A stretch of DNA of 64,000 bases, from the NCBI GenBank assembly GCA_023150375.1, contig JAKLLA010000005.1:248001-312000 (forward strand). The letters are read 5' to 3'. Shown here piece by piece: positions 1 through 64,000 of the stretch. The stretch is from Burkholderiaceae bacterium (GTDB lineage Bacteria; Pseudomonadota; Gammaproteobacteria; Burkholderiales; Burkholderiaceae_C). A model generated the notes under the pieces. It saw only the letters and a program-made list of their open reading frames with translations, was not told the origin of the DNA and ran no database searches. Numbering within the stretch: the first letter of the stretch is position 1; every line of letters begins with the position of its first letter. Both the position numbers and the translations under genes were made by a program.

Positions 1-105
1 ATCCTGCTGAAACTTTGCTCGAAAGACTGTGTCTGCTTCTTTGAGGTCAAACAGCGCTGTGGCCGAGATGCCAACAACTAGCGTGTCGGAGAGATCGAGT
101 GGCAT
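1..105 (-). CDS. 5'-nucleotidase-like protein, N-terminal 35 codons only (cassette gene cut by window edge)
   Basis: The minus strand reads open from ATG at 105 to the left edge: 35 codons beginning MPLDLSDTLVVGIS and containing ALFDLKEADTVF. This N-terminus resembles the cytosolic 5'-nucleotidase family (Pfam 5-nucleotidase, PF06189), whose members start with a similar L-V-V-G-I-S ... ALFDL-E pattern and dephosphorylate nucleoside monophosphates. The start lies 15 nt beyond an attC core box (GCTCAAC, 120-126), the usual spacing for an integron cassette gene. It is therefore the third minus-strand cassette of the array. The family call rests on recall of a short segment; the catalytic core lies outside the window. 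Confidence 0.6.
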   Translation of the reverse strand, partial: MPLDLSDTLVVGISATALFDLKEADTVFRAKFQQD

Positions 106-119
106 GGCCTGATTTTGAA

Positions 120-652
120 GCTCAACGAATGAAAGGGACTTCCCTATCACGGGTTCTGCACACCGAGGTGCGCAGACGGGCAACGAAGTGCCACGATGGG
201 GTTCTCGGCAATCTCATCGGGTATCCCGGAAGGAGAAGTCCATGTCCATTGTCATGCTCGGTATCGACTCCGCCAAGAACGTGTTTGCCTGCATGGGATG
301 AACGAAGGAGCACAGTTCGGTCATGAGCGGTTGCCAGAAAGGTTGAAGCGGGATTCATTCCGAAGACGTGCGTTCGAAGATGCATCACAGGTCAGACCGG
401 CAGCAGGTGAACTCGACTAACCCTGTGTGGGTTTCCTTTGACGAGGCAACCCACGGCGAACGAATGGAGTCCTGCTGAGCGGTTGGTATCTGGGTCCGCA
501 CCACCCGCGGTGCAACAAGGCCGCTTGTAGATGTGCAGTCTGTTCCTCGTGTCAGTGCTCGGACAACGCATGCTGTGGGAAGAAGTCAGGAATTCGAACA
601 CAGTCTTGACGGGGTATTGACTCGACGGGAAGTCTTTGTAGAGGGGTTAGGC
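120..652 (-). mobile_element. Composite attC site A with an embedded decayed IS110/IS1111-type element
   Basis: The outer core boxes are GCTCAAC (120-126) and GTTAGGC (646-652), both fitting RYYYAAC/GTTRRRY. Inside them are complementary 8-bp arms GACTTCCC (137-144) and GGGAAGTC (627-634). These are the R and L arms of an integron attC, but the part that should be a short variable stem is about 480 bp. That part holds the first codons of an IS110-type transposase (242-301) followed by hairpin-rich non-coding DNA, e.g. GTGGGTT...AACCCAC near 428-452 and GCACC...GGTGC near 500-515. The IS1111-attC group is known to insert into attC sites, and this fits an internally deleted relative. It is similar over its full length to 1380-1915. 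Confidence 0.7.
242..301 (+). pseudogene. IS110-family transposase remnant (copy A), frameshifted
   Basis: ATG at 242 follows a GGAAGGAG ribosome-binding sequence and encodes MSIVMLGIDSAKNVFACMG before a stop. G-I-D-x-A-K-x-V-F is the usual N-terminus of IS110-family transposases, where the Asp is the first residue of the DEDD catalytic set. Compared with copy B, a small indel near 292-296 shifts the frame; the homologous reading continues in another frame to about 395. Everything beyond roughly residue 30 of a normal 320-400 aa transposase is missing, so it cannot be active. Confidence 0.7.
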
Positions 653-1363
653 CCCAACGCGCCCAGCAAGGCCACCGATGATTGCGGCGACAACTGGATG
701 AGACAAAAGTTCCTGAAACTTGGACTTCGCGGCAGCCCTTTCTGTGGGCGTCGCGTCTGCGGACTCAATACGAGACAGAAGGTCGCCAAGCGTGAGCTGC
801 AGTACTGGAGAGTTCACAGACTCACCGGCAATGTTCAACTGGCCGTTGACGTCTCCATGAATCGTAACTTGAGGCATCGTCCGCTCCTTCGGAAGAATCT
901 TCGAAAACACAGGGCACTCAGAATAGTGCATGGGTTCGATGTGCTCAAAGTTCCACCGCCAGTCTCGCGCTCCTGGCTGACTACCTTCCGCCGTAAGTGC
1001 CCGTTGTCGACAGTCGGAATCGATCTCATCATAGAAGCGAATGACCGTTGACGCGAAGAGCTTGAATACGTCGTAGGCGACCTCTGGGCAGAAGTTCGAG
1101 AAGCAGTTGGGCACTTCTCCGCCAGAGATTGACGTTGCGCCTTCACCCGTGACGGGCCAAAGCTCATTGGCCTGCCACTTGGCGAGAAGCTGGTCGTGCA
1201 GTGCCTGATCCATCTTGGTCGTGATTCCCTGATCTGAGAGGAGGGACACGGACTCGAAGTTTCTGTGGCATCGATGCACGGTCGCGTGAGGACAGCGCGC
1301 TGCCAATCCCTTCTGGGAGCTCTGCGAGGCGTACCACTGCAAATCGGGGTAAATCGGTACCAA
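647..1363 (-). CDS. Cassette-borne protein of unknown function, 238 aa
   Basis: An open frame of 238 codons from ATG at 1363. Its TAA stop lies inside the attC core box GTTAGGC (646-652), a hallmark of integron cassettes. The start is only about 17 nt from the preceding core box (1380-1386), also typical. The N-terminal half has a Cys/His cluster (about residues 24-33: C-P-H-A-T-V-H-R-C-H) and later C-F-S-N-F-C-P and S-E-C-P-V segments. The last 75 residues, from M-P-Q-V-T-I-H-G-D-V, form a separate-looking module ending in a Gly/Ala-rich hydrophobic tail. I recognise it only as a conserved hypothetical type. No catalytic motif is evident. Confidence 0.72.
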   Translation of the reverse strand: MVPIYPDLQWYASQSSQKGLAARCPHATVHRCHRNFESVSLLSDQGITTKMDQALHDQLLAKWQANELWPVTGEGATSISGGEVPNCFSNFCPEVAYDVFKLFASTVIRFYDEIDSDCRQRALTAEGSQPGARDWRWNFEHIEPMHYSECPVFSKILPKERTMPQVTIHGDVNGQLNIAGESVNSPVLQLTLGDLLSRIESADATPTERAAAKSKFQELLSHPVVAAIIGGLAGRVGA

Positions 1364-1379
1364 TGGCGGCTCCTTTGGG

Positions 1380-1915
1380 GCCTAACGAATGAAAGGGACT
1401 TCCCCATCCCAGGCTCCGCGAGCGGCCGCTTGCAAGCCGCCCACGAAGTGCCACGATGGGGTTCTCGGCAATCTCATCGGGTATCCCGGAAGGAGAAGTC
1501 CATGTCCGTTGTCATGCTCGGTATCGACCTGGCCAAGAAGGTGTTTGCCCCGCATGGGCTGAACAAAGAAGCACAGTTCGAGCATGAGCTGTTTCCAGAA
1601 AGGTTGAATCAGGCTTCTATCCGAAGACGTGCGTTCGAAGATGCATCACACAGGTCAGACCGGCAGTAGGTGAACTCGACTAACCCTGTGTGGGTTTCCT
1701 CTGACGAGGTCATCCACGGCGAACGAATGGAGTCCTGCTGAGCGGTTGGTATCTGGGTCCGCACCAGTCGCGGTGCAACAAGGCCGTTTGTAGATGTGCA
1801 GTCTGTTCCTCGTGTCAGTGCTCGGACAACGCATGCTGTGGGAAGAAGTCAGGAATTCAAATACGGTCTTGACGGGGTATTGACTCGACGGGAAGTCTTT
1901 GTAGACCAGTTAGGC
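1380..1915 (-). mobile_element. Composite attC site B with an embedded decayed IS110/IS1111-type element
   Basis: Core boxes GCCTAAC (1380-1386) and GTTAGGC (1909-1915) enclose the complementary arms GACTTCCC (1397-1404) and GGGAAGTC (1890-1897). The intervening sequence matches copy A over its whole length, including the same internal transposase deletion, with scattered substitutions. The least conserved stretch, about 1405-1440, still forms a hairpin of different sequence (GGCT...AGCC enclosing AGCGG/CCGCT). The shared deletion means the composite site arose once and was then copied with a cassette, rather than by two independent insertions. Confidence 0.72.
1502..1669 (+). pseudogene. IS110-family transposase N-terminal remnant (copy B), 55 aa
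   Basis: ATG at 1502 is preceded by GGAAGGAG. The 55-codon frame begins MSVVMLGIDLAKKVF and ends at TAG 1667-1669. The first 30 residues match the N-terminus of IS110-family transposases, including the first catalytic Asp (G-I-D-L-A-K). The remaining 25 residues do not look like the family and probably come from fusion to the far end of the element after an internal deletion. Unlike copy A this frame is uninterrupted, but it lacks the rest of the DEDD and the Ser-containing C-terminal domain. Confidence 0.7.
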
Positions 1916-1921
1916 ATCACT

Positions 1922-2671
1922 CTAGGCGTGCTCAATGAACTCCCACGCGACGATGCTTATCGACGGCGGGAAGCCCTCGTTGTTGAGGTGCTCCCGAACT
2001 TCTCCGATGAACGATTCAGGCACAACCACTGCCGCGACATCGTCGACGGTGAAGTCAAAGTCTCCGATGTTTCGCCACTCTCTCTCGCGGTAAAAAGTGT
2101 TCTCTGGGGAAGAGTCAAAGCTCGTGACCTTGACAAAGTTCATCAAGAACCCCTTCATCGCTTCTGCGTCGGGCTTGGAGATCGCCTCCTTGTTGTGTGC
2201 TGCCTGGGCCATCAGCTTCATCGCCTGTTGCTCTTGAAACGAGCCTTGGTATCTGAGGAAGTCATAGGCCATTTCAGTCAGCTTGCGGTTCGGCACCATC
2301 ATCTCGACGACTGGCATGCTTTCAGTGGGGATATACATCACCGGCAGGAATGACTTGTGGGCAGCGGTCGCCTTGAAGCCAATGGCGACTTTTCCGTAGT
2401 AGGGAGCGTGGGTGGGAAGGTCTTTCAGCGGGATGTCTGTCACGCAGCAAAATTTAGCGGTTTCCAAGTCTGCAACGACTCGTTCAGTGCAGCGGCCGAG
2501 CAGCTTCTTCGATGTGAGGATCAGCTTCAGGGTGTCCTTAGCTGTAGACGGATCCAGGATGGGTCCTTGCCTCTGTATGTCCGCCGGACGTCGGACCTCT
2601 CGCCAATCGATTCCCTTGGGCGATCCTGTGAAGTGCCAGTAAATGTTTGAGTAGTAGCGTTGTGAGGTCAT
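1922..2671 (-). CDS. AbiGi-like (abortive-infection antitoxin family) cassette protein, 249 aa
   Basis: The 249-aa product begins M-T-S-Q-R-Y-Y-S-N-I-Y-W-H-F-T-G-S and contains C-C-V-T-D-I-P-L around residue 90, followed by H-A-P-Y-Y-G-K-V-A-I-G-F. The Y-S-N-x-x-x-H-F-T start and the F-C-D-I-P-L ... H-x-x-x-Y-G-x-x-x-I-G-F block are what I recall for the AbiGi/DUF2971-type family, named from lactococcal phage-abortive systems. The gene sits between core boxes 2685-2691 and 1909-1915, with its TAG stop a few bases before the latter, so it is an integron cassette. No AbiGii partner is visible. The function as phage defence is inference. Confidence 0.68.
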   Translation of the reverse strand: MTSQRYYSNIYWHFTGSPKGIDWREVRRPADIQRQGPILDPSTAKDTLKLILTSKKLLGRCTERVVADLETAKFCCVTDIPLKDLPTHAPYYGKVAIGFKATAAHKSFLPVMYIPTESMPVVEMMVPNRKLTEMAYDFLRYQGSFQEQQAMKLMAQAAHNKEAISKPDAEAMKGFLMNFVKVTSFDSSPENTFYREREWRNIGDFDFTVDDVAAVVVPESFIGEVREHLNNEGFPPSISIVAWEFIEHA

Positions 2672-2684
2672 GTGTGTCTGTGAT

Positions 2685-2744
2685 GCCTAACGCATGAGGT
2701 AAGGGGCCGCCGCCAGGCGGTCCCGCTTGACCGATGAGTTGTGC
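2685..2744 (-). other. Canonical 60-bp attC site
   Basis: On the minus strand it runs from GCACAAC (2744-2738) to GTTAGGC (2691-2685). A folding pair GGGACCGCC/GGCGGCCCC surrounds a TGGC-type loop, with TCAAGC and TTACC flanks typical of short attC sites. One base of the outer left core deviates from RYYYAAC. It is upstream of the AbiGi-like gene in cassette direction, so it should end an earlier cassette. No convincing gene lies to its right, and no integron integrase gene or attI is seen in the window. Confidence 0.66.
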
Positions 2745-2792
2745 AGCTCGTGCCAGCCGCGTCGTTTGATTGCGTGGTTACAAAATAGTGCT

Positions 2793-2812
2793 TGCGCAAT
2801 GTTGATTGCGCA
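2793..2812 (+). promoter_or_regulatory. Palindromic operator overlapping a candidate promoter
   Basis: TGCGCAA (2793-2799) and TTGCGCA (2806-2812) form a perfect 7-bp inverted repeat with a 6-nt spacer. The motif overlaps a possible sigma-70 promoter (TTGCGC at 2792, TATACA at 2813, 15-nt spacer) pointing toward the small genes at 3036-3466. A second palindrome, CATGCA...TGCATG, lies at 2909-2927. The arrangement suggests a repressor-controlled promoter; no cognate regulator gene is visible nearby. The rest of 2745-3035 holds no supportable gene. Confidence 0.35.
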
Positions 2813-3035
2813 TATACACTGCGAAGCATGGAAGACGGACTGTGACGCAGCAAACCGCACAGGACGCGCCCACTCCGGGTGACTGGGAGACGGTCAGGAG
2901 TTCGGGAGCATGCACCGACGATGCATGTGTTTGGACCGGGCCATCCGCACACGCGCCCCCGGATGCAGGTTGGAGCACTGCACGGCACGCCGAGAGCCCG
3001 ATAGTCCGGCAATCTCAACCAAACCGGAGAGCCAC

Positions 3036-3269
3036 ATGAACACCAACACCAACGCCCGTCGCACCTTGTGCGACTCAAACTACGGCGAACGGGATATCTC
3101 GTTCGCGCCCCTGGTGGCCATTGGCCACCATGACGGTCGCGTGACCGTCATCAACACCGCGCAACCGCGCGGCCGTGGGTACGTGCATGACACGTACCCT
3201 TCCATCGAAGCTGCCGCGCAGGAGCGTGGCTTCCTTCGCCGCTGGCTTGCCGACCAGAAGGCAGCATGA
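3036..3269 (+). CDS. Small hypothetical protein, 77 aa
   Basis: ATG at 3036 follows a GGAGAG ribosome-binding sequence and encodes 77 residues starting M-N-T-N-T-N-A-R-R-T. The protein is polar, with no membrane segment. Its stop overlaps the start of the next ORF by four bases (ATGA at 3266-3269), indicating translational coupling. A longer in-frame reading back to 2910 exists, but it lacks a ribosome-binding site and runs through an inverted repeat. No family is recognised. Position beside cassettes and transposon-like repeats suggests an accessory element gene. Confidence 0.55.
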   Translation: MNTNTNARRTLCDSNYGERDISFAPLVAIGHHDGRVTVINTAQPRGRGYVHDTYPSIEAAAQERGFLRRWLADQKAA

Positions 3270-3466
3270 CCGCATCAAAGCGCGGCGGCCCCCGCGAAGG
3301 GGCCGGCCGCAAGCCCAAGAGCGCGGACGGCGAGCTGATGAAGTCTCGCGCCATGCGCTGGACGGATGCAGGCTGGGCCGACGTGCTGCTGATCGGCATG
3401 GACCGCGTGCGCGAGCTGGTGGCGAAGGAAGCCGCGAAGCTGCGCAAGCAGCATGGCAGCGAGTAG
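3266..3466 (+). CDS. Small basic protein with a GGPREGAGRKP-type motif, 66 aa
   Basis: Translationally coupled to the preceding gene through ATGA. The 66-aa product is basic and opens with G-G-P-R-E-G-A-G-R-K-P, a flexible DNA-contacting-looking motif common in small phage and plasmid proteins. The C-terminus is a predicted amphipathic helix rich in Lys and Glu. It may bind DNA as a small regulator of the element. This is inference from composition only, and no specific family can be assigned. Confidence 0.5.
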   Translation: MTASKRGGPREGAGRKPKSADGELMKSRAMRWTDAGWADVLLIGMDRVRELVAKEAAKLRKQHGSE

Positions 3467-3504
3467 CCGCATGCTGCACAACTTGTTGATCTATGCCGCA
3501 AGAC

Positions 3505-3577
3505 GCTAAATAACATGGCAGCTGCTCAATAACACCGACCAGTGCTCAATAACATCGGGACCTGCCAAATAACATCT
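3505..3577. repeat. Four direct repeats, 19-20 bp pitch; probable transposon end
   Basis: The motif GCTCAATAACATCG or a close variant begins at 3505, 3524, 3544 and 3564. On the minus strand the outermost copy starts TGTTATTTGGC, so the array reads as a 5'-TGT terminus with transposase-binding repeats at one-and-a-half to two helical turn spacing, like ends of Tn7/Tn402/Mu-type elements. DNA on the left (1-3574) is lower in GC and accessory; DNA on the right is chromosome-like. Plasmid-type iterons are the alternative. Confidence 0.5.
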
Positions 3578-4144
3578 GCGTCCAACGTCTGACCGACATT
3601 GAGTCCGTTCGGCTGGGGCTGCCGGGCAGGGCGCGAACGGAACCGAGGGCTTGCCTCCGCCTCGCCGCCCCGGCCTCTGGTGTGATGCTGTCGCTCCACG
3701 CATACGCCCTCCCTGTCAGCTCCCTGCGCGCACCGCGCGTCAGGTATTTGCACAATTTGCATTGCAGCTTACCGACGCCCCTCGCCGCTGTCCACGCAGC
3801 AAGTCAAATGTCAATCGCGAACAATGTCACGCAGGCGCGTGCATTTTCAGGTCGGCTGCACAGCCAGCAGCCGGCACCGCTGGATGGCGGCCAGTGGCGG
3901 TTGGCGTGACTCCCTGGCCAGCGCGGTGTCGCAGGCGGCCTGCCCGCGCAGCCACCTGCCGTCGCTCAGGCCGAAGGTGCTGGAGGAGGGGGACGCACTC
4001 GCAGGTGTTCAGGCACCGAGTGCCGGGCTCTCCGGAAGGGGCGGGTCCGGATGGGGCGTGGTGGGGTGTGAACGTCGCTCCCCAGGCACGCGACTAGAAT
4101 TCAACCAATCCAACCAGTCCAACCAACTCCCCGCCGGGCCCGCC
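3578..4144. other. Non-coding stretch upstream of vapB, with a 9-bp tandem repeat
   Basis: No reading frame here has family-like sequence, and the open frames look like random high-GC frames. The only structured piece is a threefold 9-bp tandem repeat, CAACCAATC-CAACCAGTC-CAACCAACT (4102-4128). It ends 16 bases before the antitoxin start and could be an operator or a replication-slippage product. TAGAAT at 4095-4100 is a possible -10 element without a good -35. Confidence 0.4.
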
Positions 4145-4459
4145 ATGACCACGCAGACCATCGGCCTGTTCGAGGCCAAGACGCACCTGTCCGAGCTGGT
4201 GGCACGGGCCGAGGCGGGCGAAGAGATCGTCATCACGCGGCACAACCGGCCGGTGGCGCGGATCGTGCCGATGGCGCCGGAGCCGAGCTTCGACCCCGTG
4301 CGGCGCCGTGAGGCGATCGAGGGACTGCGCCGGTTGCGCGAGGAGTTGCGCAGCAAGGGCATGACGATGAGCAGCGACGAGATCGTGCAGACCCTCCACG
4401 AGATGCGCGAAGAGCAGACCGAACGCAAGATGCGCGCGGCCGGGCTGCTGAAAGACTGA
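4145..4459 (+). CDS. vapB: Type II antitoxin, Phd/YefM-type (VapB)
   Basis: The 104-aa protein has the Phd/YefM N-terminal domain: T-I-G-L-F-E-A-K-T-H-L-S-E-L-V near residues 5-19, then E-E-I-V-I-T-R-H-N-R-P-V-A-R-I-V. This domain dimerises, binds the operon operator and represses it. The C-terminal 60 residues are charged and helical and should wrap the toxin. The start at 4145 is chosen because the domain begins immediately after it; the open frame extends upstream to 3824 without family sequence. Its TGA overlaps the toxin ATG (TGATG at 4457-4461), so the pair is co-translated. Confidence 0.88.
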   Translation: MTTQTIGLFEAKTHLSELVARAEAGEEIVITRHNRPVARIVPMAPEPSFDPVRRREAIEGLRRLREELRSKGMTMSSDEIVQTLHEMREEQTERKMRAAGLLKD

Positions 4460-4899
4460 TGGTCGGCCCGATCCCGCCTGCCCGAGTGGGTGGGCGCAGC
4501 CCTCGAATCGTCCTGGATGCGTCCTACGCCATCGCGGTCGTCATGGGGGACGAGCCGGTTCCGGTCAGTACCGATGTGGTGCTCGCCGCCCAACTGCTGG
4601 TGCCCCCCGTCTGGACCTGGGAGATGGGCAACATCCTGCGGGTCAGCCTGCGACGCGGTCGACTGGGCCGCCCGGAGCTGCCGGCGGTGTTGCAGGCGGT
4701 GGACACGCTTGCCGTGCGTGTCGAGCCGGCCGCAGAGCTGTCGGTGGGGGAGTGGCTGGATCTTGCCGACCGCCACGGGCTCACGACCTATGACGCCCAG
4801 TACCTCGACCTGGCACTGCAGCAGCGCTGCGGGCTGGCCACCCAGGATCGCCGCCTGGCCGAGGCGGCTGAACGGTTGGGCCTGCCGGTCTATGGGTGA
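4459..4899 (+). CDS. vapC: PIN-domain toxin (VapC)
   Basis: A 146-aa PIN-domain ribonuclease. The first acidic residue is in I-V-L-D-A-S-Y (about residue 19). The conserved Glu is in W-T-W-E-M-G-N-I-L (about residue 55). The third acid is in T-T-Y-D-A-Q-Y-L-D (about residue 113) and the last in A-T-Q-D-R-R-L (about residue 130). VapC toxins cleave tRNA or rRNA in a Mg-dependent way and are neutralised by the cognate antitoxin encoded just upstream. The start overlaps the vapB stop. The first 16 residues before the core are longer than usual, so an internal start cannot be excluded. Confidence 0.88.
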   Translation: MVGPIPPARVGGRSPRIVLDASYAIAVVMGDEPVPVSTDVVLAAQLLVPPVWTWEMGNILRVSLRRGRLGRPELPAVLQAVDTLAVRVEPAAELSVGEWLDLADRHGLTTYDAQYLDLALQQRCGLATQDRRLAEAAERLGLPVYG

Positions 4900-4987
4900 C
4901 CGGTGAACGGGTCATGCCGACATCCCCCGTTTTCGGTTGCAGAATCCTGGATTGCCTTGTCTTCGTCTCCTTCACCTTAGAACACCG

Positions 4988-7641
<2,654 letters not shown>

Positions 7642-7645
<4 letters not shown>

Positions 7646-8835
7646 GCCGCAGCGTCCTGGTCGCGGGGGTCGGCATGATCCCCTTCGCCAAGCCGGGGGC
7701 CGCCGCGCCCTATCCGGCCATGGCCGCGCAGGCGGTGCAGCGCGCCCTGGCCGATGCCGGCCTGGGCTACGAGGCGGTGCAGCAGGCCTGCGTGGGCTAC
7801 GTCTACGGCGACTCCACCGCGGGGCAGTGCGCGCTCTACGAAGTCGGGATGACCGGCATCCCGATCGTCAACGTCGACAACAACTGCTCCACCGGCTCGA
7901 CCGCGCTCTTCCTGGCCCGCCAGGCGGTGGCCGGCGGCGCGGCCGACTGCGTGCTGGCCCTGGGCTTCGAGCAGATGAACCCCGGCGCGCTCGGCTCGGT
8001 GTTCACCGACCGGCCTTCGCCCTTCGACCGCTTCGACGCGGTCACCGACGCGCTGGTCGGCCAGGCCGAGATTCCGCTGGCGCTGCGCTATTTCGGCGGC
8101 GCCGGGCTGGCGCACATGCGGCAGTACGGCACCCGGCTGGAAACCTTCGCGAAGGTGCGGGCCAAGGCCAGCCGGCATGCCGAGCACAACCCGATGGCGC
8201 TGCTGCGCCGCGTGCTGACGCCCGAGGAGGTGATGGCCGCGCCGATGCTCTGGCCGGGCGTGATGACCCGGCTGATGGCCTGCCCGCCCACCTGCGGGGC
8301 GGCCGCGGCGCTGCTGTGCAGCGAGGACTTCGCGCGCCGCCAGGGGCTGCGCCCGGCGGTGCGCATCGCCGCGCAGGCCATGACCACCGACCGCCCGGAC
8401 AGCTTCGACCGCGGCCCCGGCGGCGACATGCGCCGCCTGGTCGGCGTGGGCATGGCCGAGGCGGCGGCGCGCCAGGTCTACGAGCAGGCCGGCATCGGCG
8501 CGCAGGACGTCGACGTGGTGGAGCTGCACGACTGCTTCGCGCAGAACGAGCTGATCAGCTACGAGGCCCTGGGCCTGTGCCCGCCGGGCGGGGCCGAGCG
8601 CTTCGTCGAGGACGGCGACAACACTTACGGCGGGCGGGTGGTGACCAACCCCTCGGGCGGGCTGCTCGCCAAGGGCCATCCGCTGGGCGCCACCGGCCTG
8701 GCGCAGTGCACCGAGCTGGTCGAGCAGCTGCGCGGCAGCGCCGGCGCGCGCCAGGTGCCCGACGCGCGCATCGGGCTGCAGCACAACCTCGGCCTGGGCG
8801 GGGCCTGCGTGGTGACGCTCTACGAGCGCCTCTGA
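7642..8835 (+). CDS. Thiolase-family protein (SCP-x / lipid-transfer-protein type)
   Basis: A 397-aa thiolase-fold protein. Cys82 in N-N-C-S-T-G-S is the nucleophile position. H-D-C-F-A-Q-N-E near residue 295 replaces the usual His block, and the C-terminal G-H-P-L-G-A-T-G motif is near residue 350. These signatures match the SCP-x/nonspecific lipid-transfer thiolase subfamily, which cleaves or forms 3-oxoacyl-CoA, often of branched or steroid side chains. The C-terminal N-L-G-L-G-G-A-C supplies the second cysteine site. The gene is translationally coupled to alaS, an odd pairing of unrelated functions. The substrate is unknown. Confidence 0.85.
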
Positions 8836-8901
8836 CCCCGGCGCGCCCGTGCACCGGCGCGTCAGGGGCGCGGGGGTCACGGGCGCTACCATCGGCCGCG
8901 C

Positions 8902-10377
8902 ATGACGACGCTGCTGCCGCGCCTCTCGTTTCGCCAGCTCCTGCTGCTGGCCTTCCTGCTGATCGCCGCCCTGCTGTCGGCGGCGTCGCTGCGCAGCCTG
9001 TTCGCCCTCGAGCAGCTGCTCGGCCAGAGCGGGGAGGGCGCCCGGCGCGCGGTCGCCGAGGCGGCCACCGCGCAGCTGCTGCATGAGCGCTCGCTGGCGA
9101 TGGAGCGTGCCGCCCGCCAGTACCAGGTGCTCGGCGATGCGCTGCTGCGCCAGCGCTTCGAGGCCGCCGCCCGGGATGCGGCCCAGGCGCTGGACCGGCT
9201 CGAAGCCGCCGGGCTGCCGCCCGCCCCGATCGCCGCCTGGCGCGACGGGCTGGCCACGCTGCGCGGCCAGCTCGGCGGCCCGGGCGCGATGGGGGCGGAC
9301 CTGGGGCCGGTGTTCCGCCGCCTCGACGCGCTGGATGCCGAGCTGGCCGAGGCGGTGCGGCGTGCCGCCGAGGCGCGCAACGAGCGGCTGGCCGCCGAGC
9401 TGGACGCCGGCCGCATCGACCTGGGGCGGCAGGTGCTGGCCGCCAGTGCGGTGGCGCTGGCGCTGGCCTTTGCCTTCGGGCTCTGGCTGGCTCGACCGCT
9501 CGAGCGCCTCGAGGCGGCGGTGCTGGCGCTGGGCGAGAACCGGCTCGACCAGCCCATCGAGATCCAGGGCCCGCGCGACGTGCGCGCGCTCGGGCGCCGG
9601 CTGGAGTGGCTGCGCCAGCGGCTGGCCGAGCTCGATGCCGATCAGGCCCGCTTCCTGCGCCATGTCTCGCACGAGCTGAAAACCCCGCTGGCGGCGCTGC
9701 GCGAGGGCGTGGCGCTGCTGCAGGAGCAGGTGGCCGGCCCGCTCAGCGAGGGCCAGCGCCAGGTCGCCCGCATCCTGCAGGACAACACCGCGGTGCTGCA
9801 GCGCCAGATCGAGGACCTGCTGCGCTACAACGCCGCCGCCTTCGCGGCGCGGCGGCTCGAGCGCCGGCCCACCGAGCTGGCCGGCCTGCTCGCCGCGTTG
9901 GTGGAGCAGCAGCGCCTGCAGTGGCAGGCGCGCCAGCTGCGCGTCGAGATCCTGGGCGGCCCGCTGCACGCCGAGGTGGACGCCGCCCAGCTCGGCGTGG
10001 CGCTGGGCAACCTGCTGTCCAACGCGATCCGCTTCAGCCCGGTGGGCGGCGGCATCCGCTGGCAGCTGGCCCCGCGGGCCGGGCGGGCCTGCCTCGAGCT
10101 GTCCGACGAGGGGCCGGGCGTGGCGCCGGCCGACCGGGCGCGCATCTTCGAACCCTTCTACCGTGGCGAACGGCAGAATCCCGACGCGCCGCGCGGCAGC
10201 GGCATCGGCCTGTCCATCGTGCAGGAGATCGTCGCGGCCCATGGCGGGCGCGTCGAGCTGCTGCCGGCCAGCGGCGATGCGCCGGCCGACCCCGGCGCTG
10301 CACCGGTCACGGCGGCCCAGGCCGCCGGCGCCCGCTTCCGAATCGAACTCCCTCATGCCTTGCCGAACCCGACCTGA
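8902..10377 (+). CDS. qseE: Sensor histidine kinase of the QseE/GlrK type
   Basis: A 491-aa membrane kinase. TM1 is at about residues 12-32, followed by a roughly 140-residue helical periplasmic domain and TM2 at about 175-195, then HAMP. The dimerisation box F-L-R-H-V-S-H-E-L-K-T-P-L carries the phospho-acceptor His near residue 256. The N and G boxes (L-L-S-N-A-I-R-F; G-S-G-I-G-L-S-I-V near 432) close the ATPase domain. The kinase-lipoprotein-NtrC-type regulator order that follows is the QseE-QseG-QseF (GlrK-GlrR) arrangement of enterobacteria. It should phosphorylate the regulator at 11229. Its 3' end overlaps the next gene by 23 bp. Confidence 0.88.
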   Translation: MTTLLPRLSFRQLLLLAFLLIAALLSAASLRSLFALEQLLGQSGEGARRAVAEAATAQLLHERSLAMERAARQYQVLGDALLRQRFEAAARDAAQALDRLEAAGLPPAPIAAWRDGLATLRGQLGGPGAMGADLGPVFRRLDALDAELAEAVRRAAEARNERLAAELDAGRIDLGRQVLAASAVALALAFAFGLWLARPLERLEAAVLALGENRLDQPIEIQGPRDVRALGRRLEWLRQRLAELDADQARFLRHVSHELKTPLAALREGVALLQEQVAGPLSEGQRQVARILQDNTAVLQRQIEDLLRYNAAAFAARRLERRPTELAGLLAALVEQQRLQWQARQLRVEILGGPLHAEVDAAQLGVALGNLLSNAIRFSPVGGGIRWQLAPRAGRACLELSDEGPGVAPADRARIFEPFYRGERQNPDAPRGSGIGLSIVQEIVAAHGGRVELLPASGDAPADPGAAPVTAAQAAGARFRIELPHALPNPT

Positions 10378-11155
10378 TCCCGGCACGCCCTGGCTGCGCG
10401 CCGGCCGCGCCGCCCTGCTGAGCGGCCTGCTCGCGCTGCTGTCGGCCTGCGCGCTGCTGCCCGCGCCGGCCGGGCCGGGCGAGTCGGCGCGCGACAGCGG
10501 CGCGCCGACCCCATCGCCTGCAGGCGCGCCGGCCGCGCCGGCGGTACCCGCTGCGGCAGCTCCGGCCGCCGCGGCGGCCGCCTCGGCGCCAGCGGGGGCG
10601 GCGTCCGCGGCGGCAGAGGCCCTGCCGTCGGCGTCGGGGGGCGGCCCCGCGGCGGCGGCGTCGGCCCCCATCGCGCCGCCGCGGCCCCTCGATGCGGCCG
10701 ATCTGGCGGTGCGCCGCGTGCTGGCCGCGCACGAGTCGCTGCGCCGCCTGAGCCCGGTCGAGCTGGCGGCGGAAATCACCCGCCTGCAGGCGCAGCTGCC
10801 CGGTGCGGGGCAGGCGCAGTACCCCGCGCTGGCCCTCGAACTGGCGCTGGCCCTGGCGCAGAGCCGGCAGGCCGGCGAGCTGGCCCGGGCGCTGGCGCTG
10901 CTCGAGCCGATCGCCCGCACGCCCAGCCCCGCCCAGCAGCCCTGGCAGCCCATTGCGCGCCTCCTGCAGGCCCGCATCTACGAACAGCGCCGCCAGGAGG
11001 AACTGCTCGAGCGCCTGGCCGCCCAGCTGCGCGACAGCCAGCGCCAGGTCCAGCAGCTGCAGGACAAGCTGGAGGCCCTGAAGGCCATCGAACGCAGCCT
11101 GCTGCAGCGCTCCCCTGGCCTGCCCCCGCCCGCCCCGGGCGCCGTGCGGCCCTGA
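10355..11155 (+). CDS. qseG: QseG-like outer-membrane lipoprotein
   Basis: A 266-aa lipoprotein. A basic N-terminus and a hydrophobic stretch end in the lipobox L-L-S-A-C near residue 31. A long Ala/Pro-rich low-complexity linker (about residues 45-115) follows. The C-terminal part is a helical TPR-like and coiled-coil region ending in Q-R-Q-V-Q-Q-L-Q-D-K-L-E-A-L-K. In enterobacteria QseG sits between the kinase and regulator genes and interacts with the kinase; the same position and lipobox support that role here. The start at 10355 overlaps the kinase 3' end; upstream in-frame ATGs lie inside the kinase and lack signal features. Confidence 0.72.
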   Translation: MPCRTRPDPGTPWLRAGRAALLSGLLALLSACALLPAPAGPGESARDSGAPTPSPAGAPAAPAVPAAAAPAAAAAASAPAGAASAAAEALPSASGGGPAAAASAPIAPPRPLDAADLAVRRVLAAHESLRRLSPVELAAEITRLQAQLPGAGQAQYPALALELALALAQSRQAGELARALALLEPIARTPSPAQQPWQPIARLLQARIYEQRRQEELLERLAAQLRDSQRQVQQLQDKLEALKAIERSLLQRSPGLPPPAPGAVRP

Positions 11156-11228
11156 CAGCCTGTGAACGGGCGCCCCCTTCGCCTGTGCCGACCCCGCCCG
11201 CCCGAACCCCTGCGCCGAGGACGCCCCG

Positions 11229-12641
<1,413 letters not shown>

Positions 12642-12682
12642 CCCCGAAGAATCAGGCGTTTGCGAGGTCCGGGCGGCCCGCC

Positions 12683-12700
12683 TGTCGCCGCGTGGCGACA
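12683..12700. promoter_or_regulatory. Upstream activator site 2, TGTC-N10-GACA
   Basis: TGTCGCCGCGTGGCGACA is the second exact TGTC-N10-GACA palindrome, 67 bp (about six helical turns) after the first and centred near -130 relative to the predicted start. Two sites on the same helix face are the usual design for cooperative binding of an NtrC-class activator. Confidence 0.67.
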
Positions 12701-12794
12701 GATTCCGCCGAATCCGGCCCGCACCTCGGCCACCGGCCTGCCCGCGCCGCCTGGAGGACGGTGCAAGTGCTTGATTCGGCGTGACATTTTCACG

Positions 12795-12810
12795 TTGGCA
12801 CAGGGTTTGC
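12795..12810 (+). promoter_or_regulatory. Sigma-54 promoter of mdoGH
   Basis: TTGGCAC (12795-12801), five bases, then TTGC (12807-12810) reproduces the sigma-54 consensus YTGGCAC-N5-TTGC exactly in the invariant GG and GC positions. Transcription should start near 12,822, giving a leader of about 47 nt to the mdoG start. The two enhancer palindromes and the sigma-54 activator gene immediately upstream support it. Confidence 0.8.
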
Positions 12811-12868
12811 CCGGGGATGGGCGTGCGGCCTGACCGGAGGGCTGCGAACCGACCCGGACCCATCTCCC

Positions 12869-14476
12869 GTGCCCTGTCCTTCCCTGCGGCGCCGTACGTG
12901 CGCCGATCGCGCCGATCGCGCCGATCGCGGCGCGTGGCTGCGCCCCCTCCACCGCCTTCGCCGGGCCGCCGCCGGCCTGGGCCTGGCCGTGCTCGGCGCG
13001 CTGCCCGCCGGCCCGGCGGCGGCGCTGGACTTCGACGCCCTGGCCCGCCATGCCGCGGCACTGGCCGCGCAGCCGCACCAGGAGGCGGCCGACACGCTGC
13101 CGGCGGTGCTGAAGGGGCTGAGCTACGACGAGCTGCGCGACATCCGCTACCGGCCCGAGCGCGCGCTCTGGCGTGATGCCGGGCTGCCCTTCGAGCTGAT
13201 GTTCTTCCCGCTCGGCCGGCAGCAGACCCGGCCCGTGCAGGTGCACGAACTCGGCCCGCAGGGTGCGCGCGAGCTGGCCTACGACCCGGGCGTCTTCGAC
13301 TTCGGCCGCAACCGCCCCGAGGTGGCGACCGCCCGGGCGCCCGGCTGGGCCGGCTGGCGGGTGCACTACGCGCTCAACGATCCGGCCTGGCGCGACGAGC
13401 TGGCGGTCTTCCTGGGCGCCAGCTACTTCCGCGCGCTCGGCCGCGGGCAGCGCTACGGGCTGTCCGCGCGCGGCCTGGCCCTCGACACCGTGGGCGGGCA
13501 GGGCGAGGAGTTCCCGCGTTTCACCCGCTTCTGGATCGAGCGCCCCGCGCCCGGCGCCACCGCGCTGAAGCTGCTGGCCCTGCTCGAGTCCCCGCGGGCG
13601 GTGGGCGCCTGGCAGTTCACGATCCAACCCGGCGACGAGACGGTGATGGAGGTGCGCGCGCGGCTCTACCTGCGTGCGCCGGTGGCCACGCTGGGGCTGG
13701 TGCCGCTGACCAGCATGTTCCTGCACGGCGAGAACCAGCCCAGCGCGCAGGACTTCCGCCCCGAGGTGCACGACTCCGACGGCCTGCTGATCGCCAGCCG
13801 CAGCGGCGAATGGCTCTGGCGCCCGCTGTTCAACCCGAAGGCGCCGCTGGTGAGCAGCTTCAGCCTGCCCGGGCTGGCCGGCTTCGGCCTGATGCAGCGC
13901 GACCGCCGCCACGCCGCCTACGAGGACCCGGAGGCCCTGTACGAGCGCCGCCCCAGCGTCTGGGTCGAGCCGCTGGGCGACTGGGGCCCCGGCCAGGTCC
14001 AGCTGCTGCTGCTGCCCACGCCCGACGAGACGCACGACAACGTCGCCGCCTGGTGGAGCCCGGCACACCCGCCCGCACCGGGCCAGCCGCTGGACATCGC
14101 CTACCGCCTGCGCTGGCAGGGCGATGCGCCGACCCGCCCGCCCGGCGGCTGGACCGTGCAGAGCCGGCGCGGCCGCGGCTGGGCCGAGCCGGCGCCCGGC
14201 GAGCTGCAGTTCATCGTCGACTTCGACGGCCCGGCGCTGCGGGCCCTGCCGGCCGAGGCCGCCGTGCAGGCCGTGGCCAGCCTGGGCCACGACGCCCCGC
14301 CCGGCACCCGGCTGCTCGAACAGCACGCCTGGCGCCACCCCGTCACCGGCGCCTGGCGCATGGCGCTGCGCGTGCTGCGCCCCCAGCGCGCGCAACCGCT
14401 GGAGCTGCGCGCCTTCCTGCGCTTTGGCACTCACACCCTGACCGAGACATGGACCACGCTGCTGCCTCCCGAATGA
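12869..14476 (+). CDS. mdoG: Periplasmic glucan biosynthesis protein MdoG/OpgG
   Basis: OpgG acts in the periplasm on the linear glucan backbone of osmoregulated periplasmic glucans, adding or processing beta-1,6 branches. The 535-aa product starts with GTG at 12869. A Sec signal (hydrophobic stretch about residues 32-52, A-A-L-D after the cleavage region) precedes the mature MdoG domain, with L-D-F-D-A-L-A-R at its start and blocks such as Y-D-E-L-R-D-I-R-Y and E-F-P-R-F-T-R-F-W-I-E-R. The N-terminus contains a triplicated 9-bp repeat (CGCCGATCG, 12901-12927), and the ribosome-binding site is weak, so the start is uncertain. It is coupled to mdoH by ATGA (14473-14476). Confidence 0.92.
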   Translation: MPCPSLRRRTCADRADRADRGAWLRPLHRLRRAAAGLGLAVLGALPAGPAAALDFDALARHAAALAAQPHQEAADTLPAVLKGLSYDELRDIRYRPERALWRDAGLPFELMFFPLGRQQTRPVQVHELGPQGARELAYDPGVFDFGRNRPEVATARAPGWAGWRVHYALNDPAWRDELAVFLGASYFRALGRGQRYGLSARGLALDTVGGQGEEFPRFTRFWIERPAPGATALKLLALLESPRAVGAWQFTIQPGDETVMEVRARLYLRAPVATLGLVPLTSMFLHGENQPSAQDFRPEVHDSDGLLIASRSGEWLWRPLFNPKAPLVSSFSLPGLAGFGLMQRDRRHAAYEDPEALYERRPSVWVEPLGDWGPGQVQLLLLPTPDETHDNVAAWWSPAHPPAPGQPLDIAYRLRWQGDAPTRPPGGWTVQSRRGRGWAEPAPGELQFIVDFDGPALRALPAEAAVQAVASLGHDAPPGTRLLEQHAWRHPVTGAWRMALRVLRPQRAQPLELRAFLRFGTHTLTETWTTLLPPE

Positions 14477-16635
14477 ACCCCGGCGCCCCGTCCGGACACG
14501 CGCTGCGCGCCTCGGTGGGCGCGGGGCCGAGCATGCCGCCCATCCGCCGCGGCAGCATGGTCGCGCAGCCCTGGCTGGGCTTCTGGCGCGGCCTGGCCGC
14601 TGCTCTGCTGGGGCGCCACCGCGCTGCCCCGACCCCGACCGCCGCCTGGGTGGGGCGCCAGCGCTGGGAGCGCGCCGCGCAGCGGCGCCGGCGCCTGCTG
14701 CTCGCGCTGGTGACGGCGTCGGCCGCCGGCGCCGCCCTGCTCGCCGAAGCGGCCCTGCCCGCCACACTGCCGGACGGTCTGCGCGCGCTGGAACTGGGCC
14801 TGTTCGCGCTGCTCTTCGCCTGGGTGGCGGCCGGCTTCTTCACCGCGCTGATGGGCGCCTGGGTGCTCTGGCGCGGCGACGCGCATGCGCTGTCGGCCCG
14901 CGAGGTCCGGCAGGCCGGCGCCGGCCCGATCGATGCGGCGGCGCGCACCGCCCTGGTGATGCCGATCTGCAACGAACAGGTCGGCACCGTCTTCGCCGGC
15001 CTGCGCGCCACCTGCGAATCGCTGGCCGCCACCGGCGCGGCCGGACTGTTCGACGTCTACCTGCTCTCCGACAGCAGCGACCCCGCCATCCGCGCCGCCG
15101 AGCTGGCCGCCTGGGCCGAACTGCGTGCCACCTTCGGGCCCGGCTGGCGCATCCACTACCGCTGGCGCACCCTGCGGCGCAAGCGCAAGGCCGGCAACGT
15201 GGCCGACTTCTGCCGCCGCTGGGGCCGCGACTACCGCTACATGGTGGTGCTGGATGCCGACAGCGTCATGAGCGGCGACGCCCTGGTGACCCTGCTGCGG
15301 CTGATGGAGCGCCACCCCGAGGTCGGCATCCTGCAGAGTGCGCCGCTGGCCTGCGGCCTGGACACCCTGCACGCCCGTGCCCAGCAGTTCGCGCAGCGGG
15401 TGGTCGGGCGGCTCTACACCGCCGGCATGCAGTACTGGCAGCTCGGCGAGTCGCACTACTGGGGCCACAACGCCATCCTGCGCGTCGAGCCCTTCATGCG
15501 CCACTGCGCCCTGGCCCCGCTGCCCGGGCGCGGCGGGCTGGCCGGCGAGATCCTCTCGCACGACTTCGTCGAGGCCGCGCTGATGCGCCGCGCCGGCTGG
15601 CAGGTCTGGCTGGTGCAGGACCTGCCCGGCAGCTGGGAGCAGCAGCCGCCCAACCTGCTCGACGAACTGCAGCGCGACCGCCGCTGGTGCCAGGGCAACC
15701 TGCAGAACCTGCGCCTGGTGGCCGAGCCCGGCCTGCACCCGGTGCACCGCGCCATGCTGCTCACCGGCGCGATGGCCTACCTCTCCGCGCCGCTGTGGCT
15801 GGGCTTCGTGCTGCTGGGCAGCTGGCTGTGGCTGCAGTCGGGGCCCGGCGGGCTCGGGCTGGCCGGCAACTCGCCCCAGGGCCTGCTGCTCTGGCTGGCC
15901 ACGCTGGCCATGCTGGTGCTGCCGCGCGCCCTGGGCGTGGCGGCCCTCGTCGTCACCGGCCGCGCCGCGGCCCACGGCGGCACGCGCCGGCTGCTGGGCA
16001 GCGCCGCGCTCGAGGCCCTGCTGTCGCTGCTGCAGGCACCGCTGCGCATGCTGGCGCACAGCCTGTTCGTGCTGGGCGCGCTCACCGGGCTGAAGCTGGA
16101 CTGGAAGTCGCCCCCGCGCGAAGCCAGCGCCGTGCCCTGGACCGACGCCCTGCGCCGCTTCGGCCTGGCCGGTCTGGCGGCTGCGGCCGCCCTGGCCGCC
16201 CTGGCCCTGCAGGATCCCCGCGCCGCCCTGTGGCTGCTGCCGCTGGCCGGCCCGCTGCTGCTGGCCGTGCCCTTCACCGTCTGGACCAGCCGCCGCCTGC
16301 CCGGCCGCTGGCTGCGCCGCCGCGGCTGGCTGCTGCTGCCCGAAGAACGCCAGGCCCCCGCCGTGCTCGAACGCGCCTGGCAGCTCGCCCGTCAGGCCCG
16401 CCCGGCCCCGCAGTGGCGCGACGTGCTGCACGACCCCTGGCTGTTCGACGTGGTGCGCGCCGCCATGGGCCGCCGCGACACCGCCTGGGGCAGCCGCGGC
16501 CAGGCCCGCCACCGCCTGCTGCGCGGCCTGGCCGACGCCGACGCCGACCACCTCGGCGCCCGCGACCGCCTGCGCCTGCTCAGCGAGCCGCAGCAGATCA
16601 CGCGCCTGCGTGATCAGGTGGCGGCGGCGGGGTGA
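14473..16635 (+). CDS. mdoH: Glucans biosynthesis glucosyltransferase MdoH/OpgH
   Basis: A 720-aa inner-membrane family 2 glycosyltransferase that polymerises UDP-glucose into the beta-1,2 glucan backbone and exports it. Two N-terminal TM segments (about 80-130) precede the cytosolic catalytic domain. That domain has V-M-P-I-C-N-E at its start, L-D-A-D-S near residue 260, and the processivity motif Q-R-D-R-R-W near residue 400. Several TM segments follow (about 430-620). The start is chosen at 14473 because it overlaps the mdoG stop and the frame upstream is a shadow of mdoG. It shares the sigma-54 promoter at 12795. Confidence 0.94.
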   Translation: MNPGAPSGHALRASVGAGPSMPPIRRGSMVAQPWLGFWRGLAAALLGRHRAAPTPTAAWVGRQRWERAAQRRRRLLLALVTASAAGAALLAEAALPATLPDGLRALELGLFALLFAWVAAGFFTALMGAWVLWRGDAHALSAREVRQAGAGPIDAAARTALVMPICNEQVGTVFAGLRATCESLAATGAAGLFDVYLLSDSSDPAIRAAELAAWAELRATFGPGWRIHYRWRTLRRKRKAGNVADFCRRWGRDYRYMVVLDADSVMSGDALVTLLRLMERHPEVGILQSAPLACGLDTLHARAQQFAQRVVGRLYTAGMQYWQLGESHYWGHNAILRVEPFMRHCALAPLPGRGGLAGEILSHDFVEAALMRRAGWQVWLVQDLPGSWEQQPPNLLDELQRDRRWCQGNLQNLRLVAEPGLHPVHRAMLLTGAMAYLSAPLWLGFVLLGSWLWLQSGPGGLGLAGNSPQGLLLWLATLAMLVLPRALGVAALVVTGRAAAHGGTRRLLGSAALEALLSLLQAPLRMLAHSLFVLGALTGLKLDWKSPPREASAVPWTDALRRFGLAGLAAAAALAALALQDPRAALWLLPLAGPLLLAVPFTVWTSRRLPGRWLRRRGWLLLPEERQAPAVLERAWQLARQARPAPQWRDVLHDPWLFDVVRAAMGRRDTAWGSRGQARHRLLRGLADADADHLGARDRLRLLSEPQQITRLRDQVAAAG

Positions 16636-16646
16636 GGGGAGGGGGC

Positions 16647-16662
16647 CGGCGCGCTGGCGCCG
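16647..16662 (+). terminator. Possible hairpin terminator after mdoH
   Basis: CGGCGC-GCTG-GCGCCG forms a 6-bp GC stem 11 nt after the mdoH stop. No T-run follows, so it may only stabilise the mRNA end or act weakly. Confidence 0.3.
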
Positions 16663-16820
16663 ACGCTTCCACCGGCCGCCCAGGCCGTCGTGCGCGCCCC
16701 ACGTGCCCAGGGGGCCTTCGCGCGGAAATCGCCTGCCGGGGGACGTGCTCACCTGGAAGGCGACCGGCCCCGGTGTAACCTGCGCGGACCGCTGGCGTCA
16801 TGCCGGCGAGGAGTGGGGGC

Positions 16821-16985
16821 GTGGCCATCACCGGGACCGACGTCAGCGGCATCACGGACGACGACGCCGAGGCGTTCGACGACAAGATGGAGCGGCTGAC
16901 GGCCCAACTTGCCGAACAGATGGCCAAGGGGGCTGCGCTGGATGCCGTGATTCGGGAGAAGCTGAGCGCCTTGGGCTACGCTGTC
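16821..16985 (+). pseudogene. Remnant of an HsdM-type methyltransferase C-terminus
   Basis: The frame encodes A-F-D-D-K-M-E-R-L-T-A-Q-L-A-E-Q-M-A-K-G-A-A-L-D then A-V-I-R-E-K-L-S-A-L-G-Y. This resembles the extreme C-terminus of type I restriction HsdM subunits (F-x-E-K-M-x-R-L-T-x-x-L ... x-I-R-x-N-L-x-x-L-G-Y). Nothing upstream encodes the rest of HsdM. Bases 16914-16954 recur at 17638-17678 with 36 of 41 identical. The piece lies just before the second VapBC pair and is probably a gene fossil split by its arrival. The family assignment is from recall of the motif. Confidence 0.45.
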
Positions 16986-17008
16986 CGACGAAAGAATGGA
17001 GCACGACG

Positions 17009-17272
17009 ATGTTGCACACCTACGAAGCCCTGCTGCAGCCCGACGGGCGACTGCAGTTCCTGGACCCGCCGGTGGGCGAGACGCTCAGGCCTCGGCGCGT
17101 GCTGGTGACGTTCACCCAGGAGTCTGTTGTCGCAGCGCCTGCCACGGCAACGCCGCCGGGCAGCCAGCCGACACCGGACTGGGCGCGCTTCGTGGGTGCA
17201 CTCGCCGACTCGCCAAACTGGAATGGCGACCCGGTCGCCATTCAGGAGGAGATGCGCCGTGAATGGGATTGA
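17009..17272 (+). CDS. Putative antitoxin of the second VapBC-type pair
   Basis: An 87-aa protein starting M-L-H-T-Y-E-A-L-L-Q-P-D-G-R-L-Q-F-L, an AbrB/swapped-hairpin-like short beta segment. A Pro/Thr-rich linker follows, with an acidic helical C-terminus ending E-E-M-R-R-E-W-D, a common antitoxin tail. It overlaps the PIN toxin start by 14 bp and so is its likely partner. The start at 17009 is the first ATG giving the beta segment; no strong Shine-Dalgarno precedes it. Assignment rests mainly on context. Confidence 0.7.
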   Translation: MLHTYEALLQPDGRLQFLDPPVGETLRPRRVLVTFTQESVVAAPATATPPGSQPTPDWARFVGALADSPNWNGDPVAIQEEMRREWD

Positions 17273-17639
17273 GCATCTCCTCGACACCAATGTGCTCATC
17301 GGCCTGCTCAAGGGCCATGAGCCCGCGCAGCGGCTCGCCAGCGAAGCCGGACTGTCCCTTCGCCGCGCGGGCATCAGCCAGATCTCACGCATCGAGCTGC
17401 TGGGCTTTCCGGCCTTGAGCCAACAAGAGGAGCAGCAATGCCTCGCTCTGCTGGATCTCTGCCAGATGGTTCACATCACCGACGCGGTGGAGACAAAGGC
17501 CATCGCCCTGCGCCGCACAGGCAAGCTCAAGCTGCCCGATGCCATCGTGGCCGCCAGCGCCCTGGCCACGGGCGCGCGCCTGCTCACACTGGATGAGCGA
17601 TTGGTCCGGGCAATGGCCGAGCAGGCGGGGCAGAGCTGA
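17259..17639 (+). CDS. PIN-domain toxin (VapC-like) of the second pair
   Basis: A 126-aa PIN-domain ribonuclease. The acidic residues are in H-L-L-D-T-N-V-L-I (about residue 9), S-R-I-E-L-L-G (about residue 46), L-P-D-A-I-V-A (about residue 94) and L-D-E-R-L (about residue 114). GTG at 17259 is chosen because a perfect AGGAGG (17244-17249) sits nine bases upstream and the core begins at residue 5; earlier in-frame ATGs overlap the antitoxin heavily. The TGA stop is the first base pairs of a 41-bp repeat also present upstream of the operon (16914-16954), hinting how the module inserted. Confidence 0.87.
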   Translation: MNGIEHLLDTNVLIGLLKGHEPAQRLASEAGLSLRRAGISQISRIELLGFPALSQQEEQQCLALLDLCQMVHITDAVETKAIALRRTGKLKLPDAIVAASALATGARLLTLDERLVRAMAEQAGQS

Positions 17640-17678
17640 GCAGATGGTCAAGGGGGCGGAGCTGGATGCGGTGATTCG
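17638..17678 (+). repeat. Second copy of the 41-bp HsdM-tail repeat
   Basis: The sequence differs from 16914-16954 at five positions and encodes the same peptide block, E-Q-M-V-K-G-A-E-L-D-A-V-I-R. It begins at the vapC stop codon, so the two copies bracket the toxin-antitoxin operon as imperfect direct repeats. From here to 17860 I see no gene. Confidence 0.6.
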
Positions 17679-17860
17679 CACCGTGTCCGCCGGGCGAAAC
17701 CTACCGCTGGCGACATCATCTTCACCCGCGAGGCGCCTATGGGCGGCCGAGTGGGTCGCTTCTTAGGCGCTTGCAGTTCGCCGCGGTCCGGCAATGCGCC
17801 TTGTCGGTGCCTCGATCGCTTGCTCGGCCTCCGGCCCTCTTCGCACCGATCCCCAAAACA

Positions 17861-17886
17861 ATCGAGGCGCCCGCAGGCGCCTCGAT
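17861..17886 (-). terminator. Rho-independent terminator of the actP operon
   Basis: ATCGAGGCGCC-CGCA-GGCGCCTCGAT is a perfect 11-bp stem about 50 nt beyond the actP stop. On the minus strand it is followed by TGTTTTGG, a short T-rich tract. Confidence 0.75.
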
Positions 17887-17933
17887 CTTCATTTCAACCA
17901 GCGGGGCAGGGCCCCGCTGGCGGCGGGTGCGCG

Positions 17934-19619
17934 TCAGTGGCTCGACGCGGCAGCGGCGCCGTAGCCGGTCTGGGCCCGGACGAACTGGTCGTCGAAGGCT
18001 TCCTTTTCCTTCACGGCACTGGCGCTGCTGTCGGTGACGGACACCAGCCAGCAGACCAGGAAGGCCAGCGGCATCGAGAACAGGGCCGGCTGGTCGTAGG
18101 GGAACAGCGGGGCGGCATTGCCGAACACCGTGACCCACACCGACTTGGACATCACCACCAGGGCCACTGCGGTGAACAGGCCGACGTAGCCGCCGGCCAG
18201 CGCGCCGCGGGTGGTCAGGCCCTTCCAGTACATCGACAGGATCAGCACCGGGAAGTTGCTGGAGGCGGCGATGCCGAAGGCCAGGCCGACCATGAAGGCG
18301 ACGTTCTGCTTCTCGAAGGCGATGCCCAGCACCACGGCGACCACGCCCAGGGCGACGGTGGCCATGCGCGAGACCTTCATCTCGTCGGCTTCGCTGGCCT
18401 GGCCCTTCTTGATGACGCGGGCATACAGGTCGTGCGACACCGCCGAGGCACCGGCCAGCGCCAGGCCCGAGACCACCGCCAGGATGGTGGCAAAGGCCAC
18501 CGCGGCCAGGAAGCCCAGCAGCAGGTTGCCGCCCACGGCCTTGGACAGGTGCATCGCCACCATGTTGCCGCCACCGATGAGCTTGCCGCCGACCTGGCCG
18601 CCCTCGAAGAACTCGGGGTTCTGGCCGACGATCAGGATGGCGCACAGGCCCATCAGGAAGATGACGTTGAAGAAGTAGGCGATGAAGCCCGAGGCGTAGA
18701 GCACCGACTTGCGTGCTTCCTTGGCGTCGGTGACGGTGAAGAAGCGCATCAGGATGTGCGGCAGACCGGCGGTGCCGAACATCAGGCCCAGCGCCAGCGA
18801 CACGGCGGTGACCGGGTCGGCGGTGAGCTTGCCGGGGCTGAGGATCTTCCAGCCGTCCTTGTGGGCCTCGGTGGCGCGGGTGATGACCTCGGTGTAGCTG
18901 AAGCCGAACTGGCTCATGGCCAGCAGCATGACCAGCGTGCCGCCGGCCAGCAGCATGCAGGCCTTGATGATCTGCACCCAGGTGGTGGCGAGCATGCCGC
19001 CCTTGATGACGTACACCGTCATCAGCGCGCCCACGGCGACCACGGCCACGGCGTAGTCGAGGCCGAAGAGCAGCTTGATCAGCTGGCCGGCACCCACCAT
19101 CTGCGCGATCAGGTAGAAGCAGACCACGGTCAGCGAGCCGATCGAGGCCATGGTGCGCACCTTGCCCTGGTCGAGCCGGTAGGCGGTGATGTCGGCGAAG
19201 GTGAAGCGGCCCAGGTTGCGCAGGCGCTCGGCCATCATGAACAGGATCAGCGGCCAGCCGACGAAGAAGCAGATCATGTAGATGTAGCCGTCCAGGCCGG
19301 CCGCGTAGGTCATCGCGGTCAGGCCCAGCAGCGTGGCGGCGGACATGTAGTCACCGGCAATGGCCAGGCCATTCTGGAAACCGGTGATGCCGCCGCCGGC
19401 GGTGTAGAAGTCCGCGGCCGACTTGGTGCGGTTGGACGCCCAGTAGGTGATGCCCATCGTCGCGGCGACGAAGACCAGGAACATCACGATGGCGTGCAGG
19501 TTCAGCGGCTGCTTCTCGGTGGCCTCGACCGCCGGGCCGGCCCAGGCCAGCGCCTGGACGCCGAGCGCGGTCAGGCCGGCGGCCAGGCGGGGCAGGGTGG
19601 CAGAGGGTCGGCGGCTCAT
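17934..19619 (-). CDS. actP: Acetate permease ActP (sodium:solute symporter family)
   Basis: A 561-aa integral membrane cation:acetate symporter of the SSS family, taking up short-chain monocarboxylates. A signal-like N-terminal segment (residues 1-28) is followed by about 13 TM helices. Family blocks include [16 protein letters not shown] and [16 protein letters not shown] (about residues 60-100), the sodium-site region of the LeuT fold. It follows the DUF485 gene, overlapping it by 4 bp (19616-19619), as in the yjcH-actP pair of enterobacteria. It ends at the strong terminator near 17861. Confidence 0.93.
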
Positions 19620-19963
19620 CGCTTGGCTCCCTTCACCGGTGCGGCGGCGCTCTTCTGGGCGTCCTCGACGATGGCGCGGTTGAGCGCGTCGAACTCGCCG
19701 TTGGCGCGCTTCACGTACAGCGCGGTCAGCACCCAGAACAGCACGAACATGCTCAGGATGACCACCGGGCCGAGCGTGAGCAGCGAGGCTTCGCCACCCA
19801 GGCGGGTGGCCATCGTGGCCGGATCGAAGGCCACCAGCAGGATGAAGCCGTAGAAGACGACCAGCACGGTCAGCGACAGCAGCCAGGCATAACGGCTGCG
19901 ACGCTGCACCAGTTCCTGGAACTTGGGGTTGGCCTTGATGCGGCCATAGACGTCGGCACTCAT
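19616..19963 (-). CDS. DUF485 inner-membrane protein (YjcH-like), ActP partner
   Basis: A 115-aa protein. After a basic N-terminus ([19 protein letters not shown]) come two TM helices at about residues 27-47 and 62-83. DUF485 proteins of this size are encoded directly before acetate permeases and are thought to assist them. The start at 19963 matches the family N-terminus; an in-frame ATG at 20008 would add 15 unconserved residues. The 192 bp upstream (19964-20155) are lower in GC and contain the palindrome AGTATC-CA-GATACT (20061-20074), but no clear promoter elements. Confidence 0.85.
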
Positions 19964-20155
19964 GAGAAGGATTTCTGCGCGAACAGAAACTCGGCTACGG
20001 GAAACCACCGATTCTAATAGGTGCCAGACTCTAGAGGAGTTTCTTTTTCTGACGAGGATCAGTATCCAGATACTCTGAATCGCCTGATTTTAGTGGCGTT
20101 TCCGCCAATATGTCAGGATATTGTCAGTGTACGGATGATTGGTTTGTGGTGGGCG

Positions 20156-21193
20156 TCAGCGACGCCGCTGCGCGGCCACCAGCGCGTCGCGGGTGAGCAG
20201 CAGCACCTGATCGCCGCCGGCGCTGGTGTCGAGCCAGACGGCCTCCAGCCGCGGAAAAGCCGCCTCGAAATGACGGCGCTCGTGGCCGATTTCGAGCACC
20301 AGCACCGCGCCGGGCGTCATGTGCGCCGGGGCGTCGCGCAGCAGGCGGCGCACGAAATCCATGCCGTCGCTGCCGCCGGCCAGCGCCAGGCTGGGCTCGG
20401 CCCGATACTCGGGCGGCAGCTGCGCCATCGAGTCGGCATTCACGTAGGGGGGGTTGCAGAGAATCAGGTCGTAGCAGTGCGGCAGCTGGGCAAAGCCGTC
20501 GCTTTCGCGCAGGTGCACCCGCTCGGCCAGCCCGTGGCGCTGCACGTTGATGCGCGCGACCTCGAGGGCTGCGGGCGAGATGTCGGCGCCATCCACCTCG
20601 ACCTGCGGGTAGGTCAGTGCGGCCAGCACGGCCAGACTGCCGTTGCCGGTGCACAGGTCGAGCACGTGGTGGGTGTCGGCGCTCAGCCAGGCGTCGAGCT
20701 GCATGCCCAGCTCGGCGTCGCCCAGCAGCTCGGCGATGAAGGAGCGCGGCACGATGCAGCGCTCGTCGACGTAGAAGGGCACGCCCTGCAGCCAGGCTTC
20801 GCGGGTGATGTAGGCCGCCGGCACGCGCCGGGCGATGCGCTGCTCGACCACCTCGCGGACCTGGGCGGCGCGCTCGGCGCTGACCGGCGAGTCGGCCAGG
20901 TCGTCGAGTTCGTCCAGCGGCAGGCCCAGCTTCCACAGCGTCAGCCAGGCCGCCTCGTCGCGGGCGTTGTGGGTGCCGTGGCCGTAGCTCACCTGCGCGG
21001 CCTCCAGCCGGTCGGCCATGGCCTGCACCAGCTCGCCGACGGTGGTGGGGCCCGGCGCCGCCGCGTCGTCCAGCGGCGCCGGCGCAGTGGGGTCCAGGTC
21101 CACGCCGATGTCCACCGGCGCGTGGGCATCGGGCAGACCAGATGGGCCGGGCGGCCAGGAAGCGGAGGGTGTGGAGGAGGGGGCGTTGCTCAT
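20156..21193 (-). CDS. prmB: Ribosomal protein uL3 glutamine N5-methyltransferase PrmB
   Basis: A 345-aa SAM-dependent methyltransferase that modifies a glutamine of ribosomal protein L3. A helical N-terminal domain is followed by the Rossmann fold with [10 protein letters not shown] (SAM motif I, about residues 185-194) and the diagnostic N-P-P-Y motif near 247, which binds the target Gln side chain. The start at 21193 is chosen because it overlaps the dapE stop; the roughly 40-residue Pro/Ala-rich N-terminus before the conserved part is longer than in E. coli. It is last gene of the dapC-dapD-pilU-dapE-prmB cluster. Confidence 0.92.
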
Positions 21194-22338
21194 GCCAGCA
21201 TCTCCTGCAGCGTGAGGCGGTAGATCTCCTTGAGGGGGCCCAGGTCGGCGACCTCGCCGTGCTCGTCGATCTTGTGGATGCTGGCGTTCAGCGGGCCGAA
21301 CTCGACCACCTCGGGGCAGATGCGGGCGATGAAGCGCCCGTCGGAGGTGCCGCCGGTGGTAGACAGCTCGGTGTGCCGGCCGGTGACCCGGCGGATCGCG
21401 CCGGACAGGGCGTCGAGCAGCCGCCCGGGGCGGGTCAGGAAGGGGCGCCCGCTCAGGGTCCACTGGATCTCGAAGTCCAGGCCGTGGCGGCGCAGCACCT
21501 GCTCGACGCGGGCCTGCAGATCTTCCGGGGTGGATTCGGTGCTGAAGCGGAAGTTGAAGTCCAGCACGAACTCGCCCGGGATCACGTTGGTGGCGCCGGT
21601 GCCGGCATGGGCGTTGGAGATCTGCCAGGAGGTGGGCGGGAAGTGCTCGTTGCCGGCATCCCAGCGGGTGGCGGCCAGCTCGGCCAGCGCGGGCAGGGCC
21701 TGGTGGATCGGGTTGCGCGCCAGGTCCGGGTAGGCGATGTGGCCCTGGATGCCGCGCACGCGCAGCCGGCCGGAGAGCGAGCCGCGCCGGCCGTTCTTGA
21801 CCATGTCGCCCAGGTGCTGCACCGACGTGGGCTCGCCGACGATGCAGGCGTCGAGCCGCTCGCCCCGGGCGGCCAGCCAGTCACACACGCGCACCGTGCC
21901 GTCCACGGAGGGGCCTTCCTCGTCGCTGGTGAGCAGGAAGGCGATGCGCCCGGCGTGGTCCGGCCGGGCGGCGACGAACTCCTCGACGGCCACCACCATC
22001 GCGGCCAGCGAAGCCTTCATGTCCGCGGCGCCGCGGCCGTAGAGGCGGCCGTCGCGGTGGGTGGGCACGAAGGGGTCGGACTGCCACTGCTCGAGCGGGC
22101 CGGTGGGTACCACGTCGGTGTGGCCGGCGAAGACCAGCGTCGGGCCCTCGGCGGCGCCGCGGCGCACCGCCCAGAGGTTGTCGACCACGCCGTCGGCCGG
22201 CCCGAAGGGCAGGCAATGGCATTCGAAGCCGATGGCCGCCAGGCGGGCGGCGATCAGCGCCTGGCAGCCCGCGTCGTCGGGCGTGATCGAGCGGCGCGAG
22301 ATCAGCTGTTCGAGCAGGGTGAGGGTGGCGTGGTCCAT
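21190..22338 (-). CDS. dapE: Succinyl-diaminopimelate desuccinylase DapE
   Basis: A 382-aa dinuclear zinc hydrolase that releases succinate from N-succinyl-LL-diaminopimelate in lysine and peptidoglycan precursor synthesis. The metal and catalytic residues are in F-A-G-H-T-D-V-V-P (about 68-76), the D of G-R-G-A-A-D-M-K, and the general base in S-D-E-E-G-P near 137. The dimerisation domain and final His-containing block (S-I-H-K-I-D-E) are present. The start at 22338 (M-D-H-A-T-L) precedes the conserved [10 protein letters not shown]. It overlaps prmB by 4 bp and shares function with dapC and dapD upstream. Confidence 0.95.
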
Positions 22339-22414
22339 CGGGGTGGCTGCGGGGCAGGGCGGCCGGGTGAGCCGGCCGGCAGGGAGTCGGCCCAGGGGGC
22401 CAGGGGGCGGGGTG

Positions 22415-23632
22415 TCAGGTGGGCGAGCCGATGCGCGTGAGCGTGGCGCGCGGGCGGCCCTTGTCGGCGGCCGGGGCGTGCACGTCGAGGGTGATCTCGG
22501 TGAAGGAGGGCCCGGGGGCCGCCTCGGGCTCGGCCTCGGCGCCGCGGCGCGTGGGCGCGCTGTCGTTCTGCAGCCGCCACAGCAGGTTGGTGGGCGAATC
22601 GGCATGCGACAGGCCTTCGTCGCGGGTGACGATGCCCTCGGTGATCAGGCGGGCGATGTCCTGCTCGAAGGTCTGCGAGCCCTCGGCGATGGAGCGCTCC
22701 ATCGCGTCCTTGACGCCGGCGAAGTTGCCCTGGTCGATCAGCTCGGCGACCAGCTGGGTGTTGAGCAGCACCTCGGTGGCCGGCACGCGCCCGCCGCGGG
22801 TGGAGCGCAGCAGGCGCTGCGAGACCACCGCCTTCAGGCCGGAGGCCAGGTCGGTCAGCAGTGCCGGGCGGGCTTCGGGCGTGTAGAAGGACAGGATGCG
22901 GTTGAGCGCGTGGTGGCTGTTGTTGGCGTGCATGGTCGAGAGCACCAGGTGCCCCGACAGCGCGTAGGACAGCGCCGCGCTCATCGTCTCGCGGTCGCGG
23001 ATCTCGCCGATGAAGATGCAGTCCGGCGCCTGGCGCATGGCGTTCTTCAAGCCGATCTGCAGCGACTGCACGTCGCGCCCGACCTCGCGCTGGTTGACCA
23101 CCGACTTGAGGTTGGGGAAGAGGAACTCGATCGGGTCCTCGATGGTGAGGATGTGCCCGGCCATGTGGCGGTTGCGGTGCTGCAGCATGGCCGCCAGCGT
23201 GGTGCTCTTGCCGGTGCCGGTGGCGCCGACCATCAGCACCAGGCCGCGCCGCGCCATCGACAGGCTGGCCAGGGTCTCGGGCAGGTGCAGGGTGTCGAGC
23301 GCCGGGATGTCGGTGGGCATGCAGCGGAACACCGCCGCGATCGTGCCGCGCTGCTTGAAGGCCGACAGGCGGAAGGTGCCCACGCCCTCGAGCGGAATGC
23401 CCACGTTGAGCTCGCCGGTCTCGTCCAGCTCCTCGAGCTGGGCCGGCGTGAGCATTTCGGCGATCAGCTGGCGCGGCTGGTTGGCGCCCAGCTGCTCCTG
23501 GGTCAGCTGCAGGATCTGCCCGTGGATCTTGATCAGCACGGGCATGTTGGCCGACAGGAAGATGTCGGAGGCGCGCTTGTCGGCCATCAGGCGCAGGATG
23601 CGCTCCATGTTCTTGCCTGGCGTGGCGCTCAT
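22415..23632 (-). CDS. pilU: PilT/PilU-type pilus retraction ATPase
   Basis: A 405-aa secretion-type AAA+ ATPase. It has the PilT-family N-terminal domain ([12 protein letters not shown]), Walker [10 protein letters not shown] near residue 140, the Asp box and Walker B with [12 protein letters not shown], and the His box S-T-M-H-A-N-N. The C-terminus carries an extra polar roughly 50-residue tail, more like PilU than PilT. It would power type IV pilus retraction at the cytoplasmic face. No other pilus gene is in the window. Its place inside the dap cluster recurs in Burkholderiales as far as I recall. Confidence 0.85.
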
Positions 23633-23742
23633 CTTGCGCGTTCCCCTCGTTCTTCTCGATGACCGGGTCGGTGGCGTGTGCGGATGATGCCCCAGGGCGG
23701 GCGCGCCTGCACGGCGTCGGCACCGCCCGCGGAGCGGCCGCC

Positions 23743-24576
23743 TCAGTCGCGCAGCAGGTCGTTGATGCTGGTCTTCGAGCGGGTCTGCGCATCCACGCGC
23801 TTGACGACGATGGCCGCGTACATCGAGTAGGGCGCGCCGTTGGCGGCGGTCTTGGGCAGGTTGCCGCTCACCACCACCGAGCCGAAGGGCACGCGGCCGT
23901 AGCTGATCTCGCCGGTGGCGCGGTCGAAGATCGGCGTGCTCTGGCCGATGTACACGCCCATGCCCAGCACCGAGTTCTCCTCGACGATCACGCCCTCGAC
24001 CACCTCGGAGCGCGCGCCGATGAAGCAGTTGTCCTCGATGATGGTCGGGTTGGCCTGCAGGGGCTCGAGCACGCCGCCGATGCCCACGCCGCCGGAGAGG
24101 TGCACGTTCTTGCCGATCTGGGCGCAGGAGCCCACGGTGGCCCAGGTGTCGACCATGGTGCCGGCATCGACGTAGGCGCCGATGTTGACGTAGCTGGGCA
24201 TCAGGATCGCGCCGGAGGCCACGAAGCTGCCGCGCCGCGCCACCGCCGGGGGCACCACGCGCACGCCGGTGGCGCGCAGCTCGGACTCGCTCAGGCCGGC
24301 GAACTTGGTGGGCACCTTGTCGAAGAAGGTCAGGTCGCCGCTGCCCATGGTCACGTTGTCGTTCAGGCGGAAGCTCAGCAGCACCGCCTTCTTGACCCAC
24401 TGGTTGACCTGCCACTGGCCCACGCCCAGGCGCTCGGCCACGCGCAGCCGGCCGGCATCGAGCTCGCCGATCACATGGGCCACCGCCTCGCGGACCTCGG
24501 CGGGCGCGACGCTCGCGGACAGGTTGGCGCGGTTGTCCCACGCGGCTTCGACGATGGATTGCAGTTGGCTGGACAT
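23743..24576 (-). CDS. dapD: Tetrahydrodipicolinate N-succinyltransferase DapD
   Basis: A 277-aa trimeric left-handed beta-helix enzyme that succinylates tetrahydrodipicolinate with succinyl-CoA, the first step of the succinylase branch of lysine synthesis. Hexapeptide repeats run from about residue 110 to 220 ([30 protein letters not shown]). The start [10 protein letters not shown] is the normal N-terminus. dapC lies upstream and pilU-dapE downstream, all in the same direction. Confidence 0.96.
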
Positions 24577-24706
24577 GGAGCTTTCGGAAGGAGGGGGTGG
24601 AAGGGAAGGGCGCTGCGGCCGTCGCAGCGACGGCCGCAGCGCAGCAAGGATCCGTGCCGGCAGGCGCCCACCGGGATCACGGCCGGCAACGGCCCCGGGC
24701 GGTGCG

Positions 24707-25930
24707 TCAGCCGCCGCGGCGCTCGCGCACGAAGGCGACGATGCGCTGCGCCGCCTCGAGGCATTCCTCGACGCCGGCCACCAGGGCCATGCGCACGCGG
24801 CCGGCGCCCGGGTTGACGCCATGCGCCTCGCGGGCCAGGTAGCTGCCCGGCAGCACCGTGACATTGTATTGAGCCAGCAGCTCGCGGGCGAAGGCGGTGT
24901 CGCTGCCGCCGCAGACATCGTCGGGCACGCGTGCCCAGAGGTAGAAGCCTGCGTCGGGCAGGCGCACGTCCAGCACCTCGGCCAGCAGCGGCGTGACCTG
25001 GGCGAACTTGCGCCGGTACAGCTCGCGGTTCTCGACCACATGCGCCTCGTCGTCCCAGGCCGCCTGACTGGCCGCCTGCACCGGCAGGCTCATCGCGCTG
25101 CCGTGGTAGGTGCGGTAGAGCAGGAAGGATTTCAGGATCTTCGCATCGCCGGCGACGAAGCCCGAGCGCAGCCCGGGCACGTTGGAGCGCTTGCTCAGGC
25201 TGGTCAGCAGCACCAGGCGGCGGAAATCGGGGCGGCCCAGCCGCACCGCGGCCTCGAGCGCGCCCAGCGGCGCCTCGTCGCGAAAGTAGATCTCCGAGTA
25301 GCACTCGTCCGAGGCGATCACGAAGCCGTGCCGGTCGCTCAGCTCGAACAGCCGGGCCCATTCCTCCAGCGGCATCACCGCGCCGGTCGGGTTGCCCGGC
25401 GAGCAGGCGTAGAGCAGCTGGGTGCGCGCCCAGGTGGCCGCATCGATGCGCGACCAGTCGGCCGCGAAGTTGCGCGCCGGGTCGCTGTTGGCGAACACCG
25501 GCGTGGCGCCACCCAGGTAGGCCGCACCCTCGTAGATCTGATAGAAGGGATTCGGGCAGAGCACCACCGGGCCGCCGGCCTCGCGGTCGCGGCCGGGGTC
25601 GAGCACGGTCTGCGCCAGCGCGAACAGGGCCTCGCGCGTGCCGTTGACCGGCAGCACCTGGCTGGCCGGGTCCACCGTGACGCCGTAGCGCCGCTGCAGC
25701 CAGCCGGCGCAGGCCGCCCGCAGCGACGGCTCGCCGGCGGTGGCCGGATAGGCCGCCAGCCCCTCGAGCGAACCGGACAGGCGCGCCTTCAGGAACTCCG
25801 GCGTGGCGTGCTTGGGCTCGCCGATGCCCAGGCTGATCGGCCGCAGCGCCGCGTTCGGCGTCACGCCCTGGAAAAGTGCGCGCAGTCGTTCGAAGGGATA
25901 AGGCTGCAGGCGCTCGAGCAAGGGATTCAT
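24707..25930 (-). CDS. dapC: Succinyldiaminopimelate transaminase DapC
   Basis: A 407-aa PLP fold-type I aminotransferase making N-succinyl-LL-diaminopimelate. Family blocks include L-G-I-G-E-P-K-H near residue 35, the N-P-T-G motif (S-P-G-N-P-T-G-A), and the PLP lysine in [15 protein letters not shown] near residue 245. Context with dapD and dapE fixes the substrate. The start at 25930 gives the standard [13 protein letters not shown]; an ATG six codons upstream (25948) is possible. The 233 bp upstream hold no recognisable minus-strand promoter with both elements. Confidence 0.93.
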
Positions 25931-26163
25931 GGGGCGCGATTGTGGCATCGCGCCGGGCGGCAGCCGACAGTGGCCTGCATGGCCGGGCCTCGGGGCGCTT
26001 CCCGGGGCGCCGGTCCTTTCGCCGCCGGGGGAGATCCCCGGGGCGCTCGGCGGGTCCGGCTCGCCAGGATCCTGCACGTGATTTGACATAATACACATCG
26101 TCATGCATTTGTGAGGCATCGGGCGCACCGGCTGTCCGGTGTCCGTCCCTTGGTCCGCGGGGC

Positions 26164-26931
26164 CTAGAAGTCCTCGTCGTCCCGGGGGGACACCGAGGGC
26201 CGGCCCTGGACCGGATGCAGCGCGCGCGGTGCCTCCTTGACGTACCAGTGGCTGATCTGCCGGCCGTCCCAGTGCAGGCCGATGTGGCGGTCGCTGCGCG
26301 CCGGCCCCAGCGCCCGGGGGCGCAGCACGGCGACGCAGGCGCCGCCGGGGTCGCGCACGCTGCGGTAGTACAGGCCCCAGCTCTGCGCCTCGCGCAGCAG
26401 GCGGCCCAGCGACTGCGAGGTGGCGTAGTCCTGCGGGTGCTCGACGGCCGGCAGGTGCGCCGCGGCCCAGCCGCGCAGGTCGTGCATCGGCGCGACGATG
26501 TCGGCCAGGATCAGCCGCAGGTCGACGTCGATCGGCGGCTCCTGCGTGGCGGCCAGGAAGCGGGCGCGATGGTGGCTGACCTCGGCCACCGCGGTCTCCA
26601 GCCGGTCGGCGGCGTAGTAGACGCCCCATTGGCCGTTCGAGAAGCGCGAGCCCTGCGGGTTGAGGTGCGTGAAGGCGGCCATCACCGGCGTGCTGCCCGG
26701 CCCGACCAGGCGCTCGCCCGGCCGCACCAGGCTGATCTCGCCGGCCTCCTGGCGCAGGCGCGGATTGGTGAGCGACTCGATCGCGAAGACCACCTCGAGG
26801 TCGGCTGGTTCGGCGATCCGGTCGTACAGGCCGACGGTCGGAAAGCGCGAGGCGATCAGCCGCCAGCAGGGCTGCCAGGCTTCGTCGGTGACCGGGATGC
26901 CGGCGATCAGCGCGGCGTCGGCGGTGTGCAT
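26164..26931 (-). CDS. RES-domain toxin
   Basis: A 255-aa protein with the RES domain fold: conserved R-F-S near residue 98 (S-R-F-S-N-G-Q-W-G-V-Y-Y-A-A), E in A-V-A-E-V-S-H-H-R near 117, and the C-terminal S of the domain. RES toxins degrade NAD+ with an ADP-ribosyltransferase-like fold and arrest growth. The partner antitoxin gene ends 22 bp upstream. The protein is longer than minimal RES toxins (about 150 aa), with an extra N-terminal 60 residues, a length also seen in other two-gene RES-Xre systems. Confidence 0.85.
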   Translation of the reverse strand: MHTADAALIAGIPVTDEAWQPCWRLIASRFPTVGLYDRIAEPADLEVVFAIESLTNPRLRQEAGEISLVRPGERLVGPGSTPVMAAFTHLNPQGSRFSNGQWGVYYAADRLETAVAEVSHHRARFLAATQEPPIDVDLRLILADIVAPMHDLRGWAAAHLPAVEHPQDYATSQSLGRLLREAQSWGLYYRSVRDPGGACVAVLRPRALGPARSDRHIGLHWDGRQISHWYVKEAPRALHPVQGRPSVSPRDDEDF

Positions 26932-26953
26932 GCAGGGGGCTCGGCCGACCTCG

Positions 26954-27364
26954 TCAGGCCTTGCCGCCGCGCTGGGCGTCGAGGTACTGGCGCACCACGT
27001 AGAGGTCGGCCACCTGCCCGCCCATCATCCGGTCCAGCGCCGAGGCGCCGGCGAACAGCGGCGCCGAGTTGGGCCGGCGCAGCCATTCGTGCGCCCGCTG
27101 CGGCACGGGCAGCAGCACCTGCAGCGCGGCATAGATGCCGAAGAGGTAGGACAGGCGCTCGAGCAGTGCGGCATCGAGCGGCCCGACCCGGCCCTGGCGC
27201 CACTGGTAGAAGCTGCTGCGGCGTGCGCCGAGCAGCACCATCTGCTCCTGGGTCGAGAGTTTCCAGGCCTCGGCCAGGCGCCAGAAGGTGCGCAGCGCCG
27301 CGGCCGCGGCCTCCGGACTGTGCAGGTCCACGGGGGCCGGGGAGGGTGAGCTGGCCAGGTTCAT
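26954..27364 (-). CDS. Xre/MbcA/ParS-type antitoxin of the RES toxin
   Basis: A 136-aa protein with a helical N-terminal domain, an HTH-like centre (S-S-F-Y-Q-W-R-Q-G-R-V around residue 55) and the C-terminal MbcA/ParS toxin-binding domain ending in an L-D-A-Q-R-G-G-type tail. The motif W-L-R-R-P-N-S-A-P-L-F-A-G near 95 is typical of RES-Xre antitoxins, where N-x-x-F/L-x-G contacts the toxin. The start at 27364 is used; the in-frame ATG at 27418 adds residues read through the promoter region. Confidence 0.85.
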   Translation of the reverse strand: MNLASSPSPAPVDLHSPEAAAAALRTFWRLAEAWKLSTQEQMVLLGARRSSFYQWRQGRVGPLDAALLERLSYLFGIYAALQVLLPVPQRAHEWLRRPNSAPLFAGASALDRMMGGQVADLYVVRQYLDAQRGGKA

Positions 27365-27402
27365 CGAAGTCCCCACTCGGGTGATCGGCAGCGTAACTCT
27401 AC

Positions 27403-27414
27403 TCCGATTTCGGA
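27403..27414. promoter_or_regulatory. Candidate operator of the Xre-RES operon
   Basis: TCCGA-TT-TCGGA is a perfect 5-bp inverted repeat 39 bp upstream of the antitoxin start. Type II antitoxins usually autoregulate through palindromes at this position. Only one half-turn motif is visible and no clear -10/-35 accompanies it. Confidence 0.35.
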
Positions 27415-27530
27415 CCACATAGGCTTGATCGTCTCAAAGCGGATTTAAAGCATCACTCGAAGTTCGTGAAACACACTGTCCTATCAATGCGTTGGATCCG
27501 AATCTTCGAGTGGGTTCGGGTGGTGTCGCT

Positions 27531-30032
27531 TCATCGCTCTGCTCCACTGTCGGGGCGCAGCGTCAGGCGTCGGGGCGTCTGGCCGGGCGGGGCCCAGAGC
27601 GGGCGGTAGCGCACTGCGGCCCAGTCCTCGGCGAAGTCGCGGTAATGCGGGCTGAAGAACAGGCCGGACTGGCCGGTGGAGTGGATCACCTGCGAGCGCG
27701 ACGGGTCGGCCAGGTCGTAGAGCGCGCGCAGGCTGGGGCCGTGCTCGCTGGCATAGGTCAGCGGCCGTGCAGGCCCGGGGTTCAGGTTGACCCGGGTGGC
27801 ATTGACGCTGTGGGCGTCGCCGCCGGTGGGCACGCGCACCTCGAACCAGCGCGCCAGCGCCGCCACCTGGCTGAAGGGCCGGTGCTCGGAGCGGGTCTGG
27901 TGCAGCTCGCCCCAGCGCCAGGCCGCGGGCTGCGGGCCCAGGCGCTGCGACAGTTCCTCCAGCGCCTCGTCCAGCGCGGCATCGGCCTGCATCGCGCAGG
28001 TCTCGGCGGCGGGGCTGGCCTTGTCGTCGCACCACCAGGCGTCCTGGCGCGCGACGATGCCTTCCAGGGCATCGCGGAAGCTGCGCCGCTCGCTGAAGGC
28101 GCTGCCCCAGAGCGGGCCGAGCTCGTCGGCCAGCACCCGGGCAGTGAAGGCGCGCACCCAGGCGTGAAAGACCGCCGGCGCGGCGGCGTCGGCGCGCATC
28201 TCGCCGTCGAAGCCGGCCAGCAGCGGGGCCAGCCCGGCCGCCGCCGGGTGGCGGCTGCGCGCGGCCCGGAAGGTGGCCAGCAGCGGCTGCACCGCCAGCG
28301 AGCGCACGTCGGCCTGCATGGCCGCCAGGCTGGCCAGGTCGTGCCGGTCGCGCTCGGTCAGCAGCTGCTCGATGCGCTGCTGCCGCCAGGGCGCGGTCCA
28401 TTCGCTGGTCAGGAAGTGCGGGTAGTCGGCCGGCACGACGCGCTGGTTGGCGGTGGCGATCCAGCCGCGCTCGGGGTTGCGCTCGCGCGGGGTGGCTTCC
28501 GGGTCGAGCCAGCCGACCCAGTCGTAGCGGGCTTCCCAGCCGGGCGCGGGCAGCAGGCCGCGCAGGTCGTGCTCCGGGCCGCGCAGCGGAATGCGCCCGG
28601 GGGCGACGAAGCCGATGTGGCCCTGCGCGCCCTGGGCGTCGGCCACCACCATGTTCTGCATCGGCGCCACATGGGCGGCCGAGGCGGCGATGAACTCTTC
28701 CACCGACTTCGCGCGGTTGAAGCGCAGGCCGGTGCTCAGTGTGCCGGGGTCGGGGTCCAGCGCGGTCCAGCGCATCGCGATGGCGTAGCGCGGTGCACCG
28801 CCCTCCCCGCTGCCGGTCAGGCCTTCGGTGGCGGCGGTGGCAGCGTCGGAGATGATCGGGCCGTGGCGCCCTTCGCGCACCTTCAGGGTCACCGGCGCCT
28901 GGCCGCGCACGGCGATCGTCTCCTCGCGCACCTGGAAGCGCGCCCAGCCGCCGCCGGGCGCCAGGTAGCGGTCCGGGTCGTCGGGGTGCAGCCGCTCCAG
29001 GTAGAGGTCCTGCACGTCCGGCCCGGTGTTGGTGTAGCCCCAGGCGATATGGCGGTTCTGCCCCAGCACCACCGCCGGCAGCCCGGGCAGGGTGGCACCG
29101 GCCACCTCCAGGCCCGGCGCGTGCAGCCGGGCGAAGTACCACAGCGCCGGCGTGCTGAGCTTGAGGTGCGGATCGTTGGCCAGCAGCGGCTTGCCGGTGC
29201 TGCTGCGCGCACCGGCGACCACCCAGTTGTTCGAGCCCACGCCCTCCACGCCCGACTCCGGCGCGATCGCCGCCAGCCGGTCGATCGTGCCCTCGAGGCC
29301 GCCCAGCCCGGCCACGCGCCACTCCCGCACCAGCCGCGGGAAGTCGGCCGTGGCCAGCGGCGCCTCCCCGGGATAGGGGGGCAGCAGCTCCTGGATGCGC
29401 GCCTGGTCCATTCGGCCGGCCAGGCGCAGGCGCAGCAGTTCGCTGGTCCAGTTGCCGCCCAGGTCCCAGGCCATCATGATCGACCAGGCCAGGCTGTCCA
29501 CCGGCTCCCAGGGCTCGGGATGCAGGCCCAGCAGCAGGAACTCGGGCGGCCGGGCGCGCAGGTGGTCGGCCAGATAGGCGTTGACCCCGGCGGTGTAGGC
29601 CAGCACGGCCTCGCGGGCTTCGCCCTGCAGGCGTTCCCACTGCGCCGCGGCGGCGCGCCGCACCCCCAGGGCGCGCAGGAAGCGGTCGGTCTCCAGTGCG
29701 GCGGGCCCGAAGGCCTCGGCCAGGCGGCCCGCACCGATGCGCCGATGCGTTTCCATCTGCCAGAGCCGGTCCTGGGCGTGCACGAAGCCCAGGCCGAACC
29801 AGGCGCCCTGCGTCGTGCCGGCGTGGATGGCCGGGATGCCATGCGCATCGCGTTCGATGCGGATGTCCGCCGGCACCCCAGGCGCGGTGGGCGGCAGGCC
29901 CCGCACGGCCAGCAGGCCCTCCTGGACCGGCAGGGCCCGCTGCACGTAGACCCAGGCGGCGCCGGCCCCCGCCAGCACGAGGGTTCCAAGTGCCGCGGCT
30001 GTCCAGCCGATGCGCCTTTGCCAAACTGCCAT
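27531..30032 (-). CDS. Penicillin acylase family protein (Ntn hydrolase)
   Basis: An 833-aa exported Ntn hydrolase of the S45 family, which includes penicillin G acylases and acyl-homoserine lactone acylases. A TM/signal segment is at residues 9-29. The alpha chain begins with the I-E-R-D-A-H-G-I-P block and is followed by a spacer. The autocatalytic serine is in E-G-V-G-S-N-N-W-V-V near residue 267, and the beta chain carries N-D-P-H-L-K-L-S-T-P. The substrate cannot be read from sequence. The start at 30032 follows GAGGAG; a further in-frame reading to 30137 lacks signal-peptide character. It faces away from the dehydrogenase at 30140. Confidence 0.9.
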   Translation of the reverse strand: MAVWQRRIGWTAAALGTLVLAGAGAAWVYVQRALPVQEGLLAVRGLPPTAPGVPADIRIERDAHGIPAIHAGTTQGAWFGLGFVHAQDRLWQMETHRRIGAGRLAEAFGPAALETDRFLRALGVRRAAAAQWERLQGEAREAVLAYTAGVNAYLADHLRARPPEFLLLGLHPEPWEPVDSLAWSIMMAWDLGGNWTSELLRLRLAGRMDQARIQELLPPYPGEAPLATADFPRLVREWRVAGLGGLEGTIDRLAAIAPESGVEGVGSNNWVVAGARSSTGKPLLANDPHLKLSTPALWYFARLHAPGLEVAGATLPGLPAVVLGQNRHIAWGYTNTGPDVQDLYLERLHPDDPDRYLAPGGGWARFQVREETIAVRGQAPVTLKVREGRHGPIISDAATAATEGLTGSGEGGAPRYAIAMRWTALDPDPGTLSTGLRFNRAKSVEEFIAASAAHVAPMQNMVVADAQGAQGHIGFVAPGRIPLRGPEHDLRGLLPAPGWEARYDWVGWLDPEATPRERNPERGWIATANQRVVPADYPHFLTSEWTAPWRQQRIEQLLTERDRHDLASLAAMQADVRSLAVQPLLATFRAARSRHPAAAGLAPLLAGFDGEMRADAAAPAVFHAWVRAFTARVLADELGPLWGSAFSERRSFRDALEGIVARQDAWWCDDKASPAAETCAMQADAALDEALEELSQRLGPQPAAWRWGELHQTRSEHRPFSQVAALARWFEVRVPTGGDAHSVNATRVNLNPGPARPLTYASEHGPSLRALYDLADPSRSQVIHSTGQSGLFFSPHYRDFAEDWAAVRYRPLWAPPGQTPRRLTLRPDSGAER

Positions 30033-30139
30033 CTCCTGCTCCTCGACCGTTGGAGCGACCCCTGCGGTCGGGTCGCCGCGCGAGCCTAGCGCAGCCCGCG
30101 CTGTCACAATGTCACGTCCGTGCCGTCTGCCGCCCACCC

Positions 30140-31150
30140 ATGAACATCCTGATCCTCGACGACTACCAGGACGCGGTCCGCAAGCTGGCCTGTGCCGAGC
30201 GCCTGGCCGGCCACAACGTCAAGGTCTACACCAACACGGTCAAGGGCATCGGCCAGCTGTCCGTGCGGCTCAAGGACGCCGAGATCCTGGTGCTGATCCG
30301 CGAGCGCACCCACTTTCCGCGCGCCCTGCTCGAAAAACTGCCGCGGCTGCGCCTGATCGCGCAGACCGGCCGGGTCGGTGCGCACATCGACCTCGAGGCC
30401 TGCACCCGCCTGGGCATCGCGGTGGCCGAGGGCGTGGGCTCGCCGGTGGCGCCGGCCGAGCTGACCTGGGCGCTGATCATGGCGGCGATGCGCCGGCTGC
30501 CGCAGTACATCGCCAATCTCAAGCACGGTGCCTGGCAGCAGTCCGGGCTGAAGGCCGGCTCGATGCCGCCCAATTTCGGCCTGGGCATGGTGCTGCGCGG
30601 CAAGACGCTGGGCATCTGGGGCTACGGGCGCATCGGCCAGCTGGTGGCCGGCTACGGCCGCGCCTTCGGCATGGAGGTGCGCATCTGGGGCCGCGAGGCC
30701 TCGCGCGAGCGCGCCCGCCAGGATGGCTTCGCGGTGTTCGAAAGCCGCGAGGCGCTGTTCGCCGAGAGCGACGTGCTCAGCGTGCACCTGCGCCTGGTGC
30801 CCGAGACCACCGGCGTGATCCGCGCCGACGACCTGGCGCGCATGAAGCCCACCGCGCTGTTCGTCAACACCTCGCGGGCCGAACTGATCGACGACAACGT
30901 GCTCATCACCGCGCTCAACCGCGGCCGGCCGGGCATGGCGGCGGTGGACGTGTTCGAGAGCGAGCCCATCCTGCAGGGCCACCCGCTGCTGCGGCTGGAG
31001 AACGCGGTGTGCACGCCGCACATCGGCTACGTGGAGCAGGAGAGCTACCAGCTCTATTTCGACGCGGCCTTCGACAACATCCTGAACTACCTGGCAGGCC
31101 GGCCGACGAACATCGTCAATCCGCAGGCGCTGCGCATGATCGCGGTCTGA
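30140..31150 (+). CDS. D-2-hydroxyacid dehydrogenase
   Basis: A 336-aa NAD-dependent oxidoreductase of the D-isomer 2-hydroxyacid family. The nucleotide motif is G-I-W-G-Y-G-R-I-G near residue 159. The catalytic Arg is in N-T-S-R-A-E-L (about 246), the Glu in E-S-E-P-I (about 275) and the His in C-T-P-H-I-G-Y (about 294). The substrate is unknown; the N-terminal catalytic domain resembles phosphoglycerate-dehydrogenase-like enzymes of Burkholderiales more than lactate dehydrogenase. An MFS gene follows 27 bp downstream, so they may share a transcript. Confidence 0.9.
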   Translation: MNILILDDYQDAVRKLACAERLAGHNVKVYTNTVKGIGQLSVRLKDAEILVLIRERTHFPRALLEKLPRLRLIAQTGRVGAHIDLEACTRLGIAVAEGVGSPVAPAELTWALIMAAMRRLPQYIANLKHGAWQQSGLKAGSMPPNFGLGMVLRGKTLGIWGYGRIGQLVAGYGRAFGMEVRIWGREASRERARQDGFAVFESREALFAESDVLSVHLRLVPETTGVIRADDLARMKPTALFVNTSRAELIDDNVLITALNRGRPGMAAVDVFESEPILQGHPLLRLENAVCTPHIGYVEQESYQLYFDAAFDNILNYLAGRPTNIVNPQALRMIAV

Positions 31151-31177
31151 CCGACGCGACGGATCGGCTGCCACCGC

Positions 31178-32395
31178 GTGTCCTCCCCTGCCCTGTCGCC
31201 CGCCCGCGCCGATGCGCCGCAGCGCCACCTCGGCGTCGAGGCCGCGCTGCTGTACGGCAACTTCGCGATCGGCTGCGGCGTGATGGTGGTGGCCGGGTCG
31301 ATGAACGACCTGGTGCGCTCGCTGGGGGTCTCGGTGGCGCTGGCGGGCCAGCTCATCAGCGTCGGGGCGGTCTGCATGTGCTTCGGCGCGCCGCTGCTGG
31401 CGGCGCTGCTGGGCGGCTGGGACCGGCGCCGCCTGCTGGCCGGGGCACTGGCCTGGTTCGCGCTCGGCCATGCCCTGTGCGCGCTGGCCCCCGGCTTCGC
31501 GCTGCTGCTGCCGCTGCGTGCACTGGCGGTGCTGGCCGCGGCGGTCTTCACCCCGCAGGCGGCCGCCGCGATCGGCCACATGACCACTCCGATGCAGCGC
31601 GGCCGGGCGATCACCACCATCTTCCTGGGCTGGTCGCTGTCGTCGGTGCTGGGCATGCCGGTGCATGCCTACATCGGCGAGACGCTGGGCTGGCGCTGGG
31701 CCTACGGGCTGGTGGTGCTGCTGTCGGGCAGCGGCGCCTGGTGGGTCTGGCGGGTCATGCCCGACGGCGTGCGCCCGCCGGCCCTGTCGCTGGCGAGCTG
31801 GCGCGAGGTCTTCACCCACCCGGTGCTGATGGCCATCGTGGCGGTCACCGCGCTGTCCAGCGCCGGGCAGTTCACGCTGTTCGCCTACGTGGCGCCCTTC
31901 TACCGCGAGGTGCTGGGGGCCGGGCCGGCGGCCATCAGCGGCCTGTTCATGGTCTTCGGGGCCTTCGGCGTGCTGGGCAACCTGCTGATGACCCGGCACA
32001 TCGACCGCGTCGGTGCCGCGCGTGCGGCCGGCTGGATGGTCGCGGCGATGGCGCTGGGCATGCTGCTGTGGCCGCTGGGGGTGGCCAGCGGTTCGCTGTG
32101 GGTGATGGCGCTGGTCATGGTGCCCTGGGCGCTGGGCTGCTTCTCGGCCAACTCGGCCCAGCAGGCCCGGCTCAGCCAGGCGGCGCCGGCGCTGGCCCCG
32201 GCCCTGATGGCGCTGAACACCTCGGCGATCTACTTCGGCCAGGCCGCCGGGGCCGGCAGCGGCGGGCTGCTGCTGGGCAGCGGCCCGGCCGGCTATGCGG
32301 CGCTGAGCTGGGTGGGACTGGCCTGGCTGCTGCTGGCCGTGGCCCTGAGCCACTGGGCGGCGCGGCGGGTGGCCCGCGATCCCGAACATGTCTGA
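31178..32395 (+). CDS. MFS transporter
   Basis: A 405-aa permease with twelve predicted TM helices, starting with GTG at 31178. The loop motif after TM2 (G-G-W-D-R-R-R-L-L) and R-G-R-A-I-T-T-I after TM4 fit drug:H+ antiporter-type (DHA) exporters such as the AraJ/YdhP group. Its last codons overlap the chromate transporter start (ATG at 32388, stop 32393-32395), indicating translational coupling, an unusual partnership. The substrate is unknown. Confidence 0.87.
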   Translation: MSSPALSPARADAPQRHLGVEAALLYGNFAIGCGVMVVAGSMNDLVRSLGVSVALAGQLISVGAVCMCFGAPLLAALLGGWDRRRLLAGALAWFALGHALCALAPGFALLLPLRALAVLAAAVFTPQAAAAIGHMTTPMQRGRAITTIFLGWSLSSVLGMPVHAYIGETLGWRWAYGLVVLLSGSGAWWVWRVMPDGVRPPALSLASWREVFTHPVLMAIVAVTALSSAGQFTLFAYVAPFYREVLGAGPAAISGLFMVFGAFGVLGNLLMTRHIDRVGAARAAGWMVAAMALGMLLWPLGVASGSLWVMALVMVPWALGCFSANSAQQARLSQAAPALAPALMALNTSAIYFGQAAGAGSGGLLLGSGPAGYAALSWVGLAWLLLAVALSHWAARRVARDPEHV

Positions 32396-33029
32396 CAGCG
32401 CGGCCCCGTCCCCTCCCCCGCTCCCGCCCGGCCCCGGCACGCCCGGCGAGGACTCGCCCCGCGCGGCGCCGCGCTCGCCGGGCGAACTGTTCCGCGTCTT
32501 CAACCGGCTGGCCCTGCAGGGCTTCGGCGGGGTGCTGCCGATCGCCCAGCATGAGCTGGTCGAGCGCTGCGGCTGGCTCACCCGGGCGCAGTTCCTGGAG
32601 CTGCTGTCGATCGGCCAGGTGCTGCCCGGGCCCAACATCGTCAATGTGGCGCTGATGTACGGCGACCGCTGCTTCGGCTGGCGCGGCGCGCTGGCGGCCT
32701 GCGCCGGCCTGATGCTGTTGCCGCTGCTGATCGTGCTGGCCGCCACCCTGCTCTACCAGCAGCTGGCCGGTCACGCCCTGGTGGCCGGGGCCCTGCGCGG
32801 CATGGGTGCGGTGGCCGCCGGGCTGGTGCTGGCCACCGGGGCGAAACTGGTCGGCACGCTGGGTCGTCACCCGCTGGGGCGCCGGGTGGCGCTGGGCTAT
32901 GCCCTGCTGGCGGCCGTGGCGGTGGGGGCGCTGCGCTGGCCGATGGTCGGCGTGGTGCTGGGCCTGGGCGGCCTGGGCATGGCCCATGTCGGCTGGGCGC
33001 TGCGCCGCGCCGGCGGAGCGGTCCGGTGA
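32388..33029 (+). CDS. chrA: Chromate transporter, N-terminal-type half (short-chain CHR)
   Basis: A 213-aa CHR-family membrane protein covering one repeat of ChrA. The signature F-G-G-V-L-P near residue 44 and the G-Q-V-L-P-G-P-N-I-V-N-V block near 78 are the conserved substrate-region motifs. Short CHR proteins work as pairs with opposite topology to export chromate or related oxyanions. The partner gene overlaps by 4 bp (GTGA, 33026-33029). Confidence 0.88.
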   Translation: MSDSAAPSPPPLPPGPGTPGEDSPRAAPRSPGELFRVFNRLALQGFGGVLPIAQHELVERCGWLTRAQFLELLSIGQVLPGPNIVNVALMYGDRCFGWRGALAACAGLMLLPLLIVLAATLLYQQLAGHALVAGALRGMGAVAAGLVLATGAKLVGTLGRHPLGRRVALGYALLAAVAVGALRWPMVGVVLGLGGLGMAHVGWALRRAGGAVR

Positions 33030-33634
33030 GCGGCCCCGAGGTCGCGGCCGCCCTGGCCGCGCTGGCCGACCCGCAGCGCCTGGTCGAGCTGTTCGGCCCG
33101 CACGGGCTGGATGCGGCGGCGCTGGCGGGGCTGTTCGGCCATTTCCTGCTGCTGTCGCTGATCGCGGTGGGCGGGGCGATCACCACCGCGCCGGACATGC
33201 AGCGCTACCTGGTGCACCAGCAGGGCTGGCTGAGCGACGCGCAGTTCAGCGCCTCGATCGGCCTGGCTCAGGCCGCACCGGGGCCGAACATCCTCTTCGT
33301 CGCGGTGCTGGGCTGGAACGTCGCCGGCCTGCCCGGCCTGGTGGCCACGATGGCCGGCATCCTGATCCCCAGCTCGACGCTGGCCTGGGCCGCCTCGCGC
33401 TGGCTGGCGACCCGGCGCGACACGCTCGGGGTGCGCATCTTCACCGCCGGGCTGGCGCCGCTGACCATCGGGTTGCTCTGGTCCACCGGCTGGGTGCTCA
33501 CCGAGCCGGTGCGCAGCCAGCCCGGCGCCTGGCTGCTGGTGGGCGTGACCCTGCTGGCCACGCTGCGCAGCCGCATCGGGCCGATGTGGCTGATCGCGCT
33601 GGGCGCGCTCGTCGGCGCTGCCGGCTGGGTCTGA
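33026..33634 (+). CDS. Chromate transporter, C-terminal-type half (short-chain CHR)
   Basis: A 202-aa second CHR half, starting with GTG that overlaps the previous stop. V-G-G-A-I-T-T-A-P-D near residue 50 replaces the usual F-G-G motif, and L-A-Q-A-A-P-G-P-N-I-L-F-V near 85 is the second signature. Together with the preceding gene it rebuilds a complete ChrA. A separate single-chain ChrA is encoded at 41016. Confidence 0.87.
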   Translation: MSGPEVAAALAALADPQRLVELFGPHGLDAAALAGLFGHFLLLSLIAVGGAITTAPDMQRYLVHQQGWLSDAQFSASIGLAQAAPGPNILFVAVLGWNVAGLPGLVATMAGILIPSSTLAWAASRWLATRRDTLGVRIFTAGLAPLTIGLLWSTGWVLTEPVRSQPGAWLLVGVTLLATLRSRIGPMWLIALGALVGAAGWV

Positions 33635-33652
33635 GAACCTGGGAACGGACCC

Positions 33653-33994
33653 TCAGCGCGGGCTCTCGTAGAACAGGTAGGGCGTCGAGTAGTCGCTGAT
33701 CTCGAAGTAGACCCGCTTCTCGCCTTCACTGGCCACGCCGTCGAGGTTCTCGTCGAGGATGCCGTAGCCGTATCGATAGGCGCGCGGCCGACCGTCGTCG
33801 GTCCCGTAGGCGGTGCTGACCTTGTCGATCTTCACGAAGCGCTTGACCACCTTGTCGCCGGCGTAGACCTCCAGCACGCCGTTGGTGCCGGTCCAGTTCT
33901 GGATGCCGCGGCGGATCTCGTTCTGGGTCTCCTGGGTGCAGCCGGCCAGGGCCAGGGCGGCGGCCAGCGGCAGGAGCAGGCGTGGGGTGTTCAT
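33653..33994 (-). CDS. Small conserved lipoprotein, 113 aa
   Basis: The N-terminal signal L-L-P-L-A-A-A-L-A-L-A-G-C has a clear lipobox with Cys19. The mature part is polar and Tyr-rich (G-V-L-E-V-Y-A-G-D-K-V-V-K-R-F; R-A-Y-R-Y-G-Y-G; V-Y-F-E-I-S-D-Y), suggesting a small beta-sandwich. It is a conserved type in Burkholderiales without known function. It sits between the converging chromate transporter and upp; its start is 25 bp from the upp stop, so co-transcription with upp is plausible. Confidence 0.8.
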   Translation of the reverse strand: MNTPRLLLPLAAALALAGCTQETQNEIRRGIQNWTGTNGVLEVYAGDKVVKRFVKIDKVSTAYGTDDGRPRAYRYGYGILDENLDGVASEGEKRVYFEISDYSTPYLFYESPR

Positions 33995-34019
33995 GGCGCT
34001 CTAGACGAAGGGCAAGGGG

Positions 34020-34643
34020 TCAGCGCGTGCCGAAGATGCGGTCGCCGGCATCCCCGAGCCCGGGCAGGATGTAGCCGTCGGCGTTCAGGTGGCTGTCGAT
34101 AGCCGCCGTCCAGCAGCGCACGTCCGGATGGGCTTTCTCGAGGGCGGCGATGCCCTCGGGCGCGGCCACCAGCACCAGCGCGCGGATGTCGCGGCAGCCC
34201 CGGGCCTTGAGCATGTCCACCGTCGCGATCATCGAGCCGCCGGTGGCCAGCATCGGGTCGAGGATCAGCGCGGTGCGCTCGTCGAGGTGGCCGACGAAGC
34301 GGTCGAAATAGGGCTCGGGCTGCAGCGTGTCGTGGTTGCGCGACAGGCCGACCACGCTGACCTTGGCGTTGGGCAGCATGTCCAGCGCGCCGTCGAGCAT
34401 GCCCAGACCGGCGCGCAGGATCGGCACCAGCGTGACCTTGCGCCCGGCGATGCGCTCCACCGCGATTTCGCCGCACCAGCCGGTCACCGTGCTGGGCTCG
34501 AGCGGGAAGTCGGCGGTGGCCTCGTAGCACAGCAGACGGGCGATCTCGCCGGTCAGCTCGCGGAACTTCTTGGTCGAGCCCTCTTCACGCAGGAGACCCA
34601 CCTTGTGGCGGACGAGGGGATGGGAGACGGCGAGGACGGACAT
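34020..34643 (-). CDS. upp: Uracil phosphoribosyltransferase
   Basis: A 207-aa enzyme converting uracil and PRPP to UMP in pyrimidine salvage. The PRPP loop [13 protein letters not shown] near residue 128-140 and the C-terminal uracil-binding [15 protein letters not shown] are both present. The start at 34643 gives the standard [14 protein letters not shown]; the in-frame ATG at 34667 adds eight Pro-rich residues. Confidence 0.96.
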
Positions 34644-34719
34644 CGGTGCGGGCGGTCGACGTGGCAACGCCCGCAGTGTACCCAGCCCGGCGTGATGCTT
34701 TCACGCCGGCCGACGCGGT

Positions 34720-35523
34720 TCAGGCCGGGGCCACCGGCGGCGTCGGTTCGGCCGGCGCCTCGGCAGCCTCGCCTGCCGCGGCGCGGCGCTGCCGCAGCGC
34801 CTCGTACAGGCACACCGCCGAGGCCACCGAGACGTTCAGGCTCTCCACCGCCCCGCTCATCGGGATGTGCACCAGCGCGTCGCAGCTCTGCCGGGTCAGC
34901 TGGCGCATGCCCTCCCCTTCGGCGCCCAGCACCAGCGCGGTCGGGCCGGTCAGGTCCAGCTCGTAGAGCGACAGCGGCGCGTCGTCGCTGGTGCCGACCA
35001 CGCGGATGTCGCGCTCCTTCAGCTCGGCCAGCGTGCGCGCCAGGTTGGGCACCATGAAGTAGGGCACCGTCTCCGCCGCGCCGCTGGCCACCTTGGCCAC
35101 CGTGGCGTTCAGGCCGGCGGCATGCTTCTGCGGCGCGATCACCGCCTGGGCGCCGGCGCCGTCGGCCACGCGCAGGCAGGCGCCCAGGTTGTGCGGATCG
35201 GTCACGCCGTCGAGCACCAGCAGCAGGGCCTGGCTGCCGGCCGCCTCCACGCCCTCGAGCAGTTCGTCGATCGAGTGGCGCTGCGGCAGCGGGTCGGCGC
35301 GGGCCACCACGCCCTGGTGGCGCGGCGAGCGGGCCAGCCGGCTGAGCTGCGCGTCGTCGCTCTCCACCAGCTTCGCACCGGCGGCGCGGGCGCGCTCGAG
35401 GAACTGGCGCATGCGCGCATCGCGCCGCGTCGGGTCGAAGTGCAGCTCGCGCACGGTCTCGGGCGCGATCTTCAGACGCACGGTCAGGGCATGGAAGCCG
35501 AACAGGGGGCGGGGAGCGTTCAT
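34720..35523 (-). CDS. rlmB: 23S rRNA (guanosine-2'-O-)-methyltransferase RlmB
   Basis: A 267-aa SPOUT/TrmH-family enzyme that methylates the ribose of G2251 (E. coli numbering) in 23S rRNA. An N-terminal substrate-binding domain (M-N-A-P-R-P-L-F-G-F-H-A-L) is followed by motif 1 (L-D-G-V-T-D-P-H-N-L-G-A-C-L-R), motif 2 (L-V-L-G-A-E-G-E-G-M) and motif 3 (I-P-M-S-G-A-V-E-S-L-N-V-S-V-A). The roughly 20-residue Ala/Pro-rich C-terminal tail is dispensable-looking. Confidence 0.94.
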   Translation of the reverse strand: MNAPRPLFGFHALTVRLKIAPETVRELHFDPTRRDARMRQFLERARAAGAKLVESDDAQLSRLARSPRHQGVVARADPLPQRHSIDELLEGVEAAGSQALLLVLDGVTDPHNLGACLRVADGAGAQAVIAPQKHAAGLNATVAKVASGAAETVPYFMVPNLARTLAELKERDIRVVGTSDDAPLSLYELDLTGPTALVLGAEGEGMRQLTRQSCDALVHIPMSGAVESLNVSVASAVCLYEALRQRRAAAGEAAEAPAEPTPPVAPA

Positions 35524-35562
35524 GCAGTCAGGGTCCGGCGTGCTGCCGTCGTCACAGAAGGG

Positions 35563-36273
35563 TCAGGCCGGCTGGGCTGCGGCCGGTGTCGATGCCGCTG
35601 CCGGCAGGATGCGGCCGGCTTCCAGGCGGATCTGGCGGTCGCAGCGCGCCGCGATCGCCGGGTCGTGGGTCACCAGCACCAGCGTGGTGCCGACCTCGCG
35701 GTTGAGTTCGAACATCAGCTGCATCACCGCCTCGCCGGTGGCGTGGTCCAGGCTGCCGGTGGGCTCGTCGGCGAACAGCACCGCCGGGCGCAGCACGAAG
35801 GCGCGCGCCAGCGCCACGCGCTGCTGCTCGCCGCCGGAGAGCAGGCGCGGGTAGTGGCCCAGGCGCTCGCCCAGGCCCACGCGGCGCAGCATCTCGGTGG
35901 CCAGGCGGCGCGCGTCGGGCTCGCCGCGCAGCTCCAGCGGCAGCATGACGTTCTCGAGCGCATCGAGGTGGCCCATGAGCTGGAAGCTCTGGAAGACGAA
36001 ACCCACCCGCTCGCCGCGCAGTGCGGCACGGGCGTCCTCGTCCAGGGCGAACAGGTCCACGCCGTCGAGCAGCACCTGTCCGGCGCTGGGCAGATCCAGG
36101 CCGGCGAGGATCGACAGCAGCGTGCTCTTGCCCGAGCCGGAAGCGCCGACGATGGCCACCGACTCCCGCGCCGCGAGGCTGAAGTCGATCTCATGCAGAA
36201 TGGTCAGCACCCCGGTGGCATCGCGGACCTGCTTGGTCACGCCCCTGACTTCGATGATGTTCCTGTTGCCCAT
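35563..36273 (-). CDS. ybbA: ABC transporter ATP-binding protein (YbbA/LolD-type)
   Basis: A 236-aa ABC ATPase with Walker A G-A-S-G-S-G-K-S-T near residue 42, the signature L-S-G-G-E-Q-Q-R-V near 145 and Walker B A-V-L-F-A-D-E-P-T-G, with H in V-T-H-D. It is of the MacB/LolD/YbbA type that pairs with a large FtsX-like permease. As in E. coli it faces tesA, but no permease gene follows it here; rlmB does. Its ATG and the tesA ATG share the bases CATG (36271-36274). Confidence 0.88.
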   Translation of the reverse strand: MGNRNIIEVRGVTKQVRDATGVLTILHEIDFSLAARESVAIVGASGSGKSTLLSILAGLDLPSAGQVLLDGVDLFALDEDARAALRGERVGFVFQSFQLMGHLDALENVMLPLELRGEPDARRLATEMLRRVGLGERLGHYPRLLSGGEQQRVALARAFVLRPAVLFADEPTGSLDHATGEAVMQLMFELNREVGTTLVLVTHDPAIAARCDRQIRLEAGRILPAAASTPAAAQPA

Positions 36274-37027
36274 GCGTCGGCAGCCTGCGGGCTGCGGTTC
36301 GGTCGATCGGCGCGACTGTATCCTGCTCGGGCTGGCCTGCGCCGCCGGGCTGGCATCCGTGTCGCCACAAGCCGCGGCCCAGGCCCCTGCGCAGGCAGCG
36401 GCGCGGCCCCGGCGACGCCTGCTCGTGCTGGGCGACAGCCTGTCGGCCGAGTACGGCCTGAAGCGCGGCAGCGGCTGGGTGGCCCTGGCCGAGCAGCGGC
36501 TGAAGCGCGAGCTGCCCGGCACCGAGGTGGTCAACGCCAGCATCAGCGGCGACACCACCTCGGGCGGGCGCTCGCGCCTGGCTGCGCTGCTCGAGCGGCA
36601 CCGGCCCACCCACGTGCTCATCGAACTGGGCGGCAACGACGCCCTGCGCGGCCTGCCGCTGACGATGACGCGCGGCAACCTCGAAGCCATGTCCCGGCAG
36701 GCCCGTGCCGCCGGCGCGCGGGTGATGATCGTGGGCATGCAGGTGCCGCCGAACTACGGGCCGGCCTACACGCGCGACTTCGCCGCGCTGTTCGCCGAGG
36801 TGGCCCGGCGCGAGAACGCCGCCCTGCTGCCCTTCCTGCTGGCCGGCGTGGCCGACGACGCCGACCCGCTGCGCTGGTTCCAGCCCGATCGCATCCACCC
36901 CAACGAGGCTGCGCACCCGCGCATCCTGGCCAACGTCTGGCCGGTCATGCTGCCGTGGCTGAAGGAGCCGGCACCGGGCGGTCGTGCCGCCGACCGGCCG
37001 CCCGCCGCACGCGCTGCAGGCGGCTGA
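36272..37027 (+). CDS. tesA: Arylesterase / acyl-CoA thioesterase I, GDSL family (TesA)
   Basis: A 251-aa periplasmic SGNH hydrolase. A signal segment spans about residues 16-38. The block I Ser is in L-V-L-G-D-S-L-S-A-E-Y near 54, block III carries G-G-N-D-A-L, and the catalytic D-x-x-H is D-R-I-H-P-N near 207. It hydrolyses esters and thioesters. The start at 36272 is the only ATG giving a signal peptide directly; an upstream in-frame ATG at 36257 would lie inside the divergent ATPase gene. The last 30 residues are a Pro/Ala-rich tail. Confidence 0.88.
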   Translation: MRRQPAGCGSVDRRDCILLGLACAAGLASVSPQAAAQAPAQAAARPRRRLLVLGDSLSAEYGLKRGSGWVALAEQRLKRELPGTEVVNASISGDTTSGGRSRLAALLERHRPTHVLIELGGNDALRGLPLTMTRGNLEAMSRQARAAGARVMIVGMQVPPNYGPAYTRDFAALFAEVARRENAALLPFLLAGVADDADPLRWFQPDRIHPNEAAHPRILANVWPVMLPWLKEPAPGGRAADRPPAARAAGG

Positions 37028-37042
37028 GCCCTGCGACGGGAC

Positions 37043-37059
37043 GGCGGCGCACCGCCGCC
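37043..37059. terminator. Possible bidirectional terminator between tesA and phaR
   Basis: GGCGGCG-CAC-CGCCGCC forms a 7-bp GC stem in the 36-bp space between the two convergent stop codons. It lacks a T-run on either side, so efficiency is doubtful. Confidence 0.35.
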
Positions 37060-37063
37060 CGCG

Positions 37064-37648
37064 TCAGCGCGGACCGCTCGGCGGCGGAAAGCCCGGCACG
37101 TTCGGGAAGAAGCTGCTGGCCTGCTTCTGCATCTGCTCCTGCATCTGCACGAACAGGTGCTTGGACTGGTCCAGGTAGTTGCTCATCATCCCCTGCATCA
37201 TCGGCGTCTGCAGGGCCATGAACTGGCTCCAGGCCTCGGGGTTGAAGGCCTTGCCCTCGTACAGGCCGCCGGTCTGCTCGGCGAAGCGCTTCTGCAGTTC
37301 GATGAAGGTCTGCAGGTTCTTCTCCAGGTAGGTGCCCATCAGGCCCTGCATGGTGTGACCGTAGAAACGGATGATCTGCGCCAGGGTCTGGGTGGAGAAC
37401 ATCGGCACGCCGGCGGTCTCCTCCTCCAGGATGATCTGCAGCAGGATCGCGCGGGTCAGGTCCTCGCCGGTCTTGGCGTCGCGCACCTCGAAATGCTCGG
37501 CATCGAGCACCATCTGCTTGACGTCGGCCAACGTGATGTAGGCGCTGGTCTGGGTGTCGTACAGGCGTCGGTTCGGGTACTTCTTGAGCACGCGAGGTCC
37601 GTCCGTCGTGCCCGGAGCTGGCTGGGCGGTCCGGCGGGTCGTGGCCAT
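37064..37648 (-). CDS. phaR: Polyhydroxyalkanoate synthesis repressor PhaR
   Basis: A 194-aa DNA-binding regulator that senses PHB granules and represses phasin genes. The PHB/PHA accumulation regulator DNA-binding domain is at residues 18-80 (V-L-K-K-Y-P-N-R-R-L-Y-D-T-Q-T-S-A-Y-I-T), followed by a second PHB-binding helical domain. The C-terminus is Met/Gln/Phe-rich. The start at 37648 gives the conserved domain 17 residues in; the in-frame upstream ATG adds unrelated sequence. With bdhA at 46044 it points to PHB storage in the host. Confidence 0.93.
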   Translation of the reverse strand: MATTRRTAQPAPGTTDGPRVLKKYPNRRLYDTQTSAYITLADVKQMVLDAEHFEVRDAKTGEDLTRAILLQIILEEETAGVPMFSTQTLAQIIRFYGHTMQGLMGTYLEKNLQTFIELQKRFAEQTGGLYEGKAFNPEAWSQFMALQTPMMQGMMSNYLDQSKHLFVQMQEQMQKQASSFFPNVPGFPPPSGPR

Positions 37649-37781
37649 CTGTGGTTCTCCTGGATACGGTATGGGGATTCTAGGCAGCCCGCCGGAGCCC
37701 CCCCCGCTGGGGTAGACCCGCACCCAGGCGCCCTTCTTGACGGGCAAACTTGTTCGATCTCAATCCGGTGCGCTTGGCGAC

Positions 37782-38513
37782 ATGCTCCCGTCCCTGGCCC
37801 GTGCGGCCTTCCTGCTGCTGATCGCAGCCTGCGGCCTGCCGTTGCGGGTCGATGCCCAGGCTCAGCAGCCTGCGGCACCGTCTGCCAGCGCCGGCCCGGA
37901 CGCGGGCCTGTCCTGCCCCGGCATCGCGGTGCGGGTGTCGGGATCCGGGCAGGCGGACCGGGCCCTGGCCTGCGAGGGGGCGGCCCTGGCGCTGCACTTC
38001 ATGGCGCCGCTCGGTCTGCACGCCCCCGACATCCTGCCCGTGGAGCTGGTCGACCAGTTGCCGGCAGGCCTGCGCAGCGACGCGGTGGGCTGCTATGCCA
38101 CCAGCTCGCGCCGCATCCTGGTGCTGCGCTATGCCGAGTTCCAGCGCCGCCGCGAGTGGCTCGGCGTGCCGGTGCAGCCGGCGCTGTACCGCGCCGTGGT
38201 GGCCCACGAGGTGGCGCATGCGATGGCGGCCTGCCGCCCCTCCGGGCGCGCCCTGCCGACGGCCGGGCACGAGTACTTCGCCTACGTGGTGATGTTCGCC
38301 AGCCTGCCGCCGGCGCTGCGCGAGCAGGTGCTGCGGCGCCTGCCGGGCTGCGGCTTCGACGACCCGGCGCAGATCAACGACATGGTCTACGGCTTCGATC
38401 CGATGCGCTTCGGTGCCGAGGCCTGGCGGCACTGGAGCCGCCAGCGCGACGGCATGGACACGCTGCGCCGACTGCTCGACGGACAGATCGTCGAGGAACT
38501 GCCCTGTCCTTGA
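37782..38513 (+). CDS. Secreted HExxH protein, putative metallopeptidase-like
   Basis: A 243-aa protein with a Sec signal (hydrophobic residues 7-26, A-x-A-Q-A after it). The H-E-V-A-H motif near residue 143 has the spacing of zinc metallopeptidases, followed by H-E-Y-F-A-Y about 24 residues on, which could supply the third ligand. Two Cys pairs could form disulfides. A conserved DUF6639-like family is possible. No peptidase activity can be asserted from sequence alone. It converges with tex across 27 bp. Confidence 0.72.
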   Translation: MLPSLARAAFLLLIAACGLPLRVDAQAQQPAAPSASAGPDAGLSCPGIAVRVSGSGQADRALACEGAALALHFMAPLGLHAPDILPVELVDQLPAGLRSDAVGCYATSSRRILVLRYAEFQRRREWLGVPVQPALYRAVVAHEVAHAMAACRPSGRALPTAGHEYFAYVVMFASLPPALREQVLRRLPGCGFDDPAQINDMVYGFDPMRFGAEAWRHWSRQRDGMDTLRRLLDGQIVEELPCP

Positions 38514-38540
38514 ACGCGGCCGGGACGCCACCGCCGCGGC

Positions 38541-40928
38541 TTAGCGCCGACCCTGCTGCAACTTGGCGAAGGCCGCCGCCATCGCCCCGCCGGCGGCCGG
38601 CTCGCTGCGCCCGCCGCGCGGCGGCTGTGCGTAGCGCTCGCTGGCCCGCTCGCCGCGGCCGGCGGGCCGGAAGCTGTTGTCGGCCGCCTTGCCGGCCCCC
38701 TTGGCCTGTGCCGGTGCGTCCAGCTTCATCGTCAGGGCGATGCGCTTGCGCGCCAGGTCGACCTCCAGCACCCGCACCTTGACGATGTCGCCGGTCTTGA
38801 CCACCTCGCGGGCGTCGCCGACGAACTTGTGGCTCAGCTGGCTGACGTGGACCAGGCCGTCCTGGTGCACGCCCAGGTCGACGAAGGCGCCGAACTGCGC
38901 CACGTTGGACACCGTGCCCTCCAGCACCATGCCCTCCTTCAGGTCCTGGATGTCCTCGACGCCGTCGTTGAAGCGCGCCACCTTGAAGTCCGGGCGCGGG
39001 TCGCGGCCGGGCTTCTCCAGCTCGGTGAGGATGTCCTGGACCGTGATGGCCCCGAACTTCTCGTCGGCAAAGGCCTCGGGCTTCAACTTGCGGATCACGT
39101 CCGCATTGCCGATCAGCGCCTGGATCGGCCGGCCGGCGCCGGCGATGATCTTCTCGACCACCGGATAGGTCTCGGGGTGCACGCCCGAGAGGTCCAGCGG
39201 GTTGTCGCCGCCGCGGATGCGCAGGAAGCCCGCGGCCTGCTCGAAGGTCTTGGGGCCCAGCCCGGCCACGTCCAGCAGCTGGCGGCGGTTGCGGAAGGCG
39301 CCGTGGGCGTCGCGCCAGCGCACGATGCTCGCCGCCACCGCGGCGCTCAGGCCCGACACCCGCGACAGCAGCGGCGCCGAGGCGGTGTTCAGGTCCACGC
39401 CCACCGAGTTCACGCAGTCCTCCACCACCGCATCCAGCGTGCGGGCCAGCGCGCCCTGGTCGACGTCGTGCTGGTACTGGCCCACCCCGATGCTCTTCGG
39501 GTCGATCTTGACCAGTTCCGCCAGGGGATCCTGCAGGCGTCTGGCGATGGACACGGCACCCCGCAGCGAGACATCCAGTTCCGGAAGTTCCTTGCTGGCG
39601 TATTCGCTGGCGGAATACACCGAGGCGCCGGCCTCGCTCACCACGACCTTCTCGAGGGCCGTATCCGGCGCCATCTGCTGGATGCGCTTGATGAGATCGG
39701 CCGCGAGCTTGTCGGTTTCACGGCTGGCGGTGCCGTTGCCGATGGCGATCAGGTTCACGCCATGGGTGGCGCACAGCCGGCCCAGGGTGTGGATGGAGCC
39801 TTCCCAATCCTTGCGCGGCTCGTGCGGGTAGACGGTGGCGGTGTCCAGCACCTTGCCGGTGTCGCTGACCACGGCCACCTTCACGCCGGTGCGGATGCCC
39901 GGGTCCAGGCCCATCACCACCCGCTTGCCGGCCGGTGCGGCCAGCAGCAGGTCGCGCAGGTTGGCGCCGAAGACCTTGATGGCCACCTGCTCGGCCTCCT
40001 CGCGCAGGCGGTTGAAGAGGTCACGCTCCAGGCTGAGGCTGAGCTTGACCTTCCAGGTCCAGGCGATGGTCTTGCGGATCAGGTCGTCACCCGGGCGCCT
40101 GGCGTGGCTCCAGCCGAGGTGGACGGCAATCCGCCCCTCCGCCAGCGAGGGCTGGCCAGGCACCGACGCCTCGTCCAGCACCAGCCGGGCGTCCAGGATC
40201 TCCAGCGTGCGGCCGCGGAAGACGGCCAGCGCGCGGTGCGAGGGCACGCGGCGGATCGGCTCGGCGTAGTCGAAGTAGTCGCGGAACTTGGCAACGTCGG
40301 CATCCTGCTCGCTCCTGCCCTCCACCCGCTTCGACCGGAACAGGCCCTCCTCCCAGAGCCAGTCGCGCAGGGTCCTGACCAGCGTGGCGTCCTCGGCCCA
40401 GCGCTCGGAGAGGATGTCGCGCACCCCGTCCAGCACCGCCAGCGCATCGGCAAAACCGGCCGTGGCCAGGGCCTCGGCACCGCCCGCGTAGGCGGCGACG
40501 AAGGCGGTGGCCTCGGCGCGGGGGTCCAGCGTCGGGTCGGCGAACAGGCGGTCGGCCAGCGGCTCGAGGCCGGCCTCGCGGGCGATCATGCCCTTGGTGC
40601 GGCGCTTGGGCTTGTAGGGCAGGTAGAGGTCTTCCAGCTCCTGCTTGGTGGGCGCGGCCTCCAGGGCGGCGCGCAGCTCGGGCGTGAGCTTGCCCTGCTC
40701 GTCGATGCTCTTCAGGATCGCGGCGCGTCGGTCCTCGAGTTCCCGCAGGTAGCCCAGCCGGGCTTCCAGCTCGCGCAGCTGGGTATCGTCCAGGCCGTCG
40801 GTGGCTTCCTTGCGGTAGCGGGCGATGAAGGGCACCGTGGCCCCGCCGTCCAGCAGCTCCACCGCTGCGTTCACCTGCGCCGGGCGGACCTTCAGCTCCG
40901 CCGCAATCTGTAGAAGGATCTTGTCCAA
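38541..40928 (-). CDS. tex: Tex-type S1 RNA-binding transcription accessory protein
   Basis: A 795-aa homologue of Tex/Spt6 core. The N-terminal helical domain has [14 protein letters not shown] near residue 34. A YqgF-like RNase-H fold follows (about 325-450; [11 protein letters not shown]), then helix-hairpin-helix repeats (about 500-600), and an S1 domain at about 645-720 ([17 protein letters not shown]). The start codon is TTG at 40928 by homology with the family N-terminus. The C-terminal 60 residues are basic and low complexity. Confidence 0.95.
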
Positions 40929-41015
40929 GTCTCTTCGGGCCCTCCCAGGGGCCGGCTGCCGGGAAAGCGCGCGAGTGTGCCACAGGGGTGTCTGCGGCCC
41001 TGCCTATGATCGGGC

Positions 41016-42245
41016 ATGGTCGAGTCGGCTGCCCCTTCTCCCCCTGGCGCTGCGCCGCAGCCGCCACGCAGCGGTGCCCTGGAGGTGCTGCGCATCTTCC
41101 TTCGCCTGGGCCTGACCTCCTTCGGCGGGCCGGTGGCGCACCTGGGCTACTTCCGCCAGGAGTTCGTCGAACGGCGGCACTGGCTGGACGAGCGTGCCTA
41201 TGCCGACCTCGTCGCGCTCTGCCAGTTCCTGCCCGGGCCCGCCAGCAGCCAGGTGGGCATTGCGCTGGGCCTGCAGCGGGCGGGCGTCCTCGGGGCGCTG
41301 GCGGCCTGGCTGGGATTCACGCTGCCCTCGGCCGTGGCACTGATCCTGTTCGCCTGCGGGGTGGCAGAGAGCGCCGCGCTGGCCGCGTCGGGCGCGGTGC
41401 ACGGGCTGAAGGTGGTGGCCGTGGCGGTGGTCGCGCAGGCGGTCTGGGGCATGGCGCGCTCGCTCTGCCCGGACCGGCTGCGCGCGGGCATCGCCTTCGC
41501 CGCAGCGCTGCTCGTGCTGGCCGTGCCGACGACCGCGGGCCAGGTGGGCGCCATCGTGCTCGGTGGCCTGGTCGGGCGCTGGGCGCTGCGGCTGGCGCCG
41601 TCGGCGCCGACCGCGCCTGCGCACCCGGGCCTCGGTCGGCGCGCTGGCGCCGTGCTGCTCGGGGTGTTCGCGCTCCTGCTGGTCGGCCTGCCGCTGCTGG
41701 CCGCGGCCTGGCCCGCCACGGGGCTGGCGGCGGTGGCGGCGTTCTACCAGGCGGGAGCGCTGGTCTTCGGCGGCGGCCATGTGGTGCTGCCGCTGCTGCA
41801 GGCCGGCGTGGTGCCACCCGGCTGGGTGAGCCACGATGCCTTCCTGGCCGGCTACGGCGCTGCCCAGGCCGTGCCCGGGCCGCTGTTCAGCTTCGCGGCC
41901 TACCTGGGCACGCTGATGCCGCCTCCCCTGGGCGGCTGGCCGGGCGGCCTGGGGCTGCTCGCGGCGATCTTCCTGCCAGGCGCCCTGCTGGTGCTCGGCG
42001 CCCTGCCCTTCTGGGAGGCGATGCGCCGGCGCCCCGGCATGCAGCGCACCCTGGGCGGCCTGAACGCTGCCGTGGTCGGCATCCTCGGCGCGGCGCTGTA
42101 CGACCCGGTCTGGACGAGCGCGATCCACTCGAAGGCCGACTTCGCGCTGGCCCTGGCCGCCTTCGGGCTGCTGCTGCACGCGCGCCTGTCGCCGGTCTGG
42201 GTGGTGGCTCTGGCGGTGCTGGCGGGCACCCTGCTGCCGGGCTGA
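41016..42245 (+). CDS. chrA: Chromate transporter ChrA, full length
   Basis: A 409-aa long-chain CHR permease with two repeats. The first signature F-G-G-P-V-A-H-L-G-Y-F near residue 36 and Q-F-L-P-G-P-A-S-S-Q near 70 recur in the second half as F-G-G-G-H-V-V-L-P near 252 and A-V-P-G-P-L-F-S-F near 285. It exports chromate in exchange for or against a proton gradient. It is divergent from tex and independent of the split pair at 32388-33634. Confidence 0.92.
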   Translation: MVESAAPSPPGAAPQPPRSGALEVLRIFLRLGLTSFGGPVAHLGYFRQEFVERRHWLDERAYADLVALCQFLPGPASSQVGIALGLQRAGVLGALAAWLGFTLPSAVALILFACGVAESAALAASGAVHGLKVVAVAVVAQAVWGMARSLCPDRLRAGIAFAAALLVLAVPTTAGQVGAIVLGGLVGRWALRLAPSAPTAPAHPGLGRRAGAVLLGVFALLLVGLPLLAAAWPATGLAAVAAFYQAGALVFGGGHVVLPLLQAGVVPPGWVSHDAFLAGYGAAQAVPGPLFSFAAYLGTLMPPPLGGWPGGLGLLAAIFLPGALLVLGALPFWEAMRRRPGMQRTLGGLNAAVVGILGAALYDPVWTSAIHSKADFALALAAFGLLLHARLSPVWVVALAVLAGTLLPG

Positions 42246-42302
42246 GTGGCGGTCGCCCCACCCGTCCAGCGGTCGGGGGCGCGATGTCGTGCGCCAAAAA
42301 GA

Positions 42303-42332
42303 AAAGGGTCCGACGAACCCGCCGGACCCTTT
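42303..42332 (-). terminator. Rho-independent terminator of the tRNA-Val pair
   Basis: AAAGGGTCCG (42303-42312) pairs perfectly with CGGACCCTTT (42323-42332) across a 10-nt loop. On the minus strand a T-rich run (TTTTCTTTTTGG) follows, and it begins 15 nt beyond the first tRNA's CCA end. Confidence 0.85.
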
Positions 42333-42347
42333 GCCTGCTACCGAATC

Positions 42348-42424
42348 TGGTAGGCGCGATTGGACTCGAACCAACGACCCCCACCATGTCAAGGTGGTGC
42401 TCTAACCAGCTGAGCTACGCGCCT
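42348..42424 (-). tRNA. tRNA-Val (anticodon GAC)
   Basis: The 77-nt cloverleaf on the minus strand has a 7-bp acceptor stem AGGCGCG/CGCGCCT, D-arm GCTC...GAGC, anticodon stem CCACC/GGTGG with loop TTGACAT (anticodon GAC), a GTTCGAGTC T-loop and an encoded CCA end. It is identical to the copy at 42549-42625. Confidence 0.97.
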
Positions 42425-42548
42425 GCATTGCCCTGACATCGACCACCACGGCCGGGCCTGCCGTGATGCCTCTTCGGACTGCGCCGCCAGATCGACTCAT
42501 GTGCGACGCCACCGAACCCGAAGGTTCGCGGCCTCGCCGAGGCAGATC

Positions 42549-42625
42549 TGGTAGGCGCGATTGGACTCGAACCAACGACCCCCACCATGTCAAGGTGGTG
42601 CTCTAACCAGCTGAGCTACGCGCCT
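42549..42625 (-). tRNA. tRNA-Val (anticodon GAC), second copy
   Basis: Identical to the copy at 42348-42424 over all 77 nt, including CCA. The two are 124 bp apart in the same direction, with one terminator after the distal copy, so they are probably processed from a single transcript. Confidence 0.97.
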
Positions 42626-42710
42626 GAAGAGCCTGCAACTATAGCATGGAAGACTGGCGCGTCAACCGATTTGCACCGCCTGTGGCGCTGCGACGCCAGC
42701 GCGGCGCCCA

Positions 42711-45014
42711 TCAGCGGCGTCGCACCGACTGCACGCCCGGCACGCGCGCGACCTGGGCCAGCACCTGGGCCAGGCGCGCGGCGTCGGTCACCTCCACCGT
42801 GAAGGTCATGAAGGCGGTGCCCTTGACGCTGCGCGTGTTCACGCCGGTGACGTTGACCTTGTCCTTGGCAAAGACCTCGGAGATGTCGCGCAGCAGGCCC
42901 TGGCGGTCCTGTGCCAGCACCGACACGTCGATCGGGTACAGCGGCTGCCGACCCTCGCCGCCCGCGCTGCCCCAGGCCACCGGAATGACCCGCTCGGGCG
43001 AGCGCGCCGCGAGCTGGCGGAAGTTGGCGCAGTCGGCCCGGTGCACCGCCACCCCCTTGCCGCGGGTGACATAGCCGCCGATGGCGTCCGGCGGCGCAGG
43101 ACGGCAGCAGCGCGCCAGCTGGGTCAGCAGCGACTCGATGCCCACCACCAGCACGCCGCTGCCGCCCTCCCCGGCGCGCGAGCGCTTGACGGCCGGCAGC
43201 CCCTCTTCGGCGGGCGGCTCGGGCGGGCGCAGCAGCTCCTCGATGCGGCGCAGCGAGTACTCGTCCTTGCCGACCAGCTCGAACAGCGCCTCGGCGTTGC
43301 GAAAGCCCAGCTGCGCGGCCAGTTCGTCGAGCTTGAGGGCGGTACGCCCCTCCCGCTGCAGCAGCTTCTCGACCGCCTCGCGGCCGCGCGCGATGGTGTC
43401 GTTCAGCGCCCGGGCGTTGAACCAGGCCCGCACCTTGGCGCGCGCGCGGTGGCTGCGCACGAAGCCCAGCTGCGGGTTGAGCCAGTCCAGCGACGGGCCG
43501 CCCTCCTTGGCCGCCGTGATCTCCACCGTCTGGCCGCTGCGCAGCGGGGTGTTCAGCGGCTGCAGCGCGCCGTCGATGCGTGCACCGCGGCAGCGATGCC
43601 CCAGATCGGTGTGCAGGGTGTAGGCGAAGTCGATCGCGGTGGCGCCGGCGGGCAGCTCGATCACCGTGGACTGCGGCGTGAAGACGTAGATGCGGTCCTC
43701 GAACAGGCCCTGCGGCACGCCCTGGGCCTCGCCCTCGGCAGCGCTGGCGCCGGCGAAGTCACGCTCCCAGGCCAGCAGCTGCTGCAGCACGGCGCGCCGT
43801 GCCTGCGCGACGCGCTCCTCGAAGTCGCCTGCGGCGCTGACGCCGGCATACCCCTTCTGGCCGGCCTCCTTGTAGGCCCAGTGCGCCGCCACGCCGCTCT
43901 CGGCGTGCTCGTGCATCGCGCGGGTGCGGATCTGGATCTCCAGCGGCTTGCCCAGCGCGTCCTGCACGACGGTGTGCAGCGACTGGTAGCCGTTCGGCTT
44001 GGGCCGGGCGATGTAGTCGTCGAACTCCTCGGGCAGCGGTGTCCACAGCTCGTGCACCCGGCCGAGGGCGGCGTAGCAGGCCGGCACGTCCTCGACGATC
44101 ACCCGCAGCGCTCGCACGTCGAAGACGCGCGAGAAGTCCAGGTTCTTGCCCTGCATCTTCTTCCAGATGCTGTAGATGTGCTTGGGCCGGCCCTGCACCT
44201 CGGCGTGCACGCCCGCGAGCATCAGCTGCTCGGCCAGGCGGGCCTGCGCGGCGGCGATGCCCTGCTCGCGCTCGACGCGCTTCTCGTCGAGCAGGCGGGC
44301 GATGCGGCGGTATTCGTCGGGCTGCAGGAATCGGAAGGACAGGTCCTCCAGCTCCCACTTGATCTGCCAGATGCCCAGCCGGTTGGCCAGCGGCGCGAAC
44401 ACCTGCTGCGTCTCGCGCGCCAGCGCCCGCGGACAGGGCGTCTTGGTCGCGGCGTAGTAGCGCAGCGTCTGCAGGCGAGAGGCCAGCCGCAGCAGCACCA
44501 CGCGCAGGTCGCGCGAGAAGGCCAGCAGCATCTTGCGCACCCGCTCGAGCTGCAGGCGCAGCACCTCCGGGTCGGTCTCGTCGGCCAGCGCGTCGCGGGC
44601 GTTGCGCTGGATCCTGACCAGCTGCCGGGTGTGCGTGACCAGGCTGGCGTAGGAGGCGCCGAACTGCTGCGTGACCAGGGTTTCCGGGTCGGTCAGGAAG
44701 TCGCCCGCGTAGACCAGGTAGACCGCGGCCTGCATCGCCGGCGCGGCACCCACCGAGGCGAGGATGCCCACCACGCCGTCGGCGTGGGCGAGCGCTTCCT
44801 CGCCGGTGTCGAAGCGCCGGCCCTGCAGCAGCGGCTGCGCGAAGTCGCGGGCGCGCTGCAGGCGCTCGAGCTCGCGTGCCAGGGCGCCTTCACCGGCGGC
44901 CTCGCCCGTGCCGGCGCCCGCGCCCTCCTCGCCGGAGGGCAGCTGGCTGGCCAGGGTCACGATGGCGGCCGGAGCGGCCGGCAGGGCGCCGGGTTCGTAG
45001 GTGGAGGTTCTCAT
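42711..45014 (-). CDS. relA: (p)ppGpp synthetase RelA
   Basis: A 767-aa RelA/SpoT homologue with the synthetase domain (R-P-K-H-I-Y-S-I-W-K-K-M; I-A-R-P-K-P-N-G-Y-Q-S-L-H-T near residues 255-350), TGS (T-P-Q-S-T-V-I-E-L-P-A-G-A-T-A-I-D-F-A-Y near 450) and a C-terminal ACT domain. The hydrolase-region His-Asp pair of bifunctional enzymes is absent: the equivalent stretch reads A-V-Y-L-V-Y-A-G-D-F-L-T-D near residue 100. It is therefore a monofunctional ribosome-activated synthetase like E. coli RelA. It starts with ATG at 45014. Confidence 0.93.
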   Translation of the reverse strand: MRTSTYEPGALPAAPAAIVTLASQLPSGEEGAGAGTGEAAGEGALARELERLQRARDFAQPLLQGRRFDTGEEALAHADGVVGILASVGAAPAMQAAVYLVYAGDFLTDPETLVTQQFGASYASLVTHTRQLVRIQRNARDALADETDPEVLRLQLERVRKMLLAFSRDLRVVLLRLASRLQTLRYYAATKTPCPRALARETQQVFAPLANRLGIWQIKWELEDLSFRFLQPDEYRRIARLLDEKRVEREQGIAAAQARLAEQLMLAGVHAEVQGRPKHIYSIWKKMQGKNLDFSRVFDVRALRVIVEDVPACYAALGRVHELWTPLPEEFDDYIARPKPNGYQSLHTVVQDALGKPLEIQIRTRAMHEHAESGVAAHWAYKEAGQKGYAGVSAAGDFEERVAQARRAVLQQLLAWERDFAGASAAEGEAQGVPQGLFEDRIYVFTPQSTVIELPAGATAIDFAYTLHTDLGHRCRGARIDGALQPLNTPLRSGQTVEITAAKEGGPSLDWLNPQLGFVRSHRARAKVRAWFNARALNDTIARGREAVEKLLQREGRTALKLDELAAQLGFRNAEALFELVGKDEYSLRRIEELLRPPEPPAEEGLPAVKRSRAGEGGSGVLVVGIESLLTQLARCCRPAPPDAIGGYVTRGKGVAVHRADCANFRQLAARSPERVIPVAWGSAGGEGRQPLYPIDVSVLAQDRQGLLRDISEVFAKDKVNVTGVNTRSVKGTAFMTFTVEVTDAARLAQVLAQVARVPGVQSVRRR

Positions 45015-45063
45015 CGGCGGGTCTGCGCCGGGTTCGATCCGATGCTCGCGTGCCCCATCCGTC

Positions 45064-45936
45064 TCAGGCCCCGGCCTCCAGGAAGTCCCGCACGGCCGCC
45101 ACCTGGTCGGGCGCGATCAGCGTGGGCGCATGCCCCACCCCCTCGAACTCCACCAGCCGGGCCTGCGGGCCGCGCTGCGTCATGGCCTGCGCGGTCGCCG
45201 CCGACAGCAGGTCCGACTGCGCGCCGCGCAGCAGCAGGGTCGGGCAGCGCAGGGCGTCGTAGGCGGCCCAGAGCAGGGCCTCGCCCGCCTTGGCGATCTC
45301 GGGGGTGAAGCTGCGGTAAGGCAGCGCGATGGCCGGGTCGTAGTGCGACATGAAGCCCCCCTCGGGCGCCGGGCGCAGCTGGGGCCGGGTCAGGGCCAGC
45401 CACTGCTCGCGCGTGTGCGGCCCGAAGCCCTGCGAGATGCGCCACAGGTCGTCGGCCGCGGTCTGTTCGTCGGGCCAGCGTACCGGCGCGCCCAGGTACT
45501 GGCCGATGCGCTCGAGCGCGCCGTACTCTATGACCGGCCCGACGTCGTTGAGCACCAGCCGCTCGATCGGGCTGCCTCTCAGCGCGGCCAGTCCCAGGCC
45601 GATCAGCCCGCCCATCGACGTGCCCACCCAGGCGATGCGCTCGACGTTCAGCCGCGCGACCAGCGTGACCATGTCGGCCACGTAGGTGGGGATGACGTAG
45701 CCCATCGGATCGGCCAGCCGGTCGGAGTGCCCCCGCCCGACCACGTCCGGGCAGATCACCCGCCAGCCGGCCGCCAGGGCTGCCGCGAGCGTGTCGAAGT
45801 CCCGTCCCTGCCGCGACAGGCCGTGCACGCAGACCACCACGCGGGGATTGGCCGGGTCGCCCCACTCCCAGTAGGCCATGCGGTGCAGGCCCTTGGGATC
45901 GAGGCAGGCGACGTGGTGCAGGCGAGGTTCGTTCAT
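45064..45936 (-). CDS. Alpha/beta hydrolase
   Basis: A 290-aa alpha/beta-hydrolase fold enzyme. The oxyanion loop is V-C-V-H-G-L-S-R near residue 36, the nucleophile elbow G-T-S-M-G-G near 104, and the catalytic His in G-V-G-H-A-P near 266. It resembles the esterase/lactonase group found near PHB genes. It may act on PHB oligomers or other esters, but the substrate cannot be read. The start at 45936 matches the first conserved block; bdhA is divergent, 107 bp away. Confidence 0.87.
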   Translation of the reverse strand: MNEPRLHHVACLDPKGLHRMAYWEWGDPANPRVVVCVHGLSRQGRDFDTLAAALAAGWRVICPDVVGRGHSDRLADPMGYVIPTYVADMVTLVARLNVERIAWVGTSMGGLIGLGLAALRGSPIERLVLNDVGPVIEYGALERIGQYLGAPVRWPDEQTAADDLWRISQGFGPHTREQWLALTRPQLRPAPEGGFMSHYDPAIALPYRSFTPEIAKAGEALLWAAYDALRCPTLLLRGAQSDLLSAATAQAMTQRGPQARLVEFEGVGHAPTLIAPDQVAAVRDFLEAGA

Positions 45937-46043
45937 GCGCAGGAGACTCGGGGCCGGGCGTTCGGGGCGGACGCAGGCCCCGTCAGGCCGGTTCAAGGGG
46001 GTTGGAGATAATGGATCCTAACCAACCGAAGGAGACTGATTCC

Positions 46044-46814
46044 ATGCTCGAAGGCAAGACCGCACTGGTCACCGGCTCCACCAGCGGCATCGGACTGGGT
46101 GTCGCGCTCAGTCTGGCACGCGAGGGGGCGAACATCGTGCTCAACGGCTTCGGCGATGTCGACGGCGCGCGCGCGCAGGTCGAGGCGCTGGGCGTCAAGG
46201 TCGGCTACCACGGCGCCGACATGAGCAAGCCCGCCGAGATCGAGGCCATGATGGCCTACGCCGAGGCCGAGTTCGGCGGCGTGGACGTGCTGGTCAACAA
46301 CGCCGGCATCCAGTTCGTCGCCAATGTCGAGGATTTCCCGGTCGAGCGCTGGGACGCGATCATCGCGATCAACCTCAGCTCGGTCTTCCACACCACCCGG
46401 CTGGCCCTGCCGGGCATGAAGCGGCGCAACTGGGGCCGCATCGTCAACATCGCCTCGGCGCACGGCCTGGTGGCCTCGGTGCAGAAGGCCGCCTACGTGG
46501 CGGCCAAGCACGGCGTGGTCGGCCTGACCAAGGTCACCGCGCTGGAGACCGCCACCACCGGCGTGACCTGCAACGCGATCTGCCCGGGCTGGGTGCTGAC
46601 CCCGCTGGTGCAGAAGCAGGTCGATGCGCGGGCCGCCAAGGACGGCGTGGACAACGCCGAGGCCACGCGCCGCCTGCTGGGCGAAAAGCAGCCCTCGCTG
46701 CAGTTCACCACGCCCGAGCAGCTGGGCGGCCTGGCGGTGTTCCTCTGCTCGGCCGCGGCCGACAACGTGCGCGGCCAGTCCTGGGCCGTGGACGGCGGCT
46801 GGACGGCGCAGTAA
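46044..46814 (+). CDS. bdhA: 3-hydroxybutyrate dehydrogenase
   Basis: A 256-aa short-chain dehydrogenase oxidising D-3-hydroxybutyrate to acetoacetate with NAD+ in PHB breakdown. It has the T-G-S-T-S-G-I-G cofactor motif (residues 11-18), N-N-A-G near 90, Ser in I-A-S-A-H-G near 142, Y-V-A-A-K near 155-159, and the family C-terminus W-A-V-D-G-G-W-T-A-Q. The start at 46044 lies 8 nt after AAGGAGA (46029-46035). An earlier in-frame ATG (46002) lacks a Shine-Dalgarno. Confidence 0.94.
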   Translation: MLEGKTALVTGSTSGIGLGVALSLAREGANIVLNGFGDVDGARAQVEALGVKVGYHGADMSKPAEIEAMMAYAEAEFGGVDVLVNNAGIQFVANVEDFPVERWDAIIAINLSSVFHTTRLALPGMKRRNWGRIVNIASAHGLVASVQKAAYVAAKHGVVGLTKVTALETATTGVTCNAICPGWVLTPLVQKQVDARAAKDGVDNAEATRRLLGEKQPSLQFTTPEQLGGLAVFLCSAAADNVRGQSWAVDGGWTAQ

Positions 46815-46872
46815 GCCGCCTGCCGCAGCGCCGGACGCCGCGACCGGCCGCGGCGCCGGTGGCGCGCCGTCT

Positions 46873-47646
46873 TCAGCGGGTCAGCCGCACCGTGCCCTGC
46901 ACGGTGGCGCTCAGCAATCCCTTGCCCGCCTCGGTGGGCAGCGGCGCGGCGTCGGCACTCGCCATGGCCATCGTGCGCATCGGCATCGGCGGGCGCGGGG
47001 CGTCGCCGTCGCCGGTCTGCACGTTCAGCTCCTGCAGCGTGTAGCCGGCGAAGCCGAAGTGCCGGGCGATTTCGCCGGCGCGGGTCTGGTACTTCTGGAT
47101 CGCCTGGGCGATCAGCGCGCTCTCGTGCTGCTCGCGCAGCTCGCGCGAGATCGAGTAGTGGGTCGAGACGATGTTCAGGCCGCTCAGCCGGCCGGCGGTG
47201 GCGGCCACCCGGCCGATGTCGCGGCCCTCGAGGGTCAGATCGGCATTGCCGGTCCAGCCGTTGGGCTTGCCGTCGCGGCCATAGCGCGGCGACAGGTGGA
47301 AGCTGCCGCTGCGCACCTCCAGCGCGCCGGCCTGCGCCGCGCGGCGCGCCTCGGCCAGCGCCGTCTCCAGGGCCTGCTTCAGCGCAGCCTGCACCGCGGC
47401 GGCCTCGCTGCCGTCGCGGATGGCCTGCAGCGTGACGCTGAGGGTGTCCTGCGCCACCTCGACGCTGGCGGTGGCGCTGAAGCTGACCTGGTGATCACGT
47501 GGCGCCTCGCCGGCCAGTGCCGGTGCGGCGCTCCAGCCGGCCGCCGCCAGGCAGGCGCCGGCGAACCAGCGGGGCAGGCCGGCCGCGCCGCGCCGCGCGA
47601 GACCGGTGGACGGAAGAGGACGATGGGCAGCTCGTGCAGGACTCAT
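46873..47646 (-). CDS. SIMPL-domain (DUF541) exported protein
   Basis: A 257-aa protein with a Sec signal (hydrophobic about residues 26-46, A-L-A-G cut) and a SIMPL domain: F-S-A-T-A-S-V-E-V-A-Q-D-T-L-S-V-T at its N-terminus and a Y-S-I-S-R-E-L-R-E near 165. The YggE/BP26 family forms periplasmic ring channels or acts in stress protection; here the role is unknown. The start at 47646 (M-S-P-A-R-A) is used; an ATG three codons upstream is possible. It is convergent with bdhA. Confidence 0.85.
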   Translation of the reverse strand: MSPARAAHRPLPSTGLARRGAAGLPRWFAGACLAAAGWSAAPALAGEAPRDHQVSFSATASVEVAQDTLSVTLQAIRDGSEAAAVQAALKQALETALAEARRAAQAGALEVRSGSFHLSPRYGRDGKPNGWTGNADLTLEGRDIGRVAATAGRLSGLNIVSTHYSISRELREQHESALIAQAIQKYQTRAGEIARHFGFAGYTLQELNVQTGDGDAPRPPMPMRTMAMASADAAPLPTEAGKGLLSATVQGTVRLTR

Positions 47647-47816
47647 GACGGTTCGACTCGCAAGGAAGGTGGATGCGACGGGTCGCCACTGCGACCCCTG
47701 CGGCATGCATGATGCCCTGGGTGCCGCCCAGGCGGCAAACGGCCGCCATGCGGGGAGCAGACGCCCGGATTCCCCCCTGAATCGAGGTTCCCGGCGACCT
47801 TCCGAAGGCTTCGCAA

Positions 47817-47884
47817 GAAATGTAACAGCGGGTCAGAACGGGCGAAAATGCGCCGCGGACCTGCGCACAATCCCGCCTGTTACA
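47817..47884 (+). promoter_or_regulatory. Inverted TGTWACA boxes upstream of ompR
   Basis: GAAATGTAACA (47817-47827) and TGTTACAAATTTC (47878-47890) are inverted near-copies 50 bp apart, ending 14 bp before the ompR start. They resemble the GTTACA half-sites bound by OmpR in enterobacteria, so autoregulation is plausible. The wider 47647-47904 interval contains no gene. Confidence 0.4.
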
Positions 47885-47904
47885 AATTTCCGAGGCCGTC
47901 GCCC

Positions 47905-48639
47905 ATGACCACCGCCAACGCCCAGCGTGCCGATCGCATCGCCGTCGTCGACGACGACGCCCGCATCCGTGACCTGCTGCGCCGCTACCTCACCCAGGAG
48001 GGTTTCGAAGTGCTGCTGGCCGAGGATGCCAAGGCGCTCAACCGCATCCTCACCCGCGAGACGGTGGACCTGATCGTGCTCGACCTGATGCTGCCCGGCG
48101 AGGATGGCCTGTCGATCTGCCGCCGCCTGCGCGCGGCCAACGATGTCACCCCGATCATCATGCTCACCGCCAAGGTGGAGGACGTGGACCGCATCGTCGG
48201 CCTCGAGGTGGGCGCCGACGACTACCTGCCCAAGCCCTTCAACCCGCGCGAGCTGCTGGCGCGCATCCACGCGGTGCTGCGCCGCCGTCCGGTGATCGAG
48301 GCGCCGGGGGCCCCTTCGCGCGATGCGCAGACGGTGAGCTTCGGGCCCTTCGAGTTCGACCTCGGCCTGCGCCGCCTGACCCGTGACGGCGAGGTGATCT
48401 CGCTGACCACCGGCGAGTTCTCGATGCTCAAGGCGCTGGTGCGCCACCCGCGCCAGCCGCTGTCGCGCGACAAGCTGGCCCAGCTGGCGCGCGGGCGCGA
48501 GTTCGAGCCCTTCGACCGCAGCCTGGACGTGCAGGTCTCGCGGCTGCGCAAGATGATCGAGCCCGATCCCTCGCAGCCGCGCTACATTCAGACCGTCTGG
48601 GGCGTGGGCTACGTCTTCGTGCCGGACGGCGCAGCCTGA
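47905..48639 (+). CDS. ompR: Two-component response regulator OmpR
   Basis: A 244-aa OmpR-class regulator. In the receiver domain the acidic pair is V-V-D-D-D (about 14-18), the phospho-acceptor Asp is in I-V-L-D-L-M-L-P-G near residue 60, and Lys is in Y-L-P-K-P-F near 110. The winged-helix domain contains the E-F-S-M-L-K-A-L and R-S-L-D-V-Q-V-S-R-L-R-K recognition block and ends G-V-G-Y-V-F-V-P. It pairs with the EnvZ-like kinase 136 bp downstream. Confidence 0.94.
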   Translation: MTTANAQRADRIAVVDDDARIRDLLRRYLTQEGFEVLLAEDAKALNRILTRETVDLIVLDLMLPGEDGLSICRRLRAANDVTPIIMLTAKVEDVDRIVGLEVGADDYLPKPFNPRELLARIHAVLRRRPVIEAPGAPSRDAQTVSFGPFEFDLGLRRLTRDGEVISLTTGEFSMLKALVRHPRQPLSRDKLAQLARGREFEPFDRSLDVQVSRLRKMIEPDPSQPRYIQTVWGVGYVFVPDGAA

Positions 48640-48775
48640 GCTGCCGCGCGCGCCGCCGCCCTGCCCGGCGCGCCCCCGGCTCCTGTCGCCGCCTCTTCCG
48701 CCACCGCCGGACCGCCGCGCAGCACCCGCTGCCGCCGCCCCCGAGCCCTCGACGATCCACCCGCGCGGTCCCGCC

Positions 48776-50185
48776 ATGGCCCAGCCCAGCACCAGCACCC
48801 TTCATCCCCCCCAGGGCCGCGTCGCATCGCCGCTGATGCAGGCCTTGGCGCGCCTCGTGCGCAAGAGCCTGCCGCTGAGCCTGTTCTGGCGCACCTTCCT
48901 GCTGCTGTCGCTGATGCTCGGTGCGGGCATCGTGGGCTGGATCTTCACGCTGCGCTACCTCGAACTCGAGCCGCGCGGCGTGCAGGCGGCGCAGCAGATC
49001 GCCAGCCTGGTGAACCTGTCGCGCGCGGCGCTGCGCTACACCGACCAGGTCAACCGGGTCGCGCTGGTGAAGAACATCGCCGACCAGGAGGCCGTGAAGC
49101 TGCAGCCGCGCGAGGTCAGCGACCGCTGGGAAGGCTACGAGGTGGACCGCTTCACCCGCGCGATCGCGGCCGAGCTGCGCAGCCGCCTGGGGCCGCAGAC
49201 CATCGTGGCCAGCAGCGTCAACGGCACCGGCGGGCTGTGGGTGGGCTTCCTGATCGAGACCGACCAGTACTGGCTGCAGGCCGACCCGGGCCGGGTGCAG
49301 CCGGCCGTGACGCTGACCACCTACTCGGTGGTGCTGGGGCTGACCCTGGTGCTGACCCTGCTGGGTTCGGCCGCGATCGCCGGGCTGATCAACCGGCCGC
49401 TGCAGCAGTTGTCGTTCGCCGCCAGCCGCATCCGCGAGGGCGAGTTCTCTTCCCGGCTCGACGAGGAAACGCCCACGCGCGAGATCCGCGAGGTCAACCG
49501 CGGCTTCAACCGCATGGCGCGCGAGCTGGCCAAGATCGAGGACGACCGCGCCGTGATGCTCGCCGGCATCAGCCACGACCTGCGTACTCCGCTGGCGCGC
49601 ATCCGCCTGGAAACCGAGATGAGCGTGGTCGACGAGGAGGCGCGGCGCAACATGGCGCAGGACATCGACCAGCTCGACGCCATCATCGACAAGTTCATGG
49701 ACTACGCCCGGCCCACCCAGGTCAAGCTCGAGCCGCTGGTGCTGGCGGTGCTGCTGGACACGGTGATCCGCCGCGTCAGCAACGAGCAGCTCCGGATCCA
49801 GGCCCGCGTCACCACCGATGTGCGCGTGCTGGGCGACGAGATCGACCTGGACCGCGTCTTCGCCAACCTGTTCGAGAACGCGCGCCGCTACGCCCAGTCG
49901 TCCGACGGCGTGGCCCGCGTGACGGTGAGCTTCGCGCGCGCCGGCCAGTGGGTGGTGGTCAGCGTGCGCGACGAGGGTCCGGGCGTCGCGCCCGAGCAGC
50001 TCGCGCATCTGACGACGCCCTTCTACCGCGGCGACAAGGCGCGCACCCACACCAGCTCGACGGGCGCGGGCCTGGGCCTGGCCATCGTCGAGAAGACGGT
50101 GGCGCGCATGGGCGGCCAGCTCGAGCTGGCCAATGCGCCAGGGGGCGGTTTCGTCGCCTACGTCAAGCTGCGCCGCGCCGACTGA
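48776..50185 (+). CDS. envZ: Sensor kinase EnvZ
   Basis: A 469-aa inner-membrane osmosensor kinase. TM1 is at about residues 40-62 and TM2 at about 180-202, with a periplasmic domain between them, then HAMP (P-L-Q-Q-L-S-F-A-A-S-R-I-R-E-G). The H-box is A-G-I-S-H-D-L-R-T-P-L-A-R-I with the phospho-His near residue 266. The N, G1 and G2 boxes follow (N-L-F-E-N-A-R-R-Y; D-E-G-P-G-V; G-A-G-L-G-L-A-I-V). It converges with glgP across 33 bp. Confidence 0.93.
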   Translation: MAQPSTSTLHPPQGRVASPLMQALARLVRKSLPLSLFWRTFLLLSLMLGAGIVGWIFTLRYLELEPRGVQAAQQIASLVNLSRAALRYTDQVNRVALVKNIADQEAVKLQPREVSDRWEGYEVDRFTRAIAAELRSRLGPQTIVASSVNGTGGLWVGFLIETDQYWLQADPGRVQPAVTLTTYSVVLGLTLVLTLLGSAAIAGLINRPLQQLSFAASRIREGEFSSRLDEETPTREIREVNRGFNRMARELAKIEDDRAVMLAGISHDLRTPLARIRLETEMSVVDEEARRNMAQDIDQLDAIIDKFMDYARPTQVKLEPLVLAVLLDTVIRRVSNEQLRIQARVTTDVRVLGDEIDLDRVFANLFENARRYAQSSDGVARVTVSFARAGQWVVVSVRDEGPGVAPEQLAHLTTPFYRGDKARTHTSSTGAGLGLAIVEKTVARMGGQLELANAPGGGFVAYVKLRRAD

Positions 50186-50218
50186 GCGACGCGGGCAGAG
50201 TCTTGCGGCGCGGGCCGT

Positions 50219-52711
50219 TCAGGCGCTCGTGCCGCCGACGTGCGAGCGCGGAGCCGGCAGCTGCACCGGCCGGGTGCGCCAGATCTCGCTGGCGTACTCT
50301 GCGATCGTGCGGTCCGACGAGAACACCCCCATGCCCGCCACGTTGAGCAGGGCGCGGCGGCTCCACTCGTCGGCATTGCGGTACAGCGCATCGACCTGGT
50401 CCTGGGTGCGGACGTAGCTCTCGTAGTCGGCCAGCAGCAGGTAGTGGTCGCCCCAGTTCACCAGCGCATCGTAGATGGCCTGGAAGCGGCCCGGCTCGTC
50501 GCGGCTGAACATGCCGTCGCGGATCGCGTCCAGCGCCGCCTTCAGTGCGGGCTGGCTCTCGTAGAAGGCACGCGGCTGATAGCCCTGGGCGCGGATCTGG
50601 GCCACCTCCTCGGTGGTCTTGCCGAAGATGAAGATGTTTTCCGGCCCGACATGCTCGCGGATCTCGACGTTGGCGCCGTCGAGCGTGCCGATGGTCAGCG
50701 CGCCGTTGAGGGCGAACTTCATGTTGCCGGTGCCCGAGGCCTCGGTGCCGGCGGTGGAGATCTGCTCGGACAGGTCGGCCGCCGGGATGATCACCTCGGC
50801 CAGGCTGACGCTGTAGTTGGGAATGAACACCACCTTGAGCCGGTCGCCGACGCGCGGGTCGTGGTTGACCACCTGCGCCACGTCGTTGATCAGCTTGATG
50901 ACCAGCTTGGCCATGTGGTACGCCGAGGCCGCCTTGCCGGCAAACACCACCACGCGCGGCACCCACTGCGCGTCCGGGTTGGCCAGGATGGCCTGGTAGC
51001 GCGTCACCACGTGCAGCACGTTGAGCAGCTGGCGCTTGTACTCGTGCATGCGCTTGACCTGCACGTCGAACAGCGCATCGGGGTTCAGCGCCACGCCCAG
51101 GCGCTCCAGCACCAGGCGGGCCAGGCGCTCCTTGTTGGCGCGCTTGACCTTGCGGAAGGCGGCCAGGAAGCCGGGCACCTCCAGCGCATGGCGCAGGCCT
51201 TCGAGCTCGTCGAGGTGGCGGCGCCAGTTGCGGCCGATGCGCTGGTCGATCAGCGCGGCCAGGCCCGGGTTGGCCTGCGCCAGCCAGCGCCGCGGCGTCA
51301 CGCCGTTGGTCTTGTTGTTGAAGCGCTCGGGCCAGAGCTGGGCGAAGTCCTTGAAGATCGAGGCCTTCATCAGCTCCGAGTGCAGCGCCGAGACGCCGTT
51401 GACCGAATGGCTGGCCACCACCGCCAGGTAGGCCATGCGCACCCGGCGCTCACCGCTCTCGTCGATCAGCGACAGGCGGCGCATCAGCTCGGGATCCTGC
51501 CCGTGCGCCGCCGCGACGCTGGCCAGGAAGCGCGCGTTGATGTCGAAGATGATGCGCAGGTGGCGCGGCAGCACGCGGCCGAAGATCTCCACCGGCCAGG
51601 TCTCCAGCGCCTCGTGCATCAGCGTGTGGTTGGTGTAGCTGAAGACACGCTGGCACAGCGCCCAGGCCTGGTCCCAGGGCACCCGGTGCTCGTCGACCAG
51701 CAGGCGCATCAGTTCGGGAATCGCCAGCACCGGGTGGGTGTCGTTGAGGTGGATGCTGACCTTCTCGGGCAGCGCCTCGAAGCCGGTGTGGGTGCGCAGG
51801 TAGCGGCGCACGATGTCCTGCAGGCTGGCCGAGCAGAAGAAGTACTCCTGGCGCAGGCGCAGCTCGCGCCCGGACAGCGTGGAGTCGTCCGGGTAGAGCA
51901 CGCGCGAGACGTTCTCCGACTGGTTCTTGCTTTCCACCGCGCCCATGTAGTTGCCCTGGTTGAAGGCGCGCAGGTTCATCTCCTCGGTGGCACGGGCCGA
52001 CCACAGGCGCAGCGTGTTGGTGGCCTGGGTGCCGTAGCCGGGGATGATGGTGTCGTAGGCCATCGCCAGCACGTCGTCGGTGCCGACCCAGCGCACCGCA
52101 TCGCCGCTCTGTTCCAGGTGGCCGCCGAAGCGCACCCGCATCTGCACCTCGGGGCGCGGGAACTCCCAGGGGTTGCCCTGGGTGAGCCAGTAGTCCGGCG
52201 CCTCGACCTGGCGGCCGTCGACGATCTTCTGGCGGAACATGCCGTAGTCGTAGCGGATGCCGTAGCCGAAGCCCGGCACGCCCAGCGTGGCCATGGAATC
52301 GAGGAAGCAGGCCGCCAGCCGGCCCAGGCCGCCATTGCCCAGCGCGGCGTCGGGTTCGAGCTCGAAGAGCGGATCCGGGTCGACGTCCATCTCCTGCAGG
52401 GCCTGGCGCACCGAGGGCAGCAGGTCCAGCGCCAGCATGGCGTTGGTGAAGGTGCGCCCGATCAGGAACTCGGCCGAGAGGTAGTAGACCCGCTTGACGT
52501 CCTGCTCGTACTGCGCGCGGGTGGTCTTCATCCAGCGCTCGACCAGGTGGTCGCGCACCGTGTACGACACCGCCAGCAGCCAGTCCTCCGGGCGGGCGGA
52601 GACCGGATCCTTGCCGACGCTGTACATCAGCCGGTTGGAGATCTCGCGCTTGAGGGCCGCGACGTCGCGGGCCAGATGGTCGTACTGGTGTTCGAACTGG
52701 GTCAGGTCCAT
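50219..52711 (-). CDS. glgP: Glycogen phosphorylase
   Basis: An 830-aa GT35 enzyme releasing glucose-1-phosphate from glycogen. The PLP-binding Lys is in [12 protein letters not shown] near residue 663. N-terminal family blocks include S-A-E-F-L-I-G-R and [14 protein letters not shown] near residues 75-135. The start at 52711 is M-D-L-T-Q-F; the frame continues upstream without conserved sequence. It is last in the glgB-glgX-pgm-glgC-glgA-glgP cluster, 161 bp from glgA, with a strong hairpin between them. Confidence 0.96.
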
Positions 52712-52847
52712 GGCAATGGCGCGCAGGAGAGCGGGGAATCGGAAGAACTGAGGGTCCGGCGGCGGCCGCCGGTCGTCGTGCGGCACTCGCATGCCATTTT
52801 CGCGCCAGCGCGGGGCCGCCGGGGGAACAAATGGGGTACGGCGCGGT

Positions 52848-52869
52848 CCCCGGCCCGGCGGGGCCGGGG
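52848..52869 (-). terminator. Strong hairpin between glgA and glgP
   Basis: CCCCGGCCC-GGCG-GGGCCGGGG is a 9-bp GC stem 4 bp after the glgA stop. No T-run follows on the minus strand, so it is more likely an attenuating or mRNA-stabilising element that lowers glgP relative to the biosynthetic genes. Confidence 0.45.
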
Positions 52870-52872
52870 TCT

Positions 52873-54351
52873 TCAGTGCAGGGCGTGGCGGTACAGCTGC
52901 CGGTACTGGCGCGCCGGGCCTTCCCAGTCCCAGCGCTGCGCCATGGCCCGGCGCTGCACCAGCGCCCAGTCGGCCGGGCGGCGGTGCAGCGCCAGCGCGC
53001 GCCGCACCGCTGCGCACAGGGCTTCGGCGTCGAAGGCGTCGAAGACGAAGCCGGTGGCCTCGCCGTCCAGCGTTTCCAGACGAGTATCGGCCACGGTGTC
53101 GGCCAGCCCGCCGACACGCCGCACCACCGGCAGCGTCCCGTAGCGCAGGCCGTAGAGCTGGGTCAGCCCGCAGGGCTCGTAGCGCGAGGGCACCAGAATC
53201 AGATCGCTGCCGGCGATCAGGCGGTGTGCGAAGGGCTCGTCGTAACCCAGGCGCACGGCCACCTGGCGGGGACGGGCCTGCGCGAATTCGCGGAAGGCAG
53301 CCTCCATCCAGGCGTCGCCCGAGCCCAGCAGCGCGAACTGCGCGCCGGCCTCGACCAGCCGCGGCAGGGCCTGCAGCACCAGATGCAGGCCCTTCTGCTC
53401 GGCCAGGCGGCTGACCACGCACAGCAGTGGCGCATGCGCGTCCCCGGCCAGGCCCAGCTCGGCCTGCAGCGCCTGCTTGCAGGTCGCCTTGCCGCCCAGG
53501 TCGGCGCCATCGTAGGGCGCGGGCAGGTGCGCATCGGTCGCCGGGTCCCAGACGCGGGTGTCGACCCCGTTGAGGATGCCCGTCAGCGCCGCCGTGCGGC
53601 TGCGCAGCAGCCCGTCCAGCCCGCAGCCCTGCTCGGGACTCTGGATTTCGCGGGCATAGCTCGGGCTGACCGTGCTGATGCGGTCGGCGTAGTGCAGACC
53701 GGCCTTCATGAAATTGACGTGGCCGTGAAACTCCAGGCCCTGCACCGAATAGAAGTGGCCGGGCAGCCCCAGCTCGCCGAACAGGTGGGCGCCGTACATG
53801 CCCTGATAGGCCAGGTTGTGCACGGTGTAGACACAGCCGGCCAGCCGGCGGTGCTGCGCCGCCTCGGCCGCACGCAGATAGGCCGGGGCCAGCGCGGCAT
53901 GCCAGTCGTGCGCGTGCAGCAGCTCGGCGCGCCAGAAGGGATCCAGCCCCTGCGCCAGCGCGGCAGCGGTCCAGCCCAGCAGCGCGAAGCGCAGGTGGTT
54001 GTCGCCGCGCTCCTCGTAGGGCGCGCCGTCGCGCCGGTAGTAGGCCGGCGCGTCGATCACGTAACCCCACAGGCCGCAGGCGGGCAGCCGGCCGTAGAGC
54101 AGCCGGGCGCCGTGGGCGGCCTGCATCGCACCGGGAGGCTGCAGGGTGGCCACGACCACCGGCGCTTCCAGGCCGCGCAGGATGGGCTCGAAGCCGGGCA
54201 GCAGCAGGCGCACGTCCACGCCCAGCGGCTGCAGCGCCAGCGGCAGCGCGCCGGCCACGTCGGCCAGCCCGCCGGTCTTGAGCAGCGGGAAGATCTCGGC
54301 GCAGACCTGCAGCACGCGCGGGCCGGGCGCGTCTTCGATCGCCGGCATCAT
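52873..54351 (-). CDS. glgA: Glycogen synthase
   Basis: A 492-aa GT5 glycosyltransferase that extends alpha-1,4-glucan from ADP-glucose. The ADP-glucose motif [12 protein letters not shown] is at residues 25-36. H-A-H-D-W-H-A is near 150, and the C-terminal catalytic E-x7-E region reads [11 protein letters not shown] near 390. The start ATG overlaps the glgC stop (54348-54351); a second ATG one codon on is equally possible. Confidence 0.96.
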
Positions 54352-55631
54352 GCGCCCTGGACGCCCAGCGCGGCCAGCATGCGCCGCGTCACCAGCACCA
54401 CGCCGCTTTCGGTGCGGTAGAAGCGCCGCGCGTCTTCCTCGGCATCCTCGCCGATCACCAGGCCCTCGGGCAGCTTGCAGCGCCGGTCGATCACCACGTT
54501 GCTCAGCCGGCAGTGGCGGCCGATCTGCACGTCCGGCAGCACCACCGCCTTCTCGATCTGGCCGAAGGAGCGCACCAGCACGTTGGAGAACAGCACCGAG
54601 TTGCGCACCGTCGCGCCGGAGACGATGCAGCCGCCGGAGACCAGCGAGTTGATCGCCTCGCCGCGCCGGCCGTCCTCGTCGTGAACGAACTTGGCCGGCG
54701 GCAGCTGCTCCTGGTAGGTCCAGATCGGCCAGTCCTGGTCGTACATGTTCAGCTCGGGCGTGGTCGAAGCCAGGTCCAGGTTGGCGGCCCAGTAGGCGTC
54801 GACCGTGCCGACGTCGCGCCAGTAGGGGCGCGAATACGGCGGGTTGGCCAGCGCCGACATCGAGAAGGGATGGGCCAGCGCCTGGCCCTCGGACACTGCC
54901 TTGGGGATCAGGTTCTTGCCGAAGTCGTGCTCGGAGTGCGGATCGGCGGCGTCCTCCTCGAGCAGGCGGTACAGGTAGTCGGCCGAGAACACGTAGATGC
55001 CCATGCTGGCCAGGGCCATGTCGGGGTTGCCCGGCATGGCCGGCGGGTCGGCCGGCTTCTCGACGAAGTCGACGATGCGGCGCTGCTCGTCGATGGCCAT
55101 CACGCCGAATCCCCGGGCCTCCTCGCGCGGCACCTCGATGCAGCCGACCGTGACGTTGCGTCCGTTCTCGACGTGGTCGGCCAGCATGATGGAGTAGTCC
55201 ATCTTGTAGATGTGGTCGCCCGCCAGCACCACGATGTACTCGGGCGGCTTGGAATTGCGGATGATGTCCAGGTTCTGGTAGATGGCGTCGGCGGTGCCGC
55301 GGTACCAGCTCTCGTCGTCCACGCGCTGCTGCGCGGGCAGCAGGTCGACGAACTCGTTGAGCTCGTTGCGCATGAAGCTCCAGCCGCGCTGCAGGTGGCG
55401 CAGCAGCGAGTGCGACTTGTACTGCGTGATCACGCCGATGCGGCGCATGCCGGAGTTGATGCAGTTCGACAGCGCGAAGTCGATGATGCGGAACTTGCCG
55501 CCGAAGTGCACGGCCGGCTTGGCGCGGCGGTCGGTCAGGGCCTTCAGGCGCGAGCCGCGCCCACCGGCAAGCACCAGCGCGAGGGTGCGCCGGGCCAGGG
55601 TGCGGCTGTGGGCGGATCCGGTGATGTCCAT
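54348..55631 (-). CDS. glgC: Glucose-1-phosphate adenylyltransferase
   Basis: A 427-aa ADP-glucose pyrophosphorylase, the committed and allosteric step of bacterial glycogen synthesis. The pyrophosphorylase loop is [11 protein letters not shown] near residues 20-30 and K-P-A-V-H-F-G-G contains the activator-site Lys region. [10 protein letters not shown] lies near 115, and a left-handed beta-helix C-terminus follows. AGAGGAG lies 7 nt before the ATG at 55631. A TTCG microsatellite (GTTCGTTCGTTCG, 55661-55673) sits in the 83-bp space before it. Confidence 0.96.
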
Positions 55632-55714
55632 GGGGTACTCCTCTTCGTGGTCTGTTCGTCGTTCGTTCGTTCGCCGGGCGGCCGCCGCGCGGGGCGCAGC
55701 CCTCGGGAAGCCGT

Positions 55715-59686
<3,972 letters not shown>

Positions 59687-59697
<11 letters not shown>

Positions 59698-61918
59698 AAA
59701 CCAGCATCAGCGTGGCCAGCGGCGGCAGGTCCAGCACGATCGACTGGGCCTGGCCCTGCCAGGCCAGCGCCTCGCTGGCCTGCGCGCCGTTGCCGATGCC
59801 CGAGCCGCCGTACACCTCGTCGTCGGTGTTGATCAACTCGCGCCAGCTGCCGGCGCTGGGCACGCCGAAGCGCCAGCCACGCCGCGGCACCGGGGTGAAG
59901 TTGCACACCACCAGCACCGGCCGGCCGTCGCGCGCACGGCGCTGGAAGGCCAGCACCGAGTGGGCCGCGTCGTCGTGGCTGATCCACTCGAAGCCCTCGC
60001 CGCTGACGTCGAGCTGGTGCAGGGCCGGCTCGGCGCGCATGACCAGGTTGAGGTCGCGCACCAGGCGCTGCAGGCCGGCATGCCGGGCCTGGTTGGGCGA
60101 GGGTTCGTCCAGCAGGGCCCAGTCCAGGCCGGACTCGGCGTCCCACTCGCGCCACTGGCCGAACTCGCCGCCCATGAAGAGCAGCTTCTTGCCCGGATGG
60201 CCCCACATGAAGCCGTAATAGGCGCGCAGGTTGGCGAACTTCTGCCAGTCGTCGCCGGGCATCTTGCCGATCAGCGAGCCCTTGCCGTGCACCACCTCGT
60301 CGTGCGAGAGCGGCAGGATGAAGTTCTCGCTGAAGGCGTAGACCAGCGAGAAGCGGATCTGGTCGTGATGGTGGACGCGGTGGATCGGTTCGCGGGCGAA
60401 GTACGACAGGGTGTCGTTCATCCAGCCCATGTTCCACTTGTAGTGGAAGCCCAGCCCGCCGCCCTGCAGGTCCTCGCTGGGCGGGCGGGTTACCGACGGA
60501 AAGGCGGTGGACTCCTCGGCCGCGGTGATCGCCTCGGGCCGCACCGTGCCGACGGTGTGGTTCATGCGCCGCAGGAACTCGATGGCCTCCAGGTTCTCGC
60601 GCCCGCCGAAGCGGTTGGGGATCCACTCGCCGTCCTTGCGGCTGTAGTCGCGGTAGAGCATCGAGGCCACCGCGTCCACGCGCAGGCCGTCGATGCCGAA
60701 GCGCTCGATCCAGTACAGCGCGTTGCCGACCAGATAGTTGCGCACCTCCGTGCGGCCGTAGTTGTAGATCAGCGTGTTCCAGTCCTGGTGGAAGCCCTCG
60801 CGCCGGTCGGCATGCTCGTACAGGCAGGTGCCGTCGAACTTCGCGAGGCCGTGCGCGTCGCTCGGGAAGTGCGCCGGCACCCAGTCCAGGATCACGCCCA
60901 GCCCGGCGGCCTGCGCGGCCTCGACGAAGGCGCGGAAGTCCTCCGGCGAGCCGAAGCGCGAGGTCGGCGCGTACAGGCCGGTGGGCTGGTAGCCCCAGGA
61001 GCCGTCGAAGGGGTGCTCGTGCACCGGCATCAGCTCCAGGTGCGTGAAGCCCAGGTCGCGCGCATACGGCACCAGCTGCTCGGCCAGCTCGCGGTAGCTC
61101 AGCCAGCGGCCCTGCGGCCCGCGCCGCCAGGAGCCCAGGTGCACCTCGTAGATGCTGATCGGGGCGTCCAGCGCGTTGGCACGCCGGCGCGCCTCGCTGC
61201 CCGCCAGCCCGGGCAGCAGGCGCTGCACCACCGAGGCGGTCTGCGGGCGCAGCTCGGCGCGGAAGGCGAAGGGGTCGGACTTGAGATGCAGCTCGCCGTC
61301 GGCGCCGAGCAGCTCGAACTTGTACAGGTCACCCTCGCCCACGTGCGGCACGAAGAGCTCCCACACCCCGCACTCGTGGCGCTTGCGCATCATGTGGCGG
61401 CGCCCGTCCCACTGGTTGAAGTCGCCCACCACCGAGACGCGCCGCGCGCCGGGCGCCCAGACCGCGAAGCGCGTGCCCTCGACGCCGTCGACCGTGTTCA
61501 GGTGCGCGCCCAGCCACTCGTAGGGACGCTGGTGCGTCCCCTCGGCCAGCAGCCAGACGTCCAGATCGGCCAGCAGCGGCGGGAAGCGGTAGGTGTCGTC
61601 GATGTCCAGCGTGTGCGCGCGCTCGCCGTTCGGACCCTCCCAGGTCACGCGCAAGCGGTAGGCGAAGGGGTTGCGCCGGCGCGGCATGACGGCCTGGAAC
61701 AGCGGCGTACCCGCCACCCGCAGCAGATCGGTCACCCGCCGTCCCCGCGCGTCCAGCACGGTCACCGCATGGGCCCCGGGCAGCAGCGCGCGCACCACCA
61801 CCGCCGCCCCGACCTGGTGCATGCCCAGCACGGCGAAAGGATCGCCGTGACGCGCCTGCAGCAAGGCCTGCAGCGTCTCGTCGTCGAGGAGGGTCGGATC
61901 GGATCGGTCGGCTGCCAT
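59687..61918 (-). CDS. glgB: 1,4-alpha-glucan branching enzyme GlgB
   Basis: A 743-aa GH13 branching enzyme introducing alpha-1,6 branches. Tandem N-terminal CBM48-like domains (about 15-120 and 125-230) precede the barrel. The nucleophile is in D-G-L-R-V-D-A-V near residue 415 and the acid Glu in A-E-E-S-T near 465, with H-D-E-V-V-H-G-K following near 535. The start at 61918 gives a normal length; an upstream ATG at 61960 is possible and neither has a clear Shine-Dalgarno. It heads the glycogen operon. The 148 bp up to the decarboxylase gene must hold the operon promoter, but no clear elements are seen. Confidence 0.95.
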
Positions 61919-62066
61919 GTCGGTCGCGGAAGTGAAAGTTCGGCGCGAAGATCTTGCCATGTAATCCGGGGGTAACCCTGATTTCGTCGGCCAAGTCGAG
62001 CCGGATCGGGGCCCTTCTCGCAGAAAGCGTGCCGGGCGCCCCGCGGCGACCGGCAGGGACCGAGGC

Positions 62067-64000
62067 CTACTGGGCCACGCAGTCCACGTAGTAGCGCTTC
62101 TGTCCGCCGCCCAGATCCTCCTCGACCAGACCGTGCACATCGGTGTGGAAGCCGGGGAAACGGTCGTTGAAGGCGCGCGTGAAGCGCAGGTAATCGACGA
62201 TGCGGCGGTTGAAGCGCTCACCCGGGATCAGCAGCGGAATGCCCGGCGGGTAGGGCGTGAGCAGCGCGGTGGTGATGCGGCCCTCCAGCTGGTCGATCTC
62301 GACCCGCTCGGTCTTGCGGTGGGCGATGTGCGCGTAGGCCTCGCTGGGTTTCATGGCCGGCTGCACGTCCGAGAGGTACACCTCGGTGGTCAGCCGCGCG
62401 ATGTCGCCCTGCGCATAGCTCTGGTGGATGGCCTGGCAGAGGTCGCGCAGCCCCATGCGCTCGTACATCGGGTACTTGGCGGCGAACTCGGGCAGGATGC
62501 GCCAGATCGGCTGGTTGCGGTCGTAGTCGTCCTTGAACTGCTGCAGCGCGGTCAGCAGGGTGTTCCAGCGGCCCTTGGTGATGCCGATGGTGAACATGAT
62601 GAAGAAGGAGTACAGCCCGGTCTTCTCCACCACCACGCCGTGCTCGGCCAGGTACTTCGTGACGATGGCCGCCGGGATGCCCGTGGCGGCGAAGTCGCCC
62701 GACACATCCAGCCCCGGCGTGATGATGGTCGACTTGATCGGGTCGAGCATGTTGAAGCCTTCGGCCAGGTCGCCGAAGCCATGCCACTTCTCGTCGGCAT
62801 GCAGCATCCAGCCCTCGGCGCGGCCGATGCCGTCGGCGGCCAGGGCGTCCGGGCCCCAGACCTTGAACCACCAGTCGTGGCCGAAGTCGTCCTCGACCTT
62901 GCGCATGGCGCGGCGGAAGTCCAGCGCCTCCTTGATGCTCTCCTCCACCAGCGCGGTGCCGCCGGGCGGCTCCATCATCGCCGCGGCCACGTCGCAGCTG
63001 GCGATGATGGCGTACTGCGGGCTGGTGCTGGTGTGCATCAGGTAGGCCTCGTTGAAGAGGTGCCGGTCGAGCTTGACCTGCTGCGAGTCCTGCACCAGCA
63101 CCTGCGAGGCCTGGCTGAGGCCGGCCAGCAGCTTGTGCGTCGACTGGGTGGCGTAGACCACCGCCTCCTTCGGCCGCGCGCGCTTCTTGCCCATGGCGTG
63201 GAAGCTGCCGTAGAAGCCGTGGAAGGCCGCGTGCGGCAGCCAGGCCTCGTCGAAATGCAGGTTCGGGATCCAGCCGTCGGCCATCTCCTTGATGGTCTCG
63301 GTGTTGTAGAGCACGCCGTCGTAGGTGCTCTGCGTGAGCGTGAGGATGCGCGGCTTGACCGTGGCCGGATCCACCCCGGCCAGCAGCGGGTTGGCGGCGA
63401 TCTTGGCTTCGATGGCCGCGCGGCTGAACTCGCTCTTTGGGATCGGCCCGATGATGCCGTAGTGGTTGCGCGTGGGCGTCATGAACACGGGGATCGCCCC
63501 GGTCATGATGATCGAGTGCAGGATGGACTTGTGGCAGTTGCGGTCCACCACCACCACGTCGCCGGGCGCCACCGTGTGGTGCCAGACCATCTTGTTGGAG
63601 GTGCTGGTGCCGTTGGTGACGAAGTAGCAGTGGTCGGCGTTGAAGATGCGCGCCGCGTTGCGCTCGCTGTGGGCCACCGGGCCGGTGTGGTCGAGCAGCT
63701 GGCCGAGCTCCTCCACCGCGTTGCACACGTCCGCGCGCAGCATGTTCTCGCCGAAGAACTGGTGGAACATCTGCCCCACCGGGCTCTTCAGGAAGGCCAC
63801 GCCGCCGCTGTGGCCCGGGCAGTGCCAGGAGTACGAGCCGTCGCGGGCGTATTCCATCAGCTGCTTGAAGAAGGGCGGCGCCAGGCCGTCGAGGTAGCTC
63901 CTGGCCTCGCGGATGATGTGGCGGGCCACGAACTCCGGCGTGTCCTCGAACATGTGGATGAAGCCGTGCAGCTCGCGCAGGATGTCGTTCGGGATGTGCT
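62067..64000 (-). CDS. PLP-dependent arginine/lysine/ornithine decarboxylase (5' end cut)
   Basis: A fold-type I basic amino acid decarboxylase of the inducible CadA/AdiA/SpeC type. The reading frame is open to the right edge (upstream residues [15 protein letters not shown]), so the N-terminal wing domain is outside the window. Visible are H-C-P-G-H-S-G-G, the PLP-lysine motif [11 protein letters not shown] (near position 63,140) and the C-terminal domain with [14 protein letters not shown]. It makes a polyamine plus CO2, often in acid resistance. Which of lysine, arginine or ornithine is used cannot be decided. Confidence 0.9.

What the first reader, a model, noticed from the sequence alone, without database searches (positions are those of the whole stretch)
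120..1915. Two attC sites each carrying the same decayed IS110-type element, and still bounding cassettes
Both sites keep intact outer core boxes and complementary 8-bp L arms (GACTTCCC/GGGAAGTC), but the stem interior is about 500 bp of IS110-type DNA. The two copies share the same internal transposase deletion yet bound different cassettes, so the composite behaves as one inherited recombination site. Either a composite attC can still be captured and moved, or cassettes were duplicated with it and then diverged. Oversized, RNA-rich attC sites of this kind seem under-described. IS1111-attC insertions are established; a stable composite serving several cassettes is inference.
Basis: partly seen in the sequence, partly recalled or inferred. 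Interest (0 to 1): 0.82.

Follow-up and report, generated by a model that had tools for sequence, protein, structure and literature searches.

The report
Fused IS1111 relics replacing attC stems
Two cassette boundaries in a Leptothrix-group genome are not attC sites carrying one insertion sequence but fusions of the ends of two different IS1111-type elements that took the place of the attC hairpin, so they look more like mobile-DNA scars than like a new kind of recombination site.

Summary
The letters are as reported: two ~535-bp units (120-652, 1380-1915) with outer core boxes, 8-bp complementary arms, the same gutted transposase, bounding cassettes. The reading changes. Relatives show two IS1111 lineages attacking opposite ends of attC: IS-A just inside one core box, IS-B beside the other. 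Most complete copies lying in attCs still have the attC stem next to them. The units are an IS-A left end (94.7% to the one IS-A of this genome) joined to an IS-B right end, with no attC stem. The arms GACTTCCC/GGGAAGTC are thus the ISs' subterminal inverted repeats, not L boxes. Five such A/B fusions were found in this genome (one badly decayed; three with one junction, behind three different genes) and none among 30 end-paired elements from other genomes. The units keep a well-folded IS-B seekRNA segment but no transposase, and the assembly has no IntI above cut-off. As single strands, boxes and arms pair about as in shuffled-interior controls, or less. Use of the composite by IntI is not excluded, but nothing requires it; homologous exchange between IS ends explains spread and mosaic left ends better.

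The parts
120..652 (+). Composite unit 1 (core box GCTCAAC 120-126, core box GTTAGGC 646-652)
   Evidence: Exact limits; alignment
1380..1915 (+). Composite unit 2 (core box GCCTAAC 1380-1386, core box GTTAGGC 1909-1915)
   Evidence: Exact limits
137..144 (+). Left arm GACTTCCC of unit 1: part of the IS-A left subterminal inverted repeat
   Evidence: Sequence; same repeat at the left end of complete IS-A
627..634 (+). Right arm GGGAAGTC of unit 1: part of the IS-B right subterminal inverted repeat
   Evidence: Sequence; same repeat at the right end of complete IS-B
1397..1404 (+). Left arm of unit 2 (IS-A subterminal repeat)
1890..1897 (+). Right arm of unit 2 (IS-B subterminal repeat)
1387..1568 (+). 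IS-A-derived part of unit 2: left end, variable hairpin leader, about the first 22 transposase codons
   Evidence: 94.7% over 188 bp to the near-complete IS-A at G000:C28:4408-2759 minus
1615..1905 (+). IS-B-derived part of unit 2: non-coding region and right end
   Evidence: 67-83% to IS-B right ends of 12 loci, 86% over 184 bp to the Leptothrix discophora copy; IS-A gives only 65-67% over 102-109 bp
1645..1748 (+). seekRNA-like segment of unit 2 (guide 1 CTAACCC 1680-1686, guide 2 GAACGAATGG 1721-1730)
   Evidence: Consensus fold with 15 of 15 pairs kept; own fold; guide-flank test on IS-B
382..485 (+). seekRNA-like segment of unit 1 (guide 1 417-423, guide 2 458-467)
647..1363 (-). Cassette gene of unit 1, up to 238 aa (TTG start; first ATG gives 188), stop beside the right box; no Pfam family
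1922..2671 (-). Cassette gene of unit 2, 249 aa, AbiGi-like (PF10899)
2685..2744 (-). Probable ordinary short attC bounding the array (read by eye, no tool)
   Evidence: Sequence; my own scan for attC did not report it

Best explanation
Each unit is a scar made from two different IS1111-family elements that target opposite ends of attC. IS-A inserted just inside one core box (GCCTAACG|), IS-B beside the other (|GAGGGGTTAGGC). A deletion running from inside IS-A to inside IS-B, within one attC or across two neighbouring attCs, removed the attC stem and both transposase cores. That left box - IS-A left end - IS-B non-coding region and right end - box. The chimera is shown by sequence comparison; the deletion event is inferred. 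The two IS families share the subterminal repeat AGGGACTTCCC, so the fusion has complementary arms that imitate L boxes. The fused unit then reached other cassettes through homologous exchange or gene conversion between shared IS-A and IS-B end sequences (inferred from mosaic left ends and differing right spacers), and has since decayed. It cannot transpose by itself (no transposase), and there is no evidence that IntI still uses it.
For: Unit positions 1-190 match only IS-A among 19 reference elements (7 IS-A, 12 IS-B), 94.7% to the own-genome copy; 237-538 match IS-B right ends. Complete elements from other genomes: 9 of 9 end-paired IS-A have ...AAC on the left, 7 of 9 a recognisable attC stem with a second box on the right; 14 of 21 IS-B have an attC arm on the left, 13 of 21 a GTTAG box on the right (read by eye). 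Rejoining the flanks of the own-genome IS-A gives a 130-nt attC hairpin. Of these 30 end-paired elements 21 are B-B, 9 A-A, 0 mixed; 5 mixed in this genome. Mosaic: alignment columns 30-66, copy 1 vs its neighbour C28L 33/36, copy 2 vs C35 35/36, copy 1 vs copy 2 only 18/36, while columns 66-135 are 65/65 between copies 1 and 2. Right spacers differ: AGGGG, ACCAG, AGGGG. IS-B is mobile elsewhere: three identical 1506-bp copies in three attCs of one array, two identical copies in another.
Against: No attC carrying both IS-A and IS-B was noticed in the fetched loci (by eye), so the double-insertion route has no observed intermediate. One complete IS-A elsewhere (L084) already lacks the stem: its right end is followed directly by a box-like TTTAGGC, so stem loss does not need a fusion with IS-B. 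One more (L101) has no recognisable attC on its right. No IS-B transposase remains in this genome, so that parent is gone. IS-B references come from other species. The exchange step rests on few sites, would have to happen several times, and the left hairpin may be hypervariable rather than exchanged. C35 differs from copy 2 in columns 66-135 (55/68), so the descent of the three units is not simple.
Confidence: 0.64

Rival explanations
1. Composite attC: the IS repeats act as L boxes and IntI captured and moved the composite with its cassettes.
For: Boxes intact in the windows's two units and nearly so in C35 (GTCAGGC on the right); compact cassette spacing, gene stop 3-5 bp from the right box (4 units) and start 12-21 bp from the left box (4 units); the arms can pair; the outer bases of the left box differ between copies (GCT/GCC), as expected beyond an R' exchange point; IntI genes exist in 4 of 13 genomes of the genus, own genome included.
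Against: No stem or true L boxes; P(R) and P(L) about equal to or below shuffled-interior controls (largest excess copy 2 plus strand, P(L) 0.785 against 0.715), copy 1 P(L) 0.16-0.17 and P(R) below 0.01; no IntI above cut-off in this assembly; exchange at R' does not separate an attC from its gene (recalled), yet three unrelated genes carry the same-junction unit; right spacer of copy 2 (ACCAG) differs from AGGGG.
Confidence: 0.1
2. Non-autonomous IS1111 (MITE-like) unit, moved in trans by an IS-B transposase with the unit's own seekRNA.
For: seekRNA segment keeps 15 of 15 consensus pairs in all three same-junction units; guide 2 (CGAACGAATG) matches the left junction of unit 2 (CTAACGAATG) at 9 of 10 positions and guide 1 matches the right box (read); both subterminal repeats present; internally deleted IS-A copies with both own ends exist in other genomes (384 and 601 bp).
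Against: A fresh insertion into a native attC would leave the attC stem on one side; none is seen beside the A/B composites. No IS-B transposase in the genome.
Confidence: 0.1
3. A single third IS lineage (IS-A-like left, IS-B-like right) inserted once, and the cassettes were duplicated with it and then diverged.
For: Three units share one junction.
Against: The two window cassette proteins have no BLASTP match and the other neighbours look different by eye; no mixed element among 30 from elsewhere; stem missing.
Confidence: 0.05

Closest known systems
IS1111-attC group (Tetu & Holmes 2008; Post & Hall 2009; neither paper read: the first is not held, the second seen only in reference lists)
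   Same: DEDD transposase family (PF01548 + PF02371), subterminal inverted repeats, long non-coding region downstream of tnp, insertion at a fixed place in attC
   Different: Two lineages occupying opposite ends of attC; the window units are fusions of the two and have lost the attC stem and the transposase
seekRNA-guided IS1111 elements ISKpn4/ISPst6/ISPa25 (Siddiquee et al. 2024, PMC11187229, passages read)
   Same: IS-B non-coding region has two guides in the described order (top-strand match 5', bottom-strand match 3') that vary with the flanks
   Different: Window units keep the seekRNA segment but no transposase; their left end comes from another element
Integron attC site
   Same: Outer R boxes with cassette genes tightly on either side
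   Different: No native L boxes or hairpin stem; ~500 bp of IS DNA instead

Membership tests
IS1111 family insertion sequence (complete IS-A and IS-B) | IS110-type DEDD transposase | tested here: met
   PF01548 and PF02371 above cut-off for one IS-A and one IS-B protein
IS1111 family insertion sequence (complete IS-A and IS-B) | Subterminal inverted repeats of about 11-13 bp | tested here: met
   IS-B AGGGACTTCCC/GGGAAGTCCCT perfect 11 bp; IS-A AGGGACTTCCCC/GGGGAAGCCCTT, 10 of 12 (read by eye); definition from PMC11187229 passage
IS1111 family insertion sequence (complete IS-A and IS-B) | Long non-coding region downstream of tnp encoding a two-guide RNA | tested here: met
   IS-B only: in 18 distinct elements 0 of 2000 reassignments reach the observed match, for each flank (relatedness not controlled); 11 of 15 consensus pairs with two-sided changes. 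IS-A not tested apart; transcription not tested
IS1111 family insertion sequence (window units) | Both ends from one element and a transposase | tested here: not met
   Left end IS-A, right end IS-B, transposase core deleted
Integron attC site (window units) | R'' and R' core boxes | tested here: met
Integron attC site (window units) | L boxes and imperfect hairpin stem | tested here: not met
   Arms are IS repeats; stem absent; pairing about equal to or below shuffled control
Integron attC site (window units) | Recombination by IntI | not testable with these tools
   Needs an assay; no IntI above cut-off in the assembly
Non-autonomous IS1111 (MITE-like) unit | Copies inserted in otherwise intact targets | tested here: not met
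   No attC stem beside the A/B composites of this genome

The most novel reading that the evidence does not exclude
The IS repeats have taken over the role of L boxes: a stemless, IS-derived attC that IntI can still recombine, perhaps at either box because it lacks the asymmetry of a native attC. It would thereby hop between genes and supply ready-made recombination sites to new cassettes.
Probability: 0.07. Interest if true: 0.85.

Novelty: new variant of a known kind. Interest (0 to 1): 0.42.

Why it matters
It corrects a tempting reading (an IS inside an attC with intact L boxes) and shows how attC stems can be lost while cassette boundaries look intact, which could mislead attC finders and arguments about oversized sites. 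It also shows two IS1111 lineages dividing one target between them, with IS-B guides that vary with the flanks. If the composites were recombinogenic they would bear on how cassettes acquire attC sites, an open question (recalled).

Tried and rejected
Whole-composite folding: shuffled-sequence z -0.07 for unit 2 minus strand; R/L pairing about equal to or below the shuffled-interior control. The first version of that calculation had misaligned R-box indices and is not used (only its native-attC value, P(R) 0.82-0.83, is kept).

Finding the ancestral attC of the same cassettes: besides the own genome the 249-aa gene has one relative (76%) and the 238-aa gene five (best 52%) in a set of 399. No clear attC was seen by eye in the two best flanks. 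No help.

A simple attC scan was too strict: one candidate in six stretches, missing attCs visible by eye, so no attC census is given. A shared 96-bp segment between C28 and C35 was examined as a possible attC and dropped.

A third autonomous IS with IS-A left and IS-B right ends was considered because guide 2 of the C20 copy reads CTAACGAATG like IS-A guides. It was rejected because CGAACGAATGG, the guide of the three same-junction units, also occurs in several ordinary IS-B and no mixed complete element was found.

Plasmid searches with both transposases (both capped at 5000 records) gave generic IS110 names, IS1492 and ISPsy16 among the listed rows, and no attC-linked name. The PF01548 search of the own genome reported nothing although an IS-A transposase is there; protein searches found it. 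The only hits are the two pieces of that one copy. The exact IS-B right-end pattern gave 16 stretches in the genome collection, mostly Burkholderiales; the cyanobacterial one looks like chance.

Limits: one search scored two candidates per genome and lists part of its matches; the 58 right ends come from loci fetched because they matched one part of the unit or the pattern; 28 of the 58 had no left end found (several lie near a contig or locus end) and are not counted; three and two of the 30 are identical copies. In one search two rows were dropped: C28:246817 (truncated left end paired with the next unit's right end) and a three-mismatch right end inside the near-complete IS-A. Tetu & Holmes 2008 is not held and Post & Hall 2009 was not looked up, so a published fused or double-ended case cannot be excluded. 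Searches for such a case in the held library: (10 to 15 titles shown each); none of the listed titles describes it.

Full report
OBSERVATION. Genes of the array run on the minus strand: the 238-aa gene stops 5 bp from the right box of unit 1 and the 249-aa AbiGi-like gene (PF10899) lies beside the right box of unit 2. In cassette terms unit 1 belongs to the first gene and unit 2 to the second; the first gene is also unit 2's left neighbour.

THE SAME GENOME. The window is contig C28:248001-312000 of a 4.63-Mb, 43-contig genome. A genome of its genus, G373, has a contig of the same length (331877) and the same sequence round an IS-B right end as Leptothrix discophora CCM 2812, so the window is from the Leptothrix group. 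A third unit with the same junction lies on C35:41975-42513, a shorter one on C20:259540-259859 (C20b), a badly decayed one on C1 near 307138-307474 (C1a), plus fragments. The right-hand (cassette) genes of copy 1, C35, C20b and C1a stop 3-5 bp from the box; the left-hand genes of copy 1, copy 2, C35 and C20b start 12-21 bp from the box. The five right-hand genes look unrelated; only the two in the window were compared by BLASTP.

TWO IS LINEAGES. In the same genome at C28:4408-2759 (minus) lies a near-complete IS whose left end is 94.7% identical to unit 2 positions 3-190 of the query. Its right end is followed by the rest of a real attC; rejoining the flanks gives a 130-nt attC hairpin. This is IS-A: left GAATGAAAGGGACTTCCCC, right GGGAAGCCCTTGTAGT, placed next to the box GCCTAAC. 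A second lineage, IS-B, has left GAATACGAAGGGACTTCCC and right GGGAAGTCC(C/T)TGTAGA. Among 21 end-paired IS-B from other genomes 14 have an attC arm on the left and 13 a GTTAG box on the right; the other seven sit elsewhere (by eye). Among 9 end-paired IS-A all have ...AAC on the left and 7 an attC stem and second box on the right; L084 has a box-like TTTAGGC directly after the IS with no stem, and L101 has no recognisable attC there. So stem loss beside an IS-A has happened at least once without IS-B. The two transposases are about 50% identical, both PF01548 plus PF02371. IS-B is mobile: one array has three identical 1506-bp copies in three attCs, another two identical 1503-bp copies.

THE UNITS ARE CHIMERAS. 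Unit positions 1-190 match IS-A and none of 12 IS-B; 237-538 match IS-B right ends (67-83%; 86% over 184 bp to the L. discophora copy), while IS-A gives only matches of 65-67% over 102-109 bp there. Among elements from other genomes with both ends found, 21 are B-B, 9 are A-A and none is mixed (30 of 58 right ends examined; the other 28 had no left end found). In this genome five are mixed: copies 1 and 2, C35, C20b, C1a, all without an attC stem. The complementary arms are therefore the repeats that both ISs carry (AGGGACTTCCC; IS1111 subterminal repeats are usually 11-13 bp, PMC11187229 passage), not attC L boxes.

THE RNA PART. The IS-B region in the units is a seekRNA-like segment. In 18 distinct IS-B elements the sequence matching the right flank (reverse complement) and the left flank exceeds every one of 2000 random reassignments (mean longest match 6.56 against 5.47, and 6.72 against 5.53; relatedness not controlled). 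A consensus fold of 39 segments (3 units and 36 from relatives, one of these an empty row and a few of them IS-A or poorly matching) has 15 pairs, 536 of 565 cells paired, 11 pairs with two-sided changes; copy 1, copy 2 and C35 keep 15 of 15 and fold alike on their own. Only two of the 15 pairs vary among the three units, so this says little about selection after the fusion.

DOES THE COMPOSITE ACT AS attC? As single-stranded DNA (ranges over the two strands, 15 shuffles each): copy 1 P(R) 0.002-0.009 and P(L) 0.16-0.17, controls 0.006-0.007 and 0.42-0.70; copy 2 P(R) 0.84-0.96 and P(L) 0.25-0.79, controls 0.95-0.96 and 0.72-0.73; C35 P(R) 0.19-0.47 and P(L) 0.63-0.65, controls 0.17-0.53 and 0.73-0.79. 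The largest excess over a control is copy 2, plus strand, P(L) 0.785 against 0.715. So copy 2 can pair its boxes, but any interior would do as well. No IntI above the family cut-off is in the assembly; 4 of 13 genomes of the genus, own included, have one. An IntI in an assembly gap cannot be excluded. Known IntI chemistry exchanges at R' and keeps an attC with its gene (recalled), so three unrelated genes sharing one junction call for another route.

HOW IT SPREAD. Alignment columns 30-66 (the leader hairpin) of copy 1 resemble the neighbouring truncated IS-A left end C28L (33/36) and not copy 2 (18/36); copy 2 matches C35 (35/36), the near-complete IS-A (35/36) and C20b (36/36); columns 66-135 are then identical between copies 1 and 2 (65/65), while C35 differs from both there (55/68). 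The spacer beside the right box is AGGGG, ACCAG, AGGGG. All fit exchange between IS ends at different attCs, but a hypervariable hairpin is not excluded. For ISEc11, replacing the target-derived flank on either side prevented circle formation and transposition (PMC11187229 passage). The unit's left flank is not the usual IS-B flank, though it matches guide 2 at 9 of 10 positions, so trans-mobilisation is kept as a rival.

LITERATURE. Targeting of attC by IS1111 members is established (PMC11187229, PMC11089894, PMC12444791, PMC11616780: passages only). PMC11616780 notes limited experimental evidence on how IS1111-group insertions affect integron function. The two founding papers were not read. 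In the listings I saw no title describing fused IS ends in place of an attC stem.

VERDICT. A real and instructive structure: a fused double-IS scar that mimics an attC. New variant of a known kind, moderate interest; the bolder reading (an IS-derived working attC) is testable but not favoured.

Noticed in passing
4145-4456 and 4459-4899 (+): Phd/YefM antitoxin and PIN-domain toxin pair just upstream of alaS (PF02604, PF01850; alaS named from recall of its sequence).
   Followed up: no
1922-2671 (-): Cassette gene is AbiGi-like (PF10899), a possible phage-defence cassette; its one family relative (76%, G052) shows no obvious attC in its flanks by eye.
   Followed up: partly
L067, L068, L074, L075, L077, L081, L092: IS-B relatives whose left flank is not an attC arm; some carry guides matching their unusual flanks, such as L081 and L068 on the right and L074, L077 and L092 on the left, as if retargeted.
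   Followed up: partly
L084 (G081:C1), IS-A right end near 5874 minus: A complete IS-A between two box-like sequences with the attC stem missing and a short ORF ending 4 nt from the IS: a stemless box-IS-box site with its transposase still there.
   Followed up: partly
L088 around 7348; L102 around 7600 (minus-strand numbering): Internally deleted IS-A copies (384 and 601 bp) with both IS-A ends still in an attC, possible non-autonomous forms.
   Followed up: no
148-180 and 1408-1440: IS-A leader holds a fast-changing palindromic hairpin between the subterminal repeat and the transposase start, with two quite different versions in this genome.
   Followed up: no
L080 around 5698-5852 (minus): An IS-A apparently inserted inside the non-coding region of an IS-B.
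   Followed up: no
42351-42424 and 42552-42625 (-): Two tRNA genes with equal scores about 130 bp apart.
   Followed up: no
G000:C28:3205-4287 (-): The only IS-A transposase match of this genome is in two pieces with about 66 bp between them in one open frame.
   Followed up: partly
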